Source of the DNA: Microbispora sp. H13382
Lineage (GTDB): Bacteria; Actinomycetota; Actinomycetes; Streptosporangiales; Streptosporangiaceae
Reading direction: 5' to 3'
NCBI RefSeq assembly: GCF_014161445.1
Contig: NZ_JABBXA010000027.1
Coordinates: forward strand, 1-64,000
DNA length: 64,000 nt
Made by a program: the position numbers and the translations under genes. Below are positions 1-64,000 of the stretch, piece after piece. The notes under the pieces are model-generated. The model was given only the letters and a program-made list of their open reading frames with translations. It did no database searches and was not told the origin of the DNA. How positions within the stretch are numbered: the first letter of the stretch is position 1; each line of letters opens with the position of its first letter.

Positions 1-263
1 CCGTTGATCCAGGCCTTGGCGGCGGGGGTGGCGAAGCCGAAGCCGAACATCTTGTCCAGGAAGGCCCACAGGAACACCCAGCCGATGGCGATGCGGGCGG
101 CGGCCCAGGCGTACCGGGCGGGGCCGGCGGTCGTCCGGGGCGCGGTGCCGGCGGCGGGGGTCGTCTCGGTGTGCGCGCGGGGGGCGGGGACGGTGACCGC
201 GGCGGCGGGAGCGGCGTCGTAGAGGCGGTGCTTCCTCTGGTTGCGCCCTTCGATGGTGGCCAT
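1..263 (-). CDS. DoxX-like integral membrane protein (C-terminus outside window)
   Basis: Only the first 87 or so residues are inside the window, read leftwards from an ATG at 263 that is preceded by a good ribosome site (AAAGGGG). After about 50 Ala/Thr/Pro-rich residues comes a first membrane segment with the string RIAIGWVFLWAFLDKMFG. That is the usual opening of DoxX/DoxD-type actinobacterial membrane proteins, a family tied to redox or thiol stress at the membrane. The family call rests on this N-terminal motif alone, and the exact substrate cannot be told. The next gene to the right ends at 515, so this gene probably has its own promoter in the 251 bases between, where I see no other gene. 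Confidence 0.7.
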   Translation of the reverse strand, partial: MATIEGRNQRKHRLYDAAPAAAVTVPAPRAHTETTPAAGTAPRTTAGPARYAWAAARIAIGWVFLWAFLDKMFGFGFATPAAKAWIN

Positions 264-514
264 GACCGGCCCCTTTCAACGTGTTCGCGTCTTTGCTCTC
301 TCTTTGACACCTCAAGCAAACCGCGATCACCGGCCCTGCCGCAGGAGCCGTACGGCACGCCGCGTCCACCCCGAAGTCCCCGTGATCGTGGGACTTTCGG
401 CCCGCCTGCGGCCTGCGGCGAGCGTTCCGTCTCCGATGGATGGTCCTGGTCCGCCGGTGGACCATCCATCGGCGACTCCGCCGGCCGGCTGTCGAAGGCC
501 TCAGGGGCCGACTC

Positions 515-1300
515 TCACTGGACGCTGGACAGGAACGCGCGGGTGCGCTCGTGCTCCGGGGCGGCGAGAAGGTCGCGGGGACGGCCCTCCTCGACGACCA
601 CGCCGTCGGCGAAGAAGGTCAGCCGGTCGCCGACCTCCCGGGCGAAGGCGATCTCGTGGGTCACCACGACCATCGTCATCCCCTCGGCGGCCAGGCCCTT
701 CATGACCTCGAGCACCTCGTCCACCAGCTCGGGGTCGAGGGCGGAGGTCGGCTCGTCGAACAGCATCAGGGTGGGCTTCATCGCCAGCGCCCTCGCGATG
801 GCCACCCGCTGCTGCTGGCCGCCGGAGAGCTGGTGGGGCCGCTTGTGCGCGTGGTCGGCCAGGCCCACGCGGTCCAGGTGCTCCATCGCCAGCGTCCGTG
901 CCCGGTCCTGGGACATGCCCAGCACGTGGACGGGCCCGCACGCGACGTTCTCCAGCGCGCTCTGGTGGGCGAACAGGTTGAACCGCTGGAACACCATGCC
1001 GATGTTCCTGCGGAAGGCGGCGAACTCCTTCGGAGTCCAGGGGTGGTATCTGCCGTCGCGCAGCGTGTGGCCGACCTCCTCCCCGAGCACGCGCAGGCTG
1101 CCGCCCAGCACGGGCTCCAGACCGTTGACGCACCGCAGGAACGTGGACTTGCCCGAGCCCGACGGGCCGATGATGCAGCTCACCTCGCCGGGGGCCACCG
1201 TGAGGTTCACCCCGTTGAGCACCTGCACGCCGTTGTAGCCCATCCGGACATCGGACGCGACCACGACCGGGGCCGCGCCGCGGTCCTTGCCGGCGCTCAC
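515..1300 (-). CDS. Polar amino acid ABC transporter ATP-binding protein
   Basis: This 261-residue ATPase energises the importer whose permease and binding protein lie just upstream. Walker [10 protein letters not shown] sits at residues 45-53. The signature [16 protein letters not shown], Walker [15 protein letters not shown] and switch histidine VVTHE follow in the usual order. Length and motifs fit the GlnQ/HisP group. The GTG start at 1300 overlaps the permease stop by four bases (GTGA), which implies translational coupling. It is the last gene of a four-gene minus-strand operon that begins with the amidohydrolase at 4745. The substrate cannot be read from the ATPase; the binding protein and neighbouring hydrolases suggest an amino acid or amide-released amino compound. 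Confidence 0.93.
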
Positions 1301-2205
1301 GCGGCCACCTTCGGCAGGACCTTGGCCGCGACCCCGCCGCCGCGCACCAGGCGTACGGCGTCGGAGCCGAACCGGCGCTCCAGCCGCCCCTGCAGGAACG
1401 TCGCCACGGCGGTCATGAGCATGTACCAGACGCTCGCCACGATCAGCAGCTCCATGATCCGGTTGTTCGCCTTGTAGATCTGGCTGGCGTTGGTCATCAG
1501 GTCGTGCCCGGCGACGACGTACACCAGCGAGGTGGTCTTCAGCATGGAGATGAACTCGTTGCCGGTCGGCGGGATGATGATGCGCAGTGCCTGCGGCAGC
1601 ACGATGACCCGCATCCGCTTGGCCGGCGTCATGCCCAGCGAGTACGCCGCCTCGGTCTGGCCCCGGTCCACCGCCTGGATCCCGGCGCGCACGGTCTCGG
1701 CGAAGTACGCCGCCAGGTTCAGCCCGAGCCCCAGCATGGCCGAGGTGAACCCGGTCATCACCTGGTTGGTGTCCCACTTGAGACCGATCGCCGTGAAGGG
1801 GATCTTGAGCACGAGTTCGGGGAAGAGGAACGCGAGGTTGTACCAGAAGATGAGCTGCACCAGCACCGGCGTGCCGCGGAAGAACCAGATGTAGAACGTG
1901 GCCAGCCCGCTCAGCACCGGATTCTGCGCCAGGCGCATGACCGCGACCAGGACGCCGAGCACCAGTCCGAGGGCCGTCGCCAGCACGGAGATCTCGATGG
2001 TGACCCAGACCCCGGACAGGATGCGCTCGTTGAACAGATACTCGGCGACCTTGTCCCAGTCCAGGCGCGGGTTGACCACCACCAGGTAGGCCAGCCAGCC
2101 GGCGACCACGAGCGCGACCGCCGCGGCGACCCAGCGGCCCCAGTGCCAGGCTCGGGCGACGGGGACCGGCGTGCCGGCCCCGTCGACGATGGGTTCGGTG
2201 CGCAC
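1297..2205 (-). CDS. Polar amino acid ABC transporter permease
   Basis: This 302-residue membrane protein is the channel subunit of the amino acid importer. It starts at a GTG (2205), one base after the binding protein's stop codon. A first membrane helix is near residues 28-47, and several more follow. The coupling-loop region ([20 protein letters not shown], then [18 protein letters not shown]) is the classic EAA loop of the His/Glu/Gln permease family. Only one permease is encoded, so it probably works as a homodimer. The N-terminal extension of about 25 residues before the first helix is normal for actinobacterial members. Confidence 0.93.
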
Positions 2206-2206
2206 C

Positions 2207-3163
2207 TCACTTACCGCCGTTGACCACGGCCGACTCGACGGCCAGTGCGTCCAGGTTCCAGGCCTTGAGAATGTTGCCGTACTCCCCGCTCTTGATGAGG
2301 GAGTCCAGTGCGCCCTTGACGGAGTCGATGAGCTCCTTGTTGTCCGGCCTCATCCCGATGCCCCAGGGGCTCGCGGTGCCGTCGAGGGTGATCGCCTCCA
2401 TCTCGAGCTTGGGGTCGGCCGCCTTGTACGCGGCGACCACGTAGTCGGTGACGCTCGCCTGCGCACGGCCGTTGCTCACCTGGAGCATGGCCTCCGTGTC
2501 GCCGGGGAACTTCAGGATGTCCACGGCGGGCTTGCCGTCCTTCTTGCAGGCCTCGTCGTAGCTCTCGGCCAGGTCCATCGAGGAGCCGTTGTCGACGACG
2601 GAGACGGTCTTGCCGCACAGGTCCGCGGGCCCGGTGATGCCCGCCGAGTTGCCCTTCTTGACCAGCAGCGCGGCGCCGGCCTGCACGTAGTCGACGAACG
2701 TGACCTGCTCCTGCCGTTCCGGCGTGTCGCTCATCGAGGAGATGACGAAGTCGTAGCGGCCGGTGAGCACGCCGGGGATCTGCGAGTTGAACTCCTCGTC
2801 GGTGATGGTCACCTTGACGCCGAGCTTCCTCGCGATGGCGCGCGCCAGGGCGGGGTCGAAGCCGATCGCGGTCTTGCCGTCGCTCGCGAACAGCTCCATG
2901 GGCGGGTAGCCGATCGAGGAGACGACCTTGAGGCCGTTCGACTTCAGGCTCGCCGGCGCCTTGGCCGCGAGCTCCTGGTCGGGGGTGATGGCGTTGATGA
3001 CGTCGGCCGCCTTCTCCTCGGCGGGGGCCTGGTCGAGCACGACGGCCGGCGGAGCCGAGGCCGCCGCGCCGGAGTCGTCGGCGTTCAGGGACTGGGCGCC
3101 GCAGGCGGCGGTCGCGGCGAGCAGGCCGCCGACGGCGAGCGTGGTGAGGATCCGGGTGTTCAC
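2207..3163 (-). CDS. Amino acid ABC transporter substrate-binding lipoprotein
   Basis: This 318-residue protein is the extracellular receptor of the importer. It begins at a GTG (3163) seven bases after a strong ribosome site (GAAGGAG). The N-terminus has a short basic start, a hydrophobic stretch and a lipobox-like TAAC with the acylated cysteine at residue 21, so it should be anchored to the outer face of the membrane. The rest is a SBP_bac_3 fold, with segments such as IGFDPALARAIARKLG and DFVISSMSDTPERQ that recur in glutamine, arginine and cystine binding proteins. An unusual spacer of about 60 Ala/Pro-rich residues follows the cysteine. Ligand specificity cannot be read from sequence. 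Confidence 0.92.
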   Translation of the reverse strand: MNTRILTTLAVGGLLAATAACGAQSLNADDSGAAASAPPAVVLDQAPAEEKAADVINAITPDQELAAKAPASLKSNGLKVVSSIGYPPMELFASDGKTAIGFDPALARAIARKLGVKVTITDEEFNSQIPGVLTGRYDFVISSMSDTPERQEQVTFVDYVQAGAALLVKKGNSAGITGPADLCGKTVSVVDNGSSMDLAESYDEACKKDGKPAVDILKFPGDTEAMLQVSNGRAQASVTDYVVAAYKAADPKLEMEAITLDGTASPWGIGMRPDNKELIDSVKGALDSLIKSGEYGNILKAWNLDALAVESAVVNGGK

Positions 3164-3176
3164 AGGGGGTGCTCCT

Positions 3177-4745
3177 TCAGATTCGCCGCCAGCGGACCTC
3201 GCCGCCGACGACCGTGGTCAGAACCTTGGTGCGCAGCACCGCCTCGGGTGACTCCAGGTAGGGGTCGATGTCCACTGCGATGAAGTCGGCGAGTCTGCCG
3301 GGCGTGAGGACGCCCTTGCGCTCCTCCTCGCCCGCGGCGTAGGCCGCGCCCAGTGTGTGGGCGGTGACGGCCTCGGCCATGCTCAGCCGCTGCTCCGGCT
3401 GCCACCCGCCGACGGGGGTGCCGTCGGTCCGGGTGCGGGTCACCGCGGCGTACAGCGCGGCGAAGGGGTTGGGGTGCTCGACGGGGGCGTCGGAGCCGAA
3501 GGCCAGCGCCACGCCGACGTTGAGCATCCCCCGCCAGGCGTAGGAGGCCAGCTCGTGGCCGGCCAGCAGGTGGTCCACCAGGTCGATGTCGCTGGTGCAG
3601 TGCACGGGCTGCATCGAGGCGACGATGCCCAGCCGCGCCATCCGCGCCAGGTCGCCGGGCCGCAGGTGCTGGGCGTGCTCGATGCGGTGCCGCAGCCCCG
3701 GCGTCTGGCCGACCGCCTCGTACGCGTTGATGACCAGGTGGTTGGCCCGGTCGCCGATCGCGTGCGTCGCGACGGCGATGCCGGCTCCCGCCGCCCGGGA
3801 GAACAGCGCGACCAGTTCCTCGTACGGCGTGACGGCGATGCCGTTGTTGCCGTGCTCGCCGGCGAAGGACTCGCTCATGTGGCAGGTGTGCGAACCCAGG
3901 GCGCCGTCGCTGAAGATCTTCACGGGGCCGGTGCGGACCCAGTCGTCGCCCTGCCCGGTGCGGCGGCCCTCGGCGATCGCCGCCTCCAGGTGGACCATCG
4001 GGATCGCCTTGTGGACGCGCAGCTTGAGCTCGCCCGCGTCGCGCAGCTGCAGGTAGGCGGCCCGGCAGTCCTCGCCGTCGATGTCGTGGACGCTGGTCAG
4101 GCCGAGCGCGAGCAGCTCATCCTGGGCCGCGCGGAGCAGGTCGCGCAGGTCGGGGGAGACCATGAGGTCGCGCAGCGGGTACGAGGCCGCCTCGCGCAGG
4201 ATGCCGGTGGGCTCTCCGTTCGCGTCCCTGACGATCTCGCCGCCCACGGGGTCCGGCGTGCCGGCGTCGATGCCGGCCAGCCGCAGCGCCGCCGAGTTGG
4301 CCCACACGGTGTGACCGTCCACGCTGGGTAGCGCGACCGGCAGGTCCGGGCACACGGAGTCGAGCGCGTACCGGTCCGGCTGGGCGGGCGGGTTCCAGGT
4401 GTTGCTGTTCCACCGTCCGCCGAACAGCCAGGCGCCCGGCCGCAGCCGCGCCGCGTGCGCGGCCACCGCGGCGAGGGCCTCGTCCAGGGACCGCACGTCG
4501 CGCAGGTCCACCGCGCCGAGGCTCTGGGCGTACTGCGCCGTGTGGATGTGCGCGTCGTAGAGGCCGGGGAGCACGGCTGCGCCGTCCAGGTCGATCAGCT
4601 CCGCGCCCGGGCCCGCGGCCTCGCGCACCTCCGCCTCCGTGCCGACGGCGAGCAGCGTCTCGCCGTCCACGGCCATGGCCTGGGCGGGTGGGGCGCCGCC
4701 GGCTCCCGTGTGGATGGCGGCGTTGCGGTACACGCGGATGCTCAT
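3177..4745 (-). CDS. YtcJ-type amidohydrolase (amidohydrolase family 3)
   Basis: This 522-residue metal-dependent hydrolase is the first gene of the importer operon. The ATG at 4745 is preceded by CTGAAGG; a longer in-frame reading up to 4847 lacks such a site. The metal-binding pattern of the family is present: HIH in DAHIHTA near the N-terminus, then THAIGDRANH, RIEHAQHL and the catalytic-type aspartate in FGSDAPVEHPN. Members include N-substituted formamide deformylase and D-aminoacylase-like enzymes, so hydrolysis of an amide or carbamoyl bond is likely. Co-transcription with an amino acid importer suggests that it acts on an imported substrate or frees the amino acid to be used. No signal peptide is visible, so it is cytoplasmic. 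Confidence 0.88.
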   Translation of the reverse strand: MSIRVYRNAAIHTGAGGAPPAQAMAVDGETLLAVGTEAEVREAAGPGAELIDLDGAAVLPGLYDAHIHTAQYAQSLGAVDLRDVRSLDEALAAVAAHAARLRPGAWLFGGRWNSNTWNPPAQPDRYALDSVCPDLPVALPSVDGHTVWANSAALRLAGIDAGTPDPVGGEIVRDANGEPTGILREAASYPLRDLMVSPDLRDLLRAAQDELLALGLTSVHDIDGEDCRAAYLQLRDAGELKLRVHKAIPMVHLEAAIAEGRRTGQGDDWVRTGPVKIFSDGALGSHTCHMSESFAGEHGNNGIAVTPYEELVALFSRAAGAGIAVATHAIGDRANHLVINAYEAVGQTPGLRHRIEHAQHLRPGDLARMARLGIVASMQPVHCTSDIDLVDHLLAGHELASYAWRGMLNVGVALAFGSDAPVEHPNPFAALYAAVTRTRTDGTPVGGWQPEQRLSMAEAVTAHTLGAAYAAGEEERKGVLTPGRLADFIAVDIDPYLESPEAVLRTKVLTTVVGGEVRWRRI

Positions 4746-4856
4746 GTGACCTTCAGAAGGATTCGGGAACGGTGGCCCATCACTGTAGAAGTGGCGAAAA
4801 GAAGTAGGAAGCGCTATAAACACGACATTTGGCAACCCTGAGAGCAAGGAACGCTA

Positions 4857-5732
4857 ATGCTCAAGCCGGAACATCTCCGCACTCTGCGCGAGGTGGTACA
4901 GTTCGGCTCCTTCGCCGCCGCGGCGAACCGGCTGGGGTACACCTCGTCGGCCGTCTCCCAGCAGATGGCCGCGCTGGAACGGCAGATCGGCGTGCGCCTG
5001 TTCGAGCGGTCCGCGCACAGCGTGCTGCCCACCAACGCCGCCGAGGTGCTGGCCAGGCACGCGGCGGCCGTGCTCGACGACATGGAACGGATGATCGCCA
5101 CCGTCCAGGCCGTGCACCGCAACAGCGAGCGGCGGATCCACCTGGGCATCTTCCCCAGCTTCGCCGACGTGCTGACCGGCGTGCTCGGGCGGATGGAGGA
5201 CCGGGACCGGGCCGGCGTCAAGGTCGCCGTCGCCGAGTCCTCCCAGCTCATCCCGCGTCTCGGCGCCGGAGGCGAGATGGATGCGGCGATCGTCTACCAG
5301 GTGGGGAACTCCGGCCTCTCGTGGCCGTCGGCACTGGGCCGCCGCTGGATCGCCGAGGATCGCTACAAGATCGTCCTGCCCGCCGGGTGGTGCGACCTGG
5401 CGCCGTACCGGGCCGAGCAACTCGTCGATCTGCCGTGGATCACGCACCACCCGGGCAGCAGCGACGCCTCCTTCTTCGAGGGCGTGTTCGCGCGCTGGGG
5501 CCTGCACCCCAGGATCGCCGGCCACGCGGACGACTTCAAGATCACACTGAGGATGGTCGAGGCGGGAATGGGCGCCGCGTTCGTCCCCGACCTCGCACTG
5601 CGCGGGCACGGCCCGGGCGTCGTGGTGGCCGACGTGCCGTGGCTGAACACCAGCCGCAGCATCTTCGCCCTCGCCCGCCCGGAGCGGGAGAGCGCCCGCC
5701 TGCTGTCCCTGCTCGACGCCCTGGCGGTCTGA
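4857..5732 (+). CDS. LysR-family transcriptional regulator
   Basis: This 291-residue LysR regulator is divergent from the amidohydrolase/importer operon, with only 111 bases between the two starts. LysR proteins usually control such divergent neighbours and themselves. The N-terminal winged helix is clear (LRTLREVVQFGSFAAAANRL, then SSAVSQQMAALERQIG), and residues from about 88 onward form the effector-binding domain. The ATG at 4857 follows AGCAAGGA. The effector is unknown; a product of the adjacent hydrolase or the imported amino acid is a reasonable guess. Confidence 0.92.
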   Translation: MLKPEHLRTLREVVQFGSFAAAANRLGYTSSAVSQQMAALERQIGVRLFERSAHSVLPTNAAEVLARHAAAVLDDMERMIATVQAVHRNSERRIHLGIFPSFADVLTGVLGRMEDRDRAGVKVAVAESSQLIPRLGAGGEMDAAIVYQVGNSGLSWPSALGRRWIAEDRYKIVLPAGWCDLAPYRAEQLVDLPWITHHPGSSDASFFEGVFARWGLHPRIAGHADDFKITLRMVEAGMGAAFVPDLALRGHGPGVVVADVPWLNTSRSIFALARPERESARLLSLLDALAV

Positions 5733-5921
5733 CCGTACGCGATGGGGGGTCGCCCTCGGTGAGGCGCGCGCCGGCTCGGCGAAGGCCTTCCGAGGTTCGA
5801 CGTGAAACGGGAGATATGTCACCATTTGCCGGATCTCGGTGCGGCTGGTGACGACCCCGCCGCGCCGCCCCGCCGGACGGCTACCCGCCGCCGGAGCAGG
5901 CGTTTGAGGAGGCCCCCGACC

Positions 5922-7145
5922 ATGGAACGCGAGCCGGAGATCAACGGGTCCGCCGAGGCGGTCGCGGAACGCGACGCGGCGATCGCCCGGTCCGCCGAGG
6001 CGATCCGCCTGCACAGCGGGCACGCGATCCTCATCGAGGCCGGCGCCGAGCCGGTCATCGAACGGCTCGGCGGCCAGGAGCGTCCCGCGCCCGGCGGCCC
6101 GCCGGAGCTGTGGGCCTGGACCTTCGTCGTCAAGGACATGATCGACGTCGCCGGGCTCCCCACGACCCGCGGTTCCGCCCTGTACGGAAGCGAGGAGGCG
6201 CTGACCACCGCCCCCTGTGTCGAAGCGCTGGAACGCGCGGGGGCGTTGCTGGTCGGCAAGGCGAACCAGCACGAGTTCGCCTGGGGCGTCACCAGCGAGA
6301 ACCCGCACTGGGGCGACGTGCGCAACCCGCGTCACCCGCACCTGTCTCCCGGCGGATCGAGCGGCGGCACGGCGGCCGCCCTCGCCGCCGGCATCGCCAG
6401 GTTCGGCCTCGGCACCGACACCGGCGGCTCCGTACGGATCCCGGCCGCCTGCTGCGGCGTGGTCGGCCTGCGGCCAAGAGCCGGCGCCGTCCCGTCCGGG
6501 GGAGTCGCGCCGCTCGCCCCCATGTTCGACGTCGTCGGGCCCATGACCACCTCGGTCGCCGACTGCGCCCACGTGTGGCGGGTGCTCTCCGGCGAGGCGG
6601 TCGAGCCGCCGGACTCCCTGGCGGGGCTGGTCGTCGGCGTCGCCGAGGGGTGCGCGCAGGCCGGGGAGTTCGCGGACCTCGGCGCCGAGGTCCGCGAGAT
6701 CGCCCTGCCGTACGAGATCCTCCCGCGGTACTGGACGATCGTGGGCGCGCAGGCTCGCCGTACGCACGAGGCCACCTATCCGAGGGCGGCCGGGAGCTAC
6801 AGCGAGGGGGTGCGCCGGAAGCTGGACGGCGCCGGCGGGATCGGCCACCGGGAGTACCGCCGGGCGGTCGAGGATCTCGACGCGGTCAGGGCCCGGTTCT
6901 CCGCGGAGATGTCCGGGATCGATCTCCTGATCACGCCGACGCTCGGTGGCCCCGCGCCCCGGCTCGGGTGCGACGAGGCCGCCGTACGCGGGGAGGTCGG
7001 CCGCGTCACCGCCGTCGTGTCCGCGCTCGGCCTGCCCGCGCTGGCGGTCGGCGACCTGCAGGTGGTGGGACGCCGCGAGGCGGACGTCCTGCGCGCCGGG
7101 CTCTGCCGGGAGGCGCGGGGCGGCGGCGTCCCCGAGCCACGCTGA
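5922..7145 (+). CDS. Amidase signature family hydrolase
   Basis: This 407-residue amidase hydrolyses an amide to a carboxylate and ammonia or an amine. The Ser-cisSer-Lys triad of the family is visible: lysine in FVVKDMID, the cis-serine in SPGGSSGGT and the nucleophile in DTGGSVRIPA. The ATG at 5922 is chosen because GAGGAG lies about ten bases before it. An in-frame extension back to 5802 is Arg-rich and does not look like protein. It is somewhat shorter than typical amidases (450-500 residues), mainly in the C-terminal half. With the importer, amidohydrolase and racemase around it, it fits a pathway that breaks down amide-containing amino compounds. Confidence 0.9.
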   Translation: MEREPEINGSAEAVAERDAAIARSAEAIRLHSGHAILIEAGAEPVIERLGGQERPAPGGPPELWAWTFVVKDMIDVAGLPTTRGSALYGSEEALTTAPCVEALERAGALLVGKANQHEFAWGVTSENPHWGDVRNPRHPHLSPGGSSGGTAAALAAGIARFGLGTDTGGSVRIPAACCGVVGLRPRAGAVPSGGVAPLAPMFDVVGPMTTSVADCAHVWRVLSGEAVEPPDSLAGLVVGVAEGCAQAGEFADLGAEVREIALPYEILPRYWTIVGAQARRTHEATYPRAAGSYSEGVRRKLDGAGGIGHREYRRAVEDLDAVRARFSAEMSGIDLLITPTLGGPAPRLGCDEAAVRGEVGRVTAVVSALGLPALAVGDLQVVGRREADVLRAGLCREARGGGVPEPR

Positions 7146-7149
7146 CCCT

Positions 7150-8190
7150 TCAGGCGTGCCGAGGCAGGGCCCACGGGTCCACCGGCACGACGGCCGTGCA
7201 GCGGCCGAGCCGGTCGAGGACCCGGCCGTACAGCTTGGCCTGCCGCAGCACGATCTGCCGGTCGGCCACGGTCACGTGCGGAAATCGCTCCTCCAGGCGG
7301 ACCACCAGCGGGTGCAGGTCCGCGACCTCGTGCAGGCCCACGGTGAGGAGCATGTTGCGGGTGCCCGCGAGCGCCGCGCAGGTGCGGGTCTCCGGCCAGC
7401 CGAGCAGCGCCCGGCCCGTCTCCTCCAGCAGGCCGTCCGGCATCCGCAGCCACAGGACGGCCGAGGAGTGCCAGCCCGCGTGCGAGCGCGCGAGGTCGCA
7501 GCGGAAGTCGATGTCGCCCGTCGCGACCAACCGGGAGAGCCTGCGCTGCACCGTGCGCTCGGACACGCCGACGGTCCGGGCCAGTTCGGAGTAACCGGCC
7601 CGGCCGTCCGGCAGCAGGGCCTTGAACAGCAGGCGGTCGAGTGCGTCCATCCGCCTCGTCGACTCCGGCGGGCCGGGCCGCCGCGCCAGCGCGGCCGCCG
7701 CACGAGGGGACAGCACGCGCAGCCGCCAGCGGCACGAGGCCTCGAAGACGCGCGTCGCGACGTGGGTGCGCACCTTCGCCACTCCCGGCATCCGCGGCAG
7801 GTCCGTGAGCAGGTAGTCCGCGAGCGCCGGCATCGACGCGGCCACGGCGATCACGAACAGGTCGTGGCCCGCGGCGACGTGCTGCACGGTGATGAGATGC
7901 CCGGCCGTGGCGAGCCGGCCCGCGACCTCGACCGCGGCTCCGGCCTCGCAGTCGATCTCCAGGAACACCATGCTCGTCTCGTGCATCTGGCGCCGGCCGA
8001 GGGCGACGGTGGTCCAGGCCTCGCCCGAGGCGTTCAGCCGCTGCCAGCGCCGCGCGGCCGTCGCCGGATCGGCGCCGATCGCCGCCCCGATGTCCACCCA
8101 GCTCGCGCGCGGGTTGATCTGGAGCGCGTCGATCAGTTCGAGGTCGGCCTCCGACAACAACCCAGGCTGCTCTCTGTCGGAATCCTGCAC
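7150..8190 (-). CDS. Double-domain Lrp/AsnC-family regulator
   Basis: This 346-residue regulator has two copies of the Lrp/AsnC unit in tandem: an HTH (LELIDALQINPRASWVDIGA) with a ligand-type domain, then a second HTH from about residue 185 (LDRLLFKALLPDGRAGYSEL, SERTVQRRLSRL) with a second ligand domain. Most Lrp proteins have one unit of about 150 residues, so this acts as a built-in dimer. I place the start at the GTG at 8190 because GAAGGGG lies five bases before it. An ATG at 8220 in the same frame is the alternative, with a poorly spaced site. It is convergent with the amidase (four-base gap) and lies beside an Asp/Glu racemase, consistent with amino acid control. Confidence 0.88.
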   Translation of the reverse strand: MQDSDREQPGLLSEADLELIDALQINPRASWVDIGAAIGADPATAARRWQRLNASGEAWTTVALGRRQMHETSMVFLEIDCEAGAAVEVAGRLATAGHLITVQHVAAGHDLFVIAVAASMPALADYLLTDLPRMPGVAKVRTHVATRVFEASCRWRLRVLSPRAAAALARRPGPPESTRRMDALDRLLFKALLPDGRAGYSELARTVGVSERTVQRRLSRLVATGDIDFRCDLARSHAGWHSSAVLWLRMPDGLLEETGRALLGWPETRTCAALAGTRNMLLTVGLHEVADLHPLVVRLEERFPHVTVADRQIVLRQAKLYGRVLDRLGRCTAVVPVDPWALPRHA

Positions 8191-8511
8191 GCATGCCCCT
8201 TCAATGACGCTTTGCTGCATTTTTGTGCTCGGATCACCTTATAGACCGATCCTTGTGCGCGCGGCCGTCGCGGTGCGCCCCGGCCGGCCGTACGGCGCCG
8301 AAGCCTGCGGCACGGACGGGCCTGCGGCACGGACGGGCCTTCGGGGCGGACGGGCCTTCTGGGCGGCGCGAGGGACGACACGGGGAGCCCACGGGGCGGC
8401 GGAAGCTTCCGCGGCCGTGCGGCGGCACCCGTCGCATTCGGGGAGAGGACGAATCTCGATGACTCGGTTCTGGGGCACCCGGCGGGTCCGCGAGCTGGCC
8501 GGAGGCGGCCG
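8191..8511. other. Intergenic region with short degenerate GC repeats
   Basis: This stretch of 321 bases separates the divergent Lrp and racemase genes and should hold both promoters. A 17-base unit (GCGGCACGGACGGGCCT) occurs twice in a row near 8308-8341, followed by a degenerate copy. I see no convincing gene. The open frames across it are rich in Arg/Gly/Pro and have no ribosome sites. Confidence 0.5.
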
Positions 8512-9204
8512 GTGAGCGAGCCCCGTCTGGTCGGCGTCCTGGGCGGCATGGGACCGGCGGCCACGGTCGACTTCTACGGCAAGCTCGTGGAGGAGACGCC
8601 GGCGACCTGCGACCAGGGTCACGTGCCCGTCGTCATCTGGGGCGACCCCCGCGTACCCGACCGATCCCTGAGTCTGATCGGCGACGGCGAGGACCCGACC
8701 CCGTACCTGCGACGCGGCATCGAGGGCCTGAAACGGGCCGGGTGCCAGGTGCTCGCCGTGCCGTGCAACACCGCCCACGCGTTCGTCCCCCGCCTCGCGG
8801 ACGAGGCCGGGCTGGAGCTGGCCAGCATCATCGAGGTCACCGCCGACGCCCTCGCCGCCGACGGCGTACGCGCGGCGGGCGTGCTCGCCACGACGGGCAC
8901 CCTGCGCGCGGGGCTGTACGCGGAGGCGCTGCGGCGGCGCGGCGTCGCGGTGATCGAGCCGGGCGAGCCCGACCAGCCGCGGGTCATGGCGGCCATCGGC
9001 GCGGTCAAGAGCGGCGCCGCCGGCCCGGCCCACCGGCTGGGTCTCGAGGAGGTCTCGCGCTCCCTCGTGGACCGCGGCGCCGAGCGGATCGTCGCGGCGT
9101 GCACCGAGATCGTCCTGGCCTTGGACGCCTCGCGCGTCCCCGTCCCCGTCGTCGACCCCGCCCGTCTGCTAGCTCGCCGGGTCGCCGAGTTGGCGCTGCG
9201 CTGA
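8512..9204 (+). CDS. Aspartate/glutamate racemase family protein
   Basis: This 230-residue enzyme belongs to the cofactor-independent Asp/Glu racemase superfamily. The N-terminal GVLGGMGPAATVDFY and the two catalytic cysteines (VPCNTAH, AACTEI) are all in place, so it should be active in converting an L- to a D-amino acid or the reverse. Start is the GTG at 8512, with GGAGG six bases upstream. Its place next to the Lrp regulator, amidase and amino acid importer suggests that the block handles D- as well as L-amino acid residues. The exact substrate (Asp, Glu or another) is not determined. Confidence 0.9.
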   Translation: MSEPRLVGVLGGMGPAATVDFYGKLVEETPATCDQGHVPVVIWGDPRVPDRSLSLIGDGEDPTPYLRRGIEGLKRAGCQVLAVPCNTAHAFVPRLADEAGLELASIIEVTADALAADGVRAAGVLATTGTLRAGLYAEALRRRGVAVIEPGEPDQPRVMAAIGAVKSGAAGPAHRLGLEEVSRSLVDRGAERIVAACTEIVLALDASRVPVPVVDPARLLARRVAELALR

Positions 9205-9316
9205 CCCCGCCCGCTCCGGCCGTCGTGGGGCCTGCGGCCGCTCCCTTCCCGGAGCGAAGGAGTCATAGTCGTAGGATGACGAGTAGACGATATTCCTGCT
9301 GGTCACGAGGCATGCC

Positions 9317-11875
9317 ATGCGGGTGAGCGGTTCGCGTCGTACGCGATGGGCCGAGGGAAAAGGCGGACTGACCCGGCGGACGATCGTGGTGAGCATGCTG
9401 ATCTTGGGCCTCATCAGCGGCGCCTTCGCGTTCCTCCTGCCGGCGATTTCGGGTCTTCGTGAGGCGGTGCATCTCACAAACCACTCCAGGCATGTGCTGA
9501 CGACCGCGAACCACCTCCATAGGCTCGTCATCGACCTTGAGACCGGTCAGCGGGGGTTCGTCATCGCCGGAGACGAGAGCTTCCTGCAACCATGGAGACA
9601 AGCCCGTGCCTCCATCCCCGAGCAGGCGGCCACCCTGGAGCGGCTCGCAAGCGCCCAGAGCGCCGCGCAGGGAGACCGGGCGCGCCAGATCAAGCAGTCC
9701 GTCGAGGCCTACATCCGTGACTATTCGGTGCCGACCGTGGAGGCCGCGCGGCGAGATCCGGCATCCGCCCGAACCGTGGCGGTGACGGAAGAAGGAAAGC
9801 GCCGTGTCGACGCGATCAGGGGTCAATTCGAGCGCTTCGTGAATTTTGAGAATCAACTTCTCGCGTCGCGGCAAGAGCGTGCCGCCGATGCCGCTGTCCG
9901 GGCCACCGCGGCGACGTCGGTCGGTGTAGCGGGATCGATCCTGCTCATCCTTCTCTTCGACACCTACCTGATCCGGTCGATCGTCCGGCCGGTCCGCAAA
10001 GCGGCCGCCGTCGCTTCCCGGCTCGCCGACGGAGACCTCACGGCGCGCATGCCCGAAACCGGTGCGGGCGAGATCGGCAAGCTCGAAGTCGCGTTCAACA
10101 GCATGGGGCGCTCGCTGGAGGAGAGCCGCGAGCTGACCGAGAAGGCGCACAGGCGCCTCAAACTGCTGTACGACGCCAGCACGGCGGTGGGCACCACCCT
10201 CGATGTGAGGCGGACCGCGGAAGAACTGGTGAAGGTAGTGGTCCCTGAGTTCGCCGACTTCGTCACGGTCGACCTGGCGGTGGCTGTCCTGCGGGGCGAT
10301 GACCACCGGCCGGACGAGGGCGAGATGCTGTGCCGGGTGGCCATCGGATGCATTCGGAACACCGGGTCGTTCCACCCGCCCGGCGTGCTGATCACGTGGG
10401 CCCCGCCCACGCCTCAGGCCCGCAGTTTCGACGGTGGCCTCGCCCTGCTCGAACCCGATCTGCGGGCTTCCACCGCGTGGCGGTCCCGGGATCCGGAAGC
10501 GGCCGCTCGGATCCTGGACCACGGCATCCATTCCCTGATCACGACCCCGCTACGTGCCCGGGGGGTGCGGATGGGCGTCGTCAGCTTCTGGCGCTCGCGT
10601 CAGCCCGGGCGATTCGACGAGGAGGACCTGTCCTACGCGGTGGAGCTGACCGCCAAGGCGGGCGTCGTCATCGACAACGCCCGCCGTTACGCCCATGAAC
10701 GCAATACCGCGCTGACTCTGCAGCGCAATCTGCTGCCCCAGCGGCTGCCCGTGCAGCCGGCGGTGGAGATCGCCTTCCGTTATCAGCCGGCGGGCGCGCA
10801 GACCGGGGTGGGGGGCGACTGGTTCGACGTGATCCCGCTGTCCGGCTGCCGGGTCGCCCTCGTCGTCGGGGACGTCGTCGGCCACGGCATCCACGCCGCC
10901 GCCACCATGGGCCGGCTGCGCACCGCCGTACGCACCCTGGCCGACGTCGACCTGCCGCCTGACGAGCTCCTCACCCACCTGGACGACCTGGTCATCCACC
11001 TCACCAGCGGCGAACAGCCCGGTATGGCGGAAGGCGACACGGCCGCGTTCGCCGAGCTGGGCGCCACGTGCCTGTACGCCGTCTACGACCCCGTCTCACG
11101 CAGATGCACCTTGGCCACCGCCGGTCACCCGCTGCCTGTTCTGCTCACTCCCGACGGCACCACGGAACTGGTGCGCGGCCCGGTCGGCCCTCCTCTCGGC
11201 GTCGGCGGCCTGCCCTTCGAAACCACCGAGCTGCGCTTGACCGAGGGCACCGTCATCGCCCTGTTCACCGACGGCCTGGTCGAGACCCGCGACCGTGACA
11301 TCGACCAGGGCCTCGCCGAGCTGCGCCGTGCCCTGGCGCTGCCGACGGCGTCACTGGAAGACATCTGCGACACCGTGACCGGCGCCCTGCTCGACGGCCG
11401 CGCGGCTGACGACGCGGCCCTTCTCCTCGCACGCACCGAAGCCCTCTCCCCGGACCAGGTCGCCATGTGGGAGGTCCCCGCTGACCCGGCCCTGGTCGCG
11501 CGCACCAGGAAGCTCGCCATCGACCAGCTCCTCGTATGGGGACTGGACGAAATGGAGTTCGTCACCGGCCTCGTGGTGAGCGAGCTCGTCACCAACGCCA
11601 TGCGCCACGGGACCGGCCCGATCCAGCTGCGACTGATCCGCGACCGCACACTGATCTGCGAGGTCTCGGACGGCAGCAACACCGCACCGCATCTGCGCCG
11701 GGCCCGCGTCTTCGACGAGGGAGGGCGCGGACTGCTGCTGGTCGCACAGCTCACGCAGGGCTGGGGCACGAGGCAGACGACCAGTGGCAAGACCATCTGG
11801 TGCGAACAGGCCCTGCCTCCCCCCGTGCCGAGCTCAGACGGGGCACCCGGCGACGAAGTCTCCAGGGCGGCATGA
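9317..11875 (+). CDS. Membrane stress phosphatase: CHASE3-HAMP-GAF-PP2C(SpoIIE)-HATPase
   Basis: This 852-residue protein joins a sensor to both halves of an anti-sigma switch. Residues about 20-45 and 195-215 are membrane helices enclosing a CHASE3-like extracellular domain. HAMP follows at about 215-270, then a GAF domain at about 285-455. A SpoIIE/RsbU-type PP2C phosphatase spans about 465-700, with metal-binding motifs GGDWFDV, VGDVVGHG, FTDGLVETRD and DDAALLL. A C-terminal RsbW-like HATPase spans about 715-830, with the N-box in SELVTNAMRHG. Known relatives dephosphorylate anti-anti-sigma factors, while the HATPase part can phosphorylate or bind them. No sigma factor or antagonist lies next to it, so its partner is elsewhere. 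The ATG at 9317 follows ACGAGG. Confidence 0.92.
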   Translation: MRVSGSRRTRWAEGKGGLTRRTIVVSMLILGLISGAFAFLLPAISGLREAVHLTNHSRHVLTTANHLHRLVIDLETGQRGFVIAGDESFLQPWRQARASIPEQAATLERLASAQSAAQGDRARQIKQSVEAYIRDYSVPTVEAARRDPASARTVAVTEEGKRRVDAIRGQFERFVNFENQLLASRQERAADAAVRATAATSVGVAGSILLILLFDTYLIRSIVRPVRKAAAVASRLADGDLTARMPETGAGEIGKLEVAFNSMGRSLEESRELTEKAHRRLKLLYDASTAVGTTLDVRRTAEELVKVVVPEFADFVTVDLAVAVLRGDDHRPDEGEMLCRVAIGCIRNTGSFHPPGVLITWAPPTPQARSFDGGLALLEPDLRASTAWRSRDPEAAARILDHGIHSLITTPLRARGVRMGVVSFWRSRQPGRFDEEDLSYAVELTAKAGVVIDNARRYAHERNTALTLQRNLLPQRLPVQPAVEIAFRYQPAGAQTGVGGDWFDVIPLSGCRVALVVGDVVGHGIHAAATMGRLRTAVRTLADVDLPPDELLTHLDDLVIHLTSGEQPGMAEGDTAAFAELGATCLYAVYDPVSRRCTLATAGHPLPVLLTPDGTTELVRGPVGPPLGVGGLPFETTELRLTEGTVIALFTDGLVETRDRDIDQGLAELRRALALPTASLEDICDTVTGALLDGRAADDAALLLARTEALSPDQVAMWEVPADPALVARTRKLAIDQLLVWGLDEMEFVTGLVVSELVTNAMRHGTGPIQLRLIRDRTLICEVSDGSNTAPHLRRARVFDEGGRGLLLVAQLTQGWGTRQTTSGKTIWCEQALPPPVPSSDGAPGDEVSRAA

Positions 11876-11909
11876 GGCAGGCGTGACGCGGGCGATCCCC
11901 GTCTGCGGA

Positions 11910-12452
11910 TCAGTCGCGTACGGGCCTGCGGCGGGCGGCGTACGCGCGGGCCTTGGCCCGGTTGCCGCAGACGCTCATGGTGCACCAGCGCCGGGTGCGG
12001 CTGCGGGTGCCGTCCCAGAACACCCACTCACACGAGTGATCCGGGCACATCTTGAGGCGCCGCCACTCCCCGTTGGCCACGACCAGGGCCCAGGCGGCGC
12101 CGATCGAGGCAAGCGGACCCTCGCCCATCAGCGGGTCGCCGGGCTCCGATGCCGCCCCCAGCCGTACTCGGAGGGGCAGCGCATCCAGCACGGTCTGCGC
12201 CTGACCGATGGCCCGGGCCGCTTCCGGGGTGTCGGGAGCGCCGATGTTGTTGGTCAGCAGGCGCGCGCGCAGACCGGCGCGCAACGCGATCGCCTGCGTG
12301 TGCGTCCGTTCGTCCACGTCGCCGGTCAGCCCTCGATCGCGTGCCCAGGTCGTCAGCCCCTCCATCGTGGCGATCGCGTCCGTGCCGTCTTCGACGTCGA
12401 TCGTGTTGGCGAAGTCACGGATCAGCGCCGCGTGGGCCGACGGGTCTGTCAT
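11910..12452 (-). CDS. CGNR zinc-finger (ABATE-type) regulator
   Basis: This 180-residue protein has the two-part layout of CGNR proteins: an N-terminal helical ABATE domain and a C-terminal zinc finger with CPDHSC, then WCTMSVCGNRAKARA (four metal-binding cysteines). The family is presumed to bind DNA. The start is taken at the ATG at 12452 (MTDPSAHAAL). A longer frame to 12491 would run into the first operator-like palindrome and is less likely. It is divergent from an MFS exporter, and the 224-base space between them holds four similar palindromes, so it probably controls itself and the exporter. Confidence 0.85.
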   Translation of the reverse strand: MTDPSAHAALIRDFANTIDVEDGTDAIATMEGLTTWARDRGLTGDVDERTHTQAIALRAGLRARLLTNNIGAPDTPEAARAIGQAQTVLDALPLRVRLGAASEPGDPLMGEGPLASIGAAWALVVANGEWRRLKMCPDHSCEWVFWDGTRSRTRRWCTMSVCGNRAKARAYAARRRPVRD

Positions 12453-12487
12453 CGCTCTGCTCGTTCCTTCGGGGCCTGCGCCGTATT

Positions 12488-12507
12488 CCATCTACCAGGA
12501 TAGATGG
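12488..12507. promoter_or_regulatory. Operator-like palindrome 1 (CCATCTA-N6-TAGATGG)
   Basis: Perfect seven-base arms with a six-base spacer, 36 bases upstream of the CGNR start. It is the first of four related sites in the CGNR/MFS intergenic region. Its start lies 31 bases before that of site 2, about three helical turns. Confidence 0.6.
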
Positions 12508-12518
12508 CCGAAATCTCA

Positions 12519-12538
12519 CCACCTACCACCATAGACGG
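12519..12538. promoter_or_regulatory. Operator-like palindrome 2 (degenerate)
   Basis: CCACCTA-N6-TAGACGG, a weaker copy of the same motif with mismatched arms but the same six-base spacer. It is 31 bases from site 1, on the CGNR side of the intergenic region. Confidence 0.45.
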
Positions 12539-12614
12539 GTAGAAATCGACTGCACGGGTGGGCGTGGGCGGCCGGCTCCGGGGTCGCGGATCCGCCTGGT
12601 CACCTCGACTGGTT

Positions 12615-12634
12615 CCATCTATCGGGATAGCTGG
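12615..12634. promoter_or_regulatory. Operator-like palindrome 3
   Basis: CCATCTA-N6-TAGCTGG has one mismatch against the perfect site. It lies on the MFS side and again 31 bases before the next copy (site 4). The sequence right after it (GGTTAATAT) is locally AT-rich and could contain the MFS -10 region. Confidence 0.55.
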
Positions 12635-12641
12635 TTAATAT

Positions 12642-12669
12642 CCAACCATCTAAGGTGATAGATGGTTGG
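12642..12669. promoter_or_regulatory. Operator-like palindrome 4, long form overlapping the MFS leader
   Basis: Perfect 11-base arms (CCAACCATCTA and its complement) flank a six-base spacer, making this the strongest of the four sites. It abuts the ribosome site of the MFS gene (GGAGG at 12668-12672), so binding here would block transcription of the exporter. Confidence 0.65.
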
Positions 12670-12676
12670 AGGTGGC

Positions 12677-13939
12677 GTGGCTGTGACGGTGACACGGGGT
12701 GCACCGCGAAACCGGGCGAGCCGCCGGAACGAGACCGTGCTGGTGGGCTTCACCGCGGTCACCAATCTGGCCGACGGCGTGGTGAAGATCACGCTTCCCA
12801 TGCTCGCCGTGGCGGTGGGTGGCTCCGTGGGGCAGGTGGCGGGGGTGGGGCTCACGCTCACGCTGCCATGGCTGCTGGCGTCGCTCCCGGTGGGCGTGCT
12901 CGCCGACCGGACCGATCGCCGCCGGCTGGTGGTCGTCGCGAACCTGCTCCGGCTGGCGGCCGTCGCCGCGCTGTTCGTCGCGGTGCTCGCCATGGGCACG
13001 GCCGGGCCGCCGTTGCTGCCGGTTCTGTACGCCGTGGGGCTCGTGGTCGGCCTCGCCGAGGTGGTGGCCAACACCGCCGTCGGCGCCGTCGTTCCCGCGG
13101 CCGTCCCGGCGGAGCGCCGGCCCAAAGTCAACGCCTGGATCGCGGGGGTGGAGACGCTCGCCAACGAATTCTGCGGGCCGGCGGTGGGGGGCCTGCTCGT
13201 CGGCGTCGGGGCCGGCGTCGCGCTCGGCTCCACCGTCGCCGGGTTCGCCGCCGGTGCGATGCTGATGACCCTGCTGGCCGGCCGGTTCCGGCCCTCAGCC
13301 GGGACGGGGCCGCGTGAGGAGCACGTGAGCCGGGCGAGCCTCGTCGCCGACGTCCGCGAGGGACTGGCCTTCCTGTGGCGCCATCGGCTGCTGCGCACCC
13401 TTTCGCTGACGATCGCCGTCCTGGCGGGATGCTGGAGCGCCTGGCTCGCCCTACTGCCGTCCTACGCGGCGTCCGTACTGGAGCTGGACTCGGCCGGGTA
13501 CGGCCTGCTGGTCAGTGCCATCGGCGTGGGCGGCCTCGTCGGCGCCGTGCTCACGTCGGCGGTCAACCGACTGCTCGGGGTGCGCTGGGCGCTGTTCGCC
13601 GACCTCGTCGGCACGTTCCTGATGATGGCCGTGCCCGCGCTGCTCCCGGCCGCATGGACGGTCGGCGCCGCCGCCTTCGTCGGCGGCATGGGCGGAACCC
13701 TGTGGACGGTGAACGCGCGGACCATATCCCAGGCGCTTGTTCCCGACCGGCTCCTCGGCAGGTACGGCGCCGCCGCGCGCCTGCTCGGCTGGGGCACCCT
13801 TCCACTCGGCGCCGCCCTGGCCGGGCTCCTCGCCGAGGCATTCGGTCTTCACCTGGCGTTCGCCGTGTTCGCCCTGGCGGTCGCCGCGCTCACCGTGCCC
13901 TTCCTGCGCACCGTCACCCCTGCCGAGCTGGCGGCCTGA
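12677..13939 (+). CDS. MFS transporter, probable drug or siderophore exporter
   Basis: This protein of about 420 residues has twelve predicted membrane helices. The MFS loop motif GVLADRTDRRRL follows helix 2, and overall layout resembles EntS/MefA-type exporters. GGAGG at 12668-12672 points to a GTG start at 12677 or 12683. An in-frame ATG at 12662 lies inside the palindrome and has no site before it. The divergent CGNR regulator and the four palindromes suggest drug- or metabolite-inducible expression. The substrate is unknown. Confidence 0.88.
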   Translation: MAVTVTRGAPRNRASRRNETVLVGFTAVTNLADGVVKITLPMLAVAVGGSVGQVAGVGLTLTLPWLLASLPVGVLADRTDRRRLVVVANLLRLAAVAALFVAVLAMGTAGPPLLPVLYAVGLVVGLAEVVANTAVGAVVPAAVPAERRPKVNAWIAGVETLANEFCGPAVGGLLVGVGAGVALGSTVAGFAAGAMLMTLLAGRFRPSAGTGPREEHVSRASLVADVREGLAFLWRHRLLRTLSLTIAVLAGCWSAWLALLPSYAASVLELDSAGYGLLVSAIGVGGLVGAVLTSAVNRLLGVRWALFADLVGTFLMMAVPALLPAAWTVGAAAFVGGMGGTLWTVNARTISQALVPDRLLGRYGAAARLLGWGTLPLGAALAGLLAEAFGLHLAFAVFALAVAALTVPFLRTVTPAELAA

Positions 13940-14007
13940 CCCTGCGGCGAGCCGGTTCGGCCTTCCTGGTGCTACGGGGGTGCATGGTCGCGTTGCGTGG
14001 TGTCCGG

Positions 14008-14784
14008 TCAGGCAGCGATTGCCGGGAACACCACGAGCGATCCGTCGCTGCTTCGTTCGATCTCGATCGCGACATCAGCCTGGTGGGTTCCCACGTTGAG
14101 GCCGTCGCCCAAGGCGCGAAGTCGATATACGGCCTTGAGTAGGTCGTCGACCTCGCGCTGCGTGAACATGATGCTCAGGAAACCGCCGTCACGCTTCAGT
14201 TCGAGAGTCGACAGTCGAAGAAGGACGGAGTTGATGCCTGATTCCAACTCGTCGACGCAACGCTCGTCGTCGTGCAGCGATGCGACAAAGCTCTTGAACG
14301 GATTGTCCGTGCCCGCCAGTTGAGCGTGTTCAACCGCCTGAAGCACGAGCACCCGGTGTTTGAGGGCGATGGCGAGTCGTGCAATCTCCAGGTGCGCGCG
14401 GAATGCTCCGCCTTCCTCGTTGACACCGGGGAATGCTTTCGCCAATACGTCAAGCTCGACAGGACCGTCGGGCAGCTTGGCCAGCGCATCCTGCCTTTTC
14501 TTGAGCCGACGCCTGGCGCGTTCGATCGCCGTGCTGATCGCGTACGACGAGGTGTCCAGCCCTAGCGACAGGCCGATCCTGCCCTGGTCGAGGAGGATCG
14601 ACGTCGCCTTGTCGATCGCGTCACGACAACCGTCCACCTCGCTGCGTTCGTCCTCGAGGTTGTCTTCGTGTAACTGCTCCAGGAGGTCGGTGATCCGCTC
14701 GATCGCTTTCTGGCGCTGCTGATCGGCGTAGGCGCTGACGCCGACCGAGACGGCCATCAGCACAAGTGGCGCGGCCACGGTCAA
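14008..14784 (-). CDS. Membrane-anchored coiled-coil protein, probably the 3' part of a broken gene
   Basis: I do not recognise a named function. The 258-residue frame opens with one hydrophobic helix (VAAPLVLMAVSVGVSAYA) and continues as a long charged helical domain, for example AIERITDLLEQLHEDNLEDE and DAIDKATSILLDQGRIG. Its TTG start overlaps the stop of the preceding frame by four bases (TTGA), so it could be translationally coupled. I think it more likely that this frame and the one at 14781-15053 were one gene joined by a now-deleted middle, because the upstream frame has no domain of its own and the junction falls just before the hydrophobic helix. A TTG start with no separate ribosome site also fits a break. 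Confidence 0.6.
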   Translation of the reverse strand: MTVAAPLVLMAVSVGVSAYADQQRQKAIERITDLLEQLHEDNLEDERSEVDGCRDAIDKATSILLDQGRIGLSLGLDTSSYAISTAIERARRRLKKRQDALAKLPDGPVELDVLAKAFPGVNEEGGAFRAHLEIARLAIALKHRVLVLQAVEHAQLAGTDNPFKSFVASLHDDERCVDELESGINSVLLRLSTLELKRDGGFLSIMFTQREVDDLLKAVYRLRALGDGLNVGTHQADVAIEIERSSDGSLVVFPAIAA

Positions 14785-15053
14785 CGCTGCTGAGCGAGCG
14801 GGCTGGCCGCATGGAGCGGAATTCCGCCGTTCCGGTCGCGCCTGGTTGGTATCGGATGCGCTTCCAGCGTGGCGATGGGGGAATTTGCAAGTGCCGCCAG
14901 GACTGTTCTCAGTTCTGCGAGCCGTGCCGGTGTCATGCCCTCATCGCCCAGCACGTCCGGCACGCTCAAGGCCTCAGTGGCGAGTGTCCATACTGGCAGG
15001 GATACCTCATCACCAGTTGTCACGCCTCGTCCCCTCTCCGAACTGAAACACAC
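14781..15053 (-). CDS. Small protein upstream of and overlapping the coiled-coil gene (possible 5' gene fragment)
   Basis: A 90-residue frame of unknown function. The GTG at 15053 follows GAAAGG by five bases; an ATG at 15056 is too close to it, and another GTG near 15023 is also possible. The segment LPVWTLATEALSVPDVLGDE and the end IPLHAASPLAQQ look like real protein. No transmembrane segment is seen. It ends in a four-base overlap with the next frame. Either the two form a coupled pair, or this is the N-terminal part of a single protein that lost an internal piece. Confidence 0.5.
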   Translation of the reverse strand: MCFSSERGRGVTTGDEVSLPVWTLATEALSVPDVLGDEGMTPARLAELRTVLAALANSPIATLEAHPIPTRRDRNGGIPLHAASPLAQQR

Positions 15054-15367
15054 CATAGCCTTTCAGTCGTAGGCGTGGATGGCTCAGCAATTGACCGAGC
15101 GCCATGAAGCTGTCCGCTCTCCCGGCATTTCTAGCTGAATGTCCTGGTCATTCTTTGATGCGGCGTGTCGAGCCGCGGCGTTGCCATCGCTCAGGCCTTC
15201 GCCCGTAGCCCCCGCTGGGGCCGCCTGGTCACGAAGGCCGGCCTCGCCGACGCGCTCAAGCTGCCGGCCTTCCACGCCGGCGCCGCCCGACCAGCATTCT
15301 CGGGAGGTGCTTCGCTGGCTGAACGACACCCGCTGACCCGCCCGTTCCCGGGGACAGGCGGCAGGGG
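15054..15367. other. Intergenic, possible decayed coding remnant
   Basis: This stretch lies between the start of the 14781 frame and the end of the TolB-like gene. On the plus strand, near 15170-15335, two overlapping frames read like parts of one protein (GVAIAQAFARSPRWGRL, then EVLRWLNDTR before a stop) but need a frameshift to join. I could not assign a family. No ribosome site or full gene is seen. Confidence 0.35.
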
Positions 15368-16303
15368 TCATCTCACGATCTGGAGCAGGGCCTGGTTCCG
15401 CGCCTTCGCCGGCTCGGCGAGCCGCTGCAGTTCCCGGCCGGCCGAGTCGAGCACGACCAGGGTGTTGTGCGTGCGGCCGCGGACGCGGACTACCAGACGG
15501 CCGTCGGGGAGGTAGAACGCGCCCATCTTCGTCCCCTTGACCGGGATGGGAACCCGCTTGCCCGTGACGGTGTCGACGATCGTCGGGGTGGACCCGATCG
15601 GCCAGACGTAGTCGCCTTCCGGGTCATTCCTCGAAAACGTGTGTACAACGACCTTCCTGGCGTCCGGCGACAGGCTGTGCACGTGGTTCGCGTACTTGAT
15701 GCCCTTGACCCGGACCGACCGCCCGGTCTTGACATCGAAAACGAAGACGCCGTCGCCGGCCGCCCCCGCGAGGTGGCGCCCGTCCGCGGACCAGGCGAGG
15801 TGGCAGGCGCCAATCGGAGCGCCCGCCTTGCGTACGCCCGTGCCGTCCGCGTTCATGACCATGAGAGGTGTCCCGCTCTCGGCGTTGACGTGCTTGCCGA
15901 AGAAGGCGACCCGGGCGGAGTCCGGGGACCAGACCGGGGTGAAGCAGGGGAAGTTGGCGGCGATTCCCTTGGCCACGACCTTCGACGTGCTCCCGTCCCC
16001 GATGTGGAGCTTGCCCTTCGGCAGGCGGTCCAGCGTGACCCAGGCGAGCTTCGTGCCGTCGGGCGAGGCGGCGACCTGGAAGGTGAGATCCGGTGCGCTG
16101 CCGAGCTTGATGAACCCCTTGCCCGGTTCGTAGCGGCTGATCGGATAGCCCTTGCCGTAGCTCAGGTAGACGGCGACACCTGCGAGCGGCTTCGGTGCCG
16201 CGCTCATGGACTTGGTGGTCGTCGTGCCGGCGGCGGCCGCGGAGGGGAGGACGGCGAGGCCGGCGATCGCGGTGACGGCCAGACCGAGTGCGGTGCGCTT
16301 CAT
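15368..16303 (-). CDS. Secreted TolB-like beta-propeller protein
   Basis: A 311-residue exported protein. ATG 16303 is preceded by AGGAG at six bases. A Sec signal peptide with a twin-alanine end (VLPSAAAAG) covers about the first 30 residues. The remainder has repeated blade motifs of the WD40-like/TolB kind: VAASPDGTKLAWVTLD, PVWSPDSARVAFFG, LAWSADGRHLAGAA, SLSPDARKVVVHT. Such proteins are usually extracytoplasmic binding scaffolds. No lipobox and no enzymatic motif are present. It is divergent from another secreted propeller-like gene at 16712, which may have a related job. Function otherwise unknown. Confidence 0.8.
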   Translation of the reverse strand: MKRTALGLAVTAIAGLAVLPSAAAAGTTTTKSMSAAPKPLAGVAVYLSYGKGYPISRYEPGKGFIKLGSAPDLTFQVAASPDGTKLAWVTLDRLPKGKLHIGDGSTSKVVAKGIAANFPCFTPVWSPDSARVAFFGKHVNAESGTPLMVMNADGTGVRKAGAPIGACHLAWSADGRHLAGAAGDGVFVFDVKTGRSVRVKGIKYANHVHSLSPDARKVVVHTFSRNDPEGDYVWPIGSTPTIVDTVTGKRVPIPVKGTKMGAFYLPDGRLVVRVRGRTHNTLVVLDSAGRELQRLAEPAKARNQALLQIVR

Positions 16304-16711
16304 GGTGAACTCCTGGGTGCGTTGCTCCCCGGCGTGATCGGCGCCGGGTTTGATCGCGCCCAGTGAAAGGTCGACCGCTTGCATGTTCCTTGATTACGGC
16401 ATAGCGGGGCGCTGCCGTCAGCCTGCAGGGGCGGCCATGCGGGGACTGGAAAAGGAACGCTCTGACCCACATCGGGAGGCCTTCATGTCATCTCCCGGGA
16501 CCGCCGGGGAGCAGGAGCCGCGGGCGGTAGCCGGACGGGGCTGCTGACGAAGGTCGTCGCCCGGAGCGGTGCACTGCCGTTTGTGACGACAGGTGACGAT
16601 CGCCGGCGTGCCGGTGAATTCGTGAGGGTGGCGGTAATCGCCGATCAAGGGGACTGCAAGGGGTCCGTCTCAGACTGCGTCTGTCCCACCGCAGACGAAA
16701 GGACCCCTTTC
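16304..16711. other. Divergent promoter region of two secreted propeller genes
   Basis: 408 bases without a convincing gene lie between the starts of the genes at 16303 (minus) and 16712 (plus). The rightmost 55 bases form the hairpin described separately. Short frames here lack ribosome sites. Confidence 0.5.
16658..16709 (+). promoter_or_regulatory. Leader hairpin covering the ribosome site of the 16712 gene
   Basis: AAGGGGTCC at 16658-16666 is exactly complementary to GGACCCCTT at 16701-16709. An inner stem CGTCTG/CAGACG lies between them. The right arm takes in the GGA of the ribosome site GAAAGGA (16697-16703) and ends two bases before the ATG. If transcribed, the RNA would hide the translation start, so this may be a translational switch. 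Confidence 0.5.
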
Positions 16712-17860
16712 ATGGACATCCCTCGCGCCTCGGCCCGCGTCACGCTCGCCGTCGCCATCTCGGTCGTGACCGTCCCGGTGGCCGGCTTCACGATCGGGGC
16801 TGGCACCGTGCAGGCGGCCCCAGTGCAGTGGCGGGTCGTCAAGGGTGCGGCCCTCGGGCCGGACGGCAGTGCCCTGATGGACGTGACGGCGGCCGGCCCG
16901 CGGGACGCGTGGGCCGTCGGGTACGGCTGCGGGCGGGAGAAGGCCGTGAGCTGCCCCGCCATCGCACGGTGGAACGGCACCCAGTGGAAGAGCGCGACCA
17001 TGCCCGCCTACCGGCTGCCGACGGGGTACGACTCGGATCTCCACCATTTCAACGCCGTCAGCGCGGCTTCCGCCCACGACGTCTGGGTGGTCGGCAACGG
17101 ACTGGGCGTACGGGTCGGGCACTGGAACGGCAGGAGCTGGAGCATGTACCGGCCGTTCGGGAAGGCCGGGAGTACCAGCCTGTCCGACGTCGGGATCGGC
17201 CGGGGGCGGGTGTGGTTCACCGGAAGTCTCAGCGAGACCGGTGACCGTGCGGTCGTCCTGAGCTGGAGCAGCAGCGCCGGGTTCACCAGGGAGTACACCC
17301 ACAAGGGCTCGCTCGCCGCGCTGTCGGCCCGTCCCGGGACGGGTGAGATCTGGGCGGTGGGCTCGCAGAAGACCGGACCGCTGGTCGTGCGGGGGACCGA
17401 GCGGGGCGGCCGGGTCCGCTGGGAGGAGAGCCGGACCCCGGCGATTCCCGAGGGGAAGCTCAACCAGGTGCGGGCGATCGGCGCCGACGACGTCTGGGCG
17501 GTCGGTCAGATCGGCAACCCCTACGACTGGAGTGACTTCAAGCCGCTCGCGCTGCACTTCGACGGCAAGTCGTGGAGCCAGGTGCCCCTCCCGGTGTCGA
17601 AGGGCCGCATCACCGGCCTCACCGCCGACGCCTCCGGAAACATCTGGGCGAGCGGCGTCGACCCCTCCCACCCGAAGCAGGTCCTCTTCATGCGGTATAT
17701 GCAGGGCGCCTGGACCACGTCGTACGGCCCCAAGCTGGGGCTTCCGGTGCGGCACGCGACGATCGGCGCGATCCCCGGTTCGAGCGGCATGTGGGCGGTC
17801 GGCCGAATGATGGGCGACAGCGAGGACTCGGAAAAGGACTTCATCCTCCGGTACGGCTGA
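16712..17860 (+). CDS. Secreted beta-propeller-like protein of unknown function
   Basis: A 382-residue exported protein, starting at ATG 16712 eight bases after GAAAGGA. The signal peptide ends near AGTVQAA. The mature part has repeated units ending in DAWAVGYG, DVWVVGNG, EIWAVGSQ, DVWAVGQI, NIWASGVD and MWAVGR. This spacing of W-x-V-G strings at about 50 residues indicates a six- or seven-bladed propeller of the galactose-oxidase/kelch type without catalytic residues. Probably a cell-envelope or extracellular binding protein. An in-frame extension upstream to 16583 overlaps the hairpin and has no signal peptide, so it is rejected as the start. Confidence 0.75.
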   Translation: MDIPRASARVTLAVAISVVTVPVAGFTIGAGTVQAAPVQWRVVKGAALGPDGSALMDVTAAGPRDAWAVGYGCGREKAVSCPAIARWNGTQWKSATMPAYRLPTGYDSDLHHFNAVSAASAHDVWVVGNGLGVRVGHWNGRSWSMYRPFGKAGSTSLSDVGIGRGRVWFTGSLSETGDRAVVLSWSSSAGFTREYTHKGSLAALSARPGTGEIWAVGSQKTGPLVVRGTERGGRVRWEESRTPAIPEGKLNQVRAIGADDVWAVGQIGNPYDWSDFKPLALHFDGKSWSQVPLPVSKGRITGLTADASGNIWASGVDPSHPKQVLFMRYMQGAWTTSYGPKLGLPVRHATIGAIPGSSGMWAVGRMMGDSEDSEKDFILRYG

Positions 17861-18242
17861 GCCGCCCCGCGGGTCCCGATCAAGGCCGGTAAATCTCCTG
17901 CGGTCGATCCCCGAGAGACTGTCGAGAACCGGGCGGCGTGCTTCGTCGAGGGCGTCATGAACTCTCGGCACCTGGGGGACTCCGGGGGCCATGCGGCTAC
18001 ACCCGCAACCGCTGTGAGCTGCTGCGGAGCACTCTCCGATCTCTGCTGTGCACACCGGAAAGCATCCGGATACATAGGCGGCAGTATCACGCGAAGTATC
18101 AGGTGCGGCCCCGGATTCCGCTCCTCGTTGCCCCGAGCGGACGCGATCAACCGCCTCAAAAGAAATGGGACTATTGGTACGGCGAGCCGTCCGCGCGGAC
18201 GCCTCCGCCGCGCTTCCGAGAACTGAGAGTAGATCCCCCAGT
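17861..18242. other. Intergenic, no gene recognised
   Basis: 382 bases with mixed base composition, less GC-biased at third positions than its surroundings. Frames on both strands are interrupted or read as low-quality protein. It marks the left edge of the scarred region that runs to tRNA-Leu. Confidence 0.4.
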
Positions 18243-18653
18243 ATGCCCCTGTCTGTAAGTGTCGTCCGGAACCTGATCTGGTTCCAGGCGACACTCGCCC
18301 TGATCAGCGTCGTTCTGCTCATCCTGGGGCTGGTTCTCGACCCGAACGACTTCCTTGAGGACCTGCTCTACGCCCTCGTCTACCTCCCGCCACTCGCTGC
18401 CGGCTGGTTGGCGAATCAGTGGCACACCCGACGCCCGCGGGTCCGTCTCGCCACCATCGCCGTCCAGCTCGCCATCCCCTTGCTCGACTTCATCCACTTT
18501 CTGATTGAGGACACCCTTGACTGGGTCCTCACCGCACCCTGGTCAGCGCTCATCGTGACTCTGCTCCTGCTTCCTCCGGCGAGAACCTGGTTCGCCCCTA
18601 CGCTCCAGACCCCATGGAGCCCGTCGCAGCCGGCACCGCCCGCCGCCACCTGA
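18243..18653 (+). CDS. Small integral membrane protein of unknown function
   Basis: A 136-residue protein with three or four hydrophobic helices (LALISVVLLILGLVL, LLYALVYLPPLAAGWLA, ALIVTLLLLPPA) and a Pro-rich tail. The start chosen is ATG 18243 (MPLSVSVVRNLIWFQ). The ribosome site before it is weak (GAGAGTAG), and an upstream in-frame TTG at 18165 is less protein-like. I recognise no family. Its acidic loop DPNDFLEDLL and histidine-containing DFIHFLIEDTLDW segment are the only polar features. It stands beside integrase debris and may be a passenger of the former mobile element. Confidence 0.55.
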   Translation: MPLSVSVVRNLIWFQATLALISVVLLILGLVLDPNDFLEDLLYALVYLPPLAAGWLANQWHTRRPRVRLATIAVQLAIPLLDFIHFLIEDTLDWVLTAPWSALIVTLLLLPPARTWFAPTLQTPWSPSQPAPPAAT

Positions 18654-18710
18654 CAGTCCTCGACCGCTAGCAGCTTCACCCCCGAAAGCGCCGCCCTACG
18701 CCCCTGGGCC

Positions 18711-19070
18711 ATGCGGAACCTCGGAGATCACCGGCGCCCCTCGCTCGGACGCAGGAGCAGGCCAGGCAACGAGTGGGTGAGCGGTCTGCGGAAGGCGGAA
18801 AGTACCCTCGCCTCGTACAAGAAGAACATCCGGCTGCACCTCAAGCCGTACATCGGCAGCATCCCTCTGGCTTCCCTCACCTCCGATCACGGCGCTGTAT
18901 GTGATGTCGGAGAAGAAGGCATGCGTAACGGCAAGGGAGAGCTGATCGGCGAGGGTCTGTCCGCGCGTCCGGTCCGTTACACCCCCACCATCCTGCGGTC
19001 GGCGCTTCAGGCCGCCGTGGATGCCGAGCCTGCCCTTCTCGCCAAGAACCCCGCTGACAAGGCACACCCT
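18711..19070 (+). pseudogene. Tyrosine recombinase (integrase) N-terminal remnant
   Basis: The translated stretch contains the SAM-like core-binding domain of actinobacterial phage/ICE integrases: STLASYKKNIRLHLKPYIG, SIPLASLTS, then GEGLSARPVRYTPTILRSAL and LLAKNPADKAHP. A small frame slip in the middle is visible, since ALYVMSEKK is in the +1 frame and the flanks are in frame. Everything after NPADKAHP, including the whole catalytic domain with its Arg-His-Arg-Tyr residues, is missing, and a foreign fragment begins within a few bases. It is therefore dead. Family known; history inferred. Confidence 0.7.
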
Positions 19071-19074
19071 GAGC

Positions 19075-19323
19075 GGTTCAGCCGCGCTCTGGGTGAACGG
19101 CGTCGCCACCCCCGAGACCGTCGACGCCGCCTGGCGCATCGCCCCGATGCCCCCGTTCGGTCCCTTCCAGACCCTCGACGTCATCGGCCTGAAGACCGCC
19201 TACCACGTCGCCGCCGGCACGCCGGACCCGAACGTCCAGGCGTTCGCCGCCGCGCTCAAGGAGCAGTACATCGACAAGGGCAAGCTCGGCACCACGACCG
19301 GGGAGGGCTTCTACACCTACTGA
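19075..19323 (+). pseudogene. 3-hydroxyacyl-CoA dehydrogenase C-terminal fragment
   Basis: About 82 residues at the very C-terminus of a 3-hydroxybutyryl/3-hydroxyacyl-CoA dehydrogenase: ALWVNGVATPETVDAAWRIA, GPFQTLDVIGLKTAYHV and the terminal GEGFYTY before a stop. The NAD-binding domain and catalytic histidine are absent. It begins in a different reading frame immediately after the integrase fragment, so the joint at about 19071-19075 is a recombination scar. It cannot be an enzyme. Confidence 0.7.
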
Positions 19324-19445
19324 GCCCGGCCGACATCCGGCCGTCTCCGGGCCTGCCATGGACGACGGTGCGTCAAGGGACCGCGTACGGGAAACGCGAG
19401 GCACCGCATCCACGGCGAAGGCGGGGAGACCGCGAGGTCGTCACC

Positions 19446-20432
19446 TCACGAGAAGCGCATCTCCGCCAGGCCCTTCTCCAGCGTCACGTCAGGCGAGTAG
19501 CCCAGCTCCTTCCTCGCGGTGGTGATGTCGTAGGAACGGTCACGCCCGGTGAAGCTCACGAGCCAGTTCGTCAGCGGCGGCGCCGACTTCCGGCGAAGCA
19601 GGCGTGCCGTGCGGTCCATCATCGCCGCCAAGGGCGCCGCCATCGCCAGGGGGACGCTGCGGCTCTTGGACAGATCCACGCCGCGGGTCGCCAGCAGGGG
19701 AGTGAGGAAGTCCCGGATGGGCATCGGCGTGCCGTCCGTCACGTAGTAGACCCCCTTGTGGCGGCCCCGCGTGAGCGCGAGGATCGCGGCACCGGCCAGG
19801 TTCTCGACGTGCACGAAGTCGACGACGTGCTTGCCGTTGTCGATCCAGGCGAACCGTCCGGCCTCGGCGACCTCGACCATCTCGTTGATCGTCGTCATGC
19901 CGCGGCCCCAGATGAACGGCGGGCGCAGCACCACCAGCTCGGTTTTCCCGCTGCGGGCGTTCAGGAGTGCGCGCTCGGTGGCCAGCTTGACGCGGCTGTA
20001 GGCGATGTTCGGCCGGCCTTCCGGTGTCGACTCGTCGACGACGGGGCGGCGTTGGCTGCCCGTGGAGACGGACGCGGCGCTGATGAGCACGAAGCGTCGC
20101 ACCCCGGCCGCGACGCTCGCGGCGTGCAGGGCGACCGTCGGCACGTGATTGGCCTGTTCGAAGAGCGAGTCGGGCCCCCAGAACTCCATCTGGGCCGCGA
20201 CGTGCACGACCGCGTCGACCTCGCGCAGCTTGGCGAGCCACGTCGGCGCGGGGGAGCCGGCCCGGCTGAGCTCGGCGAGATCGCCGGGGACGGGATCGGC
20301 TCCGGCGGCGCGTACCCGCTGGATGCTCGAGCCCGATCTGGCCAGTGCCATGACCTCATGTCCTTCGGCGACGAGGCGATGGACGAGGGTTCCGCCGACG
20401 AATCCGCTGCCGCCGGTGATGAAGATCTTCAT
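19446..20432 (-). CDS. NAD(P)-dependent epimerase/3-beta-HSD-type dehydrogenase
   Basis: A 328-residue extended short-chain dehydrogenase. The Rossmann motif GGSGFVGGTL is at residues 7-16 and the active-site pair appears as YSRVK, with ISAAS supplying the upstream serine. The ATG at 20432 has AGGAG eight bases before it; the longer open frame to 20549 crosses the operator. Such enzymes oxidise or epimerise sugar-nucleotide or steroid/polyketide alcohols; the substrate is not clear. It is divergent from a MarR regulator with a large palindrome between the two starts, so MarR control is likely. Confidence 0.88.
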   Translation of the reverse strand: MKIFITGGSGFVGGTLVHRLVAEGHEVMALARSGSSIQRVRAAGADPVPGDLAELSRAGSPAPTWLAKLREVDAVVHVAAQMEFWGPDSLFEQANHVPTVALHAASVAAGVRRFVLISAASVSTGSQRRPVVDESTPEGRPNIAYSRVKLATERALLNARSGKTELVVLRPPFIWGRGMTTINEMVEVAEAGRFAWIDNGKHVVDFVHVENLAGAAILALTRGRHKGVYYVTDGTPMPIRDFLTPLLATRGVDLSKSRSVPLAMAAPLAAMMDRTARLLRRKSAPPLTNWLVSFTGRDRSYDITTARKELGYSPDVTLEKGLAEMRFS

Positions 20433-20520
20433 TCTTCGACTCCTGGTGATTGAGAACGCACTCTTCGTGCAAGCCCGGTTTCCGCTGTCGCTCGGCACGC
20501 AACCGGCCGCTCCGCGTACA

Positions 20521-20553
20521 TGCATTGATATCAAATGGTTTGATACCAATGCA
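20521..20553. promoter_or_regulatory. MarR-type operator between epimerase and MarR genes
   Basis: A left arm TGCATTGATATCAAA and right arm TTTGATACCAATGCA around TGG form a 15-base inverted repeat with one mismatch. It sits 54 bases before the MarR start and 89 before the epimerase start. Size and symmetry fit a MarR dimer site. Confidence 0.7.
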
Positions 20554-20606
20554 TCGACGTGAATGTAACATCCCGTACGATGGGTGCGTCAAGTGGGAGG
20601 TGGGCG

Positions 20607-21059
20607 ATGCCACACGCGAACCAGGGCCTGACCGCGGCACAGGTCGCCGACGAGTTCAGCCGTACGGCGAAGGTTCTCGTACGTCACTTCAACGAGCGTC
20701 TGGGCGAGCACGGGGTGTCGACGCCGCGGTCCCGATTGGTGGTGGAGGTGGCGCGTTCGCAGCCTGTCCGGCTGACCGAACTCGCTCTCGCGGTCGGCAT
20801 CGCCCAGGGGACCGCCTCCACCCTGGTCGACGCGCTCGTCCGCGACGGCCTGCTCGAACGCCAGGCCAGTGCGGACGACCGCCGGTCCGTACTCCTCCGA
20901 GTAACGGAGCAAGGGGCCGCCCTGGCCCAGGACTGGACGACCAGCTATGAACTGGCGGCCGAAGAGCTGTTCAGACCCCTCACTCCCGAGCAATTGTCGA
21001 CGCTGGTCGACATCCTGCGGATTCTCGGCGCCGATGAGGCGCCGGCCGCCGGCGACTGA
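20607..21059 (+). CDS. MarR-family transcriptional regulator
   Basis: A 150-residue winged-helix regulator. The recognition region reads VRLTELALAVGIAQGTASTL and the wing DGLLERQASADDRRSVLLRV has the conserved DRR of MarR proteins. ATG 20607 follows GGGAGG at six bases; an upstream in-frame ATG at 20559 has no site. It is divergent from the epimerase, with the 33-base palindrome between them as likely target. MarR proteins are usually relieved by small phenolic or lipophilic ligands. Which ligand is not visible. Confidence 0.9.
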   Translation: MPHANQGLTAAQVADEFSRTAKVLVRHFNERLGEHGVSTPRSRLVVEVARSQPVRLTELALAVGIAQGTASTLVDALVRDGLLERQASADDRRSVLLRVTEQGAALAQDWTTSYELAAEELFRPLTPEQLSTLVDILRILGADEAPAAGD

Positions 21060-21526
21060 AGAAGGCCGGCACATGGATTGCCGGAGCGTCGCCCGCCACT
21101 GATGACCTGCGATCGGGAACCCGCAGGTTGTCCACGGCCTCCCTTGAAGCGGACGCGGGTCGCGAAGGACTATTCGCCGCTGGGTCGGCCTGATCGGGAA
21201 ACGGGGCGGCAGGATCCGGGACGGGACGTCGACGTCGAGTTGCCGGACTTCCCGGCCGAGCTGTCGCCGGAGGTGGGAAGGGCGCTGCTTCGGCTCGTGC
21301 TGGAGATGAGCCGCCCGCCGTGCGACGACCGTATGCCGCTCCGGTCGTCCGGAGGATCTTCCGCTGCACCTTCCCCCGCGAGTACGCGATCGGCAACTAG
21401 CTGGAACACCTCCGCAACGCCTACCCGCGCGAGGACAGAGCCATCAGCGAGGCCCCGGTCGATCTCAAGACGCCGGTCTACCAGCGCCTCGGTCTGCGGC
21501 TGACCTATCACCCCGGAAAAGCGAAA
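21060..21526 (+). pseudogene. Decayed region ending in a serine recombinase C-terminal remnant
   Basis: No intact gene. From about 21420 to 21540 the plus strand reads VDLKTPVYQRLGLRLTYHP then KAKVRAE, which matches the way large serine recombinases (resolvase family with zinc ribbon) end. An in-frame stop (TAG near 21398) interrupts the same frame upstream, so the gene is dead. Another frame (ELPDFPAELSPEVGRALLRL, about 21238-21297) looks protein-like but is unassigned. The remnant runs toward the 3' end of tRNA-Leu, the usual place for an integrated element. Family call is by pattern memory and moderate. Confidence 0.45.
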
Positions 21527-21556
21527 GTGAGGGCCGAGATGATTCTCAGCCCTCAC
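21527..21556 (-). terminator. Rho-independent terminator of tRNA-Leu
   Basis: Read on the minus strand, GTGAGGGC and GCCCTCAC-type arms (eight base pairs plus an inner GAG/CTC) enclose a six-base loop and are followed by TTTCGCTTTT. It begins 17 bases after the tRNA 3' end. Confidence 0.65.
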
Positions 21557-21572
21557 ATGATGAGAGGTTTGT

Positions 21573-21657
21573 GTCCGAGGGGGGACTTGAACCCCCATGC
21601 CCATCACTGGGCACTAGCACCTCAAGCTAGCGCGTCTGCCTATTCCGCCACCCGGAC
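21573..21657 (-). tRNA. tRNA-Leu (anticodon GAG)
   Basis: An 85-base leucine tRNA on the minus strand. Acceptor arms GTCCGGG and CTCGGAC pair with one G-U. The anticodon stem CTAGC/GCTAG carries the loop TTGAGGT, giving GAG, which reads CUC and CUU. A long variable arm (GCCCAGTGATGGGC) and T-loop GGTTCAAGTCC are present as expected for leucine. CCA is not encoded. The recombinase relic abuts its 3' side, so it was probably an attachment site. Confidence 0.95.
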
Positions 21658-21760
21658 GTGGTGCCTTACGCAGGATCGTCATCCCGCGTCGGCGGATACA
21701 GGTTAGCACTCTCTCCGCCCTGCTTCATACCGGGAATCCGCCCCGCGCGGCTCGCGGCGG

Positions 21761-21790
21761 CCCGGGGGTGCCCGGGGGTGCCCGGGGGTG
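21761..21790. repeat. Three tandem copies of a 10-base unit
   Basis: CCCGGGGGTG is repeated three times without change, about 100 bases upstream of the M20 peptidase start. Probably a slippage tract; an effect on expression is possible but not shown. Confidence 0.7.
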
Positions 21791-21888
21791 AACGTCACGC
21801 CCGTACGGCGGCAGGATGGAGGCGCGAGCCGTACGACGTGAAAGGGCGGGCCGGACCTCGGACGGATCCGCCGGCAGGAGGAGGCGCA

Positions 21889-23184
21889 ATGACCCCACGC
21901 TACGGGGAGGACGAGGTCGTCGAGCTGTGCCGCGACCTGATCCGCATCGACTCGGTCAACGCGGGGGACAACGCGGGGCCCGGGGAACGTGAGGCCGCGG
22001 AGTACGTGGCCGGAAAGCTGTCGGAGGTCGGCCTGGAGCCACGGATCCTCGAGTCCGACCCCGGGCGGGCGAACGTGGTCGCCCGTGTCGAGGGCGCCGA
22101 CCCGAGCAGGGACGCCCTGGTCCTCCACGGCCATCTGGACGTCGTGCCGTTCGACGCCGCCGACTGGACCCATCACCCGCTGAGCGGCGAGATCGCCGAC
22201 GGGTGTGTCTGGGGCCGCGGTGCGGTCGACATGAAGGACATGGACGCGATGATCCTCGCCGTCGTGCGGCGGCGGCTGAGCGAGGGGCGCAGGCCGCCCA
22301 GGGACGTCGTGCTCGTCTTCACCGCGGACGAGGAGGCCGGCGGGCACTACGGCGCCCAGTGGCTGGCCGAGCGGCACCCGGAGGTCTTCGAGGGCTGCAC
22401 CGAGGCCGTCGGCGAGGTCGGCGGCTTCAGTGTGACCACCGAGAAGGGCCGGCTGTACCTGATCGAGGCGGCGGAGAAGGGCATCGCCTGGATGCGCCTG
22501 ACCGCCAAGGGCAGGGCCGGGCACGGCTCGATGCTCAACGACGACAACGCCGTGACCGAACTCGCCGAGGCGGTCGGCAGGATCGGCCGCCACAAGTGGC
22601 CGGTGAGGCTCACACCCACCGTGCAGGCGTTCTTCGAGGAGGTCTTCGGCACGGAGGTCAAGGCGGAGGACGCGGAGGCGGCGGTGGCCACCCTCGGGCC
22701 GCTTGCCCGGATGATCGGCGCGACTCTCCGCAACACGACCAACCCGACCATGCTCCAGTCGGGGTACAAGGCGAACGTCATCCCCCAGATCGCGAGCGCG
22801 CACGTGGACGGCAGGTTCCTGCCGGGCTACGAGGACGAGTTCTTCCAGACCGTGGACGAGCTGCTCGGGCCGAACGTGACCCGGGAGTTCGTCTATCACG
22901 ACGTGGCGGTCGAGACCCCCTTCAAGGGCCCGCTGGTGAAGGCGATGGCGGACGCGCTGCACGAGGAGGACCCGGGCTCGCGGGCCGTTCCGTACACGCT
23001 GAGCGGCGGCACCGACCTCAAGGCGTTCAGCCGTCTCGGCATCAGCGGGTACGGCTTCGCGCCGCTGCGGCTTCCCGAAGACTTGGACTTCTCCGGGATG
23101 TTCCATGGCGTCGACGAGCGGGTTCCGGTCGATTCGCTCCGCTTTGGCGTCCGGGTCCTTGACCGTTTCCTCGAATACTGCTGA
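21889..23184 (+). CDS. M20-family metallopeptidase
   Basis: A 431-residue zinc-dependent peptidase or deacylase of the ArgE/DapE/CPG2 family, starting at ATG 21889 right after CAGGAGGAGG. Metal ligands are visible in order: LHGHLDVVP, WGRGAVDMKD, the catalytic glutamate pair in FTADEEAGG, and the late histidine in GMFHGVDE. The dimerisation (lid) domain lies at about 190-310. It has no signal peptide, so it acts in the cytoplasm on a peptide or N-acyl amino acid. It is transcribed away from tRNA-Leu and followed by the chaplin-like locus, with no clear link to either. Confidence 0.92.
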   Translation: MTPRYGEDEVVELCRDLIRIDSVNAGDNAGPGEREAAEYVAGKLSEVGLEPRILESDPGRANVVARVEGADPSRDALVLHGHLDVVPFDAADWTHHPLSGEIADGCVWGRGAVDMKDMDAMILAVVRRRLSEGRRPPRDVVLVFTADEEAGGHYGAQWLAERHPEVFEGCTEAVGEVGGFSVTTEKGRLYLIEAAEKGIAWMRLTAKGRAGHGSMLNDDNAVTELAEAVGRIGRHKWPVRLTPTVQAFFEEVFGTEVKAEDAEAAVATLGPLARMIGATLRNTTNPTMLQSGYKANVIPQIASAHVDGRFLPGYEDEFFQTVDELLGPNVTREFVYHDVAVETPFKGPLVKAMADALHEEDPGSRAVPYTLSGGTDLKAFSRLGISGYGFAPLRLPEDLDFSGMFHGVDERVPVDSLRFGVRVLDRFLEYC

Positions 23185-23295
23185 GAAAGCTCTTGCGATC
23201 ACGTGCCGTGCCGCTACAGTAACTCTCCGTTGGGGGTTGGATCCGCTCCGGGTTGACCCGGCGGACTGTTCGACTCAGCGGTATGGGGAGGTCGC

Positions 23296-23922
23296 GTGAC
23301 GCGCACGTCGCAGGAGCAGTGGGGGGCCGACAGGCCCGCCGCCGCTCCCGGCGTGCGCGTCACGTCTCCCGGCTCCGTCGAGCGGGGCCGGATGGCGCGG
23401 TTCGCGGCCGGCTCCCGTCTGGGCCGCCTGTTGGTCATCGGCGGGCTGATCGCCGCCGGATGGCTGCTCGGCGTGATCTTCGGCGTCTTCGGCACGGCGA
23501 CGTCCGTGGCCGGGGCCGCACCCTCACATGATGTCGCCGGGTCGGTTCTTCCCGACCGTCTCACAGGTCCGGACCTCGGCCTGACGTCCTCACCGGGCGC
23601 GGCCGGGTCCCACGGGAAGAGCACCGACGGTTTCCCCACGGCGACGGACGACGTCTCGGTGAACGCCGAGGCGATGGCGGGGCGCACGGTCGACGGGCTC
23701 ACGAGCCAGTCGAAGCCTCTGCTCCCGCCGCCCTCCACCGCGGACCACGCGCCCGCAGACCAGGGTCTGGTCCCGCAGTCGAGCGGTGGAAACATCCTGT
23801 TCGGGGATGTCGCGCGGGATGTGTTCGAACCGCGCTTCACCAAGCTGCCCGCCCCACTGGCGGCGGTTGTTCCCCCGGTGGTCCGCACAGCGGCGGACGA
23901 CCCGTCTTTCTCTCCTGACTGA
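23296..23922 (+). CDS. Membrane-anchored extracellular protein of unknown function
   Basis: A 208-residue protein with about 45 cytoplasmic residues, one membrane helix (LLVIGGLIAAGWLLGVIFG) and about 140 extracellular residues rich in Ser, Pro, Asp and Gly (SKPLLPPPSTADHAPADQ). It starts at GTG 23296, four bases after GGGGAGG. No domain is recognised. It is directly upstream of the chaplin-like gene, on the same strand and with similarly low-complexity extracellular sequence, so a shared role in surface structure is plausible but inferred. Confidence 0.65.
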   Translation: MTRTSQEQWGADRPAAAPGVRVTSPGSVERGRMARFAAGSRLGRLLVIGGLIAAGWLLGVIFGVFGTATSVAGAAPSHDVAGSVLPDRLTGPDLGLTSSPGAAGSHGKSTDGFPTATDDVSVNAEAMAGRTVDGLTSQSKPLLPPPSTADHAPADQGLVPQSSGGNILFGDVARDVFEPRFTKLPAPLAAVVPPVVRTAADDPSFSPD

Positions 23923-24126
23923 TCCCGCCTTCGTGCCGGTCCCCGTCGTACGGCGACCGGTGCCACCGCCTGCCCTCGCTCGTGGTGCCCGGGCGGCAGG
24001 CTCCCGCGGGTGACGCGGAATCTTCCATCCTCGTGACCGTCCACGGCTCCGCTGTGCTCATACAGCCTGGACATGCGTCGCGAGCTGTCAGGTAACCCCC
24101 TAGAAGAACCACTAGGAGCATTCATC

Positions 24127-26232
24127 ATGCGAACGTGGGCGAAGGGCTCGGCTTCCGCGGCGTTTCTGGCCGCCGGCGTCATGGCCCTTGGCAGCGGTAC
24201 GGCTTTCGCCGACACCGACGGCAGCCATTCCGTACTCGGCGGCAACCAGGTCGACATCCCGGTGACCCTGCCGATCGACATCAGCGGCAACGCGGTGGCG
24301 GTCGTCGGCGAGTCCCGGGCCTCCTCCCTGGGCGGCGCGGCCGTGCAGGGCGCGGGCGTGGGCGCCGGGCAGAACAAGACCTCCGGAGCGGGCAGCATCC
24401 TCGGCGGCAACCAGGTGGTCGCGCCGATCAACGCCCCGGTCAACGCCTGCGGCAACGCGGTGTCGGTCATCGGGCGGTCCGACGCGAGCTGCCGCGGCGG
24501 CGCGGCGGTCAAGGGCTCGGGACAGCGATCGAGCGCGGGCGGCAACCGCACCAGCGGCGTGCACAGTATCGGGGGCGGCAACCAGGTGGTCGCGCCGGTC
24601 ACCGCGCCGATCAACCTGTGCGGCAACTCGATCGCCGTGTTCGGCGACGCCACCGCCGGGTGCCGTGGCGGTGCCTTCGTCGGCGGCGGCCGTGACGGCG
24701 TCCGCGCCGGCGGCAACCGCACCAGCGGCCGCGGCTCGATCCTGGGCGGCAACCAGGTGGTCGTCCCGATCACCGCGCCGATCAACGTCTGCGGCAACTC
24801 CGTCGCGGTCATCGGCGAGGCGTTCTCGGGCTGCCACGGCGGCTCGTCCGTGGGCGGCTCCGGTGGTCACGGTGGTCACGGTGGTCACGGCGGCCATGGG
24901 GGTCACGGCGGCCACGGCGGCCACGGCGGGTACGGCGGTCACCACGGAGGCGGTCACACGCACCGCCCCGGCTCGACAGGACACGACAACGACGGCCGCT
25001 TCTCGGTGGGCAGCGGCACGCAGGTGGTCGCGCCGATCGTCACGCCGGCCGACGTCTGCGGCAACGGCTCGGGCAACTGCCAGGGCGGTTCCAAGCCCGG
25101 TCACGGCGGCAAGGGCGGCTACGGCGGCCACGGTGGCCATGGTGGCCACGGTCACGGCGGCTGGTCCGGCGGCGGAGCGGGCGGCAACCGCACCAGCGGC
25201 GTGCACAGCGTCGGCGGCGGCAACCAGGTGGTCGCGCCGATCACCGTGCCGGTCAACGTCTGCGGCAACGCCGTCGCGATCGTCGGCGACGCCTTCGCGG
25301 GCTGCCGCGGCGGCGCGACGGTGGTCGGCGGCTGGAACAAGCACGGCGGCCGGGGTGCCGGCGGCAACGTCACGTCCGGTCGTGGCTCGATTCTCGGGGG
25401 CAACCAGATCGTCGCCCCGATCACGGCCCCCGTCAACGTCTGCGGCAACGCGGTGTCGGTCATCGGCCGGTCCCAGGCGGGCTGCCGGGGCGGCGCCTCG
25501 GTTCTCGGCGGCGGGGTCGGCGCGGGCGGCAACATCACCTCGGGCAGGCACGGGATCCTCGCGGGCAACCAGATCGTCGCCCCGATCACCGCGCCGATCA
25601 ACGTCTGCGGCAACTCGGTCGCCGTGCTCGGCGACGCCGCCGCGGGGTGCCTGGGCGGTGCCCAGGTGGGCGGCGGCTGGAAGCACCACGGCTACTGGGC
25701 CCACCCGCAGCACAAGGCCGCCCGCGGCGCGGTCATGCCCGCCATGCCGGGTGCGTCGGTGCTGTCCGGCAAGCACACGGTGCAGCCGATGAGCGCCGCC
25801 GCCGCTCCCTCCGCTCCGGTCATCGGCGACCTGCCGAACATGCTCGGCCTGCCGGAGACGCCGAGCCTGCCCGGCGCCCCCGCGGAGAAGGGGAACAAGG
25901 CCGGCAGCACCCCGGCGGCCGTCTCCAAGGCCGGCGGCGTGCTCGGCGACGCGACCCGTACGCTGCCCGCCCAGCAGACGCTGGAGGACGCGACCGCCTC
26001 GCTGCCCGTCGCCGACACGGCGCGCAGCCTCCCGACCGGCGACCTGAGCAAGAGCACCGACGTGCTGCCGCTGGGCAAGCTGAGCGGCCTCAAGCTGATG
26101 AGCGCCGAGCAGCCCGTCGGCCTGACCGGGATGAACCCGGCCTCGTTCCTCGCCCTGGCCCTCGGCGCCATGTTCGCCGCTTCGGCGAGCCTGTTCGCCG
26201 TCACCCGCCGCTTCCGGTTCGGCCGCAAGTAG
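24127..26232 (+). CDS. Giant chaplin-like surface protein with eight repeats and Gly-Gly-His blocks
   Basis: A 701-residue secreted protein. ATG 24127 follows AGGAG by eight bases, and the signal peptide ends near GTAFADTDG. Eight chaplin-like units follow, each with GNQVVAPI then (V/I)N-x-CGN and a second cysteine about 14 residues later in (S/G)C-x-GG. Unit 1 lacks cysteines and unit 5 is degenerate. Between units 4 and 5 are seven consecutive GGH triplets (about residues 246-266) and a further His-rich tail; a second Gly/His block follows unit 5. The C-terminus is Pro/Ala-rich and ends in a membrane helix and RRFRFGRK tail. No clean LPXTG/LAXTG is present, although PVGLTG precedes the helix. 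Streptomyces long chaplins have two such domains, so this is greatly enlarged. Expected role: hydrophobic or amyloid surface layer; histidines suggest metal binding. Confidence 0.85.
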   Translation: MRTWAKGSASAAFLAAGVMALGSGTAFADTDGSHSVLGGNQVDIPVTLPIDISGNAVAVVGESRASSLGGAAVQGAGVGAGQNKTSGAGSILGGNQVVAPINAPVNACGNAVSVIGRSDASCRGGAAVKGSGQRSSAGGNRTSGVHSIGGGNQVVAPVTAPINLCGNSIAVFGDATAGCRGGAFVGGGRDGVRAGGNRTSGRGSILGGNQVVVPITAPINVCGNSVAVIGEAFSGCHGGSSVGGSGGHGGHGGHGGHGGHGGHGGHGGYGGHHGGGHTHRPGSTGHDNDGRFSVGSGTQVVAPIVTPADVCGNGSGNCQGGSKPGHGGKGGYGGHGGHGGHGHGGWSGGGAGGNRTSGVHSVGGGNQVVAPITVPVNVCGNAVAIVGDAFAGCRGGATVVGGWNKHGGRGAGGNVTSGRGSILGGNQIVAPITAPVNVCGNAVSVIGRSQAGCRGGASVLGGGVGAGGNITSGRHGILAGNQIVAPITAPINVCGNSVAVLGDAAAGCLGGAQVGGGWKHHGYWAHPQHKAARGAVMPAMPGASVLSGKHTVQPMSAAAAPSAPVIGDLPNMLGLPETPSLPGAPAEKGNKAGSTPAAVSKAGGVLGDATRTLPAQQTLEDATASLPVADTARSLPTGDLSKSTDVLPLGKLSGLKLMSAEQPVGLTGMNPASFLALALGAMFAASASLFAVTRRFRFGRK
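24862..24957 (+). repeat. Gly-Gly-His coding microrepeat inside the chaplin-like gene
   Basis: Nine-base units coding Gly-Gly-His occur seven times in a row from 24862, then one Gly-Gly-Tyr, then more His-rich codons. Units differ at third positions (GGT/GGC/GGG, CAC/CAT), so the protein pattern seems selected and the tract is not a recent slippage product. A second, shorter block is at about 25096-25160. Confidence 0.85.
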
Positions 26233-26584
26233 CCGTACGGCCGCGCGTGTCAGCGCGGGAACATCTCCGGCGGCGACGGCCGCACGGATGTGATCCGGCG
26301 GCGCGCTGCTGACGGAGGCGAGGGATATCACTCGCCCGCGCCAGGCGCGGCGGCGGCGAACCGGCCGTCGCGGTGTCGCCCGGCGCGGGCGACCAGGACG
26401 CTTCACCACCGCCAGTGGATGGAGGCACCAACGCTTTGCCCGTTCCGGGGGCGCGGCCCGGGGCGGGCAAAGCTCATTTGCCGAGTAGTCTTCGAAAGAC
26501 GGGTCGGCGCACGAGCAATTCGCGCGCCGGCGGACCGGGAACGGGCAAAGCCCTTTTGACCGTGCGCGTCCGCGTCCCGGCGGC
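26233..26584. other. Intergenic with three related hairpin arms and a short terminator
   Basis: 352 bases between the convergent chaplin-like and DUF5703 genes; no gene seen. GCTTTGCCCGTTCC at 26433-26446 has an inverted partner GGAACGGGCAAAGC at 26538-26551 (14 of 14) and a nearer one CGGGCAAAGC at 26463-26472 (10 of 10). The last copy continues as GGGC-AAA-GCCC-TTTT (26543-26557), a compact terminator shape for the plus strand. The arms could form alternative hairpins. Confidence 0.5.
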
Positions 26585-26776
26585 TCACATGGTCCTGGCG
26601 GCCCGTATGATCTTCCGACGCAGCCGGACGCGCCTGCTGCCGTCGGGATAAAGGCGTAGCCGCTCCAGTTCCCAGTCCCCGTGCTCGGCATGCTCGGTGA
26701 GCATCTGCCTCGCCACCTCACGAGGGGTGTCCCGAGGGAGATACAGGTCCAGGTAGGAGTAGTCGAGCACAGCCAT
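26585..26776 (-). CDS. DUF5703 small conserved protein
   Basis: A 63-residue protein conserved in actinomycetes near topA. It opens with LDYSYLDLYLPRDTPREVAR and ends with a basic stretch (RRVRLRRKIIRAARTM). ATG 26776 follows GGAG at five bases. It is divergent from topA. Function unknown; the small size and basic tail might suit nucleic acid or membrane binding, but that is only inference. Confidence 0.8.
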   Translation of the reverse strand: MAVLDYSYLDLYLPRDTPREVARQMLTEHAEHGDWELERLRLYPDGSRRVRLRRKIIRAARTM

Positions 26777-27038
26777 TGGTCTCCGGGGCGTGCTAGGGAA
26801 CTCGTTGGGCTCTATTCTGCGTCTCCGTGGATAACAGCGCCAGGCGGGTTACATTCCCGGACATAACCGGGTAGCCCGAGGGGGAGGAACGTGCGGCGGC
26901 AGGTACCTTCAAAGCGGCGCCTCCTCGGCGCCCCAAGGGGGTAATCGCCTCCGGCCCGGACGACGAGGGTGTCATGAGCCGGGACCACGAAGCCCGGCAG
27001 CACGGGGAATGACAGCGGACAGCGAGGTAGGAAGCAGC

Positions 27039-29717
27039 GTGCCAGCCAACAACGGCAACGCCGGCGGAACCCGCCTGGTGATCGTGGAATCGCCCGCGAA
27101 GGCGAAGACGATCGCCGGGTACCTCGGGCGCGGCTACATCGTCGAATCGAGCATCGGCCACATCCGGGATCTGCCGGAAAAGGCGGATGACATCCCGGAG
27201 AAGTACAAGAGCGAGGGCTGGGCCCGCCTCGGGGTGAACGTCGACCACGAGTTCGAGCCGCTCTATGTCGTGAACCCGGACAAGAAGTCGCAGGTGTCCA
27301 AGCTCAAGCAGCTTCTCAAGGAAGCCGACGAGCTCTACCTCGCCACCGACGAGGACCGGGAGGGCGAGGCCATCGCCTGGCACCTGCGCGAGGTGCTCAA
27401 GCCCAAGATCCCCGTGCACCGCATGGTGTTCCACGAGATCACCCCGCACGCGATCAGGGACGCCGTCTCCAACCCCCGCGACCTCAACCTCCGCCTGGTC
27501 GACGCCCAGGAGACCCGGCGCATCCTCGACCGTCTGTACGGCTACGAGGTCAGCCCGGTCCTGTGGAAGAAGGTCAAGCCGCGGCTTTCCGCCGGCCGTG
27601 TCCAGTCGGTCGCGACCCGGCTGGTCGTGGAGCGCGAGCGGGAGCGGCTGGCGTTCACCGCCGCCAACTACTGGGACCTGCAGGCGCTGTTCGACACCGG
27701 CCGCGCCGGCGACGACCCCCGGACGTTCTCCGCCACCCTCACCGGTGTGGACGGCAGGCGCGTGGCCCAGGGCCGCGACTTCGCCTCCACCGGCAGGCTG
27801 AAGGGCTCCGACGTCCTCCACCTCGACGAGGCCGCCGCGAGGGCCCTCGCCGCCCGCCTCGATGGCGTTTCCTACGCGGTGCGCTCGGTCGAGCGCAAGC
27901 CGTACACGCGCAAGCCGTACGCGCCGTTCCGGACGACCACCCTGCAGCAGGAGGCGAGCCGGAAGCTGGGCTTCTCCGCCAAGTACACGATGCAGGTGGC
28001 CCAGCGGCTGTACGAGAACGGCTACATCACCTACATGCGTACCGACAGCATCACGCTGTCGGAGACCGCCGTCGCCGCCGCCCGCAGCCAGGCGATCAAG
28101 CTGTACGGCTCGGCGTACGTGCCGGACAAGCCGCGCGTCTACACCAGCAAGGTGAAGAACGCCCAGGAGGCGCACGAGGCGATCCGGCCGTCCGGCGAGG
28201 AGTTCCGCACGCCGGGCGAGACCGGCCTGTCCGGGGACATGTTCCGGCTGTACGAGCTGATCTGGCAGCGTACGGTCGCCTCCCAGATGAAGGACGCCGT
28301 CGGCGAGTCGGTGTCGGTCAAGGTCGCGGGCACGTCCAGCGCGAACGAGAACGTGGAGTTCAGCGCCACCGGACGGACGATCACCTTCCACGGCTTCCTC
28401 AAGGCGTACGTCGAGGGCGCGGACGACCCCTTGACCGACCGGGACGACTCGGAGAAGCGCCTGCCCACGCTGGCCGAGGGCGACCGGCTCACGGCGGCCG
28501 AGCTGACCGCGCTGGGGCACTCGACCAAGCCGCCCGCGCGCTACACCGAGGCGTCGCTGGTCAAGGAGCTGGAGGACCGCGAGATCGGGCGGCCTTCGAC
28601 GTACGCGTCGATCATCGGAACGATCCTCGACCGGGGCTACGTGTTCAAGAAGGGCACCGCCCTGGTGCCGTCGTTCCTCGCGTTCGCCGTGGTCAACCTG
28701 CTCGAACAGCACTTCGGCAACCTGGTCGACTACGACTTCACCGCCGATATGGAGAAGGTCCTCGACGACATCGCCAACGACCGCGCCGAGCGGGTGCCCG
28801 AGCTGCGCAGGTTCTACTTCGGCGGCGAGGACGGCGACGAGGGCCTGAAGGAGATGGTCACCGACCTCGGGGAGATCGACGCCAAGGAGATCAGCTCGTT
28901 CCCGATCAAGGGGACGGACATCGTGATCAGGGTCGGCCGCTACGGGCCGTACCTCGACCGCGACGGCGCCCGGGTGAACATCCCCGAGGACATGGCGCCC
29001 GACGAGCTGACCGCCGAGAAGGCCGAGGAGCTGTTCTCGCGCCCGAGCGGCGACCGCGAGCTGGGCGTCGACCCGGCGACCGGCCGGACGATCGTGGCCA
29101 AGGACGGCCGTTTCGGCCCGTACGTCACCGAGGTCCTGCCCGAGGAGCCCGCGCCCGCGGAGGGCAAGAAGCGGACGAAGAAGGCGGACGTTCCCAAGCC
29201 GCGGACCAGCTCGCTGTTCAAGACGATGTCGCTGGACACGATCACGCTGGACCAGGCGCTCAAGCTGCTCCAGCTGCCCAGGGTCGTCGGCGAGATCGAC
29301 GGCGAGGAGGTCACCGCGCAGAACGGCCGGTTCGGGCCCTACATCAAGAAGGGGACCGACTCGCGCTCGCTCGCCTCGGAGGAGGACCTGCTCACGGTCA
29401 CGATCGAGCAGGCCAAGGAGCTGTTCGCGCAGCCGAAGGCGCGCGGACGCGGCCGTGCCGCCGCGGCTCCGCCGCTGCGCGAGCTGGGCGAGGACCCGAA
29501 CTCCAAGAAGCCGGTCGTGGTGAAGGAGGGCCGCTTCGGCCCGTACGTCACCGACGGCGAGACCAACGCGTCCCTGCGCAAGGGCGACACGGTCGAGGAC
29601 ATCACGCTGGAGCGGGCGGCGGAGCTGCTGGCCGAGCGGCGGGAGCGGGCCCCCGCCGCCAAGCGCACGACCCGCACCAGGACGGCCGCCGCGAAGAAGC
29701 CCGCCACGAAGTCGTGA
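27039..29717 (+). CDS. topA: DNA topoisomerase I
   Basis: The 892-residue type IA topoisomerase relaxes negative supercoils. The TOPRIM core is clear (VIVESPAKAKTIAGYLG, then TDEDREGEAIAWH at about 103). The active-site tyrosine is residue 332 in GYITYMRTDS. Instead of zinc fingers, the C-terminus has four repeats built around GRFGPYV (for example VAKDGRFGPYV and VKEGRFGPYV) and a Lys/Arg/Ala tail, the actinobacterial form. I take GTG 27039 as start because AGGA lies six bases upstream. An in-frame ATG at 27009 has GGGGA touching it, so it is the less likely alternative and would add ten residues. Confidence 0.96.
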   Translation: MPANNGNAGGTRLVIVESPAKAKTIAGYLGRGYIVESSIGHIRDLPEKADDIPEKYKSEGWARLGVNVDHEFEPLYVVNPDKKSQVSKLKQLLKEADELYLATDEDREGEAIAWHLREVLKPKIPVHRMVFHEITPHAIRDAVSNPRDLNLRLVDAQETRRILDRLYGYEVSPVLWKKVKPRLSAGRVQSVATRLVVERERERLAFTAANYWDLQALFDTGRAGDDPRTFSATLTGVDGRRVAQGRDFASTGRLKGSDVLHLDEAAARALAARLDGVSYAVRSVERKPYTRKPYAPFRTTTLQQEASRKLGFSAKYTMQVAQRLYENGYITYMRTDSITLSETAVAAARSQAIKLYGSAYVPDKPRVYTSKVKNAQEAHEAIRPSGEEFRTPGETGLSGDMFRLYELIWQRTVASQMKDAVGESVSVKVAGTSSANENVEFSATGRTITFHGFLKAYVEGADDPLTDRDDSEKRLPTLAEGDRLTAAELTALGHSTKPPARYTEASLVKELEDREIGRPSTYASIIGTILDRGYVFKKGTALVPSFLAFAVVNLLEQHFGNLVDYDFTADMEKVLDDIANDRAERVPELRRFYFGGEDGDEGLKEMVTDLGEIDAKEISSFPIKGTDIVIRVGRYGPYLDRDGARVNIPEDMAPDELTAEKAEELFSRPSGDRELGVDPATGRTIVAKDGRFGPYVTEVLPEEPAPAEGKKRTKKADVPKPRTSSLFKTMSLDTITLDQALKLLQLPRVVGEIDGEEVTAQNGRFGPYIKKGTDSRSLASEEDLLTVTIEQAKELFAQPKARGRGRAAAAPPLRELGEDPNSKKPVVVKEGRFGPYVTDGETNASLRKGDTVEDITLERAAELLAERRERAPAAKRTTRTRTAAAKKPATKS

Positions 29718-29725
29718 TCCACGGC

Positions 29726-29756
29726 CCCGGGTGGCGGCCGACGGCCGCCACCCGGG
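29726..29756. terminator. Strong hairpin between convergent topA and CBM2 genes
   Basis: Fourteen perfect base pairs (arms beginning CCCGGGTGGC) with a GAC loop, nine bases after the topA stop. It lacks a T tract, as is common in high-GC actinobacteria, and can serve both converging transcripts. Confidence 0.7.
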
Positions 29757-29777
29757 CGCTGTCCGTGCTTGCGCAGG

Positions 29778-30929
29778 TCAGGCTGTAGTGCAGGTCGTGC
29801 CGTTGAGCGTGAAAGCGCTCGGCGGGGCGGAGACGCCGGTGTGGGAGGCGTTGAAGCCGATGCGCGCGGACGCGCCGGGTGCGAGGGTGGCGTTCCAGGG
29901 CAGGTTGGTGGCGGTGACCGTGTTCCCCGGCGCCTGACTCCAGTCGGCCGACCAGCCCTGGACGATGCGCTCGCCCGCGGACGGGAAGGCGAACCGCAGC
30001 GTCCAGCCCGAAATCGGCGTGGTGCCCGTGTTCTTGATCACCAGGTCGGCCGTGAGGCCCGTGCTCCACGCCGACTGGCTGTAGTCGACCTCGCAGGTGG
30101 CAGCGGGAGTCACCGAGGGGCTCACCGAGGGGCTCGGCGACGGGCTGTACGTGGGGAACCCCTGCTGGGCCACAGTGGTGATCGGGTCGGACGGCAGGCT
30201 GAGGTTGCCGGCCGCGTCCCTGGCGACCACCACGTAGGTGTACTTGTGGCCCGTCACCAGGTTGCCCTCCGTGAAGTAGGGGGAGGACGTGGCGCCGGCC
30301 CGCACCCATCCGGTCGCGGTCAGCCGGAAGACGACGTAACCGGTGACGCCGACGTTGTCGGTCGACGCCGACCAGCAGAACCCCGTGCCGGGGAAGTCGT
30401 ACACGCAGCCGTCGTGCAGCCCGGCGGGTTTGCTGGGCGAGGTGGTGTCTCCGGTGACCGGGCTCGGGCTGACCACCACGCCGGTCACCGCCTGCGCATT
30501 GATCAGCGCCGTCGGCGGGCTGGTGTGGCCGTCGGCGTCCTTGGCCACGATGTAGAAGGTGTAGGTCCGGCCGTACGCCAGGCCGCCCATCATGACGGTG
30601 GTGCCGGTGGTCGACGTCGTCTTGACGAAGCCGTCGGCCGTGAGCCGGTAGACCTCGTAGCCGGTGACGCCGACGTCGTCGGTGGACGCGCTCCAGCACA
30701 GGCCGACGTATCCCTCGGTGGTGCCGGCCGGCACCGGCGGCGGGCACAGCCGCACGTTCGGCGGCGTGGTCGGCACAGCCGGATCGCTGTTCGGCGACGG
30801 GCTCACGCTGGTCCGCGGGGTGGGGGAGGGCGTGGCGTCCACCGCCGCGGCGGGCGTGCCGTGGAGCGCGATCGCCGCGACGGCCACCCCTCCTGCGGCC
30901 ATCCATGCCAAATGCCGGGGGCTTCTCAT
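29778..30929 (-). CDS. Secreted FN3-FN3-CBM2 carbohydrate-binding protein
   Basis: A 383-residue exported protein (ATG 30929, GAGGTG five bases upstream; signal peptide ending near GTPAAA). After a Ser/Pro linker come two fibronectin-III domains, each with the recurring CWSAST and VGVTGY strings, a second Ser/Pro linker and a C-terminal family 2 carbohydrate-binding module (CEVDYSQSAWSTGLTADLVI to the final Cys). No catalytic domain is present. CBM2 usually binds cellulose or xylan, so this could be a docking or substrate-loosening accessory protein. A TGAAA-N-TTTCA palindrome lies 139 bases upstream. Confidence 0.87.
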   Translation of the reverse strand: MRSPRHLAWMAAGGVAVAAIALHGTPAAAVDATPSPTPRTSVSPSPNSDPAVPTTPPNVRLCPPPVPAGTTEGYVGLCWSASTDDVGVTGYEVYRLTADGFVKTTSTTGTTVMMGGLAYGRTYTFYIVAKDADGHTSPPTALINAQAVTGVVVSPSPVTGDTTSPSKPAGLHDGCVYDFPGTGFCWSASTDNVGVTGYVVFRLTATGWVRAGATSSPYFTEGNLVTGHKYTYVVVARDAAGNLSLPSDPITTVAQQGFPTYSPSPSPSVSPSVTPAATCEVDYSQSAWSTGLTADLVIKNTGTTPISGWTLRFAFPSAGERIVQGWSADWSQAPGNTVTATNLPWNATLAPGASARIGFNASHTGVSAPPSAFTLNGTTCTTA

Positions 30930-31067
30930 GTGTCACCTCGTGTCGTCCGCCCCCGGAGATCTGCCGGAGGCATCGTCTCCAGGACGCTTCCAGCCGCGAT
31001 CGTCCGCCCGTTCTCCGCGGTGGGCAAAGATCAACGGTGGTGGTACGGCATGAGGCCGACTCGACGG

Positions 31068-31078
31068 TGAAAATTTCA
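31068..31078. promoter_or_regulatory. TGAAA-A-TTTCA palindrome upstream of the CBM2/FN3 gene
   Basis: An 11-base odd palindrome in the 256-base gap between the CBM2 gene and the divergent phosphoesterase. It matches the core of the site upstream of the other CBM2 gene (41354). Known actinobacterial LacI-type hemicellulase operators share a GAAA-N-TTTC core. Confidence 0.4.
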
Positions 31079-31185
31079 GCGGGCGCCGATTCTCGCCGTC
31101 GCACGCGGGAACGCGGCTGCCGGTATGAGCTCGTAGCATCGTCGTCAGCCGGCCCTTGATCGCCAGCCGGTCGAGGGGAGTTCTC

Positions 31186-32505
31186 GTGGGGTTCGTGGGC
31201 GTGATCCTTACGGCCGTGGTCGTCGTGCACCTCTATCTGTGGCGGCGGCTGGTCAGGGCGTCGACGACGCCGGGATCGCGTTCGCGGCGGGTGCTGACGT
31301 GGGTGCTCGTGGCCCTGGCGGCCCTGATGGTGGTGACCTTCGGGGGGAGCCGGCTCGGCATCGGCATGGAGGTCGAGCGCGTCGTGGCCTGGCCCGGCTA
31401 CCTGTGGCTGGCCACGATGTTCTACCTGTTCGTGTTCGGGCTGGTCATGGAGGTGCCCCGGGCGGTCGCGGCGTTCCTCGTGTCCAGGCGCCGCCGTACG
31501 ACGGTCGTGGCCGCGGGCGGGCGGGCCGAGGGGGAGGCGGCGCCGGTGGACGAGGTGGTCCTCGCGGGTGCGGCGGCCGGGGGAGGCTCCCCCGCGCACG
31601 GCACGGCCACGACCGGCGGGCACGCGGCGGAAGGGGCCGGCGCGGGCGTGCCGGAGATCGACCGGCGGCTGTTCATCTCCCGTACGGCCTCCGCGGTCGT
31701 GGCCGCGGGTGCGGTCGCGACCGTGGGCTACGGCGTGAGCCGCGCCCTCGGCGACCCGGTGATCGAGCGGGTGCCGGTGCGCCTGCCCCGGCTCGACCCC
31801 CGGATGAGCGGCCTGCGCATCGCGGTCGTCAGCGACATCCACCTCGGCCCGCTGACCGGCCGGGGCCACACCGAGAGGATCGTCCGGATGATCAACGGTC
31901 TGGAGGCCGACGCCGTGGCGATCGTGGGCGACCTGGTGGACGGCACGGTCGCCGAGCTGGGCCGTCTCGCCACGCCCCTGAGGTCCCTCGAATCCCGTTA
32001 TGGCGCGTATTTCGTGACCGGCAACCACGAGTACTACACCGCGGCGGGCCCCCAGGAATGGATCGAGGAGCTGCGTTCGCTGGGCGTCCGGCCACTGCGC
32101 AACGAGCGGGTCGAGATCCGTCACGCGGGAGCCGTGCTCGACCTGGCGGGGGTCAACGACCTGTACGGCGTGCCGTCGGGCGACGGCCCGGACTTCGACA
32201 GGGCCCTCGGGGGCCGCGACGCGAACCGGCCCGTCGTGCTCCTGGCCCACCAGCCCGTCCAGGTGACGCAGGCCGCGGCCCACGGCGTCGACCTCCAGCT
32301 GTCCGGGCACACCCACGGCGGTCAGATGGCGCCGTTCAACCTGCTGGTGACGCTGCAGCAGCCCATGGTGGCGGGGCTGGCGAGCGTGCCGCGCACGGGC
32401 GGCGGCGACACCCAGGTCTACGTCACGCGTGGCGCGGGCTTCTGGGGGCCGCCGGTACGGGTCGGCGCGCCGCCCGAGATCACCCTCGTCGAGCTGCGGG
32501 CCTGA
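31186..32505 (+). CDS. Membrane metallophosphoesterase
   Basis: A 439-residue protein with two or three N-terminal helices (VGFVGVILTAVVVVHLYLW, VLVALAALMVVTFGG, LWLATMFYLFVFG), an Ala/Gly-rich linker, a further hydrophobic stretch and a calcineurin-like phosphoesterase domain. Its two-metal motifs are intact: SDIHLG (about 215), GDLVDG, GNHEYY (about 279), LAHQP and GHTHGGQ (about 375). GTG 31186 is chosen since GAGGGGAG lies five bases before it. Relatives in the YkuE/YaeI group act on lipid-linked or nucleotide substrates; the substrate here is unknown. Confidence 0.88.
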   Translation: MGFVGVILTAVVVVHLYLWRRLVRASTTPGSRSRRVLTWVLVALAALMVVTFGGSRLGIGMEVERVVAWPGYLWLATMFYLFVFGLVMEVPRAVAAFLVSRRRRTTVVAAGGRAEGEAAPVDEVVLAGAAAGGGSPAHGTATTGGHAAEGAGAGVPEIDRRLFISRTASAVVAAGAVATVGYGVSRALGDPVIERVPVRLPRLDPRMSGLRIAVVSDIHLGPLTGRGHTERIVRMINGLEADAVAIVGDLVDGTVAELGRLATPLRSLESRYGAYFVTGNHEYYTAAGPQEWIEELRSLGVRPLRNERVEIRHAGAVLDLAGVNDLYGVPSGDGPDFDRALGGRDANRPVVLLAHQPVQVTQAAAHGVDLQLSGHTHGGQMAPFNLLVTLQQPMVAGLASVPRTGGGDTQVYVTRGAGFWGPPVRVGAPPEITLVELRA

Positions 32506-32656
32506 CCGCACCCCCGGAACGGGGGAATCGGGCAGAACATTGGCGCCATCTCGACAGCGAGGACGAGGCGGACGTAATACCCTCAGGCGACGAGCAGGCC
32601 CAAGTGGCCCGCTCGCCGTCTCCCAAGCCCAGCGAGCACCTGGATACGCTGACATC

Positions 32657-34726
32657 ATGAGCATCCCTGGCCGTGCCGCCGCCGCGCGACGCAAGCAGCC
32701 GCACGTGCTGGCGAACGCGCCGTTCCGCAGGCTCTGGACGGCGATGGCGACGTGCAGCCTCGGTGACTGGCTCAACATCATCGCGCTGACCGCCCTGGCC
32801 GGTAACCTCACCGCCGAATCCGGCTTCCAGGCGCAGAGCCTCGCCATCGGCGGCGTCTTCGTCGCCAAGATGCTGCCCGCGATCCTGCTCGGCCCGCTCG
32901 CGGGAGCGGTGGCCGACCGGTTCGACCGCAGGCTGACGATGGTCGTCGCCGACCTCGCGAGGTTCGCGGTGGTGCTGTCGATCCCGCTGGTCGGCGTCTA
33001 CCAGTGGGTGATCGTCGCGACGTTCCTGGTCGAGTGCGTGAACCTCTTCTGGGTGCCCGCCAAGGACGCCACCGTGCCCAACCTCGTGCCCAAGGAGCGA
33101 CTCGAGGAGGCCAACCAGCTCAACCTTCTCGTCACGTACGGCACGGCCCCCGTGGCCGCGGCGCTGTTCGCGATCGTGTCGGCCGTGGTGACGACGATCT
33201 CGGCGGCCGTCCCGTCGTTCACCGTCGCGGCCACCAGCCTGGCGCTGTACGCCAACGCGCTGGCCTACCTGGCCTCCGCCGCGATGGTCTTCACGCTGCG
33301 GGCCATCCCGAAGAACCACGTCAGGCACGTGTCCGCGCCGTCCGTGCTCCGGCAGATCACCGAGGGCTGGCGGTTCGTCGGCGGCAACCGGATCGTGCGC
33401 GGCCTGATCATCGGCATGCTCGGCGCCTTCGCCGCCGGCGGCGCGGTCGTCGGAGTGGCCAAGGCGTACGTGCAGGCCATGGGCGGCGGCGACGCGGGGT
33501 ACGGCGCGGTGTTCTGCGCCGTCTTCCTCGGCATGGCGTTCGGCATGTTCTTCGGCCTGCGGCTGCTGAAGGGGCTGTCCAGGCGGCGGCTGTTCGGGCT
33601 GTCGATCGTGCTCGCGGGGCTGACGCTGGCCGCCGTCTCGCTCATCCAGAACCTCGTGGTCGTCGTCGTGCTGACCGTGGTGCTGGGCGCCTGCGCCGGC
33701 ATCGCCTGGATCATCGGTTACACGGTGATCGGCCTGGAGGTGGAGGACGGGCTGCGCGGCCGTACGTTCTCCTTCCTGCAGTCGCTGGCCCGGGTGGTGC
33801 TGCTACTGGTCGTGGCGCTGGCCTCCACCCTCGCGGCGTTGTTCGGCGCGCACGTCGTCCGGATCGCCGGGATCAGCTACCGCTTCGACGGCACCAACCT
33901 CGTGTTGCTCCTGGGGGCGCTGCTCGCGATCGCCGTCGGGGTGGTCGCGCTGCGGCACATGGACGACCGTCCCGAGGTCCCCATCGGGGTCGACCTGCTG
34001 AACGCCCTGCGCGGGCGGCGGTTCGTCCAGGCGGAGGAGCCGGACCCCGAGCGCGGGCTGTTCATCGCCTTCGAGGGCGGCGAGGGCTCGGGCAAGACCA
34101 CCCAGTCGCGGCTGCTCGCGATCTGGCTGCGCGACCAGGGCTTCGACGTCGTGCAGACCCGCGAGCCGGGCTCGACCAAGGTCGGCATGCGGTTGCGGGC
34201 GATCCTGCTCGACGCCGCGCACCAGGGGCTGTCCCCGCGGGCCGAGGCGATGCTGTACGCCGCCGACCGGGCCGAGCACGTGGAGAAGGTGATCAGGCCC
34301 GCGCTGCGACGGGGCTCGACGGTGGTCTGCGACAGGTACGTCGACTCGTCGCTGGCCTACCAGGGCGCCGGACGGTCACTCGACCAGGAGGACGTCGCGA
34401 GGATCAACAGATGGGCGACCGGCGGCCTCGTCCCCGACCTGACCGTGCTCATCGACGTGCCGCCCGCGGTCGGGCTGCGGCGGATGGCCTCGCCGGCCGA
34501 CCGCATCGAGGCCGAGCCGCTGGAGTTCCACGAGCGGGTGCGGCGGGAGTTCCGCGCGCTGGCGGCGGCCGACCCGGACCGCTACCTCGTGGTGGACGGC
34601 ACGCTCGACCAGCGGGAGGTGACGCGCCTGATCCACGACCGGGTGCGGGAGATCCTGCCCGACCCGGTGCCGCAGGAGGCCGAGGAGGCCACCGGCACGA
34701 TGCCCGCCATCCGCGACTTCGGGTAG
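32657..34726 (+). CDS. tmk: MFS membrane domain fused to thymidylate kinase
   Basis: A 689-residue fusion. Residues 1 to about 440 form a twelve-helix MFS domain (for example GPLAGAVADRFDRRLTMVVA). From about 465 the protein is a full dTMP kinase, with P-loop FEGGEGSGKTT, REPGSTKVG, DRYVDSSLAYQG and the lid arginines. The kinase makes dTDP for DNA synthesis and should be the housekeeping copy, because holB follows six bases after the stop. Similar fusions are known in Streptomyces. What the transporter part moves is unknown. ATG 32657 has only a weak site, yet the N-terminus matches a natural MFS start. Confidence 0.92.
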   Translation: MSIPGRAAAARRKQPHVLANAPFRRLWTAMATCSLGDWLNIIALTALAGNLTAESGFQAQSLAIGGVFVAKMLPAILLGPLAGAVADRFDRRLTMVVADLARFAVVLSIPLVGVYQWVIVATFLVECVNLFWVPAKDATVPNLVPKERLEEANQLNLLVTYGTAPVAAALFAIVSAVVTTISAAVPSFTVAATSLALYANALAYLASAAMVFTLRAIPKNHVRHVSAPSVLRQITEGWRFVGGNRIVRGLIIGMLGAFAAGGAVVGVAKAYVQAMGGGDAGYGAVFCAVFLGMAFGMFFGLRLLKGLSRRRLFGLSIVLAGLTLAAVSLIQNLVVVVVLTVVLGACAGIAWIIGYTVIGLEVEDGLRGRTFSFLQSLARVVLLLVVALASTLAALFGAHVVRIAGISYRFDGTNLVLLLGALLAIAVGVVALRHMDDRPEVPIGVDLLNALRGRRFVQAEEPDPERGLFIAFEGGEGSGKTTQSRLLAIWLRDQGFDVVQTREPGSTKVGMRLRAILLDAAHQGLSPRAEAMLYAADRAEHVEKVIRPALRRGSTVVCDRYVDSSLAYQGAGRSLDQEDVARINRWATGGLVPDLTVLIDVPPAVGLRRMASPADRIEAEPLEFHERVRREFRALAAADPDRYLVVDGTLDQREVTRLIHDRVREILPDPVPQEAEEATGTMPAIRDFG

Positions 34727-34732
34727 CCGCGC

Positions 34733-35911
34733 ATGACCGTTTTCGGGGATCTGATCGGGCAGGACCGGGCGATCGACGTCCTGGGGCGGGCCGCGTCGGC
34801 CGCCGCGGAGGTCGTCGCCGGGGGCCGCGGCGCGGGCATGACCCACGCCTGGCTGTTCACCGGGCCGCCGGGATCGGGGCGGTCCACGGCCGCCAAGGCG
34901 TTCGCGGCGTCGCTGCTCTGCACTCAGCAGGGCTGCGGCCACTGCGACGCCTGCCACCAGGTCGAGGTCGGCTCGCACCCGGACGTCACGTTCGTGCGGC
35001 CCGAGGGGCTGTCGTACAGCGTGCGGCAGACGCGCGAACTCGTGCTCAAGGCGGCGGGGGCGCCTACGCTCGGCCGGTGGCGGATCGTGCTGTTCGAGGA
35101 CGCCGACCGGGTGACGGAGGCGGCGGCGAACGCGTTGCTGAAGGCCATCGAGGAGCCGCCGCCGCGGACCGTGTGGCTGCTGTGCGCACCGTCCCCGGAC
35201 GACATGATCATCACGATCCGCTCGCGCTGCCGGGTCGTGACGCTGCGCACGCCCTCCACGGAGGCGGTCGCGAACGTGCTGGTGACCCGGGACGGAGTGC
35301 CTCACGAGGTGGCGCTCGACGCCGCGCGGGCGGCCCAGGGGGACATCGGCCGGGCGCGGCGGCTCGCGCTGGACGAGGAGGTGCGGCGCCGGCGCGACGA
35401 CGTGCTGTCGATCCCCCGGTCGCTGGCCGGTGTGGCGGAGTGCATCACCGCCGCCGAGCGGCTGGTGAAGACCTCGACCGAGGACGCCGACGCGGCCACG
35501 ACCGCGTTGAACGAGACCGAGACCGCCGAGCTGCGCAAGGTCTACGGTGAGGGCTCCTCGGGCAAGGGGCTCAACAAGGGCCTCGTGCGGGGCGGCGCGG
35601 GAGCGCTCAAGGAACTCGAGACCATGCAGAAGTCCCGGGCCACCCGCATCAAGCGCGACTCCCTCGACCTCGCGCTGCTCGAACTCGTGGCGTTCTACCG
35701 TGACGTGCTGGCCGTGCAGTTCGGGGCCCCGGTCGAGCTGGCGAACGAGGACCGCAGGCACGAGGTGGAGACCGTCGCCCGCGCGTCCAGTCCCGAGCAG
35801 ACGCTCCGCCGTACGGACGCGATCATGAAGTGCAGAGAGCGGCTGGCGGCCAACGTGAACCCGCAGATCGCGGTCGAGGCCATGACCCTCGCCCTCCGCT
35901 CTCCCGCGTAG
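34733..35911 (+). CDS. holB: DNA polymerase III subunit delta prime
   Basis: A 392-residue clamp-loader subunit. The AAA+ P-loop-like GPPGSGRST (residues 44-52) has Arg in place of the catalytic Lys, typical of delta prime, which does not hydrolyse ATP. A zinc module (CTQQGCGHCDAC) follows, then LFEDADRVTEAAANALLKAI and the SRC motif in IRSRCRVVTL. It is co-transcribed with the Tmk fusion, with a six-base gap, as in many bacteria. Function is confident from family knowledge. Confidence 0.94.
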   Translation: MTVFGDLIGQDRAIDVLGRAASAAAEVVAGGRGAGMTHAWLFTGPPGSGRSTAAKAFAASLLCTQQGCGHCDACHQVEVGSHPDVTFVRPEGLSYSVRQTRELVLKAAGAPTLGRWRIVLFEDADRVTEAAANALLKAIEEPPPRTVWLLCAPSPDDMIITIRSRCRVVTLRTPSTEAVANVLVTRDGVPHEVALDAARAAQGDIGRARRLALDEEVRRRRDDVLSIPRSLAGVAECITAAERLVKTSTEDADAATTALNETETAELRKVYGEGSSGKGLNKGLVRGGAGALKELETMQKSRATRIKRDSLDLALLELVAFYRDVLAVQFGAPVELANEDRRHEVETVARASSPEQTLRRTDAIMKCRERLAANVNPQIAVEAMTLALRSPA

Positions 35912-35951
35912 GACGCAAGCAACCCCGGCGGGCGTACGGCGTCTCTGGTAC

Positions 35952-36509
35952 ATGAAGGCCGAAACGCTCGATCTCGACCAGCAACCCGGGGGGCCCGTGA
36001 GCGTCCCGCCCCTGTCGGCGGGCGCCGACGACACGATCAGCGGTCTCTACGCCGAGCACGCCCTCGGCCTCACCCGGCTGGCCCTGATCATGGTGGGCGA
36101 CCGGGAGAGCGCCGAAGACGTGGTGCAGGAGGCGTTCCTCGGTCTGCACCGGCGCTTCGACGGCCTGCGTGACCGGGACAAGGCGCTCGTCTACGTGCGC
36201 GCCGCGGTGCTCAACAACGCCCGCACCGTGCTGCGCAGGCGGCGGCTGCCGTCCTGGTTCGCCGGCACGTACGACCCGCCCGTCTGGTCTGCCGAGTCGG
36301 CCGCGATCCTCGGTGCCGAGCGGCGGGAGGTCATGGAGGCCCTCCACCGCCTGCCCCGGCGCCAGCGGGAGGCCCTGGTCCTGCGTTACTACGCCGAGCT
36401 GTCCGAAGAGGAGACGGCGCGGGTCATGAAGATCAGCCGGGGCACGGTCAAGTCCACCACCTCCCGGGCGCTCGACGCGCTCGGCCGCCTCCTGGGAGAG
36501 ACCCGATGA
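35952..36509 (+). CDS. SigE-family ECF sigma factor
   Basis: A 185-residue extracytoplasmic-function sigma factor. Region 2 (YAEHALGLTRLALIMVGDRE, SAEDVVQEAFLGLHRRFDGL) and region 4 (LHRLPRRQREALVLRYYAEL, ISRGTVKSTTSRALDALGRL) are complete. The end overlaps the next gene by four bases (ATGA), so the pair is translationally coupled and the neighbour is its probable anti-sigma or sensor. The first 20 residues before the sigma domain are Pro/Asp-rich. Target promoters are unknown. Confidence 0.92.
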   Translation: MKAETLDLDQQPGGPVSVPPLSAGADDTISGLYAEHALGLTRLALIMVGDRESAEDVVQEAFLGLHRRFDGLRDRDKALVYVRAAVLNNARTVLRRRRLPSWFAGTYDPPVWSAESAAILGAERREVMEALHRLPRRQREALVLRYYAELSEEETARVMKISRGTVKSTTSRALDALGRLLGETR

Positions 36510-38104
36510 ACGACGTCATCCGCCGGTTGCAGGACGCCGCCCACGCGGTGGGAGAGACGGTCGACGCCGTCCCGCCGTTCGGCCCGGAGGCCACCCCGGC
36601 CCGCCGCCGTACGCGCGTGGGCACTGGACGGGGCAGGACGTGGCTGATGCCGGTCGCGGCGGCGGCCGCCGTGACGCTCGCGGTCGCGGGTGGGGCGGCC
36701 GTCGCGCGCCACGGCGGCGGGACCGACGACACGGCCGCCGGCATCGCCGTCGGCCCGGCCGCCGACCCCGCCTTCCTCGCCCACATCGGGGACCCCGGCG
36801 ACATCACGATCAGGAGCGTCACCGACGGGCACAGCACCGACGTCGTGCCGCGGCCCGCGACAGACGAGGGATTCTTCGCGGTCCAGGCGACGCGCGACAA
36901 CCGAGTCTTCTATGCGGCCACCATCTCGGACGGCTGCCGCTCGCGGCTGTACCAGTTCACCCTGGACGGGGAGGGGAGGGTCGCCTCACACGGCGAGCTT
37001 CCGTACGCGCCACCGGAAGGCACCGAGATCACCGCGCTCGCGGTGAGCGGCGACGGTGCGACGCTCGCGTACGGGCTGTCTTCCTGCGAGTCGGAGCAGT
37101 CGCGCGTGTCCCTCGTCGTCACCGACACCGCGACCGGCGGCAGCCGTACGTGGACGTCCACGCGTACGGAGGCCGTCCGGGATCTGTCCCTGACCGACGA
37201 CGGGCGCCGCGTGCTCCTCACCAGGGCCATGGGAACGGTTTTCGGGATCTCGAAAGCACCCCGGCCTCCCATGCAGGAGCCCCCGGACTCGGGCGCGAAG
37301 CCTGCACCGGTCGACACGGCCATGTCCGCGCCGGGTGCGGAGGCGAGTGTGACTTTCGAGTCGGCATCCGCCGATCCCGCGGCGACGCTCGCCGGGACTG
37401 AGGCGGGTGCGGCCGCGGGCCGCGAGGCGGGAGGGCCGGCCGGGACCGAAACCGGAGCGCCCCCCGCGCCGGACTCGGGAGCGCCCGGCGAGGCCGGTGC
37501 GTCGGCGGTGCCCTCCGCGTCGGACAGCCCCGGGGCCGACGTCGCCGTAGCGGCGTCCGATTTCCCCGGGTCCCCGCCGGACGGATGGGGATGCAGGGTG
37601 CGGTCGATGGGCGCGGAGCCCAGTGGCTCTCCGGATGCCACTCCGAATGCGAAGGTCGCCTGGGCCTGCTCGGGTCCGCGGGATCCGATGCTGCTCGACA
37701 CCGGCGTCGCCGGCACTCTCGACGACGCCCGTGTGATCAGGCTGACGTCTACGACAGGGACGCCCCCGGCCCTGATTTTCGGGGTCACGATCACACCCGA
37801 CGGGTCGCGAGTGATCGCGGCGCAGACGACCCTCAAGCTGAGCACGGCCGAGGAGGCCGCGAGAAAGGACGACTTCGACGGCATCGTGGCGTACGACCTC
37901 GAAGGGCGTCAGATCGAGGTTCTCCATGCCCACGGCGGCAGAGGGGTGGTTCCGATCGGGATGCTCGACGTGGACGGCACCGGCCGGAACTTCCTGGTCT
38001 CCAGACCCGGCGAGCTGGGCGAGATCACCCCGTCCGGCTACCGGGAGCTGCACTCCTACGGCGTTCCCCCGCAGGGCGCGCCCGTCGGCAAAGTGGCCTG
38101 GTAG
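36506..38104 (+). CDS. Membrane protein coupled to the ECF sigma factor (probable anti-sigma/sensor)
   Basis: A 532-residue protein with about 45 cytoplasmic residues (MNDVIRRLQDAAHAVGETVD), one membrane helix (LMPVAAAAAVTLAVAGGAAV) and a large extracellular part. The latter has blade-like repeats (LAVSGDGATLAYGLSS, LSLTDDGRRVLLTR, VTITPDGSRVIAAQ), so it may form a small propeller. An Ala/Gly/Pro/Ser-rich insert of about 100 residues (roughly 255-355) interrupts it. The four-base overlap with the sigma gene and the short cytoplasmic tail fit a sigma regulator, but no ZAS zinc motif (HxxxCxxC) is visible. The role is inferred from context. Confidence 0.72.
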   Translation: MNDVIRRLQDAAHAVGETVDAVPPFGPEATPARRRTRVGTGRGRTWLMPVAAAAAVTLAVAGGAAVARHGGGTDDTAAGIAVGPAADPAFLAHIGDPGDITIRSVTDGHSTDVVPRPATDEGFFAVQATRDNRVFYAATISDGCRSRLYQFTLDGEGRVASHGELPYAPPEGTEITALAVSGDGATLAYGLSSCESEQSRVSLVVTDTATGGSRTWTSTRTEAVRDLSLTDDGRRVLLTRAMGTVFGISKAPRPPMQEPPDSGAKPAPVDTAMSAPGAEASVTFESASADPAATLAGTEAGAAAGREAGGPAGTETGAPPAPDSGAPGEAGASAVPSASDSPGADVAVAASDFPGSPPDGWGCRVRSMGAEPSGSPDATPNAKVAWACSGPRDPMLLDTGVAGTLDDARVIRLTSTTGTPPALIFGVTITPDGSRVIAAQTTLKLSTAEEAARKDDFDGIVAYDLEGRQIEVLHAHGGRGVVPIGMLDVDGTGRNFLVSRPGELGEITPSGYRELHSYGVPPQGAPVGKVAW

Positions 38105-38117
38105 GCGCATCACTCCG

Positions 38118-38142
38118 GCGGGGCCAGGTGTTCCGGCCCCGC
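38118..38142 (+). terminator. Hairpin after the sigma factor operon
   Basis: GCGGGGCC and GGCCCCGC pair perfectly around a nine-base loop, starting 14 bases after the stop of the sigma partner gene. There is no T tract. Confidence 0.55.
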
Positions 38143-38235
38143 TGGGGTCGTCCACAGGTGATGATTGCCGGTGCCGTACGACACGTATGGTGGGTTCGGA
38201 CGCGTTAGCCGTACAGGATCGAGGAGGGCCGGCGC

Positions 38236-39093
38236 TTGGGCATGATGATGGCGGTGAGCTTCACCCGCTACGGACGGCTCTACTACCTCGATCCCGGCGG
38301 CCACTCTCCCAAGGTGGGCGACAAGGTCCTCGTGCCGACCGACTCGGGCCCGGAGGTCGCCGAGTGCGTGTGGGCGCCGCAGTACGTGAGCGAGGACGTC
38401 GAGGGCCTGCCCGTCTGCCAGGGCATCGCGGCCGAGGAGCACCTGACCAGGGACGAGGCCAACCGCCGCCGCAGGGCGGAGGCCAGGAGCGTGTCCAAGC
38501 GCCTGATCAAGCGCCACGAGCTGCCGATGAAGGTCGTCGGAGTCGACTACCTGGACGCCGACAACGTCTACACCGTGTACTTCTCCGCGCCTCACCGGGT
38601 CGACTTCCGCGCGCTCGTGCGTGACCTGGCCCGCAACCTGCGGGCCCGGGTCGAGCTGCGGCAGATCGGCCCGCGCGACGAGGCCAGGCTCCAGGGCGGC
38701 ATCGGCCCCTGCGGCCGCGACCTGTGCTGCGCGACGTTCCTCAAGGACTTCGAGCCGGTCTCCGTGCGGATGGCCAAGGACCAGGACCTCCCGGTCAACC
38801 CGCTCAGGATCGCGGGCGCCTGCGGCCGGCTCATGTGCTGCCTGAAGTACGAGCACCCGCTCTATCAGGAGTTCCGGGCGTCGGCGCCGCGCGCGGGCCT
38901 CACGGTGGACACCCCACAGGGCCCGGGCACGGTGGTGGGCCACAACGTGCCGTCCGACTCCGTCATCGTCCGCCTCAACGAGGGCGGCCGCCGCTGCGCG
39001 TGTTCCAAGGCCAGCGTCTGCGCGCCCCGCAAGGCCCACGACTCCATGTACGGCGAAGCGCAGCCGGCGGCCGAGGGCGCCTCCGAGAGCTGA
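38236..39093 (+). CDS. PSP1 C-terminal domain protein (RicT/YaaT-like)
   Basis: A 285-residue member of the PSP1/RicT family. Diagnostic cysteines are present in GGIGPCGRDLCCATFLKDF and GACGRLMCCLKYEHPLY, which in Bacillus RicT help bind iron-sulfur clusters within the Y-complex that affects RNA processing. Further cysteines follow in RRCACSKASVCAPRK. The TTG at 38236 is seven bases from GAGGAGGG; ATG codons at 38242, 38245 and 38248 are in the same frame and cannot be excluded. It lies near holB and tmk, as commonly found in bacterial chromosomes. Confidence 0.88.
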   Translation: MGMMMAVSFTRYGRLYYLDPGGHSPKVGDKVLVPTDSGPEVAECVWAPQYVSEDVEGLPVCQGIAAEEHLTRDEANRRRRAEARSVSKRLIKRHELPMKVVGVDYLDADNVYTVYFSAPHRVDFRALVRDLARNLRARVELRQIGPRDEARLQGGIGPCGRDLCCATFLKDFEPVSVRMAKDQDLPVNPLRIAGACGRLMCCLKYEHPLYQEFRASAPRAGLTVDTPQGPGTVVGHNVPSDSVIVRLNEGGRRCACSKASVCAPRKAHDSMYGEAQPAAEGASES

Positions 39094-39129
39094 CGAGCAC
39101 CGTCGTTTCGTGGCCGGGGCGGCCCGGCC

Positions 39130-39221
39130 GACGGCGGCGAACCCACGGTGTCCGACGGCGGCGTCCCCATGGTGTCTGACGGCGGCGTCCCTATGGTGTC
39201 TGACGGCGGCGAACCCACAGC
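39130..39221. repeat. 24-base tandem repeat, nearly four units
   Basis: Units begin at 39130, 39154, 39178 and 39202, each starting GACGGCGGCG. Units 2 and 3 differ by one base (GTCCCCATGG and GTCCCTATGG). Units 1 and 4 share GAACCCAC in place of GTCCCCAT. Since 24 is a multiple of three, every frame repeats every eight codons (for example SDGGVPMV on the plus strand). It lies in the 203-base gap between the PSP1 and GH43 genes; no ribosome site suggests a gene. Confidence 0.85.
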
Positions 39222-39296
39222 CCCGCGCGCGCCCGGCGCTCGCCCGGGGTCCGTGGGTTCGCCACTTCGTCCTTCAGCGGTCTCCCGCTGTCGTGC

Positions 39297-41087
39297 TCAC
39301 GGACTCGTGCAGGTGAGGGACGGCGTCGACGGCGTGCCTCCGGCGGTGAAACCGAAGGTCGTCGAGGCGGAGGCCCCCAGCGAGCCGTTGTAGGAGACGT
39401 TCTTCACAGACACGGCCGAGCCGCTGGTGCTCAGCGTGCCGTTCCAGACCTGGCTGATGGTCTGGCCGTTGCTCAGGTTCCACTTGACGGTCCAGCCGTT
39501 GATCGGCGAACCGCCGGCCGTCACCGTGACCTCGCCCTGGAAGCCGCCGCCCCACGAGTTGGTGGTGCGGTAGGTCGCGCTGCAGGCGCCGCCGGCCGGC
39601 GACGGGCTGGGCGACGGTGAAGCCGGGGGAGTCGGCGACGGCGACGGCGAAGTCGGCGGTGTGGGCGAGGGCGAAGCCGGGGGAGTCGGAGAGGGCGAGG
39701 ACGTCGGCCCGCTGCCGCTGAACTGCCACCAGTTCACGTTCATCAGGTAGCCGCTCCCGCCGGTGAACCTGAGATACAGGTCGTGGGTGCCGGTCGCGCC
39801 GGTGACCGGGCAGGAGACGGTCGTCCAGGTCTGCCAGCCGCCGGTGCCCGGGACGTCGCACGTCCCCATGAGCGTGCCGCTGACGCCGTCCCGCCGTAGC
39901 TCGATCTTTCCGCCACTGGCTCCCGAGGCGACCCGCGCGCTGAAGGAGCTGGCGCCGGTGCCGAAGGCGACGCCCTTGACCTTGATGTAGTCGCCGTTGT
40001 CGATGAACCCGACGTTCATGCCACCCTCGTTGGACGGCTCGGTCTCGACGCCGGACTCCCAGGCGATGGTCTCGGCCTCCTGCCGGACGTACGGGTCCAG
40101 CGTGCCGATCTGGGGCGCCCCGGTCGTGGTCATGTTGATCGTCGGGATCGTGCCGTCGGCGTTGTAGCTGAACTTCTCCACGGCCACTGAGCGGGTGAAA
40201 CCGCCGCCGCCCGGCAGCGCGCCGTTGTGGTAGAAGAAGTACGATCCGCCGTTGAAGTCGACGATCCCCGGGTGGTTGGTGAAGCTGCCGCCCTGCGTGG
40301 GCATGACCGTGCCCCGGTAGGTCCACGGCCCGGTGGCGCTGGGGGCCGTCGAGTAGGCGATGAACTCCGAGCAGCACTTCGCCGCGAACACGTTGTAGTA
40401 CAGGCTGCCCCGCTTGTAGACCCAGGGTCCCTCCTCGTACAGAGTCGGGCGGCTGGCGTCACCGGTGCGGGTGCCGAACCCGGCGGTCGTGAGGTTGACC
40501 TTCGTCGGGCTGCCGGAGTAGGAGATCATGTCGCTGTTCAGCTTGACGTACCACAGGTTCGGGTTGCCCCAGTAGAGGTAGGCCTGACCGTTGTCGTCGA
40601 TGAAGACGGTGGGGTCGATCTCGCCGTTCTCCACCAGCGGGCGCCCGAGGGCATCCTTGAAGGGGCCGGTGGGGCTGTCGGAGACGGCCACACCGATGGC
40701 CATCCTGCCGCTCGCCCGGCTGGTCGTGGGGACGTACCAGTAGAACTTGCCGTTCCTGTAGATGGTCTGGCCCGCCCACGCGTCGGATTTCGCCCAGCTG
40801 AAGCTGGCGACGCTCAGCGGCGAGCCGTGGTCGGTCCAGTTCACCATGTCGGCCGACGACCAGACCCGCCATTCGTTCATCGTGAACCACGTCGAGCCGT
40901 CCTCGTCGTGGCCGGTGTAGAGGTAGACCCGGCCGTTGTGGACGAGCGGCGCCGGGTCGGCGGTGTAGATGGTCTGGATTATCGGGTTGTCCGCCCTGGC
41001 CGCGGTGGCCGGGAGCAACGCCAGCATGCACAGCAGGCCCACAATCCAGGTCGCGGTGCGCCTGGACAGTGAAAACGCGTATCTCAC
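39297..41087 (-). CDS. Secreted GH43-CBM6-CBM2 hemicellulase
   Basis: A 596-residue exported enzyme. The GTG at 41087 follows GGAGG by five bases, and the signal peptide ends near ATAARADN. The five-bladed GH43 domain shows the catalytic base Asp44 (TADPAPL), the pKa-modulating Asp158 (GEIDPTVF) and the acid Glu in TLYEEGPW. Strings such as YTGHDED and NPNLWYVKLNSDM suit arabinoxylan arabinofuranohydrolases. A CBM6 follows (about 340-465, QEAETIAWESGVE), then a repetitive Ser/Pro linker (SPSPTPP units) and a C-terminal CBM2. It should release arabinose or xylose side groups from plant arabinoxylan. Two direct repeats and a palindrome upstream suggest LacI-type control. Confidence 0.9.
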   Translation of the reverse strand: MRYAFSLSRRTATWIVGLLCMLALLPATAARADNPIIQTIYTADPAPLVHNGRVYLYTGHDEDGSTWFTMNEWRVWSSADMVNWTDHGSPLSVASFSWAKSDAWAGQTIYRNGKFYWYVPTTSRASGRMAIGVAVSDSPTGPFKDALGRPLVENGEIDPTVFIDDNGQAYLYWGNPNLWYVKLNSDMISYSGSPTKVNLTTAGFGTRTGDASRPTLYEEGPWVYKRGSLYYNVFAAKCCSEFIAYSTAPSATGPWTYRGTVMPTQGGSFTNHPGIVDFNGGSYFFYHNGALPGGGGFTRSVAVEKFSYNADGTIPTINMTTTGAPQIGTLDPYVRQEAETIAWESGVETEPSNEGGMNVGFIDNGDYIKVKGVAFGTGASSFSARVASGASGGKIELRRDGVSGTLMGTCDVPGTGGWQTWTTVSCPVTGATGTHDLYLRFTGGSGYLMNVNWWQFSGSGPTSSPSPTPPASPSPTPPTSPSPSPTPPASPSPSPSPAGGACSATYRTTNSWGGGFQGEVTVTAGGSPINGWTVKWNLSNGQTISQVWNGTLSTSGSAVSVKNVSYNGSLGASASTTFGFTAGGTPSTPSLTCTSP

Positions 41088-41143
41088 ATGCGCCTCCGGA
41101 TGTGATGGTCGCTCACCGTGCACGCCGGGCCGTCGACACCCTC

Positions 41144-41182
41144 ATGTGAGCGTTAACGTCTCATCGAAATGTGAGCGTTAAC
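41144..41182. promoter_or_regulatory. Two direct operator-like repeats upstream of the GH43 gene
   Basis: ATGTGAGCGTTAAC occurs at 41144-41157 and again, unchanged, at 41169-41182 (25 bases apart), some 57-95 bases before the GH43 start. The GAGCGTTAAC core resembles LacI-family sugar-regulator sites. Being on the same face of the helix, the pair may bind cooperatively. Confidence 0.6.
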
Positions 41183-41353
41183 AATTCATGGTGGGCGACC
41201 GTGGTCATGCGGCGGAGCCAACCTCAGGCGCGGGGGACGGTCAAGGTCGCGAACCTGTGCGGGCCTGTGCGGGGCGTGCGAGCGCCGATCCGCGCAGTGG
41301 CGCTGAGCTGGCTCCGGATCCCCGGCGGGCGAGTCGCCGATCCCCGCTGGAAT

Positions 41354-41366
41354 GTGAAACTTTCAC
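41354..41366. promoter_or_regulatory. GTGAAA-C-TTTCAC palindrome
   Basis: A perfect 13-base odd palindrome 267 bases upstream of the GH43 start and just beyond the stop of the OmpA-like gene. It shares TGAAA-N-TTTCA with the site upstream of the CBM2/FN3 gene. Confidence 0.45.
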
Positions 41367-41378
41367 CCTCTGACGGAG

Positions 41379-42080
41379 TTAACGTACGGGGACGTCGTCG
41401 ATCCTGCCGAAGGGGCCGGCGTCGAAGGTCACGCTCGTGACGCCCGGCGGCGGTGCCGGCACGTAGAAGAAGCCGCGGTTGCCCGTGCCCGGCTTGACGT
41501 TGAACGTCGCCCAGCCCGGGTCCACGTAGTCGTCGGGGCCCCGCGGATCGTCCGGTCCCATCCGCACGGCGCGGTAGACGGTGCGCGACGCCGGATCGAC
41601 GACGGAGAAGGCGGTGTACCAGCCGCCGATGTAGGCGACGTCCCCTCCGTATCCCGTCCCGGCGCCGAGGTCGCCCGGGCCGAGGTTGACGATGTCGAAC
41701 ACCGCGACGAGATAGGCGCCGTCGCGGTAGAAGGGCTTCACGTCGATGCGGAGCCGCTGACCGGACGGTCGCCCGGTGGAGGTCCGGCTGGTGACGGTCT
41801 CGCCGTCCTCGGCGTGGAACGGAGCCGGCCGTCCCCCGGCGGCGCCGGTCTCGCCGGCTCCCGCGGACGCGGGGCCGCCGGTCCGCTGCCTGATCCGGTA
41901 GGAGATCTCGACGCGCCGGTTCCTGGCGCGCGCCTCCTCGTCGTTCACCCCGCCCTCCCGGGCGACGGGCTCGGTCTCGCCCCTGCCCGTCGTGCGGTAT
42001 CGGTACGCCCCGCCGAGGCGGGCCGCCAGCTCCCCGCGTACGGCCTGCGCACGCCGCAGGGACAGCGCCATGTTAAGGAG
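41379..42080 (-). pseudogene. 5'-truncated OmpA-family domain protein
   Basis: The readable frame begins NMALSLRRAQAVRGELAARL and continues through RNRRVEISYRIR, which is the second half of an OmpA-like peptidoglycan-binding domain. The preceding half (with the usual G-hTDxxG motif) should lie directly upstream, but an in-frame TGA is met ten codons before the Met and the sequence there is the promoter of the divergent oxidoreductase. The remaining 160 residues form an unrecognised C-terminal domain (YLVAVFDIVNLGPGDLG). An ATG at 42071 could still start translation, giving 230 residues without a signal peptide. I take this as a deletion derivative. Confidence 0.65.
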
Positions 42081-42141
42081 TTGAGGACGGATCTGTACTC
42101 ACCTGTACGGTTGACCGCGTCGAGCGAGGAGGACGACCTTC

Positions 42142-43086
42142 ATGGGTGATCGGGTCAGGGTCGGGTTCGTCGGGCTAGGGATCACCTCCCGCAGCCACTT
42201 CGCGGTGCTCGAGCAGCGGCCCGAGGTCGCCCTGGAGTTCACCGTCGACCCCAAGGTCACCGAGCCGCCCGCGTTCCGCGAGACCACGCCGGCGCACTAC
42301 CCCGACCTCGACGAGGCGCTGGACGCCCACCAGCCGGACCTGCTCGTGATCGCCACCCCGACGCGGACCCATCTGGACCTGACGGTGCGGGCGCTGACGC
42401 TGTCGTCGGCGACGGTGCTGGTGGAGAAGCCGCTCGTGCACGACCTCGCCGCGCTCGCCCGGCTCCGCGAACTGGACGGGAAGACCGACGTACGCGGCCG
42501 GGTGTTCACCGCGCACCACTTCGCGTTCGCGCCAGAGGTCCGCTGGGCGGCCGAGCAGATCGCCGGGCATCCCGAGTGGGGCCCGATCACCCGGGTCACC
42601 TCGGCCTTCTACGACCCGTACGTCCTGCGGGGCGAGCAGGCCTTCGCGTCCTACGTGTCGAGCTGGACGGACTCGGGGGTGAACCAGCTCAGCATGCTCG
42701 CCCGCTTCGCCGAACCGGCCGCGCTGACCTCACTCCGCGAGATGGACGGCGGCGCGAGCGCCTGGGCCACGTGCGAGTTCCGCTCCCGGGGCAGGACCGG
42801 CCTGGCCTCGCTGCGATCGAGCTGGCTCACGGGCGAGAGCAGCAAGGGGACGACGCTCACCCTCGGCGAGACCGACGTCGAGGTGGTCATCGACCACACG
42901 GCGAACACCGGCTTCGCCGCACAGGCGGGCACCCTGCTCGCGGCGTACGGCCACGACGGCCGCACGCCCAGGAAGACGGCGCGGCACCGGCCGCTGTACG
43001 AGAGCCTGCTGTCCGGCGCCCCCGATCCCGTGCTCGGCTTCGACACGACCGCGAAGATCACCGAGCTGCACCATTCGAGGCCCTGA
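42142..43086 (+). CDS. Gfo/Idh/MocA-family oxidoreductase
   Basis: A 314-residue NAD(P)-dependent sugar or cyclitol dehydrogenase. The Rossmann motif GFVGLGITSRSHF is at the N-terminus, and EKPLVHD carries the conserved catalytic-region lysine. The C-terminal alpha/beta domain extends from about 125. ATG 42142 lies after GAGGAGG at about nine bases. It could act on inositol or on a pentose released by the neighbouring GH43 enzyme, but nothing in the sequence fixes the substrate. It converges with the hydrolase gene that ends at 43093. Confidence 0.88.
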   Translation: MGDRVRVGFVGLGITSRSHFAVLEQRPEVALEFTVDPKVTEPPAFRETTPAHYPDLDEALDAHQPDLLVIATPTRTHLDLTVRALTLSSATVLVEKPLVHDLAALARLRELDGKTDVRGRVFTAHHFAFAPEVRWAAEQIAGHPEWGPITRVTSAFYDPYVLRGEQAFASYVSSWTDSGVNQLSMLARFAEPAALTSLREMDGGASAWATCEFRSRGRTGLASLRSSWLTGESSKGTTLTLGETDVEVVIDHTANTGFAAQAGTLLAAYGHDGRTPRKTARHRPLYESLLSGAPDPVLGFDTTAKITELHHSRP

Positions 43087-43092
43087 GGGGGC

Positions 43093-44694
43093 TCAGCCCG
43101 TCTTCGGGCAGACCGTGCCGTTCTTGGGCGAGCGCAGCGCGAGCAGGTAGTCGTCGACCGCGCTGTCCACGCAGGCGGAGCCGCTGCGGTAGGCCGTGTG
43201 CCCGTCGCCGTCGTACCCCAGGAGCACGCCAGAGGTCAGCTCCTTGGCGAGCCCCTGCGCCCACTCGTACGGCGTGGCGGGGTCGCGCAGGGTGCCGACG
43301 ACGAGGATCGGCGGCGCGCCCTCGGCCTTGAGCGGCTTGTCGGCGCCGACCGACTTCGCGGGCCAGTAGGCGCAGGGCAGCGAGCCCCACATCACGAACG
43401 GCCCGAAGTGCGGCGCCGCCTTGGCGGCCTCACCCGCGGCCCGCCGGTACGCGTCGAGCGCCTTCGGGTAAGGGTGGTCCACGCAGTTGACGGCCATGTT
43501 CGCCTCGGTCTGGTTCGAGTACGAGCCGTTGGGCTGCCGGTCGACCAGCAGGTCGGCCATCTGGAGCAGGTCGGTCCCGTCGCCCTCGTTGATCGCCTTG
43601 CCCAGGGCCTCCCGCAGCCGGGGCCAGGCCGCCCGCTCGTACAGCGGGGTGGCGATGCCGATCACCGTCCACGCCTCGTTGACCTTCCGGCCGTCGCCGA
43701 GGACGTTCTTCAACGGCTGCCGGTCGGCCTTCACCAGCAGGTCGCTGATCTCCTGCAACGCGCCGTCCACCGTACGGCTCTTGAACGGGCAGGAACGGCT
43801 GAGGAGGCAGTCTTCGACGAAGGCCCGCAGCGCCACCTCGAAGCCCTTGGCCTGCACCTCGTTGGACTTCAGCGACGGCACTGCCGGATCGACCGCGCCG
43901 TCGAGCACGAGCGCCCGCACGCGCTTGGGGAACAGGTCGGCGTACATCGCGCCGAGGAAGGTGCCGTACGACTTGCCCAGATAGGTGAGACCCGGGTCGC
44001 CGAGGACGCCGCGCAGGACGTCCATGTCCCTGGCCGCGTCGGCCGTGCCGACGTGGGGGAGAAGCCGGGCCGCCTTGGCGCCGCAGCTGTCGGCGAACTC
44101 CTTGGACGCCTTGTCGAGCGCCGTGACCTCCGCCGGCGTGTCCGGGCTCGAGTCCATCCCGATGTACGCGTCGAGCTGGGAGGCGGTCATGCATGTGACG
44201 GGGGTCGACTCGCCCACGCCGCGGGGGTCGAACCCCACGACGTCGTACTGGGCCCGCACCCTGTCGCTGACCACGGACCGGGCCGCTCGCGCGTACGAGA
44301 TGCCCGAGCCTCCGGGCCCGCCGGGGTTGATCAGCAGGGAGCCGGCGCGCTTGCCGGTGGCCGGCAGGCGGATCACGCCGAGGTCGATGCGCTCGCCGGT
44401 GGGCTTCTCGTAGTCGAGGGGCACCTGGATCTTGGCGCACTGGAAGCCGTCACCGCAGTCGCGCCAGGCGGGCCGCTGGGCGTAGAACGGCCGCAGCTCC
44501 GCCGTGGGGGCCTCGACCGGCGGCTGCGCCTGCGCGCCCGTGCTCGGCTGATCGGAGGTGGCCGGTGTGTGGGTGGAGCACGCCGTGAACGGCAGCAGCG
44601 CGGCCAGCGCCGCGACCGCCATTCGCCGGCTCGGACCGCCGCCGTACCGCGTACGAGACGGTGTGACCTTCGCTTTCTGCCCGGCCGATCGCAT
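43093..44694 (-). CDS. Secreted tripeptidyl aminopeptidase-like alpha/beta hydrolase
   Basis: A 533-residue exported serine hydrolase of the SCO7095/Tap family. The N-terminus is basic with a hydrophobic stretch and a cysteine in LLPFTACSTHT that may be lipidated. The oxyanion region is INPGGPGGSG, the nucleophile serine sits in YLGKSYGTFLG, and the C-terminal TAP domain ends with LGYDGDGHTAY, giving the catalytic histidine; DP in TLRDPATPYE supplies the acid. It should cleave short peptides from the N-terminus outside the cell. ATG 44694 is chosen as the best-placed start before the signal sequence; the ribosome site is weak. Confidence 0.88.
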   Translation of the reverse strand: MRSAGQKAKVTPSRTRYGGGPSRRMAVAALAALLPFTACSTHTPATSDQPSTGAQAQPPVEAPTAELRPFYAQRPAWRDCGDGFQCAKIQVPLDYEKPTGERIDLGVIRLPATGKRAGSLLINPGGPGGSGISYARAARSVVSDRVRAQYDVVGFDPRGVGESTPVTCMTASQLDAYIGMDSSPDTPAEVTALDKASKEFADSCGAKAARLLPHVGTADAARDMDVLRGVLGDPGLTYLGKSYGTFLGAMYADLFPKRVRALVLDGAVDPAVPSLKSNEVQAKGFEVALRAFVEDCLLSRSCPFKSRTVDGALQEISDLLVKADRQPLKNVLGDGRKVNEAWTVIGIATPLYERAAWPRLREALGKAINEGDGTDLLQMADLLVDRQPNGSYSNQTEANMAVNCVDHPYPKALDAYRRAAGEAAKAAPHFGPFVMWGSLPCAYWPAKSVGADKPLKAEGAPPILVVGTLRDPATPYEWAQGLAKELTSGVLLGYDGDGHTAYRSGSACVDSAVDDYLLALRSPKNGTVCPKTG

Positions 44695-45046
44695 ACCCGT
44701 CGTTTCCCCTGCCGTCGCCTGCGTGACGAGGACCAGCATGCCGCCTGCGGAGGACGGGCGGTGACGTACCGGCCACGGTGGCGAAGGATGAGGTCAAATG
44801 TCTGGCGGCCCGTCGGCGTCGTCAGGCGGGACAGGGCGCTTCTCCCGTGACAGATGCGTCTGGTACGCCCCGTTTCCGCTGGTCGTACGGTAAAGGGAGG
44901 GCCGTCGGACGGCTGGGGAAGTTTTACCGGTCTCCATGGAACCTGCCCGGCTCCGGAGCCGCCCCGAGGGGCACGCCGCTCCGGACGGTGACGGGTGCAC
45001 GAGAACCGCGATGACCCTGTAGACTGTGCGAAGCCGCTCGCGGCGT
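44695..45046. other. Intergenic, promoter region of tRNA-Thr
   Basis: 352 bases between the hydrolase start and tRNA-Thr. TAGACT at 45020-45025 is well placed as a -10 box for the tRNA. I see no protein gene; open frames are Arg-rich. Confidence 0.5.
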
Positions 45047-45123
45047 GCCGCCTTAGCTCAGTCGGCCAGAGCACTTCACTCGTAATGAAGGGGTCAAGGG
45101 TTCGATTCCCTTAGGCGGCTCCA
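45047..45123 (+). tRNA. tRNA-Thr (anticodon CGT), CCA encoded
   Basis: Acceptor arms GCCGCCT and AGGCGGC pair perfectly. The anticodon stem CTTCA/TGAAG encloses CTCGTAA, so the anticodon is CGT, reading ACG threonine codons. The T-arm GGGTTCGATTCCC is canonical and CCA follows the discriminator base. Confidence 0.95.
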
Positions 45124-45127
45124 GGTC

Positions 45128-45160
45128 AGAAGCCCTCTGTGATGATCACAGGGGGCTTCT
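45128..45160 (+). terminator. Terminator after tRNA-Thr
   Basis: A 15-base-pair hairpin (AGAAGCCC... arm, one T-G pair) with a TGA loop begins five bases after the tRNA CCA. Its stability and location make it the tRNA terminator. Confidence 0.8.
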
Positions 45161-45226
45161 TGCTAACAGCAGGGGTTGAGGGCGCTTGGCCTGTGTCATC
45201 GACGGTTCCCCGCCGCGGAGGTGACC

Positions 45227-45529
45227 ATGGCTGATGAGCCGTATCTCATGGCCCAGTGTCCAAGTTGTGGAAGACCTGCGTCAGCTAAAAAAGAGCGCTC
45301 AGTCTGTTACCAGGATGACGACGGCGAGCCGCACCAGGTGACGCTGTTCTACTGTCGGCCATGTGACGCGCCCTTCCTTACGGTGCAGGTCCCGTACGGT
45401 CCCGACTGGGGCGACCCTGTGAAAGCGCTGAAGGCACCGGTGTGGGGACCGGTCGCGACGACGCACCGCGACGCGAGCCGAACGCCTTCGAACGCGAGAT
45501 CCGCACCCGCCTGGCGCAGGCGAAGCTGA
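45227..45529 (+). CDS. Small zinc-ribbon protein, possibly truncated
   Basis: A 100-residue protein that starts at ATG 45227, four bases after GGAGGT. Two CxxC pairs (AQCPSCGRPA and FYCRPCDAP) about 27 residues apart form a zinc ribbon, and VPYGPDWGDPVKALKAP follows. The N-terminal part resembles the zinc module of DUF4145-type proteins, which normally continue with a helical domain. Here the frame turns into Ser/Arg/Thr-rich sequence (THRDASRTPSNARSAP) and stops, so the natural reading may switch to the overlapping frame at 45442. It could be a broken gene. Confidence 0.5.
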   Translation: MADEPYLMAQCPSCGRPASAKKERSVCYQDDDGEPHQVTLFYCRPCDAPFLTVQVPYGPDWGDPVKALKAPVWGPVATTHRDASRTPSNARSAPAWRRRS

Positions 45530-45747
45530 GCAGCCCACGGATCGCCGCCGGGCTCTTCGGCGCCCAGACGTTGCTCGCCGATCACACCGAGACGGACAGA
45601 TCGGAGATCGCCCGGGTGCTGACCGGGCGGCCGGAGCCTCTCCTCGCCAGCGAGGAGGCCATCGGGCAGTATCCCGGCCTGGCCGCGTGGCTGCGCTCTC
45701 GCGTCGCCGTGACGGGTCGCGTTCCCGGGACCGCCTTGAGGCGCTAA
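45442..45747 (+). CDS. Small protein overlapping the zinc-ribbon gene, function unknown
   Basis: A 101-residue frame with good protein character: EPNAFEREIRTRLAQAKLSS, IAAGLFGAQTLLADHTETDR and YPGLAAWLRSR. The GTG at 45442 has TGAAGG seven bases before it. It overlaps the zinc-ribbon frame by 88 bases. Either it is a separate coupled gene or, with a frameshift near 45450, the C-terminal half of one larger protein. I recognise no family. Its stop overlaps the last codons of the convergent TetR gene. Confidence 0.45.
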   Translation: MGTGRDDAPRREPNAFEREIRTRLAQAKLSSPRIAAGLFGAQTLLADHTETDRSEIARVLTGRPEPLLASEEAIGQYPGLAAWLRSRVAVTGRVPGTALRR

Positions 45748-46328
45748 CGGCGTCGGGATCCCCGGATGAACTGGTCAACAGCGATCTCCACGATGCCGTC
45801 GAGCAGTTCCGGCGCCATCAGGCCGCCGTTGACCAGCGTGGCGATGCCCTGCAACGTCGCGAACAGCACGATCCCCACGCGCTGCGGGTCGCCGGGCTCC
45901 AGCACGCCCTGCGCCTGCCCCTGTGCGATCAGGCCGGGCATCAGCCCGAGCGGCTCGGCGGCGGCCGCGACGAGCCGGTCGGCGCCCTCGCGGTGCTTGC
46001 GGGTGAACATCAGCTCCAGCAGCGCGCTGTCCTCGGTCGCGAACCGCAGGTAGGCCACCGCCGTTGCGTGCAGGCGCGGCCCGAACTCCTCCCCCGCCGC
46101 GGCGAGCGCCGCGCGCAGCTCCTGGTCGAGCCGGGCGAACCCGGACTCGGCGAGCGCGTCCAGCAGCGCCTGACGGTCCGGGAAGTGCCGACGGGGCGCG
46201 GCGTGGCTGACGCCCGCCTCACGGGCCAGATCGCGCAGCGAGAGCCGGTCCGCTCCGTCCCGGCGCAGGCTGCGCTCGGCGGCGGCGAGCAGCGTCGCGC
46301 GAAGGTTTCCGTGGTGGTACGCGGGCAT
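45744..46328 (-). CDS. TetR/AcrR-family transcriptional regulator
   Basis: A regulator of about 194 residues with the TetR HTH (LREAGVSHAAPRRHFPDRQ region) after the typical opening PAYHHGNLRATLLAAAERSL, and a C-terminal ligand domain of the TetR_C_13/WHG kind. Three in-frame ATGs (46328, 46337, 46364) are possible and none has a clear ribosome site; I favour 46328 since family members begin at this Pro-Ala-Tyr-His-His. It is divergent from the SDR gene, and TGTTGTC/TGACAACA repeats between the two starts are likely targets. Confidence 0.88.
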   Translation of the reverse strand: MPAYHHGNLRATLLAAAERSLRRDGADRLSLRDLAREAGVSHAAPRRHFPDRQALLDALAESGFARLDQELRAALAAAGEEFGPRLHATAVAYLRFATEDSALLELMFTRKHREGADRLVAAAAEPLGLMPGLIAQGQAQGVLEPGDPQRVGIVLFATLQGIATLVNGGLMAPELLDGIVEIAVDQFIRGSRRR

Positions 46329-46349
46329 GCACGTCATCGTAGCTTGAGA

Positions 46350-46402
46350 TGTTGTCGTTGACATCTTTGTTGTCAGTGCCTACTTTGTTTTCCATGACAA
46401 CA
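46350..46402. promoter_or_regulatory. TGTTGTC-type repeats between TetR and SDR starts
   Basis: TGTTGTC at 46350, TGTTGTCA at 46368-46375 and its inverted copy TGACAACA at 46395-46402. TGTC-GTT-GACA at 46353-46363 is a small palindrome. They cover the SDR start and the upstream TetR start, a usual layout for TetR autoregulation. Confidence 0.5.
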
Positions 46403-47302
46403 TTCACTGCCGACCGGATCCCCGCCATGACCGGTCGCACCGTCGTCGTCACCGGCGCGAACAGCGGCATCGGCAGGGCCGCCGCCCAGGCGCTCGCCGC
46501 CAGGGGCGCCCGCGTCGTGCTCGCCGTCCGCGACCCCGCCAAGGGCCACGCCGCCGCCGGGACCATGACGGGCGACGTCGCCGTGCGGCGGCTCGACCTC
46601 GCCGACCTCGCCTCGGTCCGCGCGTTCGCCGACGGCTTCACCGAGCCGATCGACGTGCTGATCAACAACGCGGGCCTGATGATCCCGCCGCTCGGGCGCA
46701 CCGCCGACGGTTTCGAGCTGCAGTTCGGCACCAACCACCTCGGGCACTTCGCGCTCACGAACCTGCTGCTGCCGCGTATCCGGGGGCGGGTGGTCACCGT
46801 CTCCTCCGGCGCGCACCGGACGGGCCGGATCGACTTCGACGACCTCAACTGGAAGGGCAAGCCCTACCGGGCGCTCCCCGCGTACGCGCAGTCGAAACTG
46901 GCGAACCTGCTGTTCACCGCGGAGCTGCACCGCCGCCTCACCGAGGCCGGATCGCCGGTGCTAGCGACCGCCGCGCACCCCGGCGTGGCGGCCACGAACC
47001 TACTCGGGCACCTCGACGACGGGCGGTCCCCGCTGCGCCGACTCCGTACGGCCGTCATCAACGGCCTGGCGCAGAGCGTTGACGACGGGGCGCTGCCCAC
47101 GCTCTACGCGGCGGTGGCGGACGTTCCGGGCGGCGGCTACGCCGGACCGGGCGGGTTCCTTGGGCGCGGGGCGCCGAAGCTCGTCGGCCGGTCGAGGGCC
47201 GCCCGGAACGGCGCACTCGCCCGGCGCTTGTGGACGGTCTCCGAGGAGCTGACCGGCGTCACGTTCCCGCTGCACCCGACCGGGCCGGCAGCGCGGCCCT
47301 GA
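46394..47302 (+). CDS. Short-chain dehydrogenase/reductase
   Basis: A 302-residue SDR of the retinol dehydrogenase/WWOX-like group. Cofactor motif TGANSGIG, the NNAG motif ([13 protein letters not shown]), catalytic serine in VTVSSGAH and YAQSK are all intact. ATG 46394 fits the natural N-terminus; no strong ribosome site is seen, so the transcript may be leaderless. It is divergent from TetR, which probably represses it until an aldehyde, ketone or other ligand appears. The substrate is unknown. Confidence 0.9.
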
Positions 47303-47324
47303 GCCGGAAGCTTGACCGGGGAGC

Positions 47325-48154
47325 TCAGGCGGGGCGCGCGACGAGGATCCGGATCGCCGAACCGCCGAGCGGCGGTGTGACCTCGGTCAGGTCGAACCCG
47401 GCCGCGGCGAGCAGGTCCCGGAACTCGGTCCTGCCGCCGGTATAGACGAGCATCGCGATGTCGCTCATGACGGCACCGGCCGCCTCCGGCGTGCCGAGGC
47501 CGGACGGCATCACCGGCTCCAGCACGAGCAGGCGTCCGTCCGCCGCGATCGACCGGCGGCAGGCACGCAGCAGGACGACACAGCGCCGGTCGTTCCAGTC
47601 GTGCAGGACGCCCTTGACCAGCATGACGTCGCCCCCGGGCACGGCCTCGAAGAAGTCGCCGGTCTCGATGACGCACCGGTCGGACAGGCCCGCCCGCCGG
47701 AACTCCTCGTCGGCGCCGGCGACCCCCTCGGCGGTGTCGAACAGGATCCCCTTGAGGCCCGGCGCGGCCGCCAGCCCGCCGCGAGCAGCGTGCCGTTGCC
47801 GCCGCCGACCTCGACCACGGTCTGCGCGCCGGTGAAGTTCGTACGCCTTGGGGAGCGCGGGCGCGATCCGTTCGGTGCCCTCGCGCATCGCCCTGTTGAA
47901 CACCGCCGACAGTTCCGGGTGGCGGAACGCTGTGGGGTCAGCGCCCCCCCACGCCTGCCACGCAACCGGTGCAGCGCGCCGGGGTCCGACCCGGTGCGCT
48001 CCGCGAGCCGCGCGACCCCCGTACGGCCTCCTCCGCGAGCAGATCCGGGCAGGCCGAGCCGGACGGCCGCGTAGAGGATCTGCGAGGTGGCGTAGCCGAA
48101 GGCCATCCGGGACAGGTTCGCCTGCCCCGCGAGTCCTCGCGGTAGGTCACTCAT
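47325..48154 (-). pseudogene. O-methyltransferase (acetylserotonin-type) with multiple frameshifts
   Basis: The start is clear: ATG 48154, eight bases after AAGGAG, reading SDLPRGLAGQANLSRMAFGY. The frame then shifts about five times: near 48045 (to DLLAEEAVR), 48015 (LAERTGSDPGALHRL), 47950 at a run of eight Cs (FNRAMREGTERIAPALPKAY), 47840 (GAQTVVEVGGGNGTLL, the SAM-binding loop) and 47770 (GLKGILFDTAEGV to the end). The active-site stretch VKGVLHDWND is intact. Such enzymes methylate polyketide or phenolic hydroxyls. It is either decayed or the sequence has indel errors. The P450 relic next to it suggests a former natural-product locus. Confidence 0.7.
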
Positions 48155-48590
48155 GGGCCTGCTCCTTCCGGGGGCTCTGACAGGTGCGGGGCAGGTGCCG
48201 TGCAGGAAGAGGCCGGGCGTCCACTCCAGGTCGGCGGGATCGACCGCGAGTGCGATCTCGGGGAAACGGCGCACCAGCGCTCCGATCGCGGCCGCGGCCT
48301 GCAGCCGCGCCAGCGCCGCGCCGAGGCAGAAGTGCGCGCCGTGGCCGAAGCCCAGATGCCGGTTCGGGCTGCGGCCGATGTCGAAGACGTCCGGCCGGGG
48401 GAAGACGGCCGGATCGCGGTTGGCCGCCAGCAGCACCGGCACGACCACGTCCCCGCCGGGGGATCACGGTCCCGCCGATCTCCACGTCGGCCAGGACGTA
48501 CAGCGGCCGGGAGTGCCCGACCGGGCCGTTGTACCGCAGCGCCTCCTGTACGGGAACGGTGGTGGCGATCTCGTTGCGACCTACGACCTT
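48155..48590 (-). pseudogene. Cytochrome P450 C-terminal remnant
   Basis: About 140 C-terminal residues of a bacterial P450: the ExxR helix (VQEALRYNGPVG), the beta region LYVLADVEIGGTVIPR, then after a frame slip near 48450 VVVPVLLAANRDPAVFPRPD and the haem ligand loop FGHGAHFCLGAALARL. The first two-thirds of the gene, including the oxygen-binding I helix, are missing. The last frame runs without a stop into the methyltransferase ATG. Not functional. Family is certain, cause of loss unknown. Confidence 0.75.
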
Positions 48591-48776
48591 CACAGCGCCG
48601 AAGGCGGCGCTGCGGTCGCTGAGGGATTTCATACGCGAGGTCGGGCAAGAGCGTGCCGAGCGAATGGCCCGGGCCATGGAACGGATCGCCGACCGGCACG
48701 CCGCACGCGAGGGCCGTCACACTCCGGGTGGAGGCCGTTGACGCGGTCGTCCCTATATGGCGCTACGCGTCGCTAA

Positions 48777-48883
48777 CTCGGTGGCGGCCGTGCTGCTGTG
48801 CCCGACCAACCGTGAGATCTCTTCGAGCGGATGCCGTTGTCCGAGAGTAGCGAGACGAAGCTGTGCCGCAGCTCCCGGGGAGT
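48777..48883 (-). pseudogene. Tyrosine recombinase C-terminal remnant
   Basis: About 36 residues of an integrase catalytic end: TPRELRHSFVSLLSDNGI, then after loss of one base LEEISRLVGHSSTAATE. The Arg-His of the R-H-R-Y active site and the second His region are visible; the tyrosine and everything N-terminal are gone, and a TAG stop lies just upstream. Restoring one C would give the usual GIPLEEISRLVGH. Confidence 0.65.
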
Positions 48884-48910
48884 CTACTTTGGCTGGGGTG
48901 CAGCGGTGGT

Positions 48911-49228
48911 TCACGAATCCCCCGGTGCTGCGCTTTGCTGCTCCTCTTCTCTTCGATGTCTCTCCACAGTCGAACGGACATCCAAGAAGAAGGCCGCGAG
49001 TAGCAACACACCGCCGACGGCCAGCAAAATCGTCGTTGGGATCTGAACCAGATTGCGAACATCCTCGCACTCGTTCACATGGTCCTGGCCGGCGGCAAGT
49101 GAGGGCGAGACGAAGGCCGAACCGCACTCCGAGCCGCCTTCGGTGAGGGGCATCACACCAGCAAGCACACCGGCACCAATAAACAGTAAGGCGATGAATG
49201 CGATGAACGCGATCGCTCTGCTGGACAT
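48911..49228 (-). CDS. Small two-helix membrane protein, unknown function
   Basis: A 105-residue protein beginning at ATG 49228, seven bases after AAGGATC. Helix 1 (IAFIAFIALLFIGAGVLAGV) and helix 2 (IPTTILLAVGGVLLLAAFFL) flank an extracellular loop of about 40 residues with two cysteines (GGSECGSAF and VNECEDV) that may form a disulfide. The charged tail DVRSTVERHRREEEQQ is cytoplasmic. No family recognised. It lies between recombinase debris and the peptide cluster. Confidence 0.65.
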   Translation of the reverse strand: MSSRAIAFIAFIALLFIGAGVLAGVMPLTEGGSECGSAFVSPSLAAGQDHVNECEDVRNLVQIPTTILLAVGGVLLLAAFFLDVRSTVERHRREEEQQSAAPGDS

Positions 49229-49510
49229 ACCTGATCCTTCTAATCACCGATGCAAAGAAGGATCATTCCATCTCGGCCCTCAGAGCGGAAGTACCGACCC
49301 AGGGTCTGGTCTCCACCGAAGCCGGGGCGACTCAGGTTGGGCGGGGCAGGGTCATCCCGTCACCCTGCGAGGGTGGGCGTTGTATCTGGCGGGCACCGCC
49401 AGGGCACATGAGCGCGAAAAGCAGCGCGAAATGATGAAGAGCGGCGAACGCTGAAAGCCCACCTCAGCGCATGAGCTGGGCAGTCCCCGCAGGTCAGCCG
49501 TCAGGACAGA

Positions 49511-49681
49511 TCAGATCTCGGCGATCTGACCCGCGCGATGAGGTCGCATTCGGCAAAGCGTCTCCGCGTGACGAACTGCGTGACGACACCTGCCCACGAA
49601 CCATCCAAGGGCGAGGGTTAACAGGGCGACAACCAGGTTGGGAACTGCCTTGACGCTCTCCGCCCACAACGTCGCGCCCAT
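49511..49681 (-). CDS. 56-residue single-helix membrane protein, divergent from the peptide cluster
   Basis: A small gene below usual size cut-offs. ATG 49681 has GAGGAGG four bases upstream, an excellent site. It encodes MGATLWAESVKAVPN, a membrane helix LVVALLTLALGWFVG and a basic, His-rich tail (RCRHAVRHAETLCRMRPHR). It contains a TTA leucine codon, rare in such genomes and often tied to developmental or secondary-metabolism timing through the bldA tRNA. Only 173 bases separate its start from that of the cysteine-rich peptide gene. Its function, for example immunity or regulation, is unknown. Confidence 0.55.
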   Translation of the reverse strand: MGATLWAESVKAVPNLVVALLTLALGWFVGRCRHAVRHAETLCRMRPHRAGQIAEI

Positions 49682-49854
49682 CCGTCCTCCTCGCCTCCTG
49701 TCTATCTGTAGAACAATCGCCGGCGAGGTGTCGAGGAATATGACTCGTTCTTCGGCGACCGCCGCAAGGCCGCGCGCTGTACGGAGCCTGTATCCCCGCT
49801 GAACCCCCGCTCTTTACGATCGGGGTCAATCACGTCCGGTGAAAGGAAGTGGTC

Positions 49855-50019
49855 ATGAGAGCGCTGATCAGACGGGCCGCCGACAGGATGGTCGACAAGG
49901 TGGTCCCGCACGCCGAAGCCCGCGCCTGCGGGTGGGAGGGCTACTGCAAGTGCGTCGGCGGCGACATCTATCTCTACTACTGCGGCCGCTGCACCTACTA
50001 CGCGCACGCCGGCTGCTGA
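49855..50019 (+). CDS. 54-residue six-cysteine peptide, probable precursor of an exported disulfide-rich peptide
   Basis: ATG 49855 follows GAAAGGAAG with seven bases of spacing. The first 24 residues are amphipathic and charged (MRALIRRAADRMVDK, then VVPHAEARA) with no hydrophobic core, so this is not a Sec signal peptide. Residues 22-24 are Ala-Arg-Ala, an A-x-A signal-peptidase-like end, directly followed by Cys25. The remaining 30 residues start and end with cysteine and hold all six cysteines (25, 31, 33, 43, 46, 54): CGWEGYCKC, then DIYLYYCGRC and YAHAGC. Aromatic content is high. Downstream genes code an S26-type peptidase, MauE-like and thioredoxin-like redox proteins and transporter parts. 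I infer a leader that is cleaved at A24 and a core with three disulfides. No known peptide family is recognised. Confidence 0.75.
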   Translation: MRALIRRAADRMVDKVVPHAEARACGWEGYCKCVGGDIYLYYCGRCTYYAHAGC

Positions 50020-50096
50020 CGGGCGGCGCGTGACCGGGTGACCGAGCCGGACCCGGTGCGACCATCGGGTCCGGCGGCACACGAGGGGGATGGCGG

Positions 50097-50561
50097 TTGT
50101 CGCTTCTGCTCACCGTTCCGGCGATGACGGCCCTCGCGCTGGCGGCGGTGACTTTGGGGATGCGCCGGGCCTTCGTCGTGGTGACCGTACGGGGCAGGAG
50201 CATGCAGCCCACGCTCCGGGACGGTGACCGGGTGCTGGTGCGGCGACGCGGTGTGACGGCGGTCCGCCCCGACGACCTGGTCGTCTTCGCCGACGTGATC
50301 GACGCGCCTCCCGTGCCGGTGCCTGCCGGGGCGGCGGACAGCGACGGCCCCCGCACGGTGTGGGTGGTGAAACGGGCGATAGCCGTTCCCGGAGACCCGG
50401 TCCCCGAGATGCGCGTGCCCGTGCTGGCCGGGGGGACCACGTCCGTCCCCGCAGACCGGCTGGTGGTGCTCGGGGACAACCCGGCGGTGAGCCGGGACTC
50501 CCGCCTTTACGGGTACGTCGCAGGAGAGCGTCTGCTGGGTGTTGTGATCCGGCGAATGTGA
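50097..50561 (+). CDS. Small S26-family peptidase (SodX/signal peptidase-like)
   Basis: A 154-residue serine-lysine protease. Catalytic Ser35 is in VRGRSMQPTLRDGD and Lys92 in VWVVKRAIAVPGD; the third conserved box reads VVLGDNPAVSRDSR. One N-terminal hydrophobic segment (LTVPAMTALALAAVTLG) could anchor it. I place the start at TTG 50097, after GAGGGGGA; an internal ATG at 50124 is the alternative. In size and motifs it resembles the protease that trims the N-terminal leader of nickel superoxide dismutase and also signal peptidase I. With the A-x-A site in the peptide 78 bases upstream, it is the likely processing enzyme, which is inference from context. Confidence 0.87.
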   Translation: MSLLLTVPAMTALALAAVTLGMRRAFVVVTVRGRSMQPTLRDGDRVLVRRRGVTAVRPDDLVVFADVIDAPPVPVPAGAADSDGPRTVWVVKRAIAVPGDPVPEMRVPVLAGGTTSVPADRLVVLGDNPAVSRDSRLYGYVAGERLLGVVIRRM

Positions 50562-50578
50562 CCGTCTGATGGGGATTA

Positions 50579-53437
50579 ATGCTGAGGCTGATGATCGGCC
50601 AGTTACGCCGCCAGCCGGTGCGCTCGATGACGATGCTGCTCGGCGTGTTACTGGCCACGAGCGGGTTCACCCTGCTCACCGGCTCGGTGGAGACCTCACG
50701 CCTGCGCGTGACCGGGACCGTGGACGACAACTACCGGAGCACGTACGACGTGCTGGTGCGGCCCAAGGGGAGCCGGGACGCGCAGGAGCTCACGCACGGG
50801 CAGGTGCGCCCGAACTTCCTGTCCGGCCAGTTCGGCGGCATCACGCTCGACCAGTGGCGGCGGATACTCACGCTGCCCGGCGTCGAGGTGGCCGCTCCGG
50901 TGGCGATGGTGGGGTACGTCGACGTGACGGCGACCGCCGAGATCGACCTCACGGAGCAGCTCGACCGAGGGGCACGACAGCAGTTGCTCAAGGTGGACAG
51001 GACCTGGACCAGCGACCGGGGACTGTCGACGATCGACGACCCGGGTGACAGGTACGTGTACGTGACCCGCAACCCCGTGCTGTGGCCGCGGTTCACGACG
51101 AGCAAGGCGAACTTCGTGGACTTCGCCGGCTACCGCTACGAGGGCCGGAAGGTGCGAGTGGACGACGCGGTATGTGACCGCCCGGGGATGTCGTCCGGCT
51201 ACCCTGCGGCCGAAGTCCTCCCGGACGGACGGATCCGGCCGATCTGTCCCACCGCGCGCAAGCGAGAGCCCGGACGCACCTACCTCACGGCGGCGGACCG
51301 GTCCCGCGTGGACGTCTACCAGATGCTGCCGGACGGCGGTTTCCGCACCCAGCTCGGCGACGCGGGCGGTGGGATCATCCCCAGGCAGGTACGGCTGCCG
51401 CGCCTGACGCTCCCCGTCAGCTGGCCCGTGCCGCTGTTGCTGGCGGCCGTCGATCCCGTGCAGGAGGCGGAACTGGTCGGGCTGGATCGCGCCGTGGTCA
51501 CCGGGCGTTACCTGCGCGCGAACGACGGCCCGACGCCGACCAAGTGGGCGCTGTTCGCCGATGTTCCCATGCTGCTCTCGTCGACCGCGCACATCGACGA
51601 GCAGCTGACCGCCGGAGTCTCCCGGCTGGACCGGCCGCCGGACATCGCGAGCCTGCGTGGCGATGAGCTGTGGAAGCGGCTACGGACGGTGCCGGCCCGG
51701 CGCACGTCGACCGTGCGCGTCGACGCGGAGAGCGTCTACCGGCAGGTCAGCGAGCGCCCGATCACCGACCCCGGCGACACGTGGCTCAACGTGGACCGCG
51801 TCATCCAGTCCGGCCGCCCGCGCTATGGGGGCGGAGAGGGGGCGCTGAAGCCGGATCCCGTCACCGTCGACCTCGACGAGGTGTGGCGGCAGGAGAACTC
51901 CCTCGTGGACACCTCGGCCCCGTTGTTCGCGCACGATCGGGCGCTCCGGCCGTTGACCAAACGCGAACTGGCCGGCCCCGGTGGCGTATCCATATACGCG
52001 TTCCCGCAGGTGGTGGGCAGATTCGACGCGGCCGGGCTGACCGAGTTCTCCGCGTTGTCCGCGGTGCCGCTGGAGACGTACCAGCCGGCGAGCGCGACCG
52101 GCGCGGACCAGGCCGCGCGGGCGGCGCTGGGGAGCCGCCCGCTGCTGCCCAACGGCAACCCCGGCGGTTACCTGGCCACCCCGCCCCAGCTCCTGACGAC
52201 GCTGACCGCGCTGCCCATGCTCATCCGCGGCGACGACCCGGCGCAGGAGGCGCCGGTCTCCGCGATCCGGGTGCGGGTCGCCGGGGTCACCGGGCTGGAC
52301 GATCTGTCCCAGGAGCGGATCCGCGCGGTCGCCGAGAAGATCGCCACCACGACCGGGCTCGAGGTGGACATCACCATCGGCTCCTCCCCGGCCCCGCGCC
52401 CGGTCGAGCTGCCCGCCGGCTCGTTCGGCCGCCCCGGGCTGCGGCTGCTGGAGAACTGGACGACCAAGGGCGTGGCGGTCGCGCTGACCAGGGCCGTCGA
52501 CCAGAAGAGCGCGCTGCTGTTCGGCCTCATCCTCGTGGTGTGCGTGCTGTTCCTGGGCAACGCGGTGGCCGCGTCGGTCCGGGTGCGGCGGCGCGAGCTG
52601 GCCGTCCTCGGCTGTCTGGGCTGGCCGGCCGGGCGGCTGGCCGCGCTGGTGCTGGGGGAGGTGGTGCTGGTCGGCCTGGTCGCCGGGATCCTGGGCGCCG
52701 CCGTGTCCCTGCCGCTGGCCGCCGCCACCGGCATCGAGGTGAGCCCGGGACACGCGCTGCTGGCCGTACCGGTCGCCTGCGGGATCGCGCTGCTCGGCGG
52801 GCTGGTGCCCGCGCTGCGCGCCGGGCGGGCGCACCCGATGGCGGCGATACGTCCCCCCGTGGTCACCCGCACCCGGGCACGCCGGGCCCGGACGGTGTAC
52901 GGCATGGCGGTGGGCAACCTGGTCCGGGTCCCGACCCGCAGCCTGGTCGGCGTGCTGGCGCTCGCGGCCGGAGTGGCGGCGGTGTCCACATTGCTGGTGA
53001 TCACCTGGCGGTTCCACGGCGAGGCCCAGGGCACGCTGCTGGGCGACGCCGTCTCGTTTCAGGTACGCGGGGTCGATCTGGCCGCCGCCGTCACCACGGT
53101 GGTGCTCGGCGTGTTCGCCATCGCGGACGCTCTCTACCTGAGCGTCCGGGAACGCAGCGGCGAGCTGGCCGCGCTGCGCGCGTGCGGGTGGTCCGACGGG
53201 GAGCTCGGCCGCCTGATCGTCACCGAGGGCGCGCTGCTCGGTCTGACCGGCGCGGTGCTCGGGGCCGGTCTCGGCCTCGGCGTGCTGGCCGCGTTCCTGG
53301 GCGGCCTCACCTGGGCGACCGTGAGCGCCACGCTCCCGGTCGCCGCGGCCGGAACCGCGTTCGCGGTGCTGGCCGCCGCCGTCCCCGCGCAGCTCATGCG
53401 CCGCCTGCCGCTCGCCGCCGTGCTGGCAGAGGACTGA
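50579..53437 (+). CDS. FtsX/MacB-type ABC transporter permease with large extracytoplasmic domain
   Basis: A 952-residue permease. One helix near the N-terminus (SMTMLLGVLLATSGFTLLTG) is followed by an extracytoplasmic domain of about 600 residues. Then come three helices with the FtsX loop RRRELAVLGCLGWPAGRLAA, a second half with VRERSGELAALRACGWSDGE and the final helices. This is the tandem layout of lipoprotein- or peptide-handling ABC systems, which act with a separate ATPase (54538 here). ATG 50579 has GGGGA three bases upstream, a short spacing; ATG 50591 is an alternative. Probable role: moving or releasing the peptide, or resisting it. Confidence 0.85.
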   Translation: MLRLMIGQLRRQPVRSMTMLLGVLLATSGFTLLTGSVETSRLRVTGTVDDNYRSTYDVLVRPKGSRDAQELTHGQVRPNFLSGQFGGITLDQWRRILTLPGVEVAAPVAMVGYVDVTATAEIDLTEQLDRGARQQLLKVDRTWTSDRGLSTIDDPGDRYVYVTRNPVLWPRFTTSKANFVDFAGYRYEGRKVRVDDAVCDRPGMSSGYPAAEVLPDGRIRPICPTARKREPGRTYLTAADRSRVDVYQMLPDGGFRTQLGDAGGGIIPRQVRLPRLTLPVSWPVPLLLAAVDPVQEAELVGLDRAVVTGRYLRANDGPTPTKWALFADVPMLLSSTAHIDEQLTAGVSRLDRPPDIASLRGDELWKRLRTVPARRTSTVRVDAESVYRQVSERPITDPGDTWLNVDRVIQSGRPRYGGGEGALKPDPVTVDLDEVWRQENSLVDTSAPLFAHDRALRPLTKRELAGPGGVSIYAFPQVVGRFDAAGLTEFSALSAVPLETYQPASATGADQAARAALGSRPLLPNGNPGGYLATPPQLLTTLTALPMLIRGDDPAQEAPVSAIRVRVAGVTGLDDLSQERIRAVAEKIATTTGLEVDITIGSSPAPRPVELPAGSFGRPGLRLLENWTTKGVAVALTRAVDQKSALLFGLILVVCVLFLGNAVAASVRVRRRELAVLGCLGWPAGRLAALVLGEVVLVGLVAGILGAAVSLPLAAATGIEVSPGHALLAVPVACGIALLGGLVPALRAGRAHPMAAIRPPVVTRTRARRARTVYGMAVGNLVRVPTRSLVGVLALAAGVAAVSTLLVITWRFHGEAQGTLLGDAVSFQVRGVDLAAAVTTVVLGVFAIADALYLSVRERSGELAALRACGWSDGELGRLIVTEGALLGLTGAVLGAGLGLGVLAAFLGGLTWATVSATLPVAAAGTAFAVLAAAVPAQLMRRLPLAAVLAED

Positions 53438-53445
53438 GGCCGTCG

Positions 53446-53955
53446 ATGAGGCACGTGGAACTCGGCTGCCAGATCCTGCTCGCCGTGGTCTTCGGCTGGT
53501 CGGCGGTGAGCAAGCTGGCCTCCCGTGAGGCGTTCCGGCGGTTCCGCCGGTCGATCGAGCCGCTGACCGGAGGCGGCACCTGGCCGGCCGCGGCCCTGTG
53601 CGCCGCCGAGGCGTTGGTCCCTGCGCTGGTCGCCGTGGCCCCGCCGGCGGGGTTCGCGCTGGCGGCCGGAGCGGTCGCCGTGCTCACGGCGGGTGTGGTC
53701 GTGGTGCTCCGCCGGGGCCTCGCCGTACGGTGCCGGTGCTTCGGCGGCGGCGAGGCGGACCTCGGCACGCGGCACGTGGTGCGCAATCTCGCCCTGCTCG
53801 GCGTGGCCGCGCTGGGCCTGGCCGCGGCGGTGCTGCCGGGCGGCGCCGGGATCGGCGGCCCCGGCGTCCTGCTGGCCACCGGGGTCGCGCTGCTCGCGGC
53901 GGCCCTGGTCATCCGCTTCGACGACGTCGCCGACCTGTTCGGCCCAGTGAACTGA
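53446..53955 (+). CDS. MauE/DoxX-like redox membrane protein
   Basis: A 169-residue protein with four helices. It opens ELGCQILLAVVFGWSAVSKL and carries the family hallmark CRCFGG after helix three (LAVRCRCFGGGEADLGTRH). In methylamine dehydrogenase clusters MauE works with MauD to form disulfides in a cysteine-rich small subunit. Here no dehydrogenase subunit is present, but a six-cysteine peptide is. ATG 53446 follows TGAGG at about seven bases, nine bases after the permease stop. Confidence 0.85.
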   Translation: MRHVELGCQILLAVVFGWSAVSKLASREAFRRFRRSIEPLTGGGTWPAAALCAAEALVPALVAVAPPAGFALAAGAVAVLTAGVVVVLRRGLAVRCRCFGGGEADLGTRHVVRNLALLGVAALGLAAAVLPGGAGIGGPGVLLATGVALLAAALVIRFDDVADLFGPVN

Positions 53956-53972
53956 ATGTGCGGAGGTGCGTT

Positions 53973-54527
53973 GTGGGATACGTGGTCGCGGCCCTCGTGC
54001 TCGTGGGACTCGTGGCGGTGCTCAACCTGGTGTTCACGTACGGCGTCGTCCGGCGCCTGGCCCGGCAGGACCGTGAACTCGCGACCCTGCGGGCCGTCCT
54101 GCCGTCGAATCCGGAGGAGGTCATGACCGGACCCGGGTCGGCGCCGGAGGACTTCGGCGAGGTCACGACGACCGGTGGTGAACACCTGGACAGGGACTCC
54201 CTGACCGGCGGCATGATGCTCGGGTTCTTCACGCCGACCTGTGCTCCGTGCCGCGCGCAGGCGTCGCCCTTCGCGGAACGCGCGCGGTCCCTGGGCCGCG
54301 ACCGGGCGCTGGTGGTCGTGGTCGGGTCGCGGGACGATGTGGGCGAGCTGGTCGCGCTGTTCGATCCGGTCGCGCGGGTGCTGGTCGAGCCGGATCAGGG
54401 CCCGGTCCAGCGGGCCTTCGGCGTACGGGGCTTCCCGGCGATGTGCGTGCTGGACGCGGACGGGCGCGTCGCGGCCGTGGCCACGGGAGTGGACCGGCTC
54501 CCGGAACCCGCCGCGAGGGCGGAGTGA
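53973..54527 (+). CDS. MauD/TlpA-like membrane-tethered thioredoxin
   Basis: A 184-residue protein with an N-terminal membrane helix (VVAALVLVGLVAVLNLVF) and an extracytoplasmic thioredoxin fold. The redox motif is FFTPTCAPCRAQ (CAPC) and the cis-proline loop GFPAMCVLDADG. GTG 53973 lies six bases after GGAGG and 17 bases after the MauE-like stop. The pair should pass electrons or disulfides across the membrane, which fits maturation of the cysteine-rich peptide after export. An unusual third cysteine lies next to the cis-Pro loop. Confidence 0.87.
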   Translation: MGYVVAALVLVGLVAVLNLVFTYGVVRRLARQDRELATLRAVLPSNPEEVMTGPGSAPEDFGEVTTTGGEHLDRDSLTGGMMLGFFTPTCAPCRAQASPFAERARSLGRDRALVVVVGSRDDVGELVALFDPVARVLVEPDQGPVQRAFGVRGFPAMCVLDADGRVAAVATGVDRLPEPAARAE

Positions 54528-54537
54528 GGACGGAGAG

Positions 54538-55251
54538 GTGAAGGTGGAGGCGCGTACGACCGGCACCCGGCGCGGTGTCGAGGTGACGATCAGGGGACTG
54601 ACCAAGCGTTTCGGTCAGGGAGACGGCCGGATCGTCGCCGCCGACGACGTGTCGCTGCACGTGCCGGCGGGGCAGCGGGTCGCCGTGGTGGGTGCTTCGG
54701 GCTCCGGCAAGTCCACCCTGCTCCACCTGATCGGCGGCATGGAACGGGTGGACGGCGGCACGATCACGGTCGGGGACCGGGAGGTGACCGCGCTCGGCCG
54801 CCGTGAGCTGTCGGTCTACCGTCGCAGCGTCGGCTTCGTCTTCCAGCGGTTCCACCTGCTGCCCGCGCTCACCGTCCTGGACAACGTCCTCGCCCCGGTG
54901 CTGCCCCGCCGGGTGGACTTCGACCGTACGGAACGGGCCCGGCAGCTGCTCGCCGCCGTGGGCCTGCTGGACCGGGCGCACGCCGTGCCGTCGCAGCTGT
55001 CCGGCGGGCAGCAGCAGCGGGTCGCGGTCGCGCGTGCGCTGATCGGCGACCCTCGGCTGATCCTGGCCGACGAGCCCACGGGGAACCTCGACTCGGCCAC
55101 CGGCCGGGAGGTGATGGAGCTGGTCGACCGCCTGGTCGCCGAGCAGGGGCTGACCCTGCTGGTCGCCACCCACGACGACGGGGTGGCCGCGTACTGCGAT
55201 CGGATCATCCGCATCCGGGACGGCCGGATCGTCGACGACACCGCGCGCTGA
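54538..55251 (+). CDS. ABC transporter ATP-binding protein (MacB/LolD type)
   Basis: A 237-residue ATPase that should pair with the FtsX-like permease. Walker A GASGSGKST, Q-loop FVFQRFHLLP, signature [15 protein letters not shown], Walker B LILADEPTGNLDS and the switch His in VATHDD are complete; the ADEPTGNLD string is typical of the MacB/LolD branch. GTG 54538 follows AGGA at seven bases and is ten bases after the thioredoxin stop. It closes the plus-strand operon that begins with the peptide gene. Confidence 0.93.
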   Translation: MKVEARTTGTRRGVEVTIRGLTKRFGQGDGRIVAADDVSLHVPAGQRVAVVGASGSGKSTLLHLIGGMERVDGGTITVGDREVTALGRRELSVYRRSVGFVFQRFHLLPALTVLDNVLAPVLPRRVDFDRTERARQLLAAVGLLDRAHAVPSQLSGGQQQRVAVARALIGDPRLILADEPTGNLDSATGREVMELVDRLVAEQGLTLLVATHDDGVAAYCDRIIRIRDGRIVDDTAR

Positions 55252-55263
55252 CCGTTCGGGGGC

Positions 55264-56073
55264 TCAAAGCCGAAGCGCGTCGCCTGTTCTGTTCTGGACG
55301 CCCGGGCGGAGCAGGCCGGGGTCGCGCCGGAGGATGGCGGCCTGGAGCCACTCGACGCGGTCGTCCGGATCGAGTCCCAGCGAGCGCCGGAGCACCTCAC
55401 GGGCGCCGGCGCACGCCTGGAGCGCGCCGGCGACGTCGCCGAGCCGGTACAGCGTGACCATGAGCTGCCGGTGCGGGCGCTCGCGCACCTGGTGCTCGGC
55501 GAGGTGCCCGCGCAGGTCGGCGGCGAGGGCGGACCCGCTGCACCGGTCGGTGGCGGTCAGGTCGAGCCGGACGTCGAACCAGTCCTCCAGCACTCCGATG
55601 CGGCGTTCGTCCAGCGCGGTCGCGGTGGCGGTGAGGATGGGCCCGCGGCGCAGCCCGGTCAGCGCGGGCCCGCGCCACATGTGGAGCGCGCGCTCGTACG
55701 CCGAGGAGGCGGCCGGCAGGTCGCCGTTCATCTGGTCGTTCCTGGCCCGGGCGCACAGGTCGGCGAAGACGTCGACGTCGATCTGTTCCCTGTCGACCTG
55801 CAGCCGGAGGCCGTCGGGGTCCGAGACGAGCTGCGGCCCGCCGTCGAAGACGACCCGGCGCAGTTCGGTCGCGTACGTCCGCAGGTTGGACATCGCCGAA
55901 GCGGGCTGGGCGCCGTCCCACAGTTCTTCCAGCAGCCGGTGCCACAGCACCAGCTTTCCGGAGTTCAGCAGCAGCATCACGAGCAGCGCCCGGGGCTTAT
56001 GGGCGGTCAGCGAAATCGGTTGTGCCCCATTGAGAATTTCGAGTGGACCCAATAACCGGAACTCAAACCCCAT
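55264..56073 (-). CDS. SARP-like (BTAD domain) transcriptional activator
   Basis: A 269-residue regulator with an OmpR-like winged helix (FRLLGPLEILNGAQPISLTA, KPRALLVMLLLNSGKLV, MSNLRTYATELRRV) and a bacterial transcriptional activation domain from about 100. There is no ATPase or TPR extension, so it is a small SARP of the ActII-4/RedD kind that switches on secondary metabolite operons. It converges with the ABC ATPase (12-base gap) and follows the exporter gene by 101 bases, supporting a role in this cluster. ATG 56073 has GGGG at six bases; the upstream gap is AT-rich. Confidence 0.87.
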   Translation of the reverse strand: MGFEFRLLGPLEILNGAQPISLTAHKPRALLVMLLLNSGKLVLWHRLLEELWDGAQPASAMSNLRTYATELRRVVFDGGPQLVSDPDGLRLQVDREQIDVDVFADLCARARNDQMNGDLPAASSAYERALHMWRGPALTGLRRGPILTATATALDERRIGVLEDWFDVRLDLTATDRCSGSALAADLRGHLAEHQVRERPHRQLMVTLYRLGDVAGALQACAGAREVLRRSLGLDPDDRVEWLQAAILRRDPGLLRPGVQNRTGDALRL

Positions 56074-56174
56074 GAAGACCCCGTAAGCCCCCGGAAACTT
56101 TCGGGCAATCGCAGAAAATATAAACTCCGACAGAATGTATTTCAAGTAAAGGACATATCCGGCATAGCTGATGG

Positions 56175-57971
56175 TCAGTCCCGATGCCCCGGCTCGGAGA
56201 ACTGGTAGCCCCGCGCCTGGAGGGTGAACAGCCGCGCGTAGACGCCGCCGGCGTCCACGAGCGCCTCGTGCGTCCCCTGCTCCACCACCTGTCCCCGGTC
56301 CAGGACGACGAGCAGGTCCGCGTCCCGCACCGCGCTGAGCCGGTGGGAGATCAGCACGCTGGTGCGTCCGGCCCGGTGCTCGCGCAGGCCGGTGTGGATC
56401 TCGTGTTCCGCCTCGGCGTCCAGCCCGGAGCTGGGTTCGTCCAGGATGAGCAGGTCGCGTTCGCCGCGCAGGTACGCCCGGGCGAGGGCCAGGCGCTGCC
56501 ACTGCCCGCCGGACAGGTGGACACCGTGCTCGCCGCCGTCCCCGTCGAGGAAGATGCGCGACAACAGGGTGTCGTAGGCGCGGGGGAGCTTCTCGGCGAA
56601 CGAGTCGGCGCCCGCCGCACGTGCCGCCGCGACGATCCGGTCTCGATCGCCCAGCACGGCGAGATCGCTCAATCCGATGTTGTCCGCCACGGTCAGGTCG
56701 TATTCCATGTAGTCCTGGAAGACCACGCCGACGCGGCGCCTCAGCTCGTCCGGCGCCATGTCGCGCAGGTCGACCCCGTCCCACAGGATCGCGCCGCGCT
56801 CCGGGTCGTACATCCGGCACAGCAGTTTCACCACTGTGCTCTTGCCCGCCCCGTTCCTGCCCACGAGGCCGAGGGCCCCGCCGTACGGGATGTCGAAGCT
56901 GATCCCGCGCAGCGCCCAGTCCTGTTCGGGGGAGTAACGGAACCACACGTCCCGGAACTCGATGCCCCGCCTCAGCGCGGGGACGGGCCGTGGCCTCGCC
57001 GCGACCGGGAGGTCGGGACGGTCGGACGTCACCGCGAGGTGGTGGGAGAACAGCCGGAGGTGCTGATGCGCCTGGGCCACCTCGGTCACCAGGCCCGTGA
57101 CCGAGCCCTGCACCCCCGCGACGGCGGCGACGAACATCGAGACGTCGCCGATCGTCCGGCCGCCGTCCAGGGTGCCCACCAGCGCCCACAGCAGCCCGGC
57201 CCCGGCCGCCAGCGCGCCCGCGAGACCGGTGCAGGTCTGCACGGCCAGCTCGCGCCGGTCGGTACGACGGCGTTCCGCGTCCGCGGCCCGGCGCTGGTCC
57301 ATCATGAGCCGGCGCAGGTGGCCGGCGATGCCGAACAGCCGGATCTCCTTGGCGGCCCGCACGTTGACGAGGAGCTCACGGAAGAAGATCTCCCGCCGCT
57401 CATGCGGGCCTATGTCCCACAGCATGGTCGCCCGCCGCCGGGACAGCCACAACTCGGCCAGGAGCATGGGGGCGGCGGAGCCGAGCACGAGGACGGCCAT
57501 CCACGGGCTGACCGCCGCGAGCGAGGCCACGAAACCCACCCCGACCAGGGCGCTCCTGGCGATCCCGAGGAGAGCGGCGACGAGCAGGGCGGGAGTGGCC
57601 CCGCCGTGCCGCTGGGCCAGCTGCAGCCGGTCGAGGAAGGCGGGATCCTCGAACCGGGCCAGACCGACGAAGCGTTCCGTGGCCAGGAACAGGCGGTCCT
57701 GGGCGATCCGGCTCACCCGCCGCCCGGTCTCCTCGCGCAGGTAGTGCGTGATCGCGGGAACCGCCGCGGCGCCCGCTCCGCACACCGCCAGGGCGGTCCC
57801 CAGCGTGACCACCAGGGCGATCGTGGCGTCGCCGTGCGCGATCAGGTCCAGCGTCACCTTGGTCAGCCAGGCGACGGCGAGTGGGACCGCGGCGGCGAGG
57901 ACGGTGAGCGCGGCGAACAGGACCAGGCGGGACCGGCCGGCCTGCCAGGCGAGACCGAGCGCGTCCCTCAT
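56175..57971 (-). CDS. ABC exporter, fused membrane and ATPase domains
   Basis: A 598-residue type I half-exporter. Six helices cover residues 1 to about 310 (FAALTVLAAAVPLAVAWLT and others). The nucleotide domain at about 345-585 has Walker A GRNGAGKST, VVFQDYMEYDLTVADNIG, signature LSGGQWQRLALARAY and Walker B LLILDEPSSGLD. There is no C39 peptidase domain, so it would export an already processed peptide or another small molecule. ATG 57971 follows GGAAGG; a longer frame to 58187 reads as low-quality Arg-rich sequence. Many actinobacterial peptide clusters use this transporter type. Confidence 0.92.
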   Translation of the reverse strand: MRDALGLAWQAGRSRLVLFAALTVLAAAVPLAVAWLTKVTLDLIAHGDATIALVVTLGTALAVCGAGAAAVPAITHYLREETGRRVSRIAQDRLFLATERFVGLARFEDPAFLDRLQLAQRHGGATPALLVAALLGIARSALVGVGFVASLAAVSPWMAVLVLGSAAPMLLAELWLSRRRATMLWDIGPHERREIFFRELLVNVRAAKEIRLFGIAGHLRRLMMDQRRAADAERRRTDRRELAVQTCTGLAGALAAGAGLLWALVGTLDGGRTIGDVSMFVAAVAGVQGSVTGLVTEVAQAHQHLRLFSHHLAVTSDRPDLPVAARPRPVPALRRGIEFRDVWFRYSPEQDWALRGISFDIPYGGALGLVGRNGAGKSTVVKLLCRMYDPERGAILWDGVDLRDMAPDELRRRVGVVFQDYMEYDLTVADNIGLSDLAVLGDRDRIVAAARAAGADSFAEKLPRAYDTLLSRIFLDGDGGEHGVHLSGGQWQRLALARAYLRGERDLLILDEPSSGLDAEAEHEIHTGLREHRAGRTSVLISHRLSAVRDADLLVVLDRGQVVEQGTHEALVDAGGVYARLFTLQARGYQFSEPGHRD

Positions 57972-58322
57972 CGCGCGCGGCCTTCCGCATCGCGGGTCGC
58001 GGCGGCGAACGCGGACGCCGGTGGCGCGGTGACGGGGAACGGCATGCCGCCAGCCCTTTTCGATCGGGGACCCGGGGTCGCGGGACCGGGAGGACCACGC
58101 CCGTGACGTGGGCATCCTGGCCTGCCGGTCTTCTCGCAGATTAGGGGCGCCGCGTATAGGAGTCGTACATTCCCGGCACAACGCCATCGCGGGTGGCCGC
58201 TGTTCGGCCGAGCCGCCCCTACGGCCACGGGCATCGAGCCGCCGACTGCCCCAGCGTCACAACGCTCTCGGTACCGAACGCCGGTTGCCTCTGGCTGAGC
58301 TGCCTTCCTAGGGTGGGTGGCC

Positions 58323-59375
58323 GTGATCGATGGAACGGTTGAACCTGGTTTCGAGCAGGTACGGGACGTTTTCGCGGATGTGCTGAAGCGGCAGGCCCCA
58401 GGAGCGGGGGCGGCGGTCGCCGCGCGGCTGGACGGCCGCTGGGTGGTCGACCTGTGGGGCGGGCCCGGCTGGTCCCGCGACAGCATCGTCATGCCGTACT
58501 CCGTGACCAAACCGTTCGCGGCGGTCTGCGTGTTGCTCCTCGTGGACCGGGGCGTGCTGGAGCTGGACGCTCCGATGCGGCGCTACTGGCCCGAGTTCAC
58601 CGCGCCGGCGACCGTACGGCATGTCCTGTCGCACCAGGCGGGCGTGGTGGCGCTGGACCGACCGGTGCCCACCGAGACCTTCTACGACTGGGACCGGATG
58701 TGCGCGCTTCTCGCCGCGCAGGAGCCGTCGTGGGAGCCGGGCACCGCGCACGGCGAGTCGGCGCTGTTCTACGGGCACCTGCTCGGCGAACTGGTCCGGC
58801 GCACGGACGGGCGGACGCTCGGCCGCTTCCTCGCCGAGGAGATCTGCGGCCCGCACGAGCTGGACTTCCACATCGGCCTCGGCCCCGCAGAACAGGCACG
58901 GGCGATCGAACTGACCGGCTTGACCGCGGCCTACCGGGCCGCCGCGCTGGACGGCAGGCCCGACCTCTACCGGCGGGCCATCGGCAACCCGCCCGGTGCC
59001 CAGGACCCGGCTGTGGTCAACTCCGCCGCCTGGCGGGCCGCCGAGATCCCCGCTGTCAACGGCCACGGCACCGCCCGTGCGGCCGCCGGGTTCTACGCCG
59101 CGTTGCCGCGGCTGCTGTCGGCCGGCCTGCTCGCCGAGGCCACCACCGCCCAATGCTCGGGGGTGGACGCGGTTCTCGGGACGCAGGCGACCTGGGGGCT
59201 GGGCTTCGGCATCGACGGCGACGAATACGGCATGGGCGGCCTGGGCGGCAACTACGCCGGGGCCGCCGGCTACACCTTCGCCTTCCTCACCGGCCATGCC
59301 GGCGATTTCGATCGCGCCACCGACCTGGAGAACGCTCTGCGCGCCGTTCTCGGGCTCGGCCCGATTTCCGACTGA
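58323..59375 (+). CDS. Beta-lactamase-fold serine hydrolase (class C/EstB-like)
   Basis: A 350-residue cytoplasmic protein of the beta-lactamase/esterase family. The nucleophile motif S-x-x-K is present as PYSVTKPFA, followed by a tyrosine in ESALFYGHLLGEL. The third box is GGLGGNYAG rather than KTG, as in esterase-type members. Therefore it may be an esterase or peptidase and need not attack antibiotics. GTG 58323 or GTG 58317 start the frame; AGGGTGGG spacing favours 58323. No signal peptide is visible, which argues against a classic lactamase. Confidence 0.85.
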   Translation: MIDGTVEPGFEQVRDVFADVLKRQAPGAGAAVAARLDGRWVVDLWGGPGWSRDSIVMPYSVTKPFAAVCVLLLVDRGVLELDAPMRRYWPEFTAPATVRHVLSHQAGVVALDRPVPTETFYDWDRMCALLAAQEPSWEPGTAHGESALFYGHLLGELVRRTDGRTLGRFLAEEICGPHELDFHIGLGPAEQARAIELTGLTAAYRAAALDGRPDLYRRAIGNPPGAQDPAVVNSAAWRAAEIPAVNGHGTARAAAGFYAALPRLLSAGLLAEATTAQCSGVDAVLGTQATWGLGFGIDGDEYGMGGLGGNYAGAAGYTFAFLTGHAGDFDRATDLENALRAVLGLGPISD

Positions 59376-59381
59376 ACCGGG

Positions 59382-59423
59382 ACCGGCGGCCCTGCGTCGC
59401 GATGGCTAGGCAGGGCCGCCGGT
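59382..59423. terminator. Long hairpin between convergent genes
   Basis: ACCGGCGGCCCTGC and its exact complement pair over 14 bases around a 14-base loop, seven bases after the hydrolase stop and 25 before the end of the convergent DUF1801 gene. It is likely a bidirectional terminator. Confidence 0.75.
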
Positions 59424-59447
59424 AGTCCGCTGAGGAGTGCCCGGTCC

Positions 59448-59888
59448 TCAGCTCACCGCCTGTCGCAGGAGCGCCCCGATCCTCTCCTCGACGTCGGCGG
59501 TCAGCTCGGTCAGGGCGAACGAGGCAGGCCACATGGCGCCGTCGTCGAGGTTCGCCGCGTCGCTGAAGCCGAGTGTCGCGTACCGGGCCTTGAACTTCGC
59601 CGCGGGCTGGAAGAAGCAGATCATCTTGCCGTTGTGGGCGTACGCCGGCATTCCGTACCACAGCTTCGGCGTGAGGGCGGGCACGTTGGCTTTGATCACG
59701 GCGTGCAACCGCTCCGCGATCACCCGGTCGGGCTCCGGCATCTCGGCGATCTTCGCGAGCACCTCGCTCTCCGTGTCGGCCTTGGCGCCTCGCCGTGCGC
59801 TCTTCAGCTCATTGGCGCGCTCCTTCATCGCGTCGCGCTCCTGCTCGGTGAAAGCGCCCTTGGTGGTGGTCTTCGGCGTGGTCGGCAT
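59448..59888 (-). CDS. DUF1801 (YdhG/Fra-like) protein
   Basis: A 146-residue protein. ATG 59888 follows GAGGAAG. A charged N-terminal region ([17 protein letters not shown]) precedes the DUF1801 fold with [19 protein letters not shown], a hallmark of this small alpha/beta family related to frataxin-like iron chaperones in Bacillus. Probably cytoplasmic. It lies 56 bases after the AhpD-like gene on the same strand and may be co-transcribed. Precise function unknown. Confidence 0.85.
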
Positions 59889-59944
59889 GACGACTTCCTC
59901 TCTCTGCTGCGTACGGTTTCGGGCGGTGCTGGACGGGAGCGGTG

Positions 59945-60400
59945 TCACCACTTGCCCGCCTGCTGGCGGGTCGGCACGTTGAGCCGGTTGAAGGCGTTGG
60001 CGATCGCGATGTTGAGCAGCAGCGCGGCCAGCTCCTTCTGGTCGAAGTGCTTGGCGGCCACGTCCCACACCTGGTCCGGCACCGGGTCCGGCCGGTCGGC
60101 GAGCCGGGTCACGGCCTCGGTCAGGGCCAGCACGGCGCGCTCCTCGTCGCTGAACCACGGCGTCTCCCGCCACGCGGCGACGGCGTGCACCTGGTCGGCG
60201 GTCACGCCGTGCCGCTGGGCCTGGTGGACGCCCCCGGCCACACACGGAGCACAGCCGTTGATCTGGCTGGCCCGCAGGTGGCTCAGCGCCAGCAGCCTGC
60301 CGTCCACTCCGGCGCCCGCGACGGCGCTGCTGACCGCCATCAGGGCCTGCATCGCCTCGGGGATCAAAGCCGCCGGGTTCGGCATGCGCTCGGTCGACAT
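59945..60400 (-). CDS. Carboxymuconolactone decarboxylase/AhpD-like protein
   Basis: A 151-residue alkylhydroperoxidase-like protein. The redox centre [16 protein letters not shown] has the C-x-x-C pair and downstream histidine of AhpD. ATG 60400 follows AAGGAG at six bases. Family members reduce peroxides or act in aromatic ring catabolism; the CxxC favours the former. It is divergent from an NB-ARC regulator 155 bases away. Confidence 0.9.
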
Positions 60401-60555
60401 CGTTTCTCCTTCGTCGCGGGTGTTTCCGACAGGAGTCATCTGACCATCGGCGTGCCGGGGCCCGCCTGGTCCGTGGGACACCGTGGGACAGGCAGAACCC
60501 TGCTGAGCAGGGCAAACGTATCGCTGATCCGTCTCCGTGGGCCGGGACGGGTACG

Positions 60556-62814
60556 GTGTTGCACGTGTCCAGCCCCCAGGAGCGACTGGTGGCCCAGCTC
60601 GCCCGGATCAAGGAGCTGAGCGGGCTCAGCCTGCGCGCCCTCGCCCGCCAGACGGGTCTGAGCAGCTCGTCCTTGTCCAGGTACCTGACCGGACAGCTCG
60701 TGCCGCCGTGGGAGGCCGTCGTGGCGCTGTGCCGGGCTGTGGGACGCGATCCCCGGCCATTGCGCGCGCTGTGGGCCGAGGCGACCGAAGCCGGCGCGGC
60801 GCCCGCCCGGCGCCGCAACGACCTGCCGGCCGACCTGTTCGACTTCACCGGCAGGCAAGCGGAGTCCGCGCTGGTCGAAGAGCTGCTGCGCACCACCGGC
60901 GCGGCCGCGGTCGACGGCATGGCGGGCGTGGGCAAGACGAGCCTGGCCGTGCACGTGGCCCACCGGCTCGCTCCTTCGTATCCGGACGGCGGGCTCTACC
61001 TCGACCTCCAGGGCTTCACCCCGGGTCAGGAGCCACTGGAGCCGCACGCCGCGCTGGGCCGGCTGCTGGACGCGCTGGACGTCACGCACCCCCCGGCCGG
61101 CACCGCGGAACGCGCGGCGCTCTGGCGGTCGGAGCTGTCCCGCCGGCGGGTTCTCGTCGTCCTCGACAACGCGGTCGACGCGGAGCAGGTGCGCCCGCTG
61201 CTCCCCGGAGCGGGGAAGTCCGCGGTCCTGATCACGAGCCGCCACCGGCTGGTCAGCCTGGACGGAGTGCCGCCGGTGTCCCTGGAGCCGCTGGCCGACG
61301 GCGACGCGGTGCACCTGTTCGCCCGGGCGGCCGGGCTCGCGCTCACCGAAGAAGAGGCGCTCGGCCAGGTGCTGCGGCAGTGCGGCGGGCTCCCGCTGGC
61401 GCTGCGGATGGCGGGCGCGCGGCTTCGCCACCGCCCGGGCTGGACGGTGGGGGTGCTGGCCGAGCGGCTGCGCGCCACCCCCAGCCGCTTCGACTCCGTC
61501 TTCGGCATGTCGCTGCATCAGCTCGACGCGGTCGAGCGTCGAATGTTCCGGTTGCTGGGCGTGCTGCCGGGGGCCGACTTCGACGCGGCGGTGGCGGGCG
61601 CGCTCACCGACATGCCGCCGGACCGGGCCGGCGCCGCGCTGGAGGAGCTGGTCGACGCCCATCTGGTCCAGGAGCCCTCGCCCGGGCGCTACCGGATGCA
61701 CGATCTGATCCGGCAGTACGCGGCGGACATCGCCGCCGACGAGGAGCCGCGGGCCGAAGACGCCCTGCGCGGGGTTCTGCGGCACTATCTGGCGCGGGCC
61801 GTCGCCCACGAGCGGACGCTGCCCTCGCCGCAGCGCGGGCAACCCGCGCCGGGGGATCCGGCGAAGGCCATGGCCTGGTTCGACCTCGAGTACGTCAACC
61901 TGGTGGCCTGCTTCGACGCCGCCGTACGGCTCGGCGAGGACGAGGTGGTGGCCGAGCTGCCGCAGGCCATGCGGGTCTGGTTCTTCCGGCACCGGGGGAC
62001 CGACGACCAGGCGCGCCTGCTCGAAGCCGCCGCGGCCGCCGCGGCACGTCTCGGCCGCGACCAGGAGCGGGCTTCGCTGCTCGCGGACCTCGGCTACGCC
62101 CGCGCCGCCGCCGGACGCCTCACCGCGGCGCTGTCCGCGTACGAACTGGCCGAGCGGTCGGGGCCGCCGGACGACGACATCGCGGCCGGCCTGGCACTGC
62201 GCATCGGCTTGGTACGCAGGGATCTCGGCGACTTCGAAGCGGCACAGGCGCACTTCCGGCGGGCACACGAGCTGTTCGAGAAGATCGGGCGCCGCACGGG
62301 CCAGTCCCAGGCGCTGGCCTTCGACGGATGGGTGACACTTCACCTCGGGCGGCGCGCGGAAGCCGTCGAACTCGCCCGGGCGTCCGTCGCCCTGGCGGAC
62401 GGGCCCGCGCAGGTCACCGGGCTCGTCACCCTCGGTCTCGCGCTGACACCCGACGACCCGGCGGAGTCGCTGCGAAGGCTGCACGACGCGTTGGAGCTGT
62501 CCGAGCAGCACAATCTCCAGCACAACCAGGCGTGGTGCCACAACTATCTCGGGGTGGCGCTGCGGATCGCGGGTTCGCCCGCCAAAGCGCTCGAACACCA
62601 CCGCAGGGCCTTCGAGCTGCTGGAACCGCTGGCCGAGGTGCAGCTGGAGATGGACTGCCTGCACACCTACGCCGAGACGTGCCGCGTGGCGGGCCGCCAT
62701 GACGAGGCGCTGGCGCTGCTCGACCGGGCCATCGGGCTCGCGCGTGAGCTGGGCCGGCCGTACGACGAGGAGCTCGCCCGTGCGGCGCGGGAGGCCGTGC
62801 GCGCAGACCGCTGA
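60556..62814 (+). CDS. HTH-NB-ARC-TPR regulator (AfsR-like without SARP domain)
   Basis: A 752-residue signal-transducing ATPase. The N-terminus is a Cro/XRE-type HTH ([20 protein letters not shown]). The NB-ARC domain follows, with P-loop GMAGVGKTS near residue 120, Walker [17 protein letters not shown] and [14 protein letters not shown] repeats fill about 480-740 (for example [27 protein letters not shown]). STAND proteins of this type switch on a target when a signal releases the NB-ARC lock. GTG 60556 begins the frame with no clear ribosome site, so the transcript may be leaderless; GTG 60565 is also possible. Confidence 0.9.
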
Positions 62815-62915
62815 GTCGCCGCTGAGTCGCCGCGCTCCCGTCCGTACGCTTTCGTCTGGCTGTGCCCCTCGTTAATCGTTTGTCGGCCGCCTTGTGCGTC
62901 GCCGATGATGCGGCC

Positions 62916-63614
62916 ATGGCTACGACACGGCGAACCGGCATGGGTGACGAGCGCGGCACGCCGGTCGAAGCTCTTCGTGGCCGGGTGCTCGACGGCTGTG
63001 CGAGTGGCCCTGACGCTCCGCTCCGGGCGATGGAGCGGGCCCTGGCGAAGGCCGGTGACGCCGTGACCATGGTGCTCGTCGAGGGCCCAAGCGACCAGAT
63101 CGCACTGGAAACGGCCGCGGTGGGCCGCGGCCGGGATCTCGAGGCGGAGCGGGTCGTGATCGTGCCGATCGGCGGGGCGCACGCGATCGGCCGATTCCTG
63201 GCGGGGTTGGGCCCGCCGGGCACCCGGGTGCGTCTCGGGGGTCTGTGCGACCTGGACGAGGAGGAGATATTCCGGCGCGCGATGGTCGCGAACCGGGTCG
63301 GCTCGCCCCGCACGCGCGCCGACATGGAGCACCTCGGGTTCTTCGTCTGCGTGAACGACCTGGAGGACGAGCTGATCCGCGCCGTGGGCAGCGCGGAGAC
63401 CGAGGCGCTCTTCGACTCCCACGGCGATCTCAGGTCGTTCCGCTCGTTGCAGAGCCAGCCCGCCTGGCGCGGCCGGGAGCCCGAAGCGCAGATCCGGCGG
63501 TTCCTGGGCAGCGGCGCGCGCCGCAAGTTCCGGTACGCACGGCTGCTCGTCGAGGCGGCGCTCGGCCGGGACCGCCTGCCTCGGCCGCTCGACGCGCTGC
63601 TCGCCGCCGTATGA
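62916..63614 (+). CDS. Stand-alone TOPRIM-domain protein (OLD-like)
   Basis: A 232-residue protein with an OLD-family TOPRIM core: the acidic VLVEGPSDQIALETAA, later GGLCDLDEEEIFRRA, and a conserved GGAHAIGRFL between them. OLD nucleases usually carry an N-terminal ABC ATPase; here there is none, and the first 60 residues are short helices (DAPLRAMERALAKAG). It could be a nuclease subunit or a domesticated fragment. Start ATG 62916 is a best guess; no ribosome site is obvious and ATG 62940 is in frame too. Confidence 0.7.
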   Translation: MATTRRTGMGDERGTPVEALRGRVLDGCASGPDAPLRAMERALAKAGDAVTMVLVEGPSDQIALETAAVGRGRDLEAERVVIVPIGGAHAIGRFLAGLGPPGTRVRLGGLCDLDEEEIFRRAMVANRVGSPRTRADMEHLGFFVCVNDLEDELIRAVGSAETEALFDSHGDLRSFRSLQSQPAWRGREPEAQIRRFLGSGARRKFRYARLLVEAALGRDRLPRPLDALLAAV

Positions 63615-63646
63615 GACATCGGGAAGCGGGATGACAGGTGAGGGGT

Positions 63647-64000
63647 GTGCCGGATGACGAGGCGACACGGGGTGAGATCGCGGTGAGACGCCGGCGTCTG
63701 CATCGGGCCGTCTTCGCCGCCGCCGGGGTCTACAACATCGCCTGGGGCGCGTACGCGGCCCTGGACGCGCAGTGGCTTTTCCGGTTCGCCGACATGCCGC
63801 TCCAGAACCATCCGCAGATCTTCACGACCCTCGGCATGGTCCTGGCACTGTACGGCGTGCTGTACCTGGACGTGGCGCTGCGGCCAGAGCGGGGCTTCCT
63901 GATCGCGGCCGTGGGGCTCGCGGGCAAGGTCTTCGGCCCTCTCGGCTGGTTGTGGCTCGTCTCCACCGGCCAGTGGCCGATCTCCTCCGGAATCCTCGTC
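63647..64000 (+). CDS. Integral membrane protein, 3' end outside window
   Basis: The open frame runs off the right edge. From GTG 63647 (AGGTGAGG upstream) or GTG 63683, it reads about 118 residues with at least three hydrophobic segments (AVFAAAGVYNIAWGAYA, IFTTLGMVLALYGVLYLDVA, GFLIAAVGLAGKVFGPLGWL). Family not recognised; the length and helix pattern suggest a small four-helix membrane protein. Confidence 0.6.
   Translation, partial: MPDDEATRGEIAVRRRRLHRAVFAAAGVYNIAWGAYAALDAQWLFRFADMPLQNHPQIFTTLGMVLALYGVLYLDVALRPERGFLIAAVGLAGKVFGPLGWLWLVSTGQWPISSGILV

Follow-up and report, generated by a model that had tools for sequence, protein, structure and literature searches.

The window, a stretch of 64,000 nt from Microbispora sp. 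H13382, carries a divergent pair of genes encoding an ABATE-CGNR regulator (nt 11910–12452, reverse strand) and an exporter of the major facilitator superfamily (MFS; nt 12683–13939, forward strand). The regulator is a protein of 180 residues, and both of its domains (PF07336 and PF11706) score above the curated Pfam cut-offs: zf-CGNR at 62.3 bits against 24 (E 3.7e-17), and ABATE at 32.1 bits against 24.4. The CGNR motif is present, and in an alignment of 14 sequences that includes the window protein, cysteines C136, C141, C157 and C162 are invariant, as are the finger residues R132, K134, W156, T158, M159 and G163. The predicted structure (pLDDT 83.9) has a single PDB match at E ≤ 0.001, Jann_2411 (3h0n; Foldseek E 3.4e-5, TM 0.54), and the zinc-finger part also aligns with that protein by sequence (E 4.9e-6). 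The exporter matches MFS_1 (PF07690) with 92.3 bits against a cut-off of 33.4. Its score for TIGR00900 (2A0121, an H+ antiporter subfamily) is 150.4 bits, under the cut-off of 319.6, and as it lies under the NCBIfam cut-offs for all eight families listed, it is classed only as MFS. A large adjoining gene (nt 9317–11875) has CHASE3, HAMP, SpoIIE phosphatase, HATPase and weak GAF domains, and its product is likely to be a signalling protein.

The likelier start codons, judged from the sequence, are the ATG at 12452 for the regulator and the GTG at 12683 (or that at 12677) for the exporter. The ATG at 12662 and an in-frame upstream ATG at 12491 both fall within operator arms (described below), and the GTG starts of the MFS gene are preceded by GGAGG at 12668–12672. 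The same start layout is seen in the closest relative (L017). The operators nearest to the two genes sit just upstream of the likely ribosome-binding site of each. A scan of nt 12400–12760 for sigma-70 promoters and terminators found no promoter consensus and no terminator.

Four copies of an inverted repeat, CCATCTA-N6-TAGATGG, lie between the two genes. A pattern search of the window placed them at 12488, 12519, 12615 and 12646, with 0, 2, 1 and 0 mismatches, respectively, and with start-to-start distances of 31, 96 and 31 bp, in agreement with an earlier note on this DNA that had described two pairs of sites with 31 bases between starts. The perfect site A1 (12488–12507) is centred about 46 bp upstream of the regulator start and, like the single-mismatch site B1 (12615–12634), has a counterpart in L017. 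Site A2 (12519–12538) is the one with two mismatches. Site B2 (core 12646–12665) directly adjoins the GGAGG that precedes the MFS start and has longer arms, TCCAACCATCTA/TAGATGGTTGGA, that extend over 12641–12670; they measure 12 bp and not the 11 bases that had been noted. At three or fewer mismatches, the window holds only these four matches, against 0.34 expected and a maximum of 2 in 100 shuffles. Throughout the 8.7-Mb genome, they are also the only matches with up to two mismatches. When three mismatches were allowed, one strand of the genome gave 42 matches in all, compared with 98 for a reversed control pattern, and the additional matches look like chance.

Orthologous loci were found at 52–97% identity of the CGNR protein in other genomes of the same family. 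Twelve of these (L017–L028, of which L019 and L020 are nearly alike) were compared with the window. In all 12, an MFS orthologue lies divergent beside the CGNR gene, and at least one site (four or fewer mismatches) is found upstream of the CGNR gene. A pair of sites 30–32 bp apart occurs in 10 of the 12, the distance being exactly 31 bp in eight; the exceptions are L027, with a pair at 55 bp, and L028, with a single site. The motif is thus conserved upstream of the orthologous pairs, which is the check that the earlier note had proposed. By eye, the letters linking the paired sites vary while their spacing is constant. In L017, the closest relative, three sites are spaced by 32 and 30 bp, and a stretch of about 97 bp that holds site A2 (approximately nt 12514–12610 of the window) is missing. 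Because pairs recur in the relatives while L017 does not have this stretch, one pair is the conserved unit, and the array of four, although its sites are real, is a layout particular to this genome among those compared. The stretch itself is G+C-rich and splits the operator array relative to L017; a search for its origin elsewhere in the genome returned only its own copy.

Inverted ACC...GGT half-sites were noticed by eye in most upstream regions of distant CGNR genes, and this was the initial lead. A motif-free scan for exact 6 bp dyads, in which the redundancy filter was faulty and which serves as a lead only, gave GTTACC as the commonest arm at a gap of 17 bp (10 times). For a systematic count, 213 loci (L016–L228) were taken from the window's family and phylum, from named records of several groups, and from the classes of a Bosea genome and a Neptuniibacter genome. 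A CGNR protein was present in 206, of which 199 had at least 200 bp of upstream sequence and an alignable start, and clustering at <70% identity left 132 regions; this step also removed contigs that had been reached twice (L018/L046, L027/L048 and L028/L047). The group searches covered sampled genomes, and their matches were fetched in part (30 loci plus 20 regions for the family, 30 loci plus 60 regions for the phylum). Ten further regions, read for a widespread paralogue, are outside every count of 132.

Dyads of the form NACC-gap-GGTN′, in which the fourth base is matched, were strongly enriched in the 132 regions at two ranges of gap length. A gap of 17 bp was seen 36 times, against 3.1 expected from shuffles (z 19), and gaps of 18 and 19 bp occurred 26 and 19 times (z 11.5 and 9), with about 3 expected. 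The second range, near one helical turn, comprises gaps of 8 (21 times, z 10), 9 (12, z 4.8) and 10 bp (9, z 3.2). All remaining gaps from 3 to 40 bp had z values of 2.4 or less (including 8 cases at gap 13, 7 at gap 38 and 6 at gap 16), and the outward-facing control, NGGT..ACCN, showed no comparable peak in the same regions, its highest count being 10. At least one strict dyad with a gap of 16–19 bp is found in 66 of the 132 regions (shuffles: mean 11.6, maximum 19), and two or more in 18 (shuffles: 0.6, maximum 3). The other 66 regions are without a strict 16–19 dyad, and 57 of the 132 have neither gap class in their last 200 nt; some of these CGNR genes could be internal to operons, or their half-sites could have diverged. 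At the window locus, the definition (gaps of 8–9 or 16–19 bp) is matched by site B2 (AACC-N16-GGTT), and no other site of the four fits the strict rule. The remaining three preserve the distance of CC..GG, but their outer base is weaker.

The enrichment was also present in a held-out set of 91 loci, all fetched after the motif had been conceived and sharing less than 60% identity with the first set as well as among themselves. Dyads with gaps of 16–19 bp occurred in 44 of these (7.7 expected, maximum 16) and those with gaps of 8–9 bp in 18 (4.4 expected, maximum 10), while gaps of 10–13, 20–23 and 24–27 bp gave 12, 7 and 9, compared with about 8 expected for each. Upstream regions of TetR genes served as a further control (28 of 30 loci, two shorter ones being dropped). 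Gaps of 16–19 bp were found in 1 of 28 TetR regions against 66 of 132 CGNR regions, and gaps of 8–10 bp in 3 of 28 against 34 of 132, so that the control is weaker for the one-turn class. Within this class, four loci (L065, L073, L149 and L157, with L149 coming from the window's own genome) carry GTAACC-N9-GGTTAC, which is a long palindrome, or a sequence close to it.

The consensus half-site of the two-turn dyads is TAACC-N-g-t-N-A-A, and that of the window clade is ACC-a-T-C-T-A. The half-site of the window, ACCATCTA, is compatible with that of the family, TAACCNGTNAA, and the invariance of the finger residues agrees with the invariant core of the half-site. From these sequence comparisons, the 20-mer of the window is best read as one form of an operator, inverted (T)AACC...GGTT(A), that is found before many CGNR genes. 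The recurrence of the pattern before very different CGNR members suggests that it is a general, testable DNA target of the family. In twenty regions examined for neighbouring genes, the six most readable divergent neighbours were of five kinds: a flavodoxin-fold reductase, an alpha/beta hydrolase, two proteins of glyoxalase type, an acyl-CoA dehydrogenase-like protein and an EamA transporter. Since the operator is shared by five kinds of neighbour, the common factor is the CGNR gene.

Gap length follows the CGNR protein tree. With 73 rows labelled by a simple rule, some of whose labels are doubtful (it gave two members of the window clade, L025 and L026, a gap of 8 and left the window locus unlabelled), the gap label required 19 changes on the tree, compared with 43.2 when shuffled (minimum 37), and the one-turn or two-turn label required 8, compared with 17.0 (minimum 12). 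Part of this agreement may come from DNA relatedness, though the proteins are less than 70% identical. The window clade has a gap of 16 bp. Elsewhere among the actinobacterial regions, gaps of 17 and 18 bp predominate, and in the Bosea class the upstream regions have gaps of 8–9, 17, 18 and 19 bp. One part of the tree has mostly gaps of 8–9 bp and includes two members with a gap of 19 bp (L131 and L200).

The spacing of paired dyads differs between groups as well, with clusters at about 30, 37–42, 46 and 51 bp across CGNR regions. A widespread CGNR paralogue provides an example: in 8 of 10 loci read (L303–L310), it is preceded by a pair 38–39 bp apart, made up of ACACC-N17-GGTGT (with one mismatch in two loci) and AACC-N17-GGTT, and of the remaining two, L302 has one site and L311 one strict site. 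Loci of the L038 type share an operator pair of this style, and G000 C16 is probably the copy of the paralogue in the window genome. As the pair spacings are not all whole turns, cooperation on the same face of the helix is no general rule. The three-turn spacing, which the earlier note had taken to suggest cooperative binding by an oligomer, therefore stands for the window clade, at 31 bp, where that reading is plausible, but it does not extend to other CGNR regions, which space their pairs differently.

Taken as a whole, it is probable that the four sites are operators of the adjacent ABATE-CGNR protein, that a dimer of this protein represses its own gene and the MFS gene until a ligand releases it, and that the half-site is used across the family. 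We infer that each of the dimer's two zinc fingers, which are C-terminal, would contact one half-site, (A)ACC-N-K-Y-N-A, with the two ACC/GGT centres about two helical turns apart (ACC-N16-GGT at this locus). At a spacing of 31 bp, two such dimers would occupy the region around each start, and dimers near both starts would block transcription of the regulator and of the exporter. A ligand, possibly an exported compound, would then bind the ABATE domain and cause the dimers to be released. The same half-site, at a spacing of one turn (gap 8–9) or two turns (16–19), would probably serve as the general operator of the family. The wider form of this proposal is also probable: ABATE-CGNR proteins across Actinomycetota and Proteobacteria would recognise one half-site, (T)AACC-N-G/T-Y-N-A-A, in inverted copies separated by N8–9 or N16–19 and often in tandem, with the gap and the pair spacing fixed within each clade.

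Operators at a start region usually block transcription. Since both genes of the window have their nearest sites next to the start region or overlapping it, it is unlikely that the CGNR protein activates the MFS gene instead. Activation would draw some support from the position of the dyads in the family at large, as half of the two-turn dyads are found between 72 and 132 bp ahead of the aligned start of the CGNR gene (median 104).

A different DNA-binding protein encoded elsewhere, for example one of TetR or PadR type, might bind the sites and have the CGNR gene as merely one of its targets. The loci that bear on this are orthologues of the MFS gene, of which 30 were fetched, 16 with a CGNR gene inside the fetched flanks and 14 without (L261, L263–L266, L270, L272–L276, L279, L283 and L287). 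The 20-mer, at three or fewer mismatches, is found at 11 of the 16 loci with a CGNR gene (the window and the orthologous loci included) and at none of the 14 without, which favours a partnership between the CGNR protein and the 16-gap form of the operator. The five CGNR-bearing loci without the 20-mer (L282, L284–L286 and L288) belong to the most distantly related of the MFS loci. The 14 loci without an adjacent CGNR gene keep a single dyad, ACC-N17-GGT, at the MFS start (strict in 10, recognised by eye in the other four), and because this dyad is present there with no CGNR gene beside it, it is possible that a CGNR protein acting in trans, or a different regulator, binds it. By eye, the ORF adjoining the MFS gene in four of these loci (L261, L263, L272 and L279) looks PadR-like, a point in favour of a foreign regulator.

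Thirteen of the 14 genomes concerned (all except G234) were examined for a possible binder. Each encodes 7–16 CGNR proteins, so that a CGNR protein is available in trans in all of them. In 12 of the 13, the contig with the MFS gene carries no CGNR gene; in G218 it does, at a distance of more than 600 kb. Genome-wide searches with the matching pattern gave a match at the MFS gene in 12 of the 13 and one extra site, in G118; the pattern was absent from G025. No CGNR gene elsewhere in these 13 genomes was found to bear the operator of the MFS gene, and the most widespread CGNR of these relatives has operators of its own that differ from it. Against a foreign regulator as the general binder, the dyad accompanies CGNR genes whatever the neighbourhood or organism, and gap length tracks the tree of the CGNR proteins. 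Binding by a foreign protein is accordingly judged to be improbable.

It is very improbable that the inverted repeats function as RNA hairpins in 5′ leaders, either as attenuators or by masking a ribosome-binding site. The 12 bp arms at 12641–12670 would indeed form a strong hairpin immediately ahead of the ribosome-binding site of the MFS gene, but sites are present on both sides of the intergenic region and at differing distances from the starts, and what is kept across the family is the letters and their spacing (ACC/GGT at a fixed gap), while the inner bases are often unpaired. A chance or mobile repeat is next to impossible, as it is contradicted by the shuffles, the genome search, the relatives, the held-out test and the single-copy stretch, and nothing was found in its support.

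If the CGNR protein is the binder, the locus resembles an ordinary divergent pair of regulator and exporter. In systems of the TetR/MarR type, a local regulator controls its own gene and a divergent exporter through a shared inverted-repeat operator, and the window likewise has a local regulator, a divergent MFS gene and inverted-repeat operators at both starts. It differs in that the DNA-binding domain of CGNR proteins is a treble-clef zinc finger rather than a helix-turn-helix, and in that the half-sites are about two turns apart and often form tandem pairs.

The ABATE and CGNR domains of Jann_2411 have been described from its structure, with DNA binding, a likely dimer and a ligand being suggested (PMC2954205). 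The available parts of that paper give no DNA target, whereas the window locus proposes one. A PDB sequence search for the CGNR family returned this one member and no complex with DNA. The literature found, which includes few subscription papers or preprints, has the 2009 structure as its sole paper on the family; other publications that mention CGNR members provide names only and, in the text available, no DNA target. The earlier remark that the targets of CGNR proteins are little described agrees with this, as no target for any of them appears in the literature found, and the operator class is new to that literature.

CGNR proteins are frequent in certain groups. The genome of Microbispora sp. 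H13382 encodes seven, and matches were found in 69 of 198 sampled genomes of its phylum, in 28 of 190 genomes of the class of the Bosea genome, but in only 4 of 229 (two of them over the cut-off) of the class of the Neptuniibacter genome. The window locus links one CGNR regulator to a likely exporter. If the proposed reading is correct, it would make the operator code of this family, for which the literature found has no DNA target, readable, and the operators and targets of many CGNR regulators would become predictable from sequence.

Follow-up and report, generated by a model that had tools for sequence, protein, structure and literature searches.

Work on how chaplins build a hydrophobic coat on aerial hyphae comes from Streptomyces, in which genetics is hampered by eight overlapping genes, and the canonical chaplin domain contains three GN motifs spaced 12-13 residues apart. 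The long chaplins ChpA-C were described as carrying two domains and a sortase signal in about 225 residues, and one or two units per chaplin is the Streptomyces picture (PMC5618241, PMC8166509). The two cysteines of chaplins are considered to be joined in a disulfide important for function (PMC5618241), and the C-terminal domain of ChpB was reported to lack cysteines (PMC13251363), as does the first unit of the protein described here. Chandra and Chater noted that Streptosporangium roseum, among others, has chaplin-like proteins, and the available part of that article did not describe their architecture (PMC4255298). No description of a multi-unit chaplin architecture was found in the literature searched, the scope of which left out most subscription papers, and a Planobispora rosea omics paper contained no mention of chaplin, DUF320, aerial or sporulation.

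The window, that is the whole stretch of 64,000 nucleotides of Microbispora sp. H13382 DNA that was analysed, contains a gene for a 701-residue protein that we call polychaplin, a name coined in the present analysis for a multi-unit chaplin-like protein. The whole product matched PF03777 (ChpA-C) with 154.4 bits in seven stretches, against a cut-off of 21, single units scored 24.9-35.2 bits, and a profile search identified this as the sole PF03777 gene in its genome. The repeat count gave eight units and 14 cysteines, two in each of units 2-8 and none in unit 1, and together with the PF03777 score this bore out the eight chaplin-like units that an earlier note on this DNA had reported. The two cysteines per domain of canonical chaplins are present in seven of the eight units, with a spacing of 14 residues, or 7 in the degenerate unit 5. 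An alignment with a canonical domain (locus L007, genome G057) placed GN motifs 1 and 2 and the first cysteine in register, with the second cysteine lying nearer; the two GN motifs of the units are 15 residues apart and the third is replaced by GG. The Pfam matches of the units covered about positions 4-49 of the 57-position model, and the G057 domains extended to position 57. Given this replacement of the third GN motif, we filed the protein as a variant and not as a canonical chaplin; judged by alignment, the repeats are a shortened variant of the chaplin domain, and canonical chaplin behaviour is not to be assumed for them. Most units open with an invariant N-x-T-S/D-G motif (N140/T142, N197/T199, N414/T416 and N469/T471), which is possibly a turn or a glycosylation-like site.

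Table 1. Positions in the window of the polychaplin gene, its parts and its upstream elements, with the basis of each assignment.
Feature	Position	Strand	Basis
Upstream gene, 208 residues, one predicted membrane segment	23296..23922	+	alongside polychaplin gene in 78/80 loci
GCGAGCTGTCAGG element, conserved, upstream of polychaplin gene	24080..24092	+	about 38 bases before start
Ribosome-binding site AGGAG	24114..24118	+	sequence; kept in upstream alignment of 24 species
Polychaplin gene	24127..26232	+	
Putative signal peptide, residues 1-28, predicted cleavage after AFA	24127..24210	+	inspection; model helix 10-21
Chaplin-like unit 1, no Cys	24211..24372	+	PF03777 match 24187-24309; alignment
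Chaplin-like unit 2	24373..24543	+	PF03777 search; alignment
Chaplin-like unit 3	24544..24714	+	PF03777 search; alignment
Chaplin-like unit 4	24715..24861	+	PF03777 search; alignment
Gly/His spacer 1, (GGH)7 at 24862-24924	24862..24984	+	sequence; length and GGH number vary between species
Unit 5, degenerate and shortened, Cys 7 apart	24985..25092	+	Cys positions; alignment
Gly/His spacer 2, (GGH)3 at 25123-25149	25093..25185	+	sequence
Chaplin-like unit 6	25186..25365	+	alignment
Chaplin-like unit 7	25366..25530	+	PF03777 match 25339-25470; alignment
Chaplin-like unit 8	25531..25680	+	PF03777 match 25513-25632; alignment
Pro/Ala/Leu-rich linker	25681..26091	+	alignment; low AlphaFold confidence
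Conserved tail LMSAEQPVGLTGMN, membrane helix (26137-26205) and RRFRFGRK	26092..26229	+	alignment (14 genera/species), hydropathy, motif counts

The open reading frame obtained by mechanical calling starts at 24073, and the start at 24127 was judged better because it is preceded by AGGAG and because the M-R-T-W that it opens is invariant in 45 aligned relatives. In 72 of the 76 loci examined, TCAGG was found in the 80 bases before the start, usually between -32 and -45, compared with 297 of 4000 random 80-mers used as control, and the 13-mer pattern GCGAGCTGTCAGG had a single occurrence in the whole genome. No Rfam families were found around the gene. MtrA was considered as a possible regulator from a GGTAAC upstream of the gene, which we take to be an MtrA half-site, and was set aside given that the match is a half-site only. 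Chaplin gene levels were described as dropping in an mtrA mutant of S. coelicolor (PMC5650626). On inspection the N-terminus has typical n- and h-regions and an AFA-D c-region, and from the look of this signal peptide we infer that polychaplin is exported.

The nearest named relatives (M. siamensis, M. rosea, M. catharanthi, M. sp. H11081 and M. bryophytorum) showed 85-90% protein identity. PF03777 was found in 15/15 Microbispora genomes searched and 98 of the 99 matches fell in the orthologue of the polychaplin gene, the exception being a 1309-residue frame in genome G006 that matched weakly (E 3.5e-4); no short chaplins were found in 15 Microbispora genomes. From 172 confirmed places in named genomes 80 loci were kept, nearly all from Streptosporangiaceae (Microbispora, Planotetraspora, Nonomuraea, Acrocarpospora, Herbidospora, Sphaerisporangium, Streptosporangium, Planomonospora and others), and two alignments were used, A1 with 45 sequences out of 81 available and A2 with 14. 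The gene was neighboured by topA in 79/80 loci and by an M20 peptidase gene in 57/80, some loci ending at contig ends. The product of the 208-residue upstream gene had no match in Pfam or NCBIfam, its C-terminus was almost invariant in the alignment (PPVVRTAADDPSFSP), and it is a possible partner of polychaplin. Relatives mostly contained 7 or 8 units, with a range of 5 to 10 in complete genes, as counted with a regular expression that misses degenerate units. Comparison of these sequences indicated that the architecture, the tail and the neighbourhood are conserved across the family. In the order Streptosporangiales, PF03777 was present in 273 of 297 genomes, often with several matches per frame of 350-860 residues. 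Databases probably hold multi-unit chaplin-like proteins as automatic annotations.

An isolated new kind of protein was rejected as a description of polychaplin because relatives occur throughout the family, and the new kind of surface layer protein suggested in the earlier note was not supported as an isolated kind, multi-unit PF03777 genes being common in the order. The statement in that note that known chaplins have one or two units is true of Streptomyces and not of Streptosporangiales, and the search of other actinomycetes that it had proposed recovered the units, tail and neighbourhood across the family, with a GGH run that varied. Two further chaplin-like genes were observed. The multi-unit gene at L045 (G021) has mostly Cys-free units, up to nine in a 609-residue frame, with ENESSGDGS linkers, and L017 (G015) has a long tandem Cys-rich stretch of the CTGxNCPPK type followed by a His-rich segment and then LPFTG.

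The seven consecutive Gly-Gly-His triplets reported earlier are present at residues 246-266, with a second block, (GGH)3, at residues 333-341, and the two spacers flank unit 5. Among 2000 shuffled versions of the protein no GGH run exceeded 2, a length that four of them reached, which argues that (GGH)7 is not due to chance. The GGH codons of the block (GGTGGTCAC three times, GGCGGCCAT, GGGGGTCAC and GGCGGCCAC twice) do vary at third positions, where GC content was 0.62 compared with 0.93 for the gene, and the nine-base units of the block are partly identical. The earlier note had read this variation as selection on the protein, and judging from the codons expansion of a 9-base unit fits at least as well. 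In the ten named Microbispora loci where the gene is intact, the longest GGH run was 4, 3, 5, 1, 3, 1, 1, 0, 2 and 2 (L072-L078, L083, L108 and L124), and outside the genus it was mostly 0-2 with a maximum of 4 in Nonomuraea pusilla (L125); the run is the least conserved part of polychaplin. Spacer 1 was compared in 18 of 27 rows, the other nine being left out of these statements, and measured 21-40 residues with 4-11 His in Microbispora; in Acrocarpospora and Herbidospora it had 17-18 residues and a single His, while G019 had a long Gly/Pro spacer in place of Gly/His and spacers in other genera were K/P/G or short. A Gly/His-rich spacer at this site is thus retained in most Microbispora and mostly not elsewhere. 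A hinge drifting by repeat expansion would account best for the GGH variability. The earlier note had made its proposal depend on the GGH block persisting in orthologues, where the run proved to vary and was sometimes 0, and metal binding by the block, which it had also proposed, was rejected as a conserved function given these run lengths. As far as sequence comparison goes, the polychaplin architecture is real and widespread in the family and the GGH run is a variable spacer.

At the C-terminus a hydrophobic stretch (residues 671-693) is followed by the basic RRFRFGRK, and a motif search of polychaplin found neither LPXTG nor LAXTG, the sortase motif of long chaplins, with VGLTG at that place; this agrees with the helix and basic tail without a clear sortase motif described earlier. 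Tails were counted in the 75 of 80 loci where they were readable, leaving out the three Actinoallomurus loci, which lack the motif, as well as L147 at a contig end and L088 with its run of N. Position 5 of the tail pentapeptide was G in 75/75 and position 4 was T in 71/75, position 2 was G in 70 tails and S in the other 5, and one of A, V, L, I and M occupied position 1 in 66; P or A at position 2, and hence LP or LA, occurred in 0/75. Conservation of the tail equalled that of the repeats. The LPXTG_anchor model gave a best E of 0.1 and also fired in controls. Five sortases are encoded in the genome, one of them class E (225 bits against a cut-off of 160, with a hand-typed query sequence), and two LPFTG-tailed proteins are encoded about 1.6-3 kb from the class E gene. 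At this place (L188, G000:C23:148500-156500) the two proteins are secreted and have acidic linkers, and they may resemble the surface proteins linked to sortase E in Actinoplanes. The tail was also considered as a shared sorting signal and rejected, given that a tail profile found no second protein in its own genome (next best E 0.32) and only two weak matches in 396 phylum genomes (E about 5e-4), one of them a 77-residue frame.

AlphaFold models had a mean pLDDT of 44 for the whole protein with 45 sequences and 49 for units 1-4, and both contained regular short beta-strands in each unit at low confidence; the only long helix was at residues 671-693. A PDB search with the whole-protein model returned no significant structural match, the best E being 0.066, with beta-helices filling the list, and given the low confidence and the lack of a better match no fold was assigned.

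We consider it reasonably probable that Microbispora has its chaplin-type surface coat in one polypeptide, this secreted multi-unit chaplin-like protein, based on the PF03777 score, the sole such gene, the 80 conserved loci, the paired cysteines and the variable spacer. After removal of the Sec signal peptide, the two cysteines of each of units 2-8 would form a disulfide, and the Gly/Asn/Val-rich units would adopt beta-structure and associate within and between chains, which by homology to chaplins might cover aerial hyphae or spores with a layer of hydrophobic or amyloid-like character. Flexible hinges would be provided by the Gly/His spacers on either side of degenerate unit 5, their length and composition drifting via repeat expansion, the linker would span the wall, and the C-terminal helix and basic tail would hold the chain in the membrane, as suggested by the lack of LP or LA in all readable tails while the genome pairs its class E sortase with two LPFTG proteins. 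In Streptomyces the same job is split between short chaplins and two-unit wall-anchored chaplins. Counted against the coat reading were the low-confidence models, the lack of a fold match, the missing third GN motif and the T in 71/75 tails, where the retained T-G leaves room for sortase attachment.

The truncated Pfam alignments of the units, their missing third GN motif and the lack of an assigned fold speak for a commonplace wall protein of low complexity that is secreted and has an adhesin-like or structural role, its chaplin similarity not implying chaplin function. This is improbable, however, given a Pfam score far above the cut-off, paired cysteines and two GN motifs in 7/8 units, and conservation throughout sporulating genera. 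The Gly/His blocks could instead be a metal switch in which Zn(II) or Cu(II) on the GGH run triggers fibre formation. Shepherin I, with six adjacent GGH, was reported to bind Zn(II) and Cu(II) and to form fibrils only with Zn(II) (PMC10698721), the polychaplin block is very similar to it in composition, which makes metal binding chemically plausible, and most Microbispora retain a Gly/His-rich spacer here. However, the run drops to 0 in some relatives inside and outside the genus, other genera have K/P/G or short spacers, and the block codons resemble 9-base expansion, so that a switch appears very improbable.

The tail could also be a working but altered sortase signal (hydrophobic-G-x-T-G-M-N) with covalent attachment to peptidoglycan as in long chaplins. 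The order of motif, helix and basic tail matches that of sorting signals, T and G are largely kept behind a mostly hydrophobic position 1, a class E sortase is encoded in the genome, and the corresponding position in L064, a relative belonging to a different family of the order, reads LPVTGLN, because of which the tail is probably derived from a sorting signal. We nevertheless hold a working signal to be unlikely, given that position 2 is G or S in every tail, that T is replaced in 4/75 and the motif is wholly gone in three Actinoallomurus loci, that searching the genome with the tail profile brings up no second protein and that the sortase-linked neighbours carry LPFTG instead. A membrane anchor is therefore favoured from the motif counts, P and A being always missing and T not strictly kept, and the conserved non-LPXTG tail raises the question of a new sortase specificity versus a sorting signal turned plain membrane anchor. 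More tentatively, and with somewhat less than even confidence, we propose that Microbispora swapped a multi-gene chaplin coat for a single-chain coat with eight shortened units and an altered or abandoned sortase signal, and that one deletion would remove the whole layer. If this is the sole chaplin-type gene of Microbispora, a single deletion would give a chaplin-free strain, and unit number, cysteine pairs, spacers and anchor could all be varied within one gene.

Among known systems, shepherin I shares the run of GGH triplets and is otherwise a 28-residue plant antimicrobial peptide without chaplin units. CwpA and CwpB of Actinoplanes missouriensis are, as polychaplin is proposed to be, hydrophobic surface proteins of a sporulating actinomycete, and were described as tied to a class E sortase, sortase-dependent and without chaplin domains (PMC13251363). 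The short chaplins ChpD-H share the chaplin-type hydrophobic unit but have one unit and no anchor. The LPVTG-tailed chaplin-like proteins of other Streptosporangiales (L060, L062-L064 and L066) also have several PF03777 units per secreted chain but differ in having four or five units, acidic linkers (except L064) and a canonical LPVTG. Compared with the long chaplins ChpA-C of Streptomyces coelicolor, polychaplin has eight units in 701 residues, lacks LPXTG/LAXTG and the third GN motif and has its cysteines 14 and not 18 residues apart, but shares with them a putative signal peptide, the repeated paired-Cys domains, the linker and the hydrophobic segment with a basic tail.

Follow-up and report, generated by a model that had tools for sequence, protein, structure and literature searches.

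The window analysed here, a stretch of 64,000 nucleotides from the soil actinobacterium Microbispora sp. H13382, carries on its forward strand a reading frame of 54 codons at 49855-50019, with its ATG at 49855, its stop codon at 50017-50019 and a Shine-Dalgarno sequence (AAGGAAG) upstream of the ATG, at about 49843-49849. The encoded precursor joins the leader MRALIRRAADRMVDKVVPHAEARA, which is free of cysteines and bears an A-x-A motif at residues 22-24, to the 30-residue core CGWEGYCKCVGGDIYLYYCGRCTYYAHAGC, which has a Cys at both ends. The six cysteines of the core (C25, C31, C33, C43, C46 and C54) are spaced C-x5-C-x-C-x9-C-x2-C-x7-C, and the oxidised 30-mer has a predicted monoisotopic mass of 3370.29 Da. 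The leader of the window precursor ends in A-R-A, not in Gly-Gly; no Sec-type h-region was found before the A-x-A motif, the maximum 11-residue hydropathy of the leader being 0.25, and no transmembrane segment is predicted in the precursor. The reading frame, ribosome site, leader, A-x-A motif and six-cysteine core all lie where the original prediction had placed them. The features of the locus are the following.

49770..58236, no strand assigned: the complete conserved module, shared as a single block at 96% identity with Microbispora bryophytorum (G120)
49770..49854, plus: conserved upstream stretch with promoter region and Shine-Dalgarno sequence; homology begins here in G120, in G140 and in a decayed copy in G027
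49855..49926, plus: leader peptide, residues 1-24, a putative amphipathic helix with A-x-A at its end (leader consensus, hydropathy and structural model)
49927..50019, plus: core peptide, residues 25-54 and stop; six Cys, predicted three-stranded beta-sheet (AlphaFold2)
50097..50561, plus: S26 signal-peptidase-like protease (PF10502, 67.9 bits); one N-terminal transmembrane segment, Ser-Lys dyad conserved
50579..53437, plus: FtsX-type ABC permease of 952 aa with a large outside domain (PF02687, 70.6 bits); a rare add-on
53446..53955, plus: MauE-like membrane redox protein (PF07291, 68.3 bits, cut-off 27) with a C-x-C-F-G motif
53973..54527, plus: membrane-anchored TlpA/MauD-like thioredoxin-fold protein with CxxC (CAPC) and cis-Pro; Redoxin match sub-threshold (24.2, cut-off 26.6)
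54538..55251, plus: ABC ATPase of the MacB/LolD type that pairs with the FtsX permease (PF00005, 123.3 bits)
55264..56073, minus: SARP (BTAD) transcriptional activator of 269 aa (PF03704, 101.6 bits), convergent; SARP genes also occur in family loci
56175..57971, minus: family ABC exporter, membrane part and ATPase, with no C39 domain; a longer start at 58187 is possible

Extent of the module and its close relatives

The five same-strand genes downstream of the peptide belong to the families originally named for them, as borne out by Pfam and, for the TlpA/MauD-like protein, by the CAPC motif together with the sub-threshold Redoxin match. The plus-strand genes up to 55251 are as first described, but the unit does not end there, since the module runs to about 58236, and the SARP activator and the family ABC exporter, both on its minus strand, had been left out of the gene set. 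This exporter is about 50-74% identical to the exporters of other family loci, whereas the best control transporter reaches 35%; its Pfam matches are ABC_tran and a sub-threshold AAA model only. A Pfam search of the module genes detected no LanB, LanC, LanM, YcaO or radical SAM protein, in agreement with the claimed absence of standard RiPP enzymes. Two more specific models scored below their NCBIfam cut-offs: TIGR02754 (NiSOD maturation protease) on the S26 protease (38.4, cut-off 63.25) and TIGR03608 (Lactococcin 972-type export ATPase) on the ATPase (173.9, cut-off 254.85).

The block 49770-58236 aligns as one piece with M. bryophytorum while the flanking DNA on both sides is unrelated between the two genomes, and it therefore acts as one unit at different sites. 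In G140, the peptide is intact and 91% identical, and S26, FtsX and ATPase are kept, all four genes being about 95% identical in DNA; MauE and TlpA have been removed by a clean deletion from an operon of the window type that is complete in other respects (locus L034, oriented offset 3584 from the peptide), and the SARP and exporter genes are also missing from this block. Because three further loci of G140 carry family TlpA genes, the strain might share functions in trans. The G027 copy, with a truncated peptide and no partner genes, looks like a relic. FtsX and its ATPase occur in four family loci only, those of the window, G120, G140 and G080.

Just past the module lies a gene for a beta-lactamase-family serine hydrolase (58317-59375, plus strand), which has relatives near three other loci (L065, L069 and L071); it was left out of the module because it stands outside the conserved block. 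On the opposite side, pieces of a cytochrome P450 C-terminal part and of an O-methyltransferase (PF00067, PF00891) lie across different frames at 47325-48720 on the minus strand, and look like what is left of a secondary-metabolite cluster after frameshifts and decay. At about 48750-48900 (minus strand), some 1 kb upstream of the module, inspection by eye showed pieces in two frames (TPRELRHSFVSLLSDNG and ISRLVGHSSTAATELA) that resemble the C-terminus of a tyrosine recombinase, and these might be related to the presence of the module at different sites.

The peptide family and its genomic neighbourhood

A tBLASTn search of 201 genomes from the taxonomic family of the strain returned relatives of the precursor at 98%, 91%, 78% and 52% identity, followed by a weaker tail of matches having in common the leader and a Cys-rich C-terminal part. 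The leader follows the consensus ..R(L)xDR(L/M)(L/V)xx(V/L)VPxAxAxA, in which the P and the AxA are near invariant, and across the family the leader is conserved and the core variable, as in RiPPs taken in a broad sense. A profile built from 20 members found the family in 81 of the 201 genomes (about 40%) and in 34 of 68 genera, with up to 10 members per genome and four in the window's own; this count is partly self-finding, because the seeds were drawn from the same genome sample, and the neighbourhood and converse tests described below are independent of it. Among 395 other genomes across the phylum, the profile gave just seven weak matches. No Pfam or NCBIfam family matched 68 members at an E-value of 0.01, and 31 members searched against Pfam alone likewise gave none. 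Since the peptide profile finds little in Streptomyces, loci were sought there with the TlpA profile, which is present in 21 of 121 Streptomyces genomes, and the same cassette is present in this genus. A plasmid search with a Streptomyces member returned no match.

Precursor genes also occur in tandem, 3-6 to an array and with divergent cores; L041, L092 and L159 hold three apiece. The largest array, in L133 (G062:C28:349081-354952), holds six precursors with different cores, and further weak profile matches fall there. In L041 (G173) and L049 (G198), peptide clusters adjoin one another, two or three of them within about 7 kb.

The neighbourhood of the peptide was analysed in 84 family loci, drawn from 54 genomes in at least 22 genera, and in 20 control loci elsewhere in these genomes, searching within 8 kb with partner profiles that had been seeded with the window proteins and then extended with proteins of the loci. 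S26 was found near the peptide in 78 of the 84 family loci, TlpA-like proteins in 76 and MauE in 61, none of the three being present in any control. The ABC exporter was found in 76 of 84 family loci and in 5 of 20 controls, where only generic ABC proteins matched. Clustering of all the neighbouring genes brought out SARP as a further common partner (50/84 against 0/20). The commonest gene order is peptide-MauE-TlpA-exporter-S26.

The converse test gave a comparable picture: in 18 of 19 Streptomyces loci selected by TlpA alone, a peptide with leader and cysteines (4-10 Cys) is adjacent, and this pattern had no match in 341 kb of control DNA. No convincing precursor was seen at one Streptomyces locus (L156), nor did any precursor pass the scan at L160 (G000:C3:183234), the fifth locus with MauE, TlpA and exporter in the genome that holds the window. 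These locus counts, which span many genera, are not independent events, because the loci are related by descent. The original prediction had staked itself beforehand on the peptide being kept beside these genes in other genomes, and the 84 family loci show that it is.

Probable cysteine pairing and the proposed maturation pathway

An even number of cysteines (4, 6, 8 or 10) is present in all 82 intact precursors, while the family leaders are practically without Cys. When only cores below 60% identity were considered, 49 of 50 were even, the lone exception being a trimming artefact; among the Streptomyces precursors, one of 23 is odd (7 Cys). Even counts are what full disulfide pairing would give. 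The residues expected of the partner enzymes are conserved as well: the catalytic Ser and Lys of S26 in 98% of the family, the C-x-C-F-G motif of MauE in 100%, and in TlpA the two CxxC cysteines in 99 and 96% and the cis-Pro in 99%. S26 and TlpA each have a single N-terminal membrane segment, which is consistent with active sites on the outside.

An AlphaFold2 model of the window precursor, computed from an alignment of 68 family members, predicts three beta strands in the core (27-34, 37-42 and 45-51; block pLDDT 92-94) and, with low confidence (pLDDT about 62), a helix at leader residues 2-16. A Streptomyces-led set, modelled separately, gave a similar strand-rich core (pLDDT about 88-95), the two alignments having some members in common and so not being fully independent. 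A sequence-profile search of the PDB found no match, and the best hits of a Foldseek comparison of folds (E 1.4 and 0.24) were not significant; as fold comparison has little power for so small a protein, the lack of a PDB fold match is not evidence for a new fold.

Taken together, we consider it probable that a small, SARP-controlled biosynthetic cluster at this locus makes a secreted miniprotein with three disulfides, which is exported, oxidised outside and cut by S26, and which is most likely antagonistic. Specifically, the SARP activator would switch the cluster on, and the ribosome would make the 54-residue precursor, whose Cys-free amphipathic leader, being conserved next to a variable core, may act as a recognition tag. 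As the leader is no Sec signal, the ABC exporter most likely carries the precursor across the membrane. On the outer side, the anchored TlpA-like protein would pair the six cysteines and MauE would maintain its working redox state, as the even Cys counts and the gene linkage suggest. The S26 protease would cut after A22-x-A24 and release the Cys-to-Cys 30-mer. We infer the order of these steps, the direction of the redox reaction, the position of the cut and the role of the product; in line with the original prediction, we also infer that the leader is cut after A24, that the disulfides form outside and that the 30-mer is exported, a reading which conservation, neighbourhood, even Cys counts and the predicted beta-sheet core support. 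Against this pathway stand the capacity of TlpA-type proteins to act as reductants, the G140 locus, with an intact peptide in spite of having no MauE, TlpA, SARP or exporter, and the seven-cysteine Streptomyces precursor.

The G140 locus also bears on the route of export. Since this block keeps just the peptide, S26, FtsX and ATPase, the FtsX permease and its ATPase could be the true exporter of the window's sub-branch in place of the separate ABC exporter, MauE and TlpA being dispensable. We hold this to be unlikely: FtsX is found in only 4 of the 84 loci, against 76 for the ABC exporter of about 600 residues, which is also present in the window and G120 modules, and G140 could rely on its other loci for exporter and redox genes. 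FtsX and its ATPase, unlikely as a main exporter, may instead be an extra of this sub-branch, perhaps for self-protection or as a second release path.

As to the role of the product, within the proposed pathway the SARP linkage, the hypervariable cores and the tandem arrays tip the balance, on sequence grounds, towards an antagonistic (antimicrobial) peptide; no immunity gene was identified. The same export and folding machinery could serve a signalling peptide or a development factor for the producer, and several different copies per genome, tandem arrays and a SARP linkage would suit such a role too. This reading appears improbable, in that the neighbourhood clustering gave no receptor or sensor kinase as a common partner and a response regulator in 13 of 84 loci only, and cores as variable as these would be expected of arms-race peptides more than of a conserved signal.

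TlpA-type proteins are able to reduce as well as to oxidise, and the cores often contain CxC, CC and CxxC motifs, so that the cysteines might instead stay reduced and bind metal in a metallothionein or metallophore-like product, with TlpA and MauE as a reductive relay. The even Cys number of all 82 precursors over many scaffolds, the absence of a metal importer or metal regulator among the conserved partners in the neighbourhood clustering, and export to an oxidising compartment make this very unlikely. Finally, although the precursor frame is short and matches no Pfam or NCBIfam model, we rejected the notion of a chance frame 5' of unrelated transport and redox genes as having next to no probability, given orthologues at 98% and 91% identity that keep the frame with pN below pS relative to the window, a large family and conserved partner genes.

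Relation to known systems and significance

The oxidation and cleavage steps of the proposed pathway have parallels in better known systems. In methylamine dehydrogenase maturation, MauE and MauD together support an exported product rich in disulfides; the module, in contrast, has no dehydrogenase subunit genes, and its product is a 30-residue peptide. In NiSOD maturation, a small S26 protease takes off a leader that is no Sec signal. The module likewise combines a small S26 protease with a non-Sec leader, but it has no NiSOD gene, its peptide has no nickel-hook motif and its protease scores below the TIGR02754 cut-off. An amphipathic leader and an ABC exporter are shared with double-glycine bacteriocins and their C39 peptidase exporters, from which the module differs by A-x-A in place of Gly-Gly, an exporter without a C39 domain and a separate S26 protease.

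The TMcins (PMC13252029), which combine leader removal, a disulfide formed by a dedicated oxidoreductase and ABC export, are an analogue; their transmembrane helix, DsbA-type oxidase and intramembrane metalloprotease were not seen in the module.

In the literature searched, a link between MauE and RiPP-like clusters was found only in decRiPPter (Kloosterman et al. 2020, PMC7794033), and no experimental description of such peptide clusters was found. According to its main text, three Streptomyces candidate RiPP families contain mauE and one of them also mauD; these are predictions only, their precursors have at least 8 Cys, and the filter demanded a peptidase, a transporter and a regulator. As in those families, MauE and MauD-like genes stand in our module next to a small Cys-rich precursor, the window MauE scoring above the PF07291 cut-off; the window precursor, unlike theirs, has 6 Cys, while other members of its family have 8 or 10. 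The decRiPPter main text (PMC7794033) does not mention the leader, the S26 cut site, the even-Cys rule, the SARP link, the tandem arrays or the Streptosporangiaceae branch. Compared by description only, the decRiPPter mauE families are probably part of the same class as the window family.

In conclusion, the locus is real and conserved, its genes make functional sense together, and it has been little described; its maturation set is defined and unusual, and the window family falls under leader-directed exported peptides with post-translational disulfides. On balance, we lean towards a class of bacterial peptide natural products, rich in disulfides, that has not been described before. Its leader and its extracellular maturation set (ABC exporter, MauE/TlpA oxidation pair, S26 protease and SARP switch) would be constant, whereas the cores that they serve, in some cases encoded in tandem arrays, would follow dozens of Cys frameworks that look unrelated, in Streptosporangiaceae as well as in Streptomyces, by a logic resembling that of a venom library. 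The family is possibly a library of antibiotic-like weapons. If this holds true, leader, A-x-A motif, even Cys number and MauE/TlpA/S26 neighbours would provide mining rules for such peptides, the role of MauE/MauD in disulfide formation would become testable in a small system, and a route may open to designed disulfide peptides produced in Streptomyces. Actinobacteria would then possess a large reserve of gene-encoded miniproteins locked by disulfides that has gone almost unnoticed.
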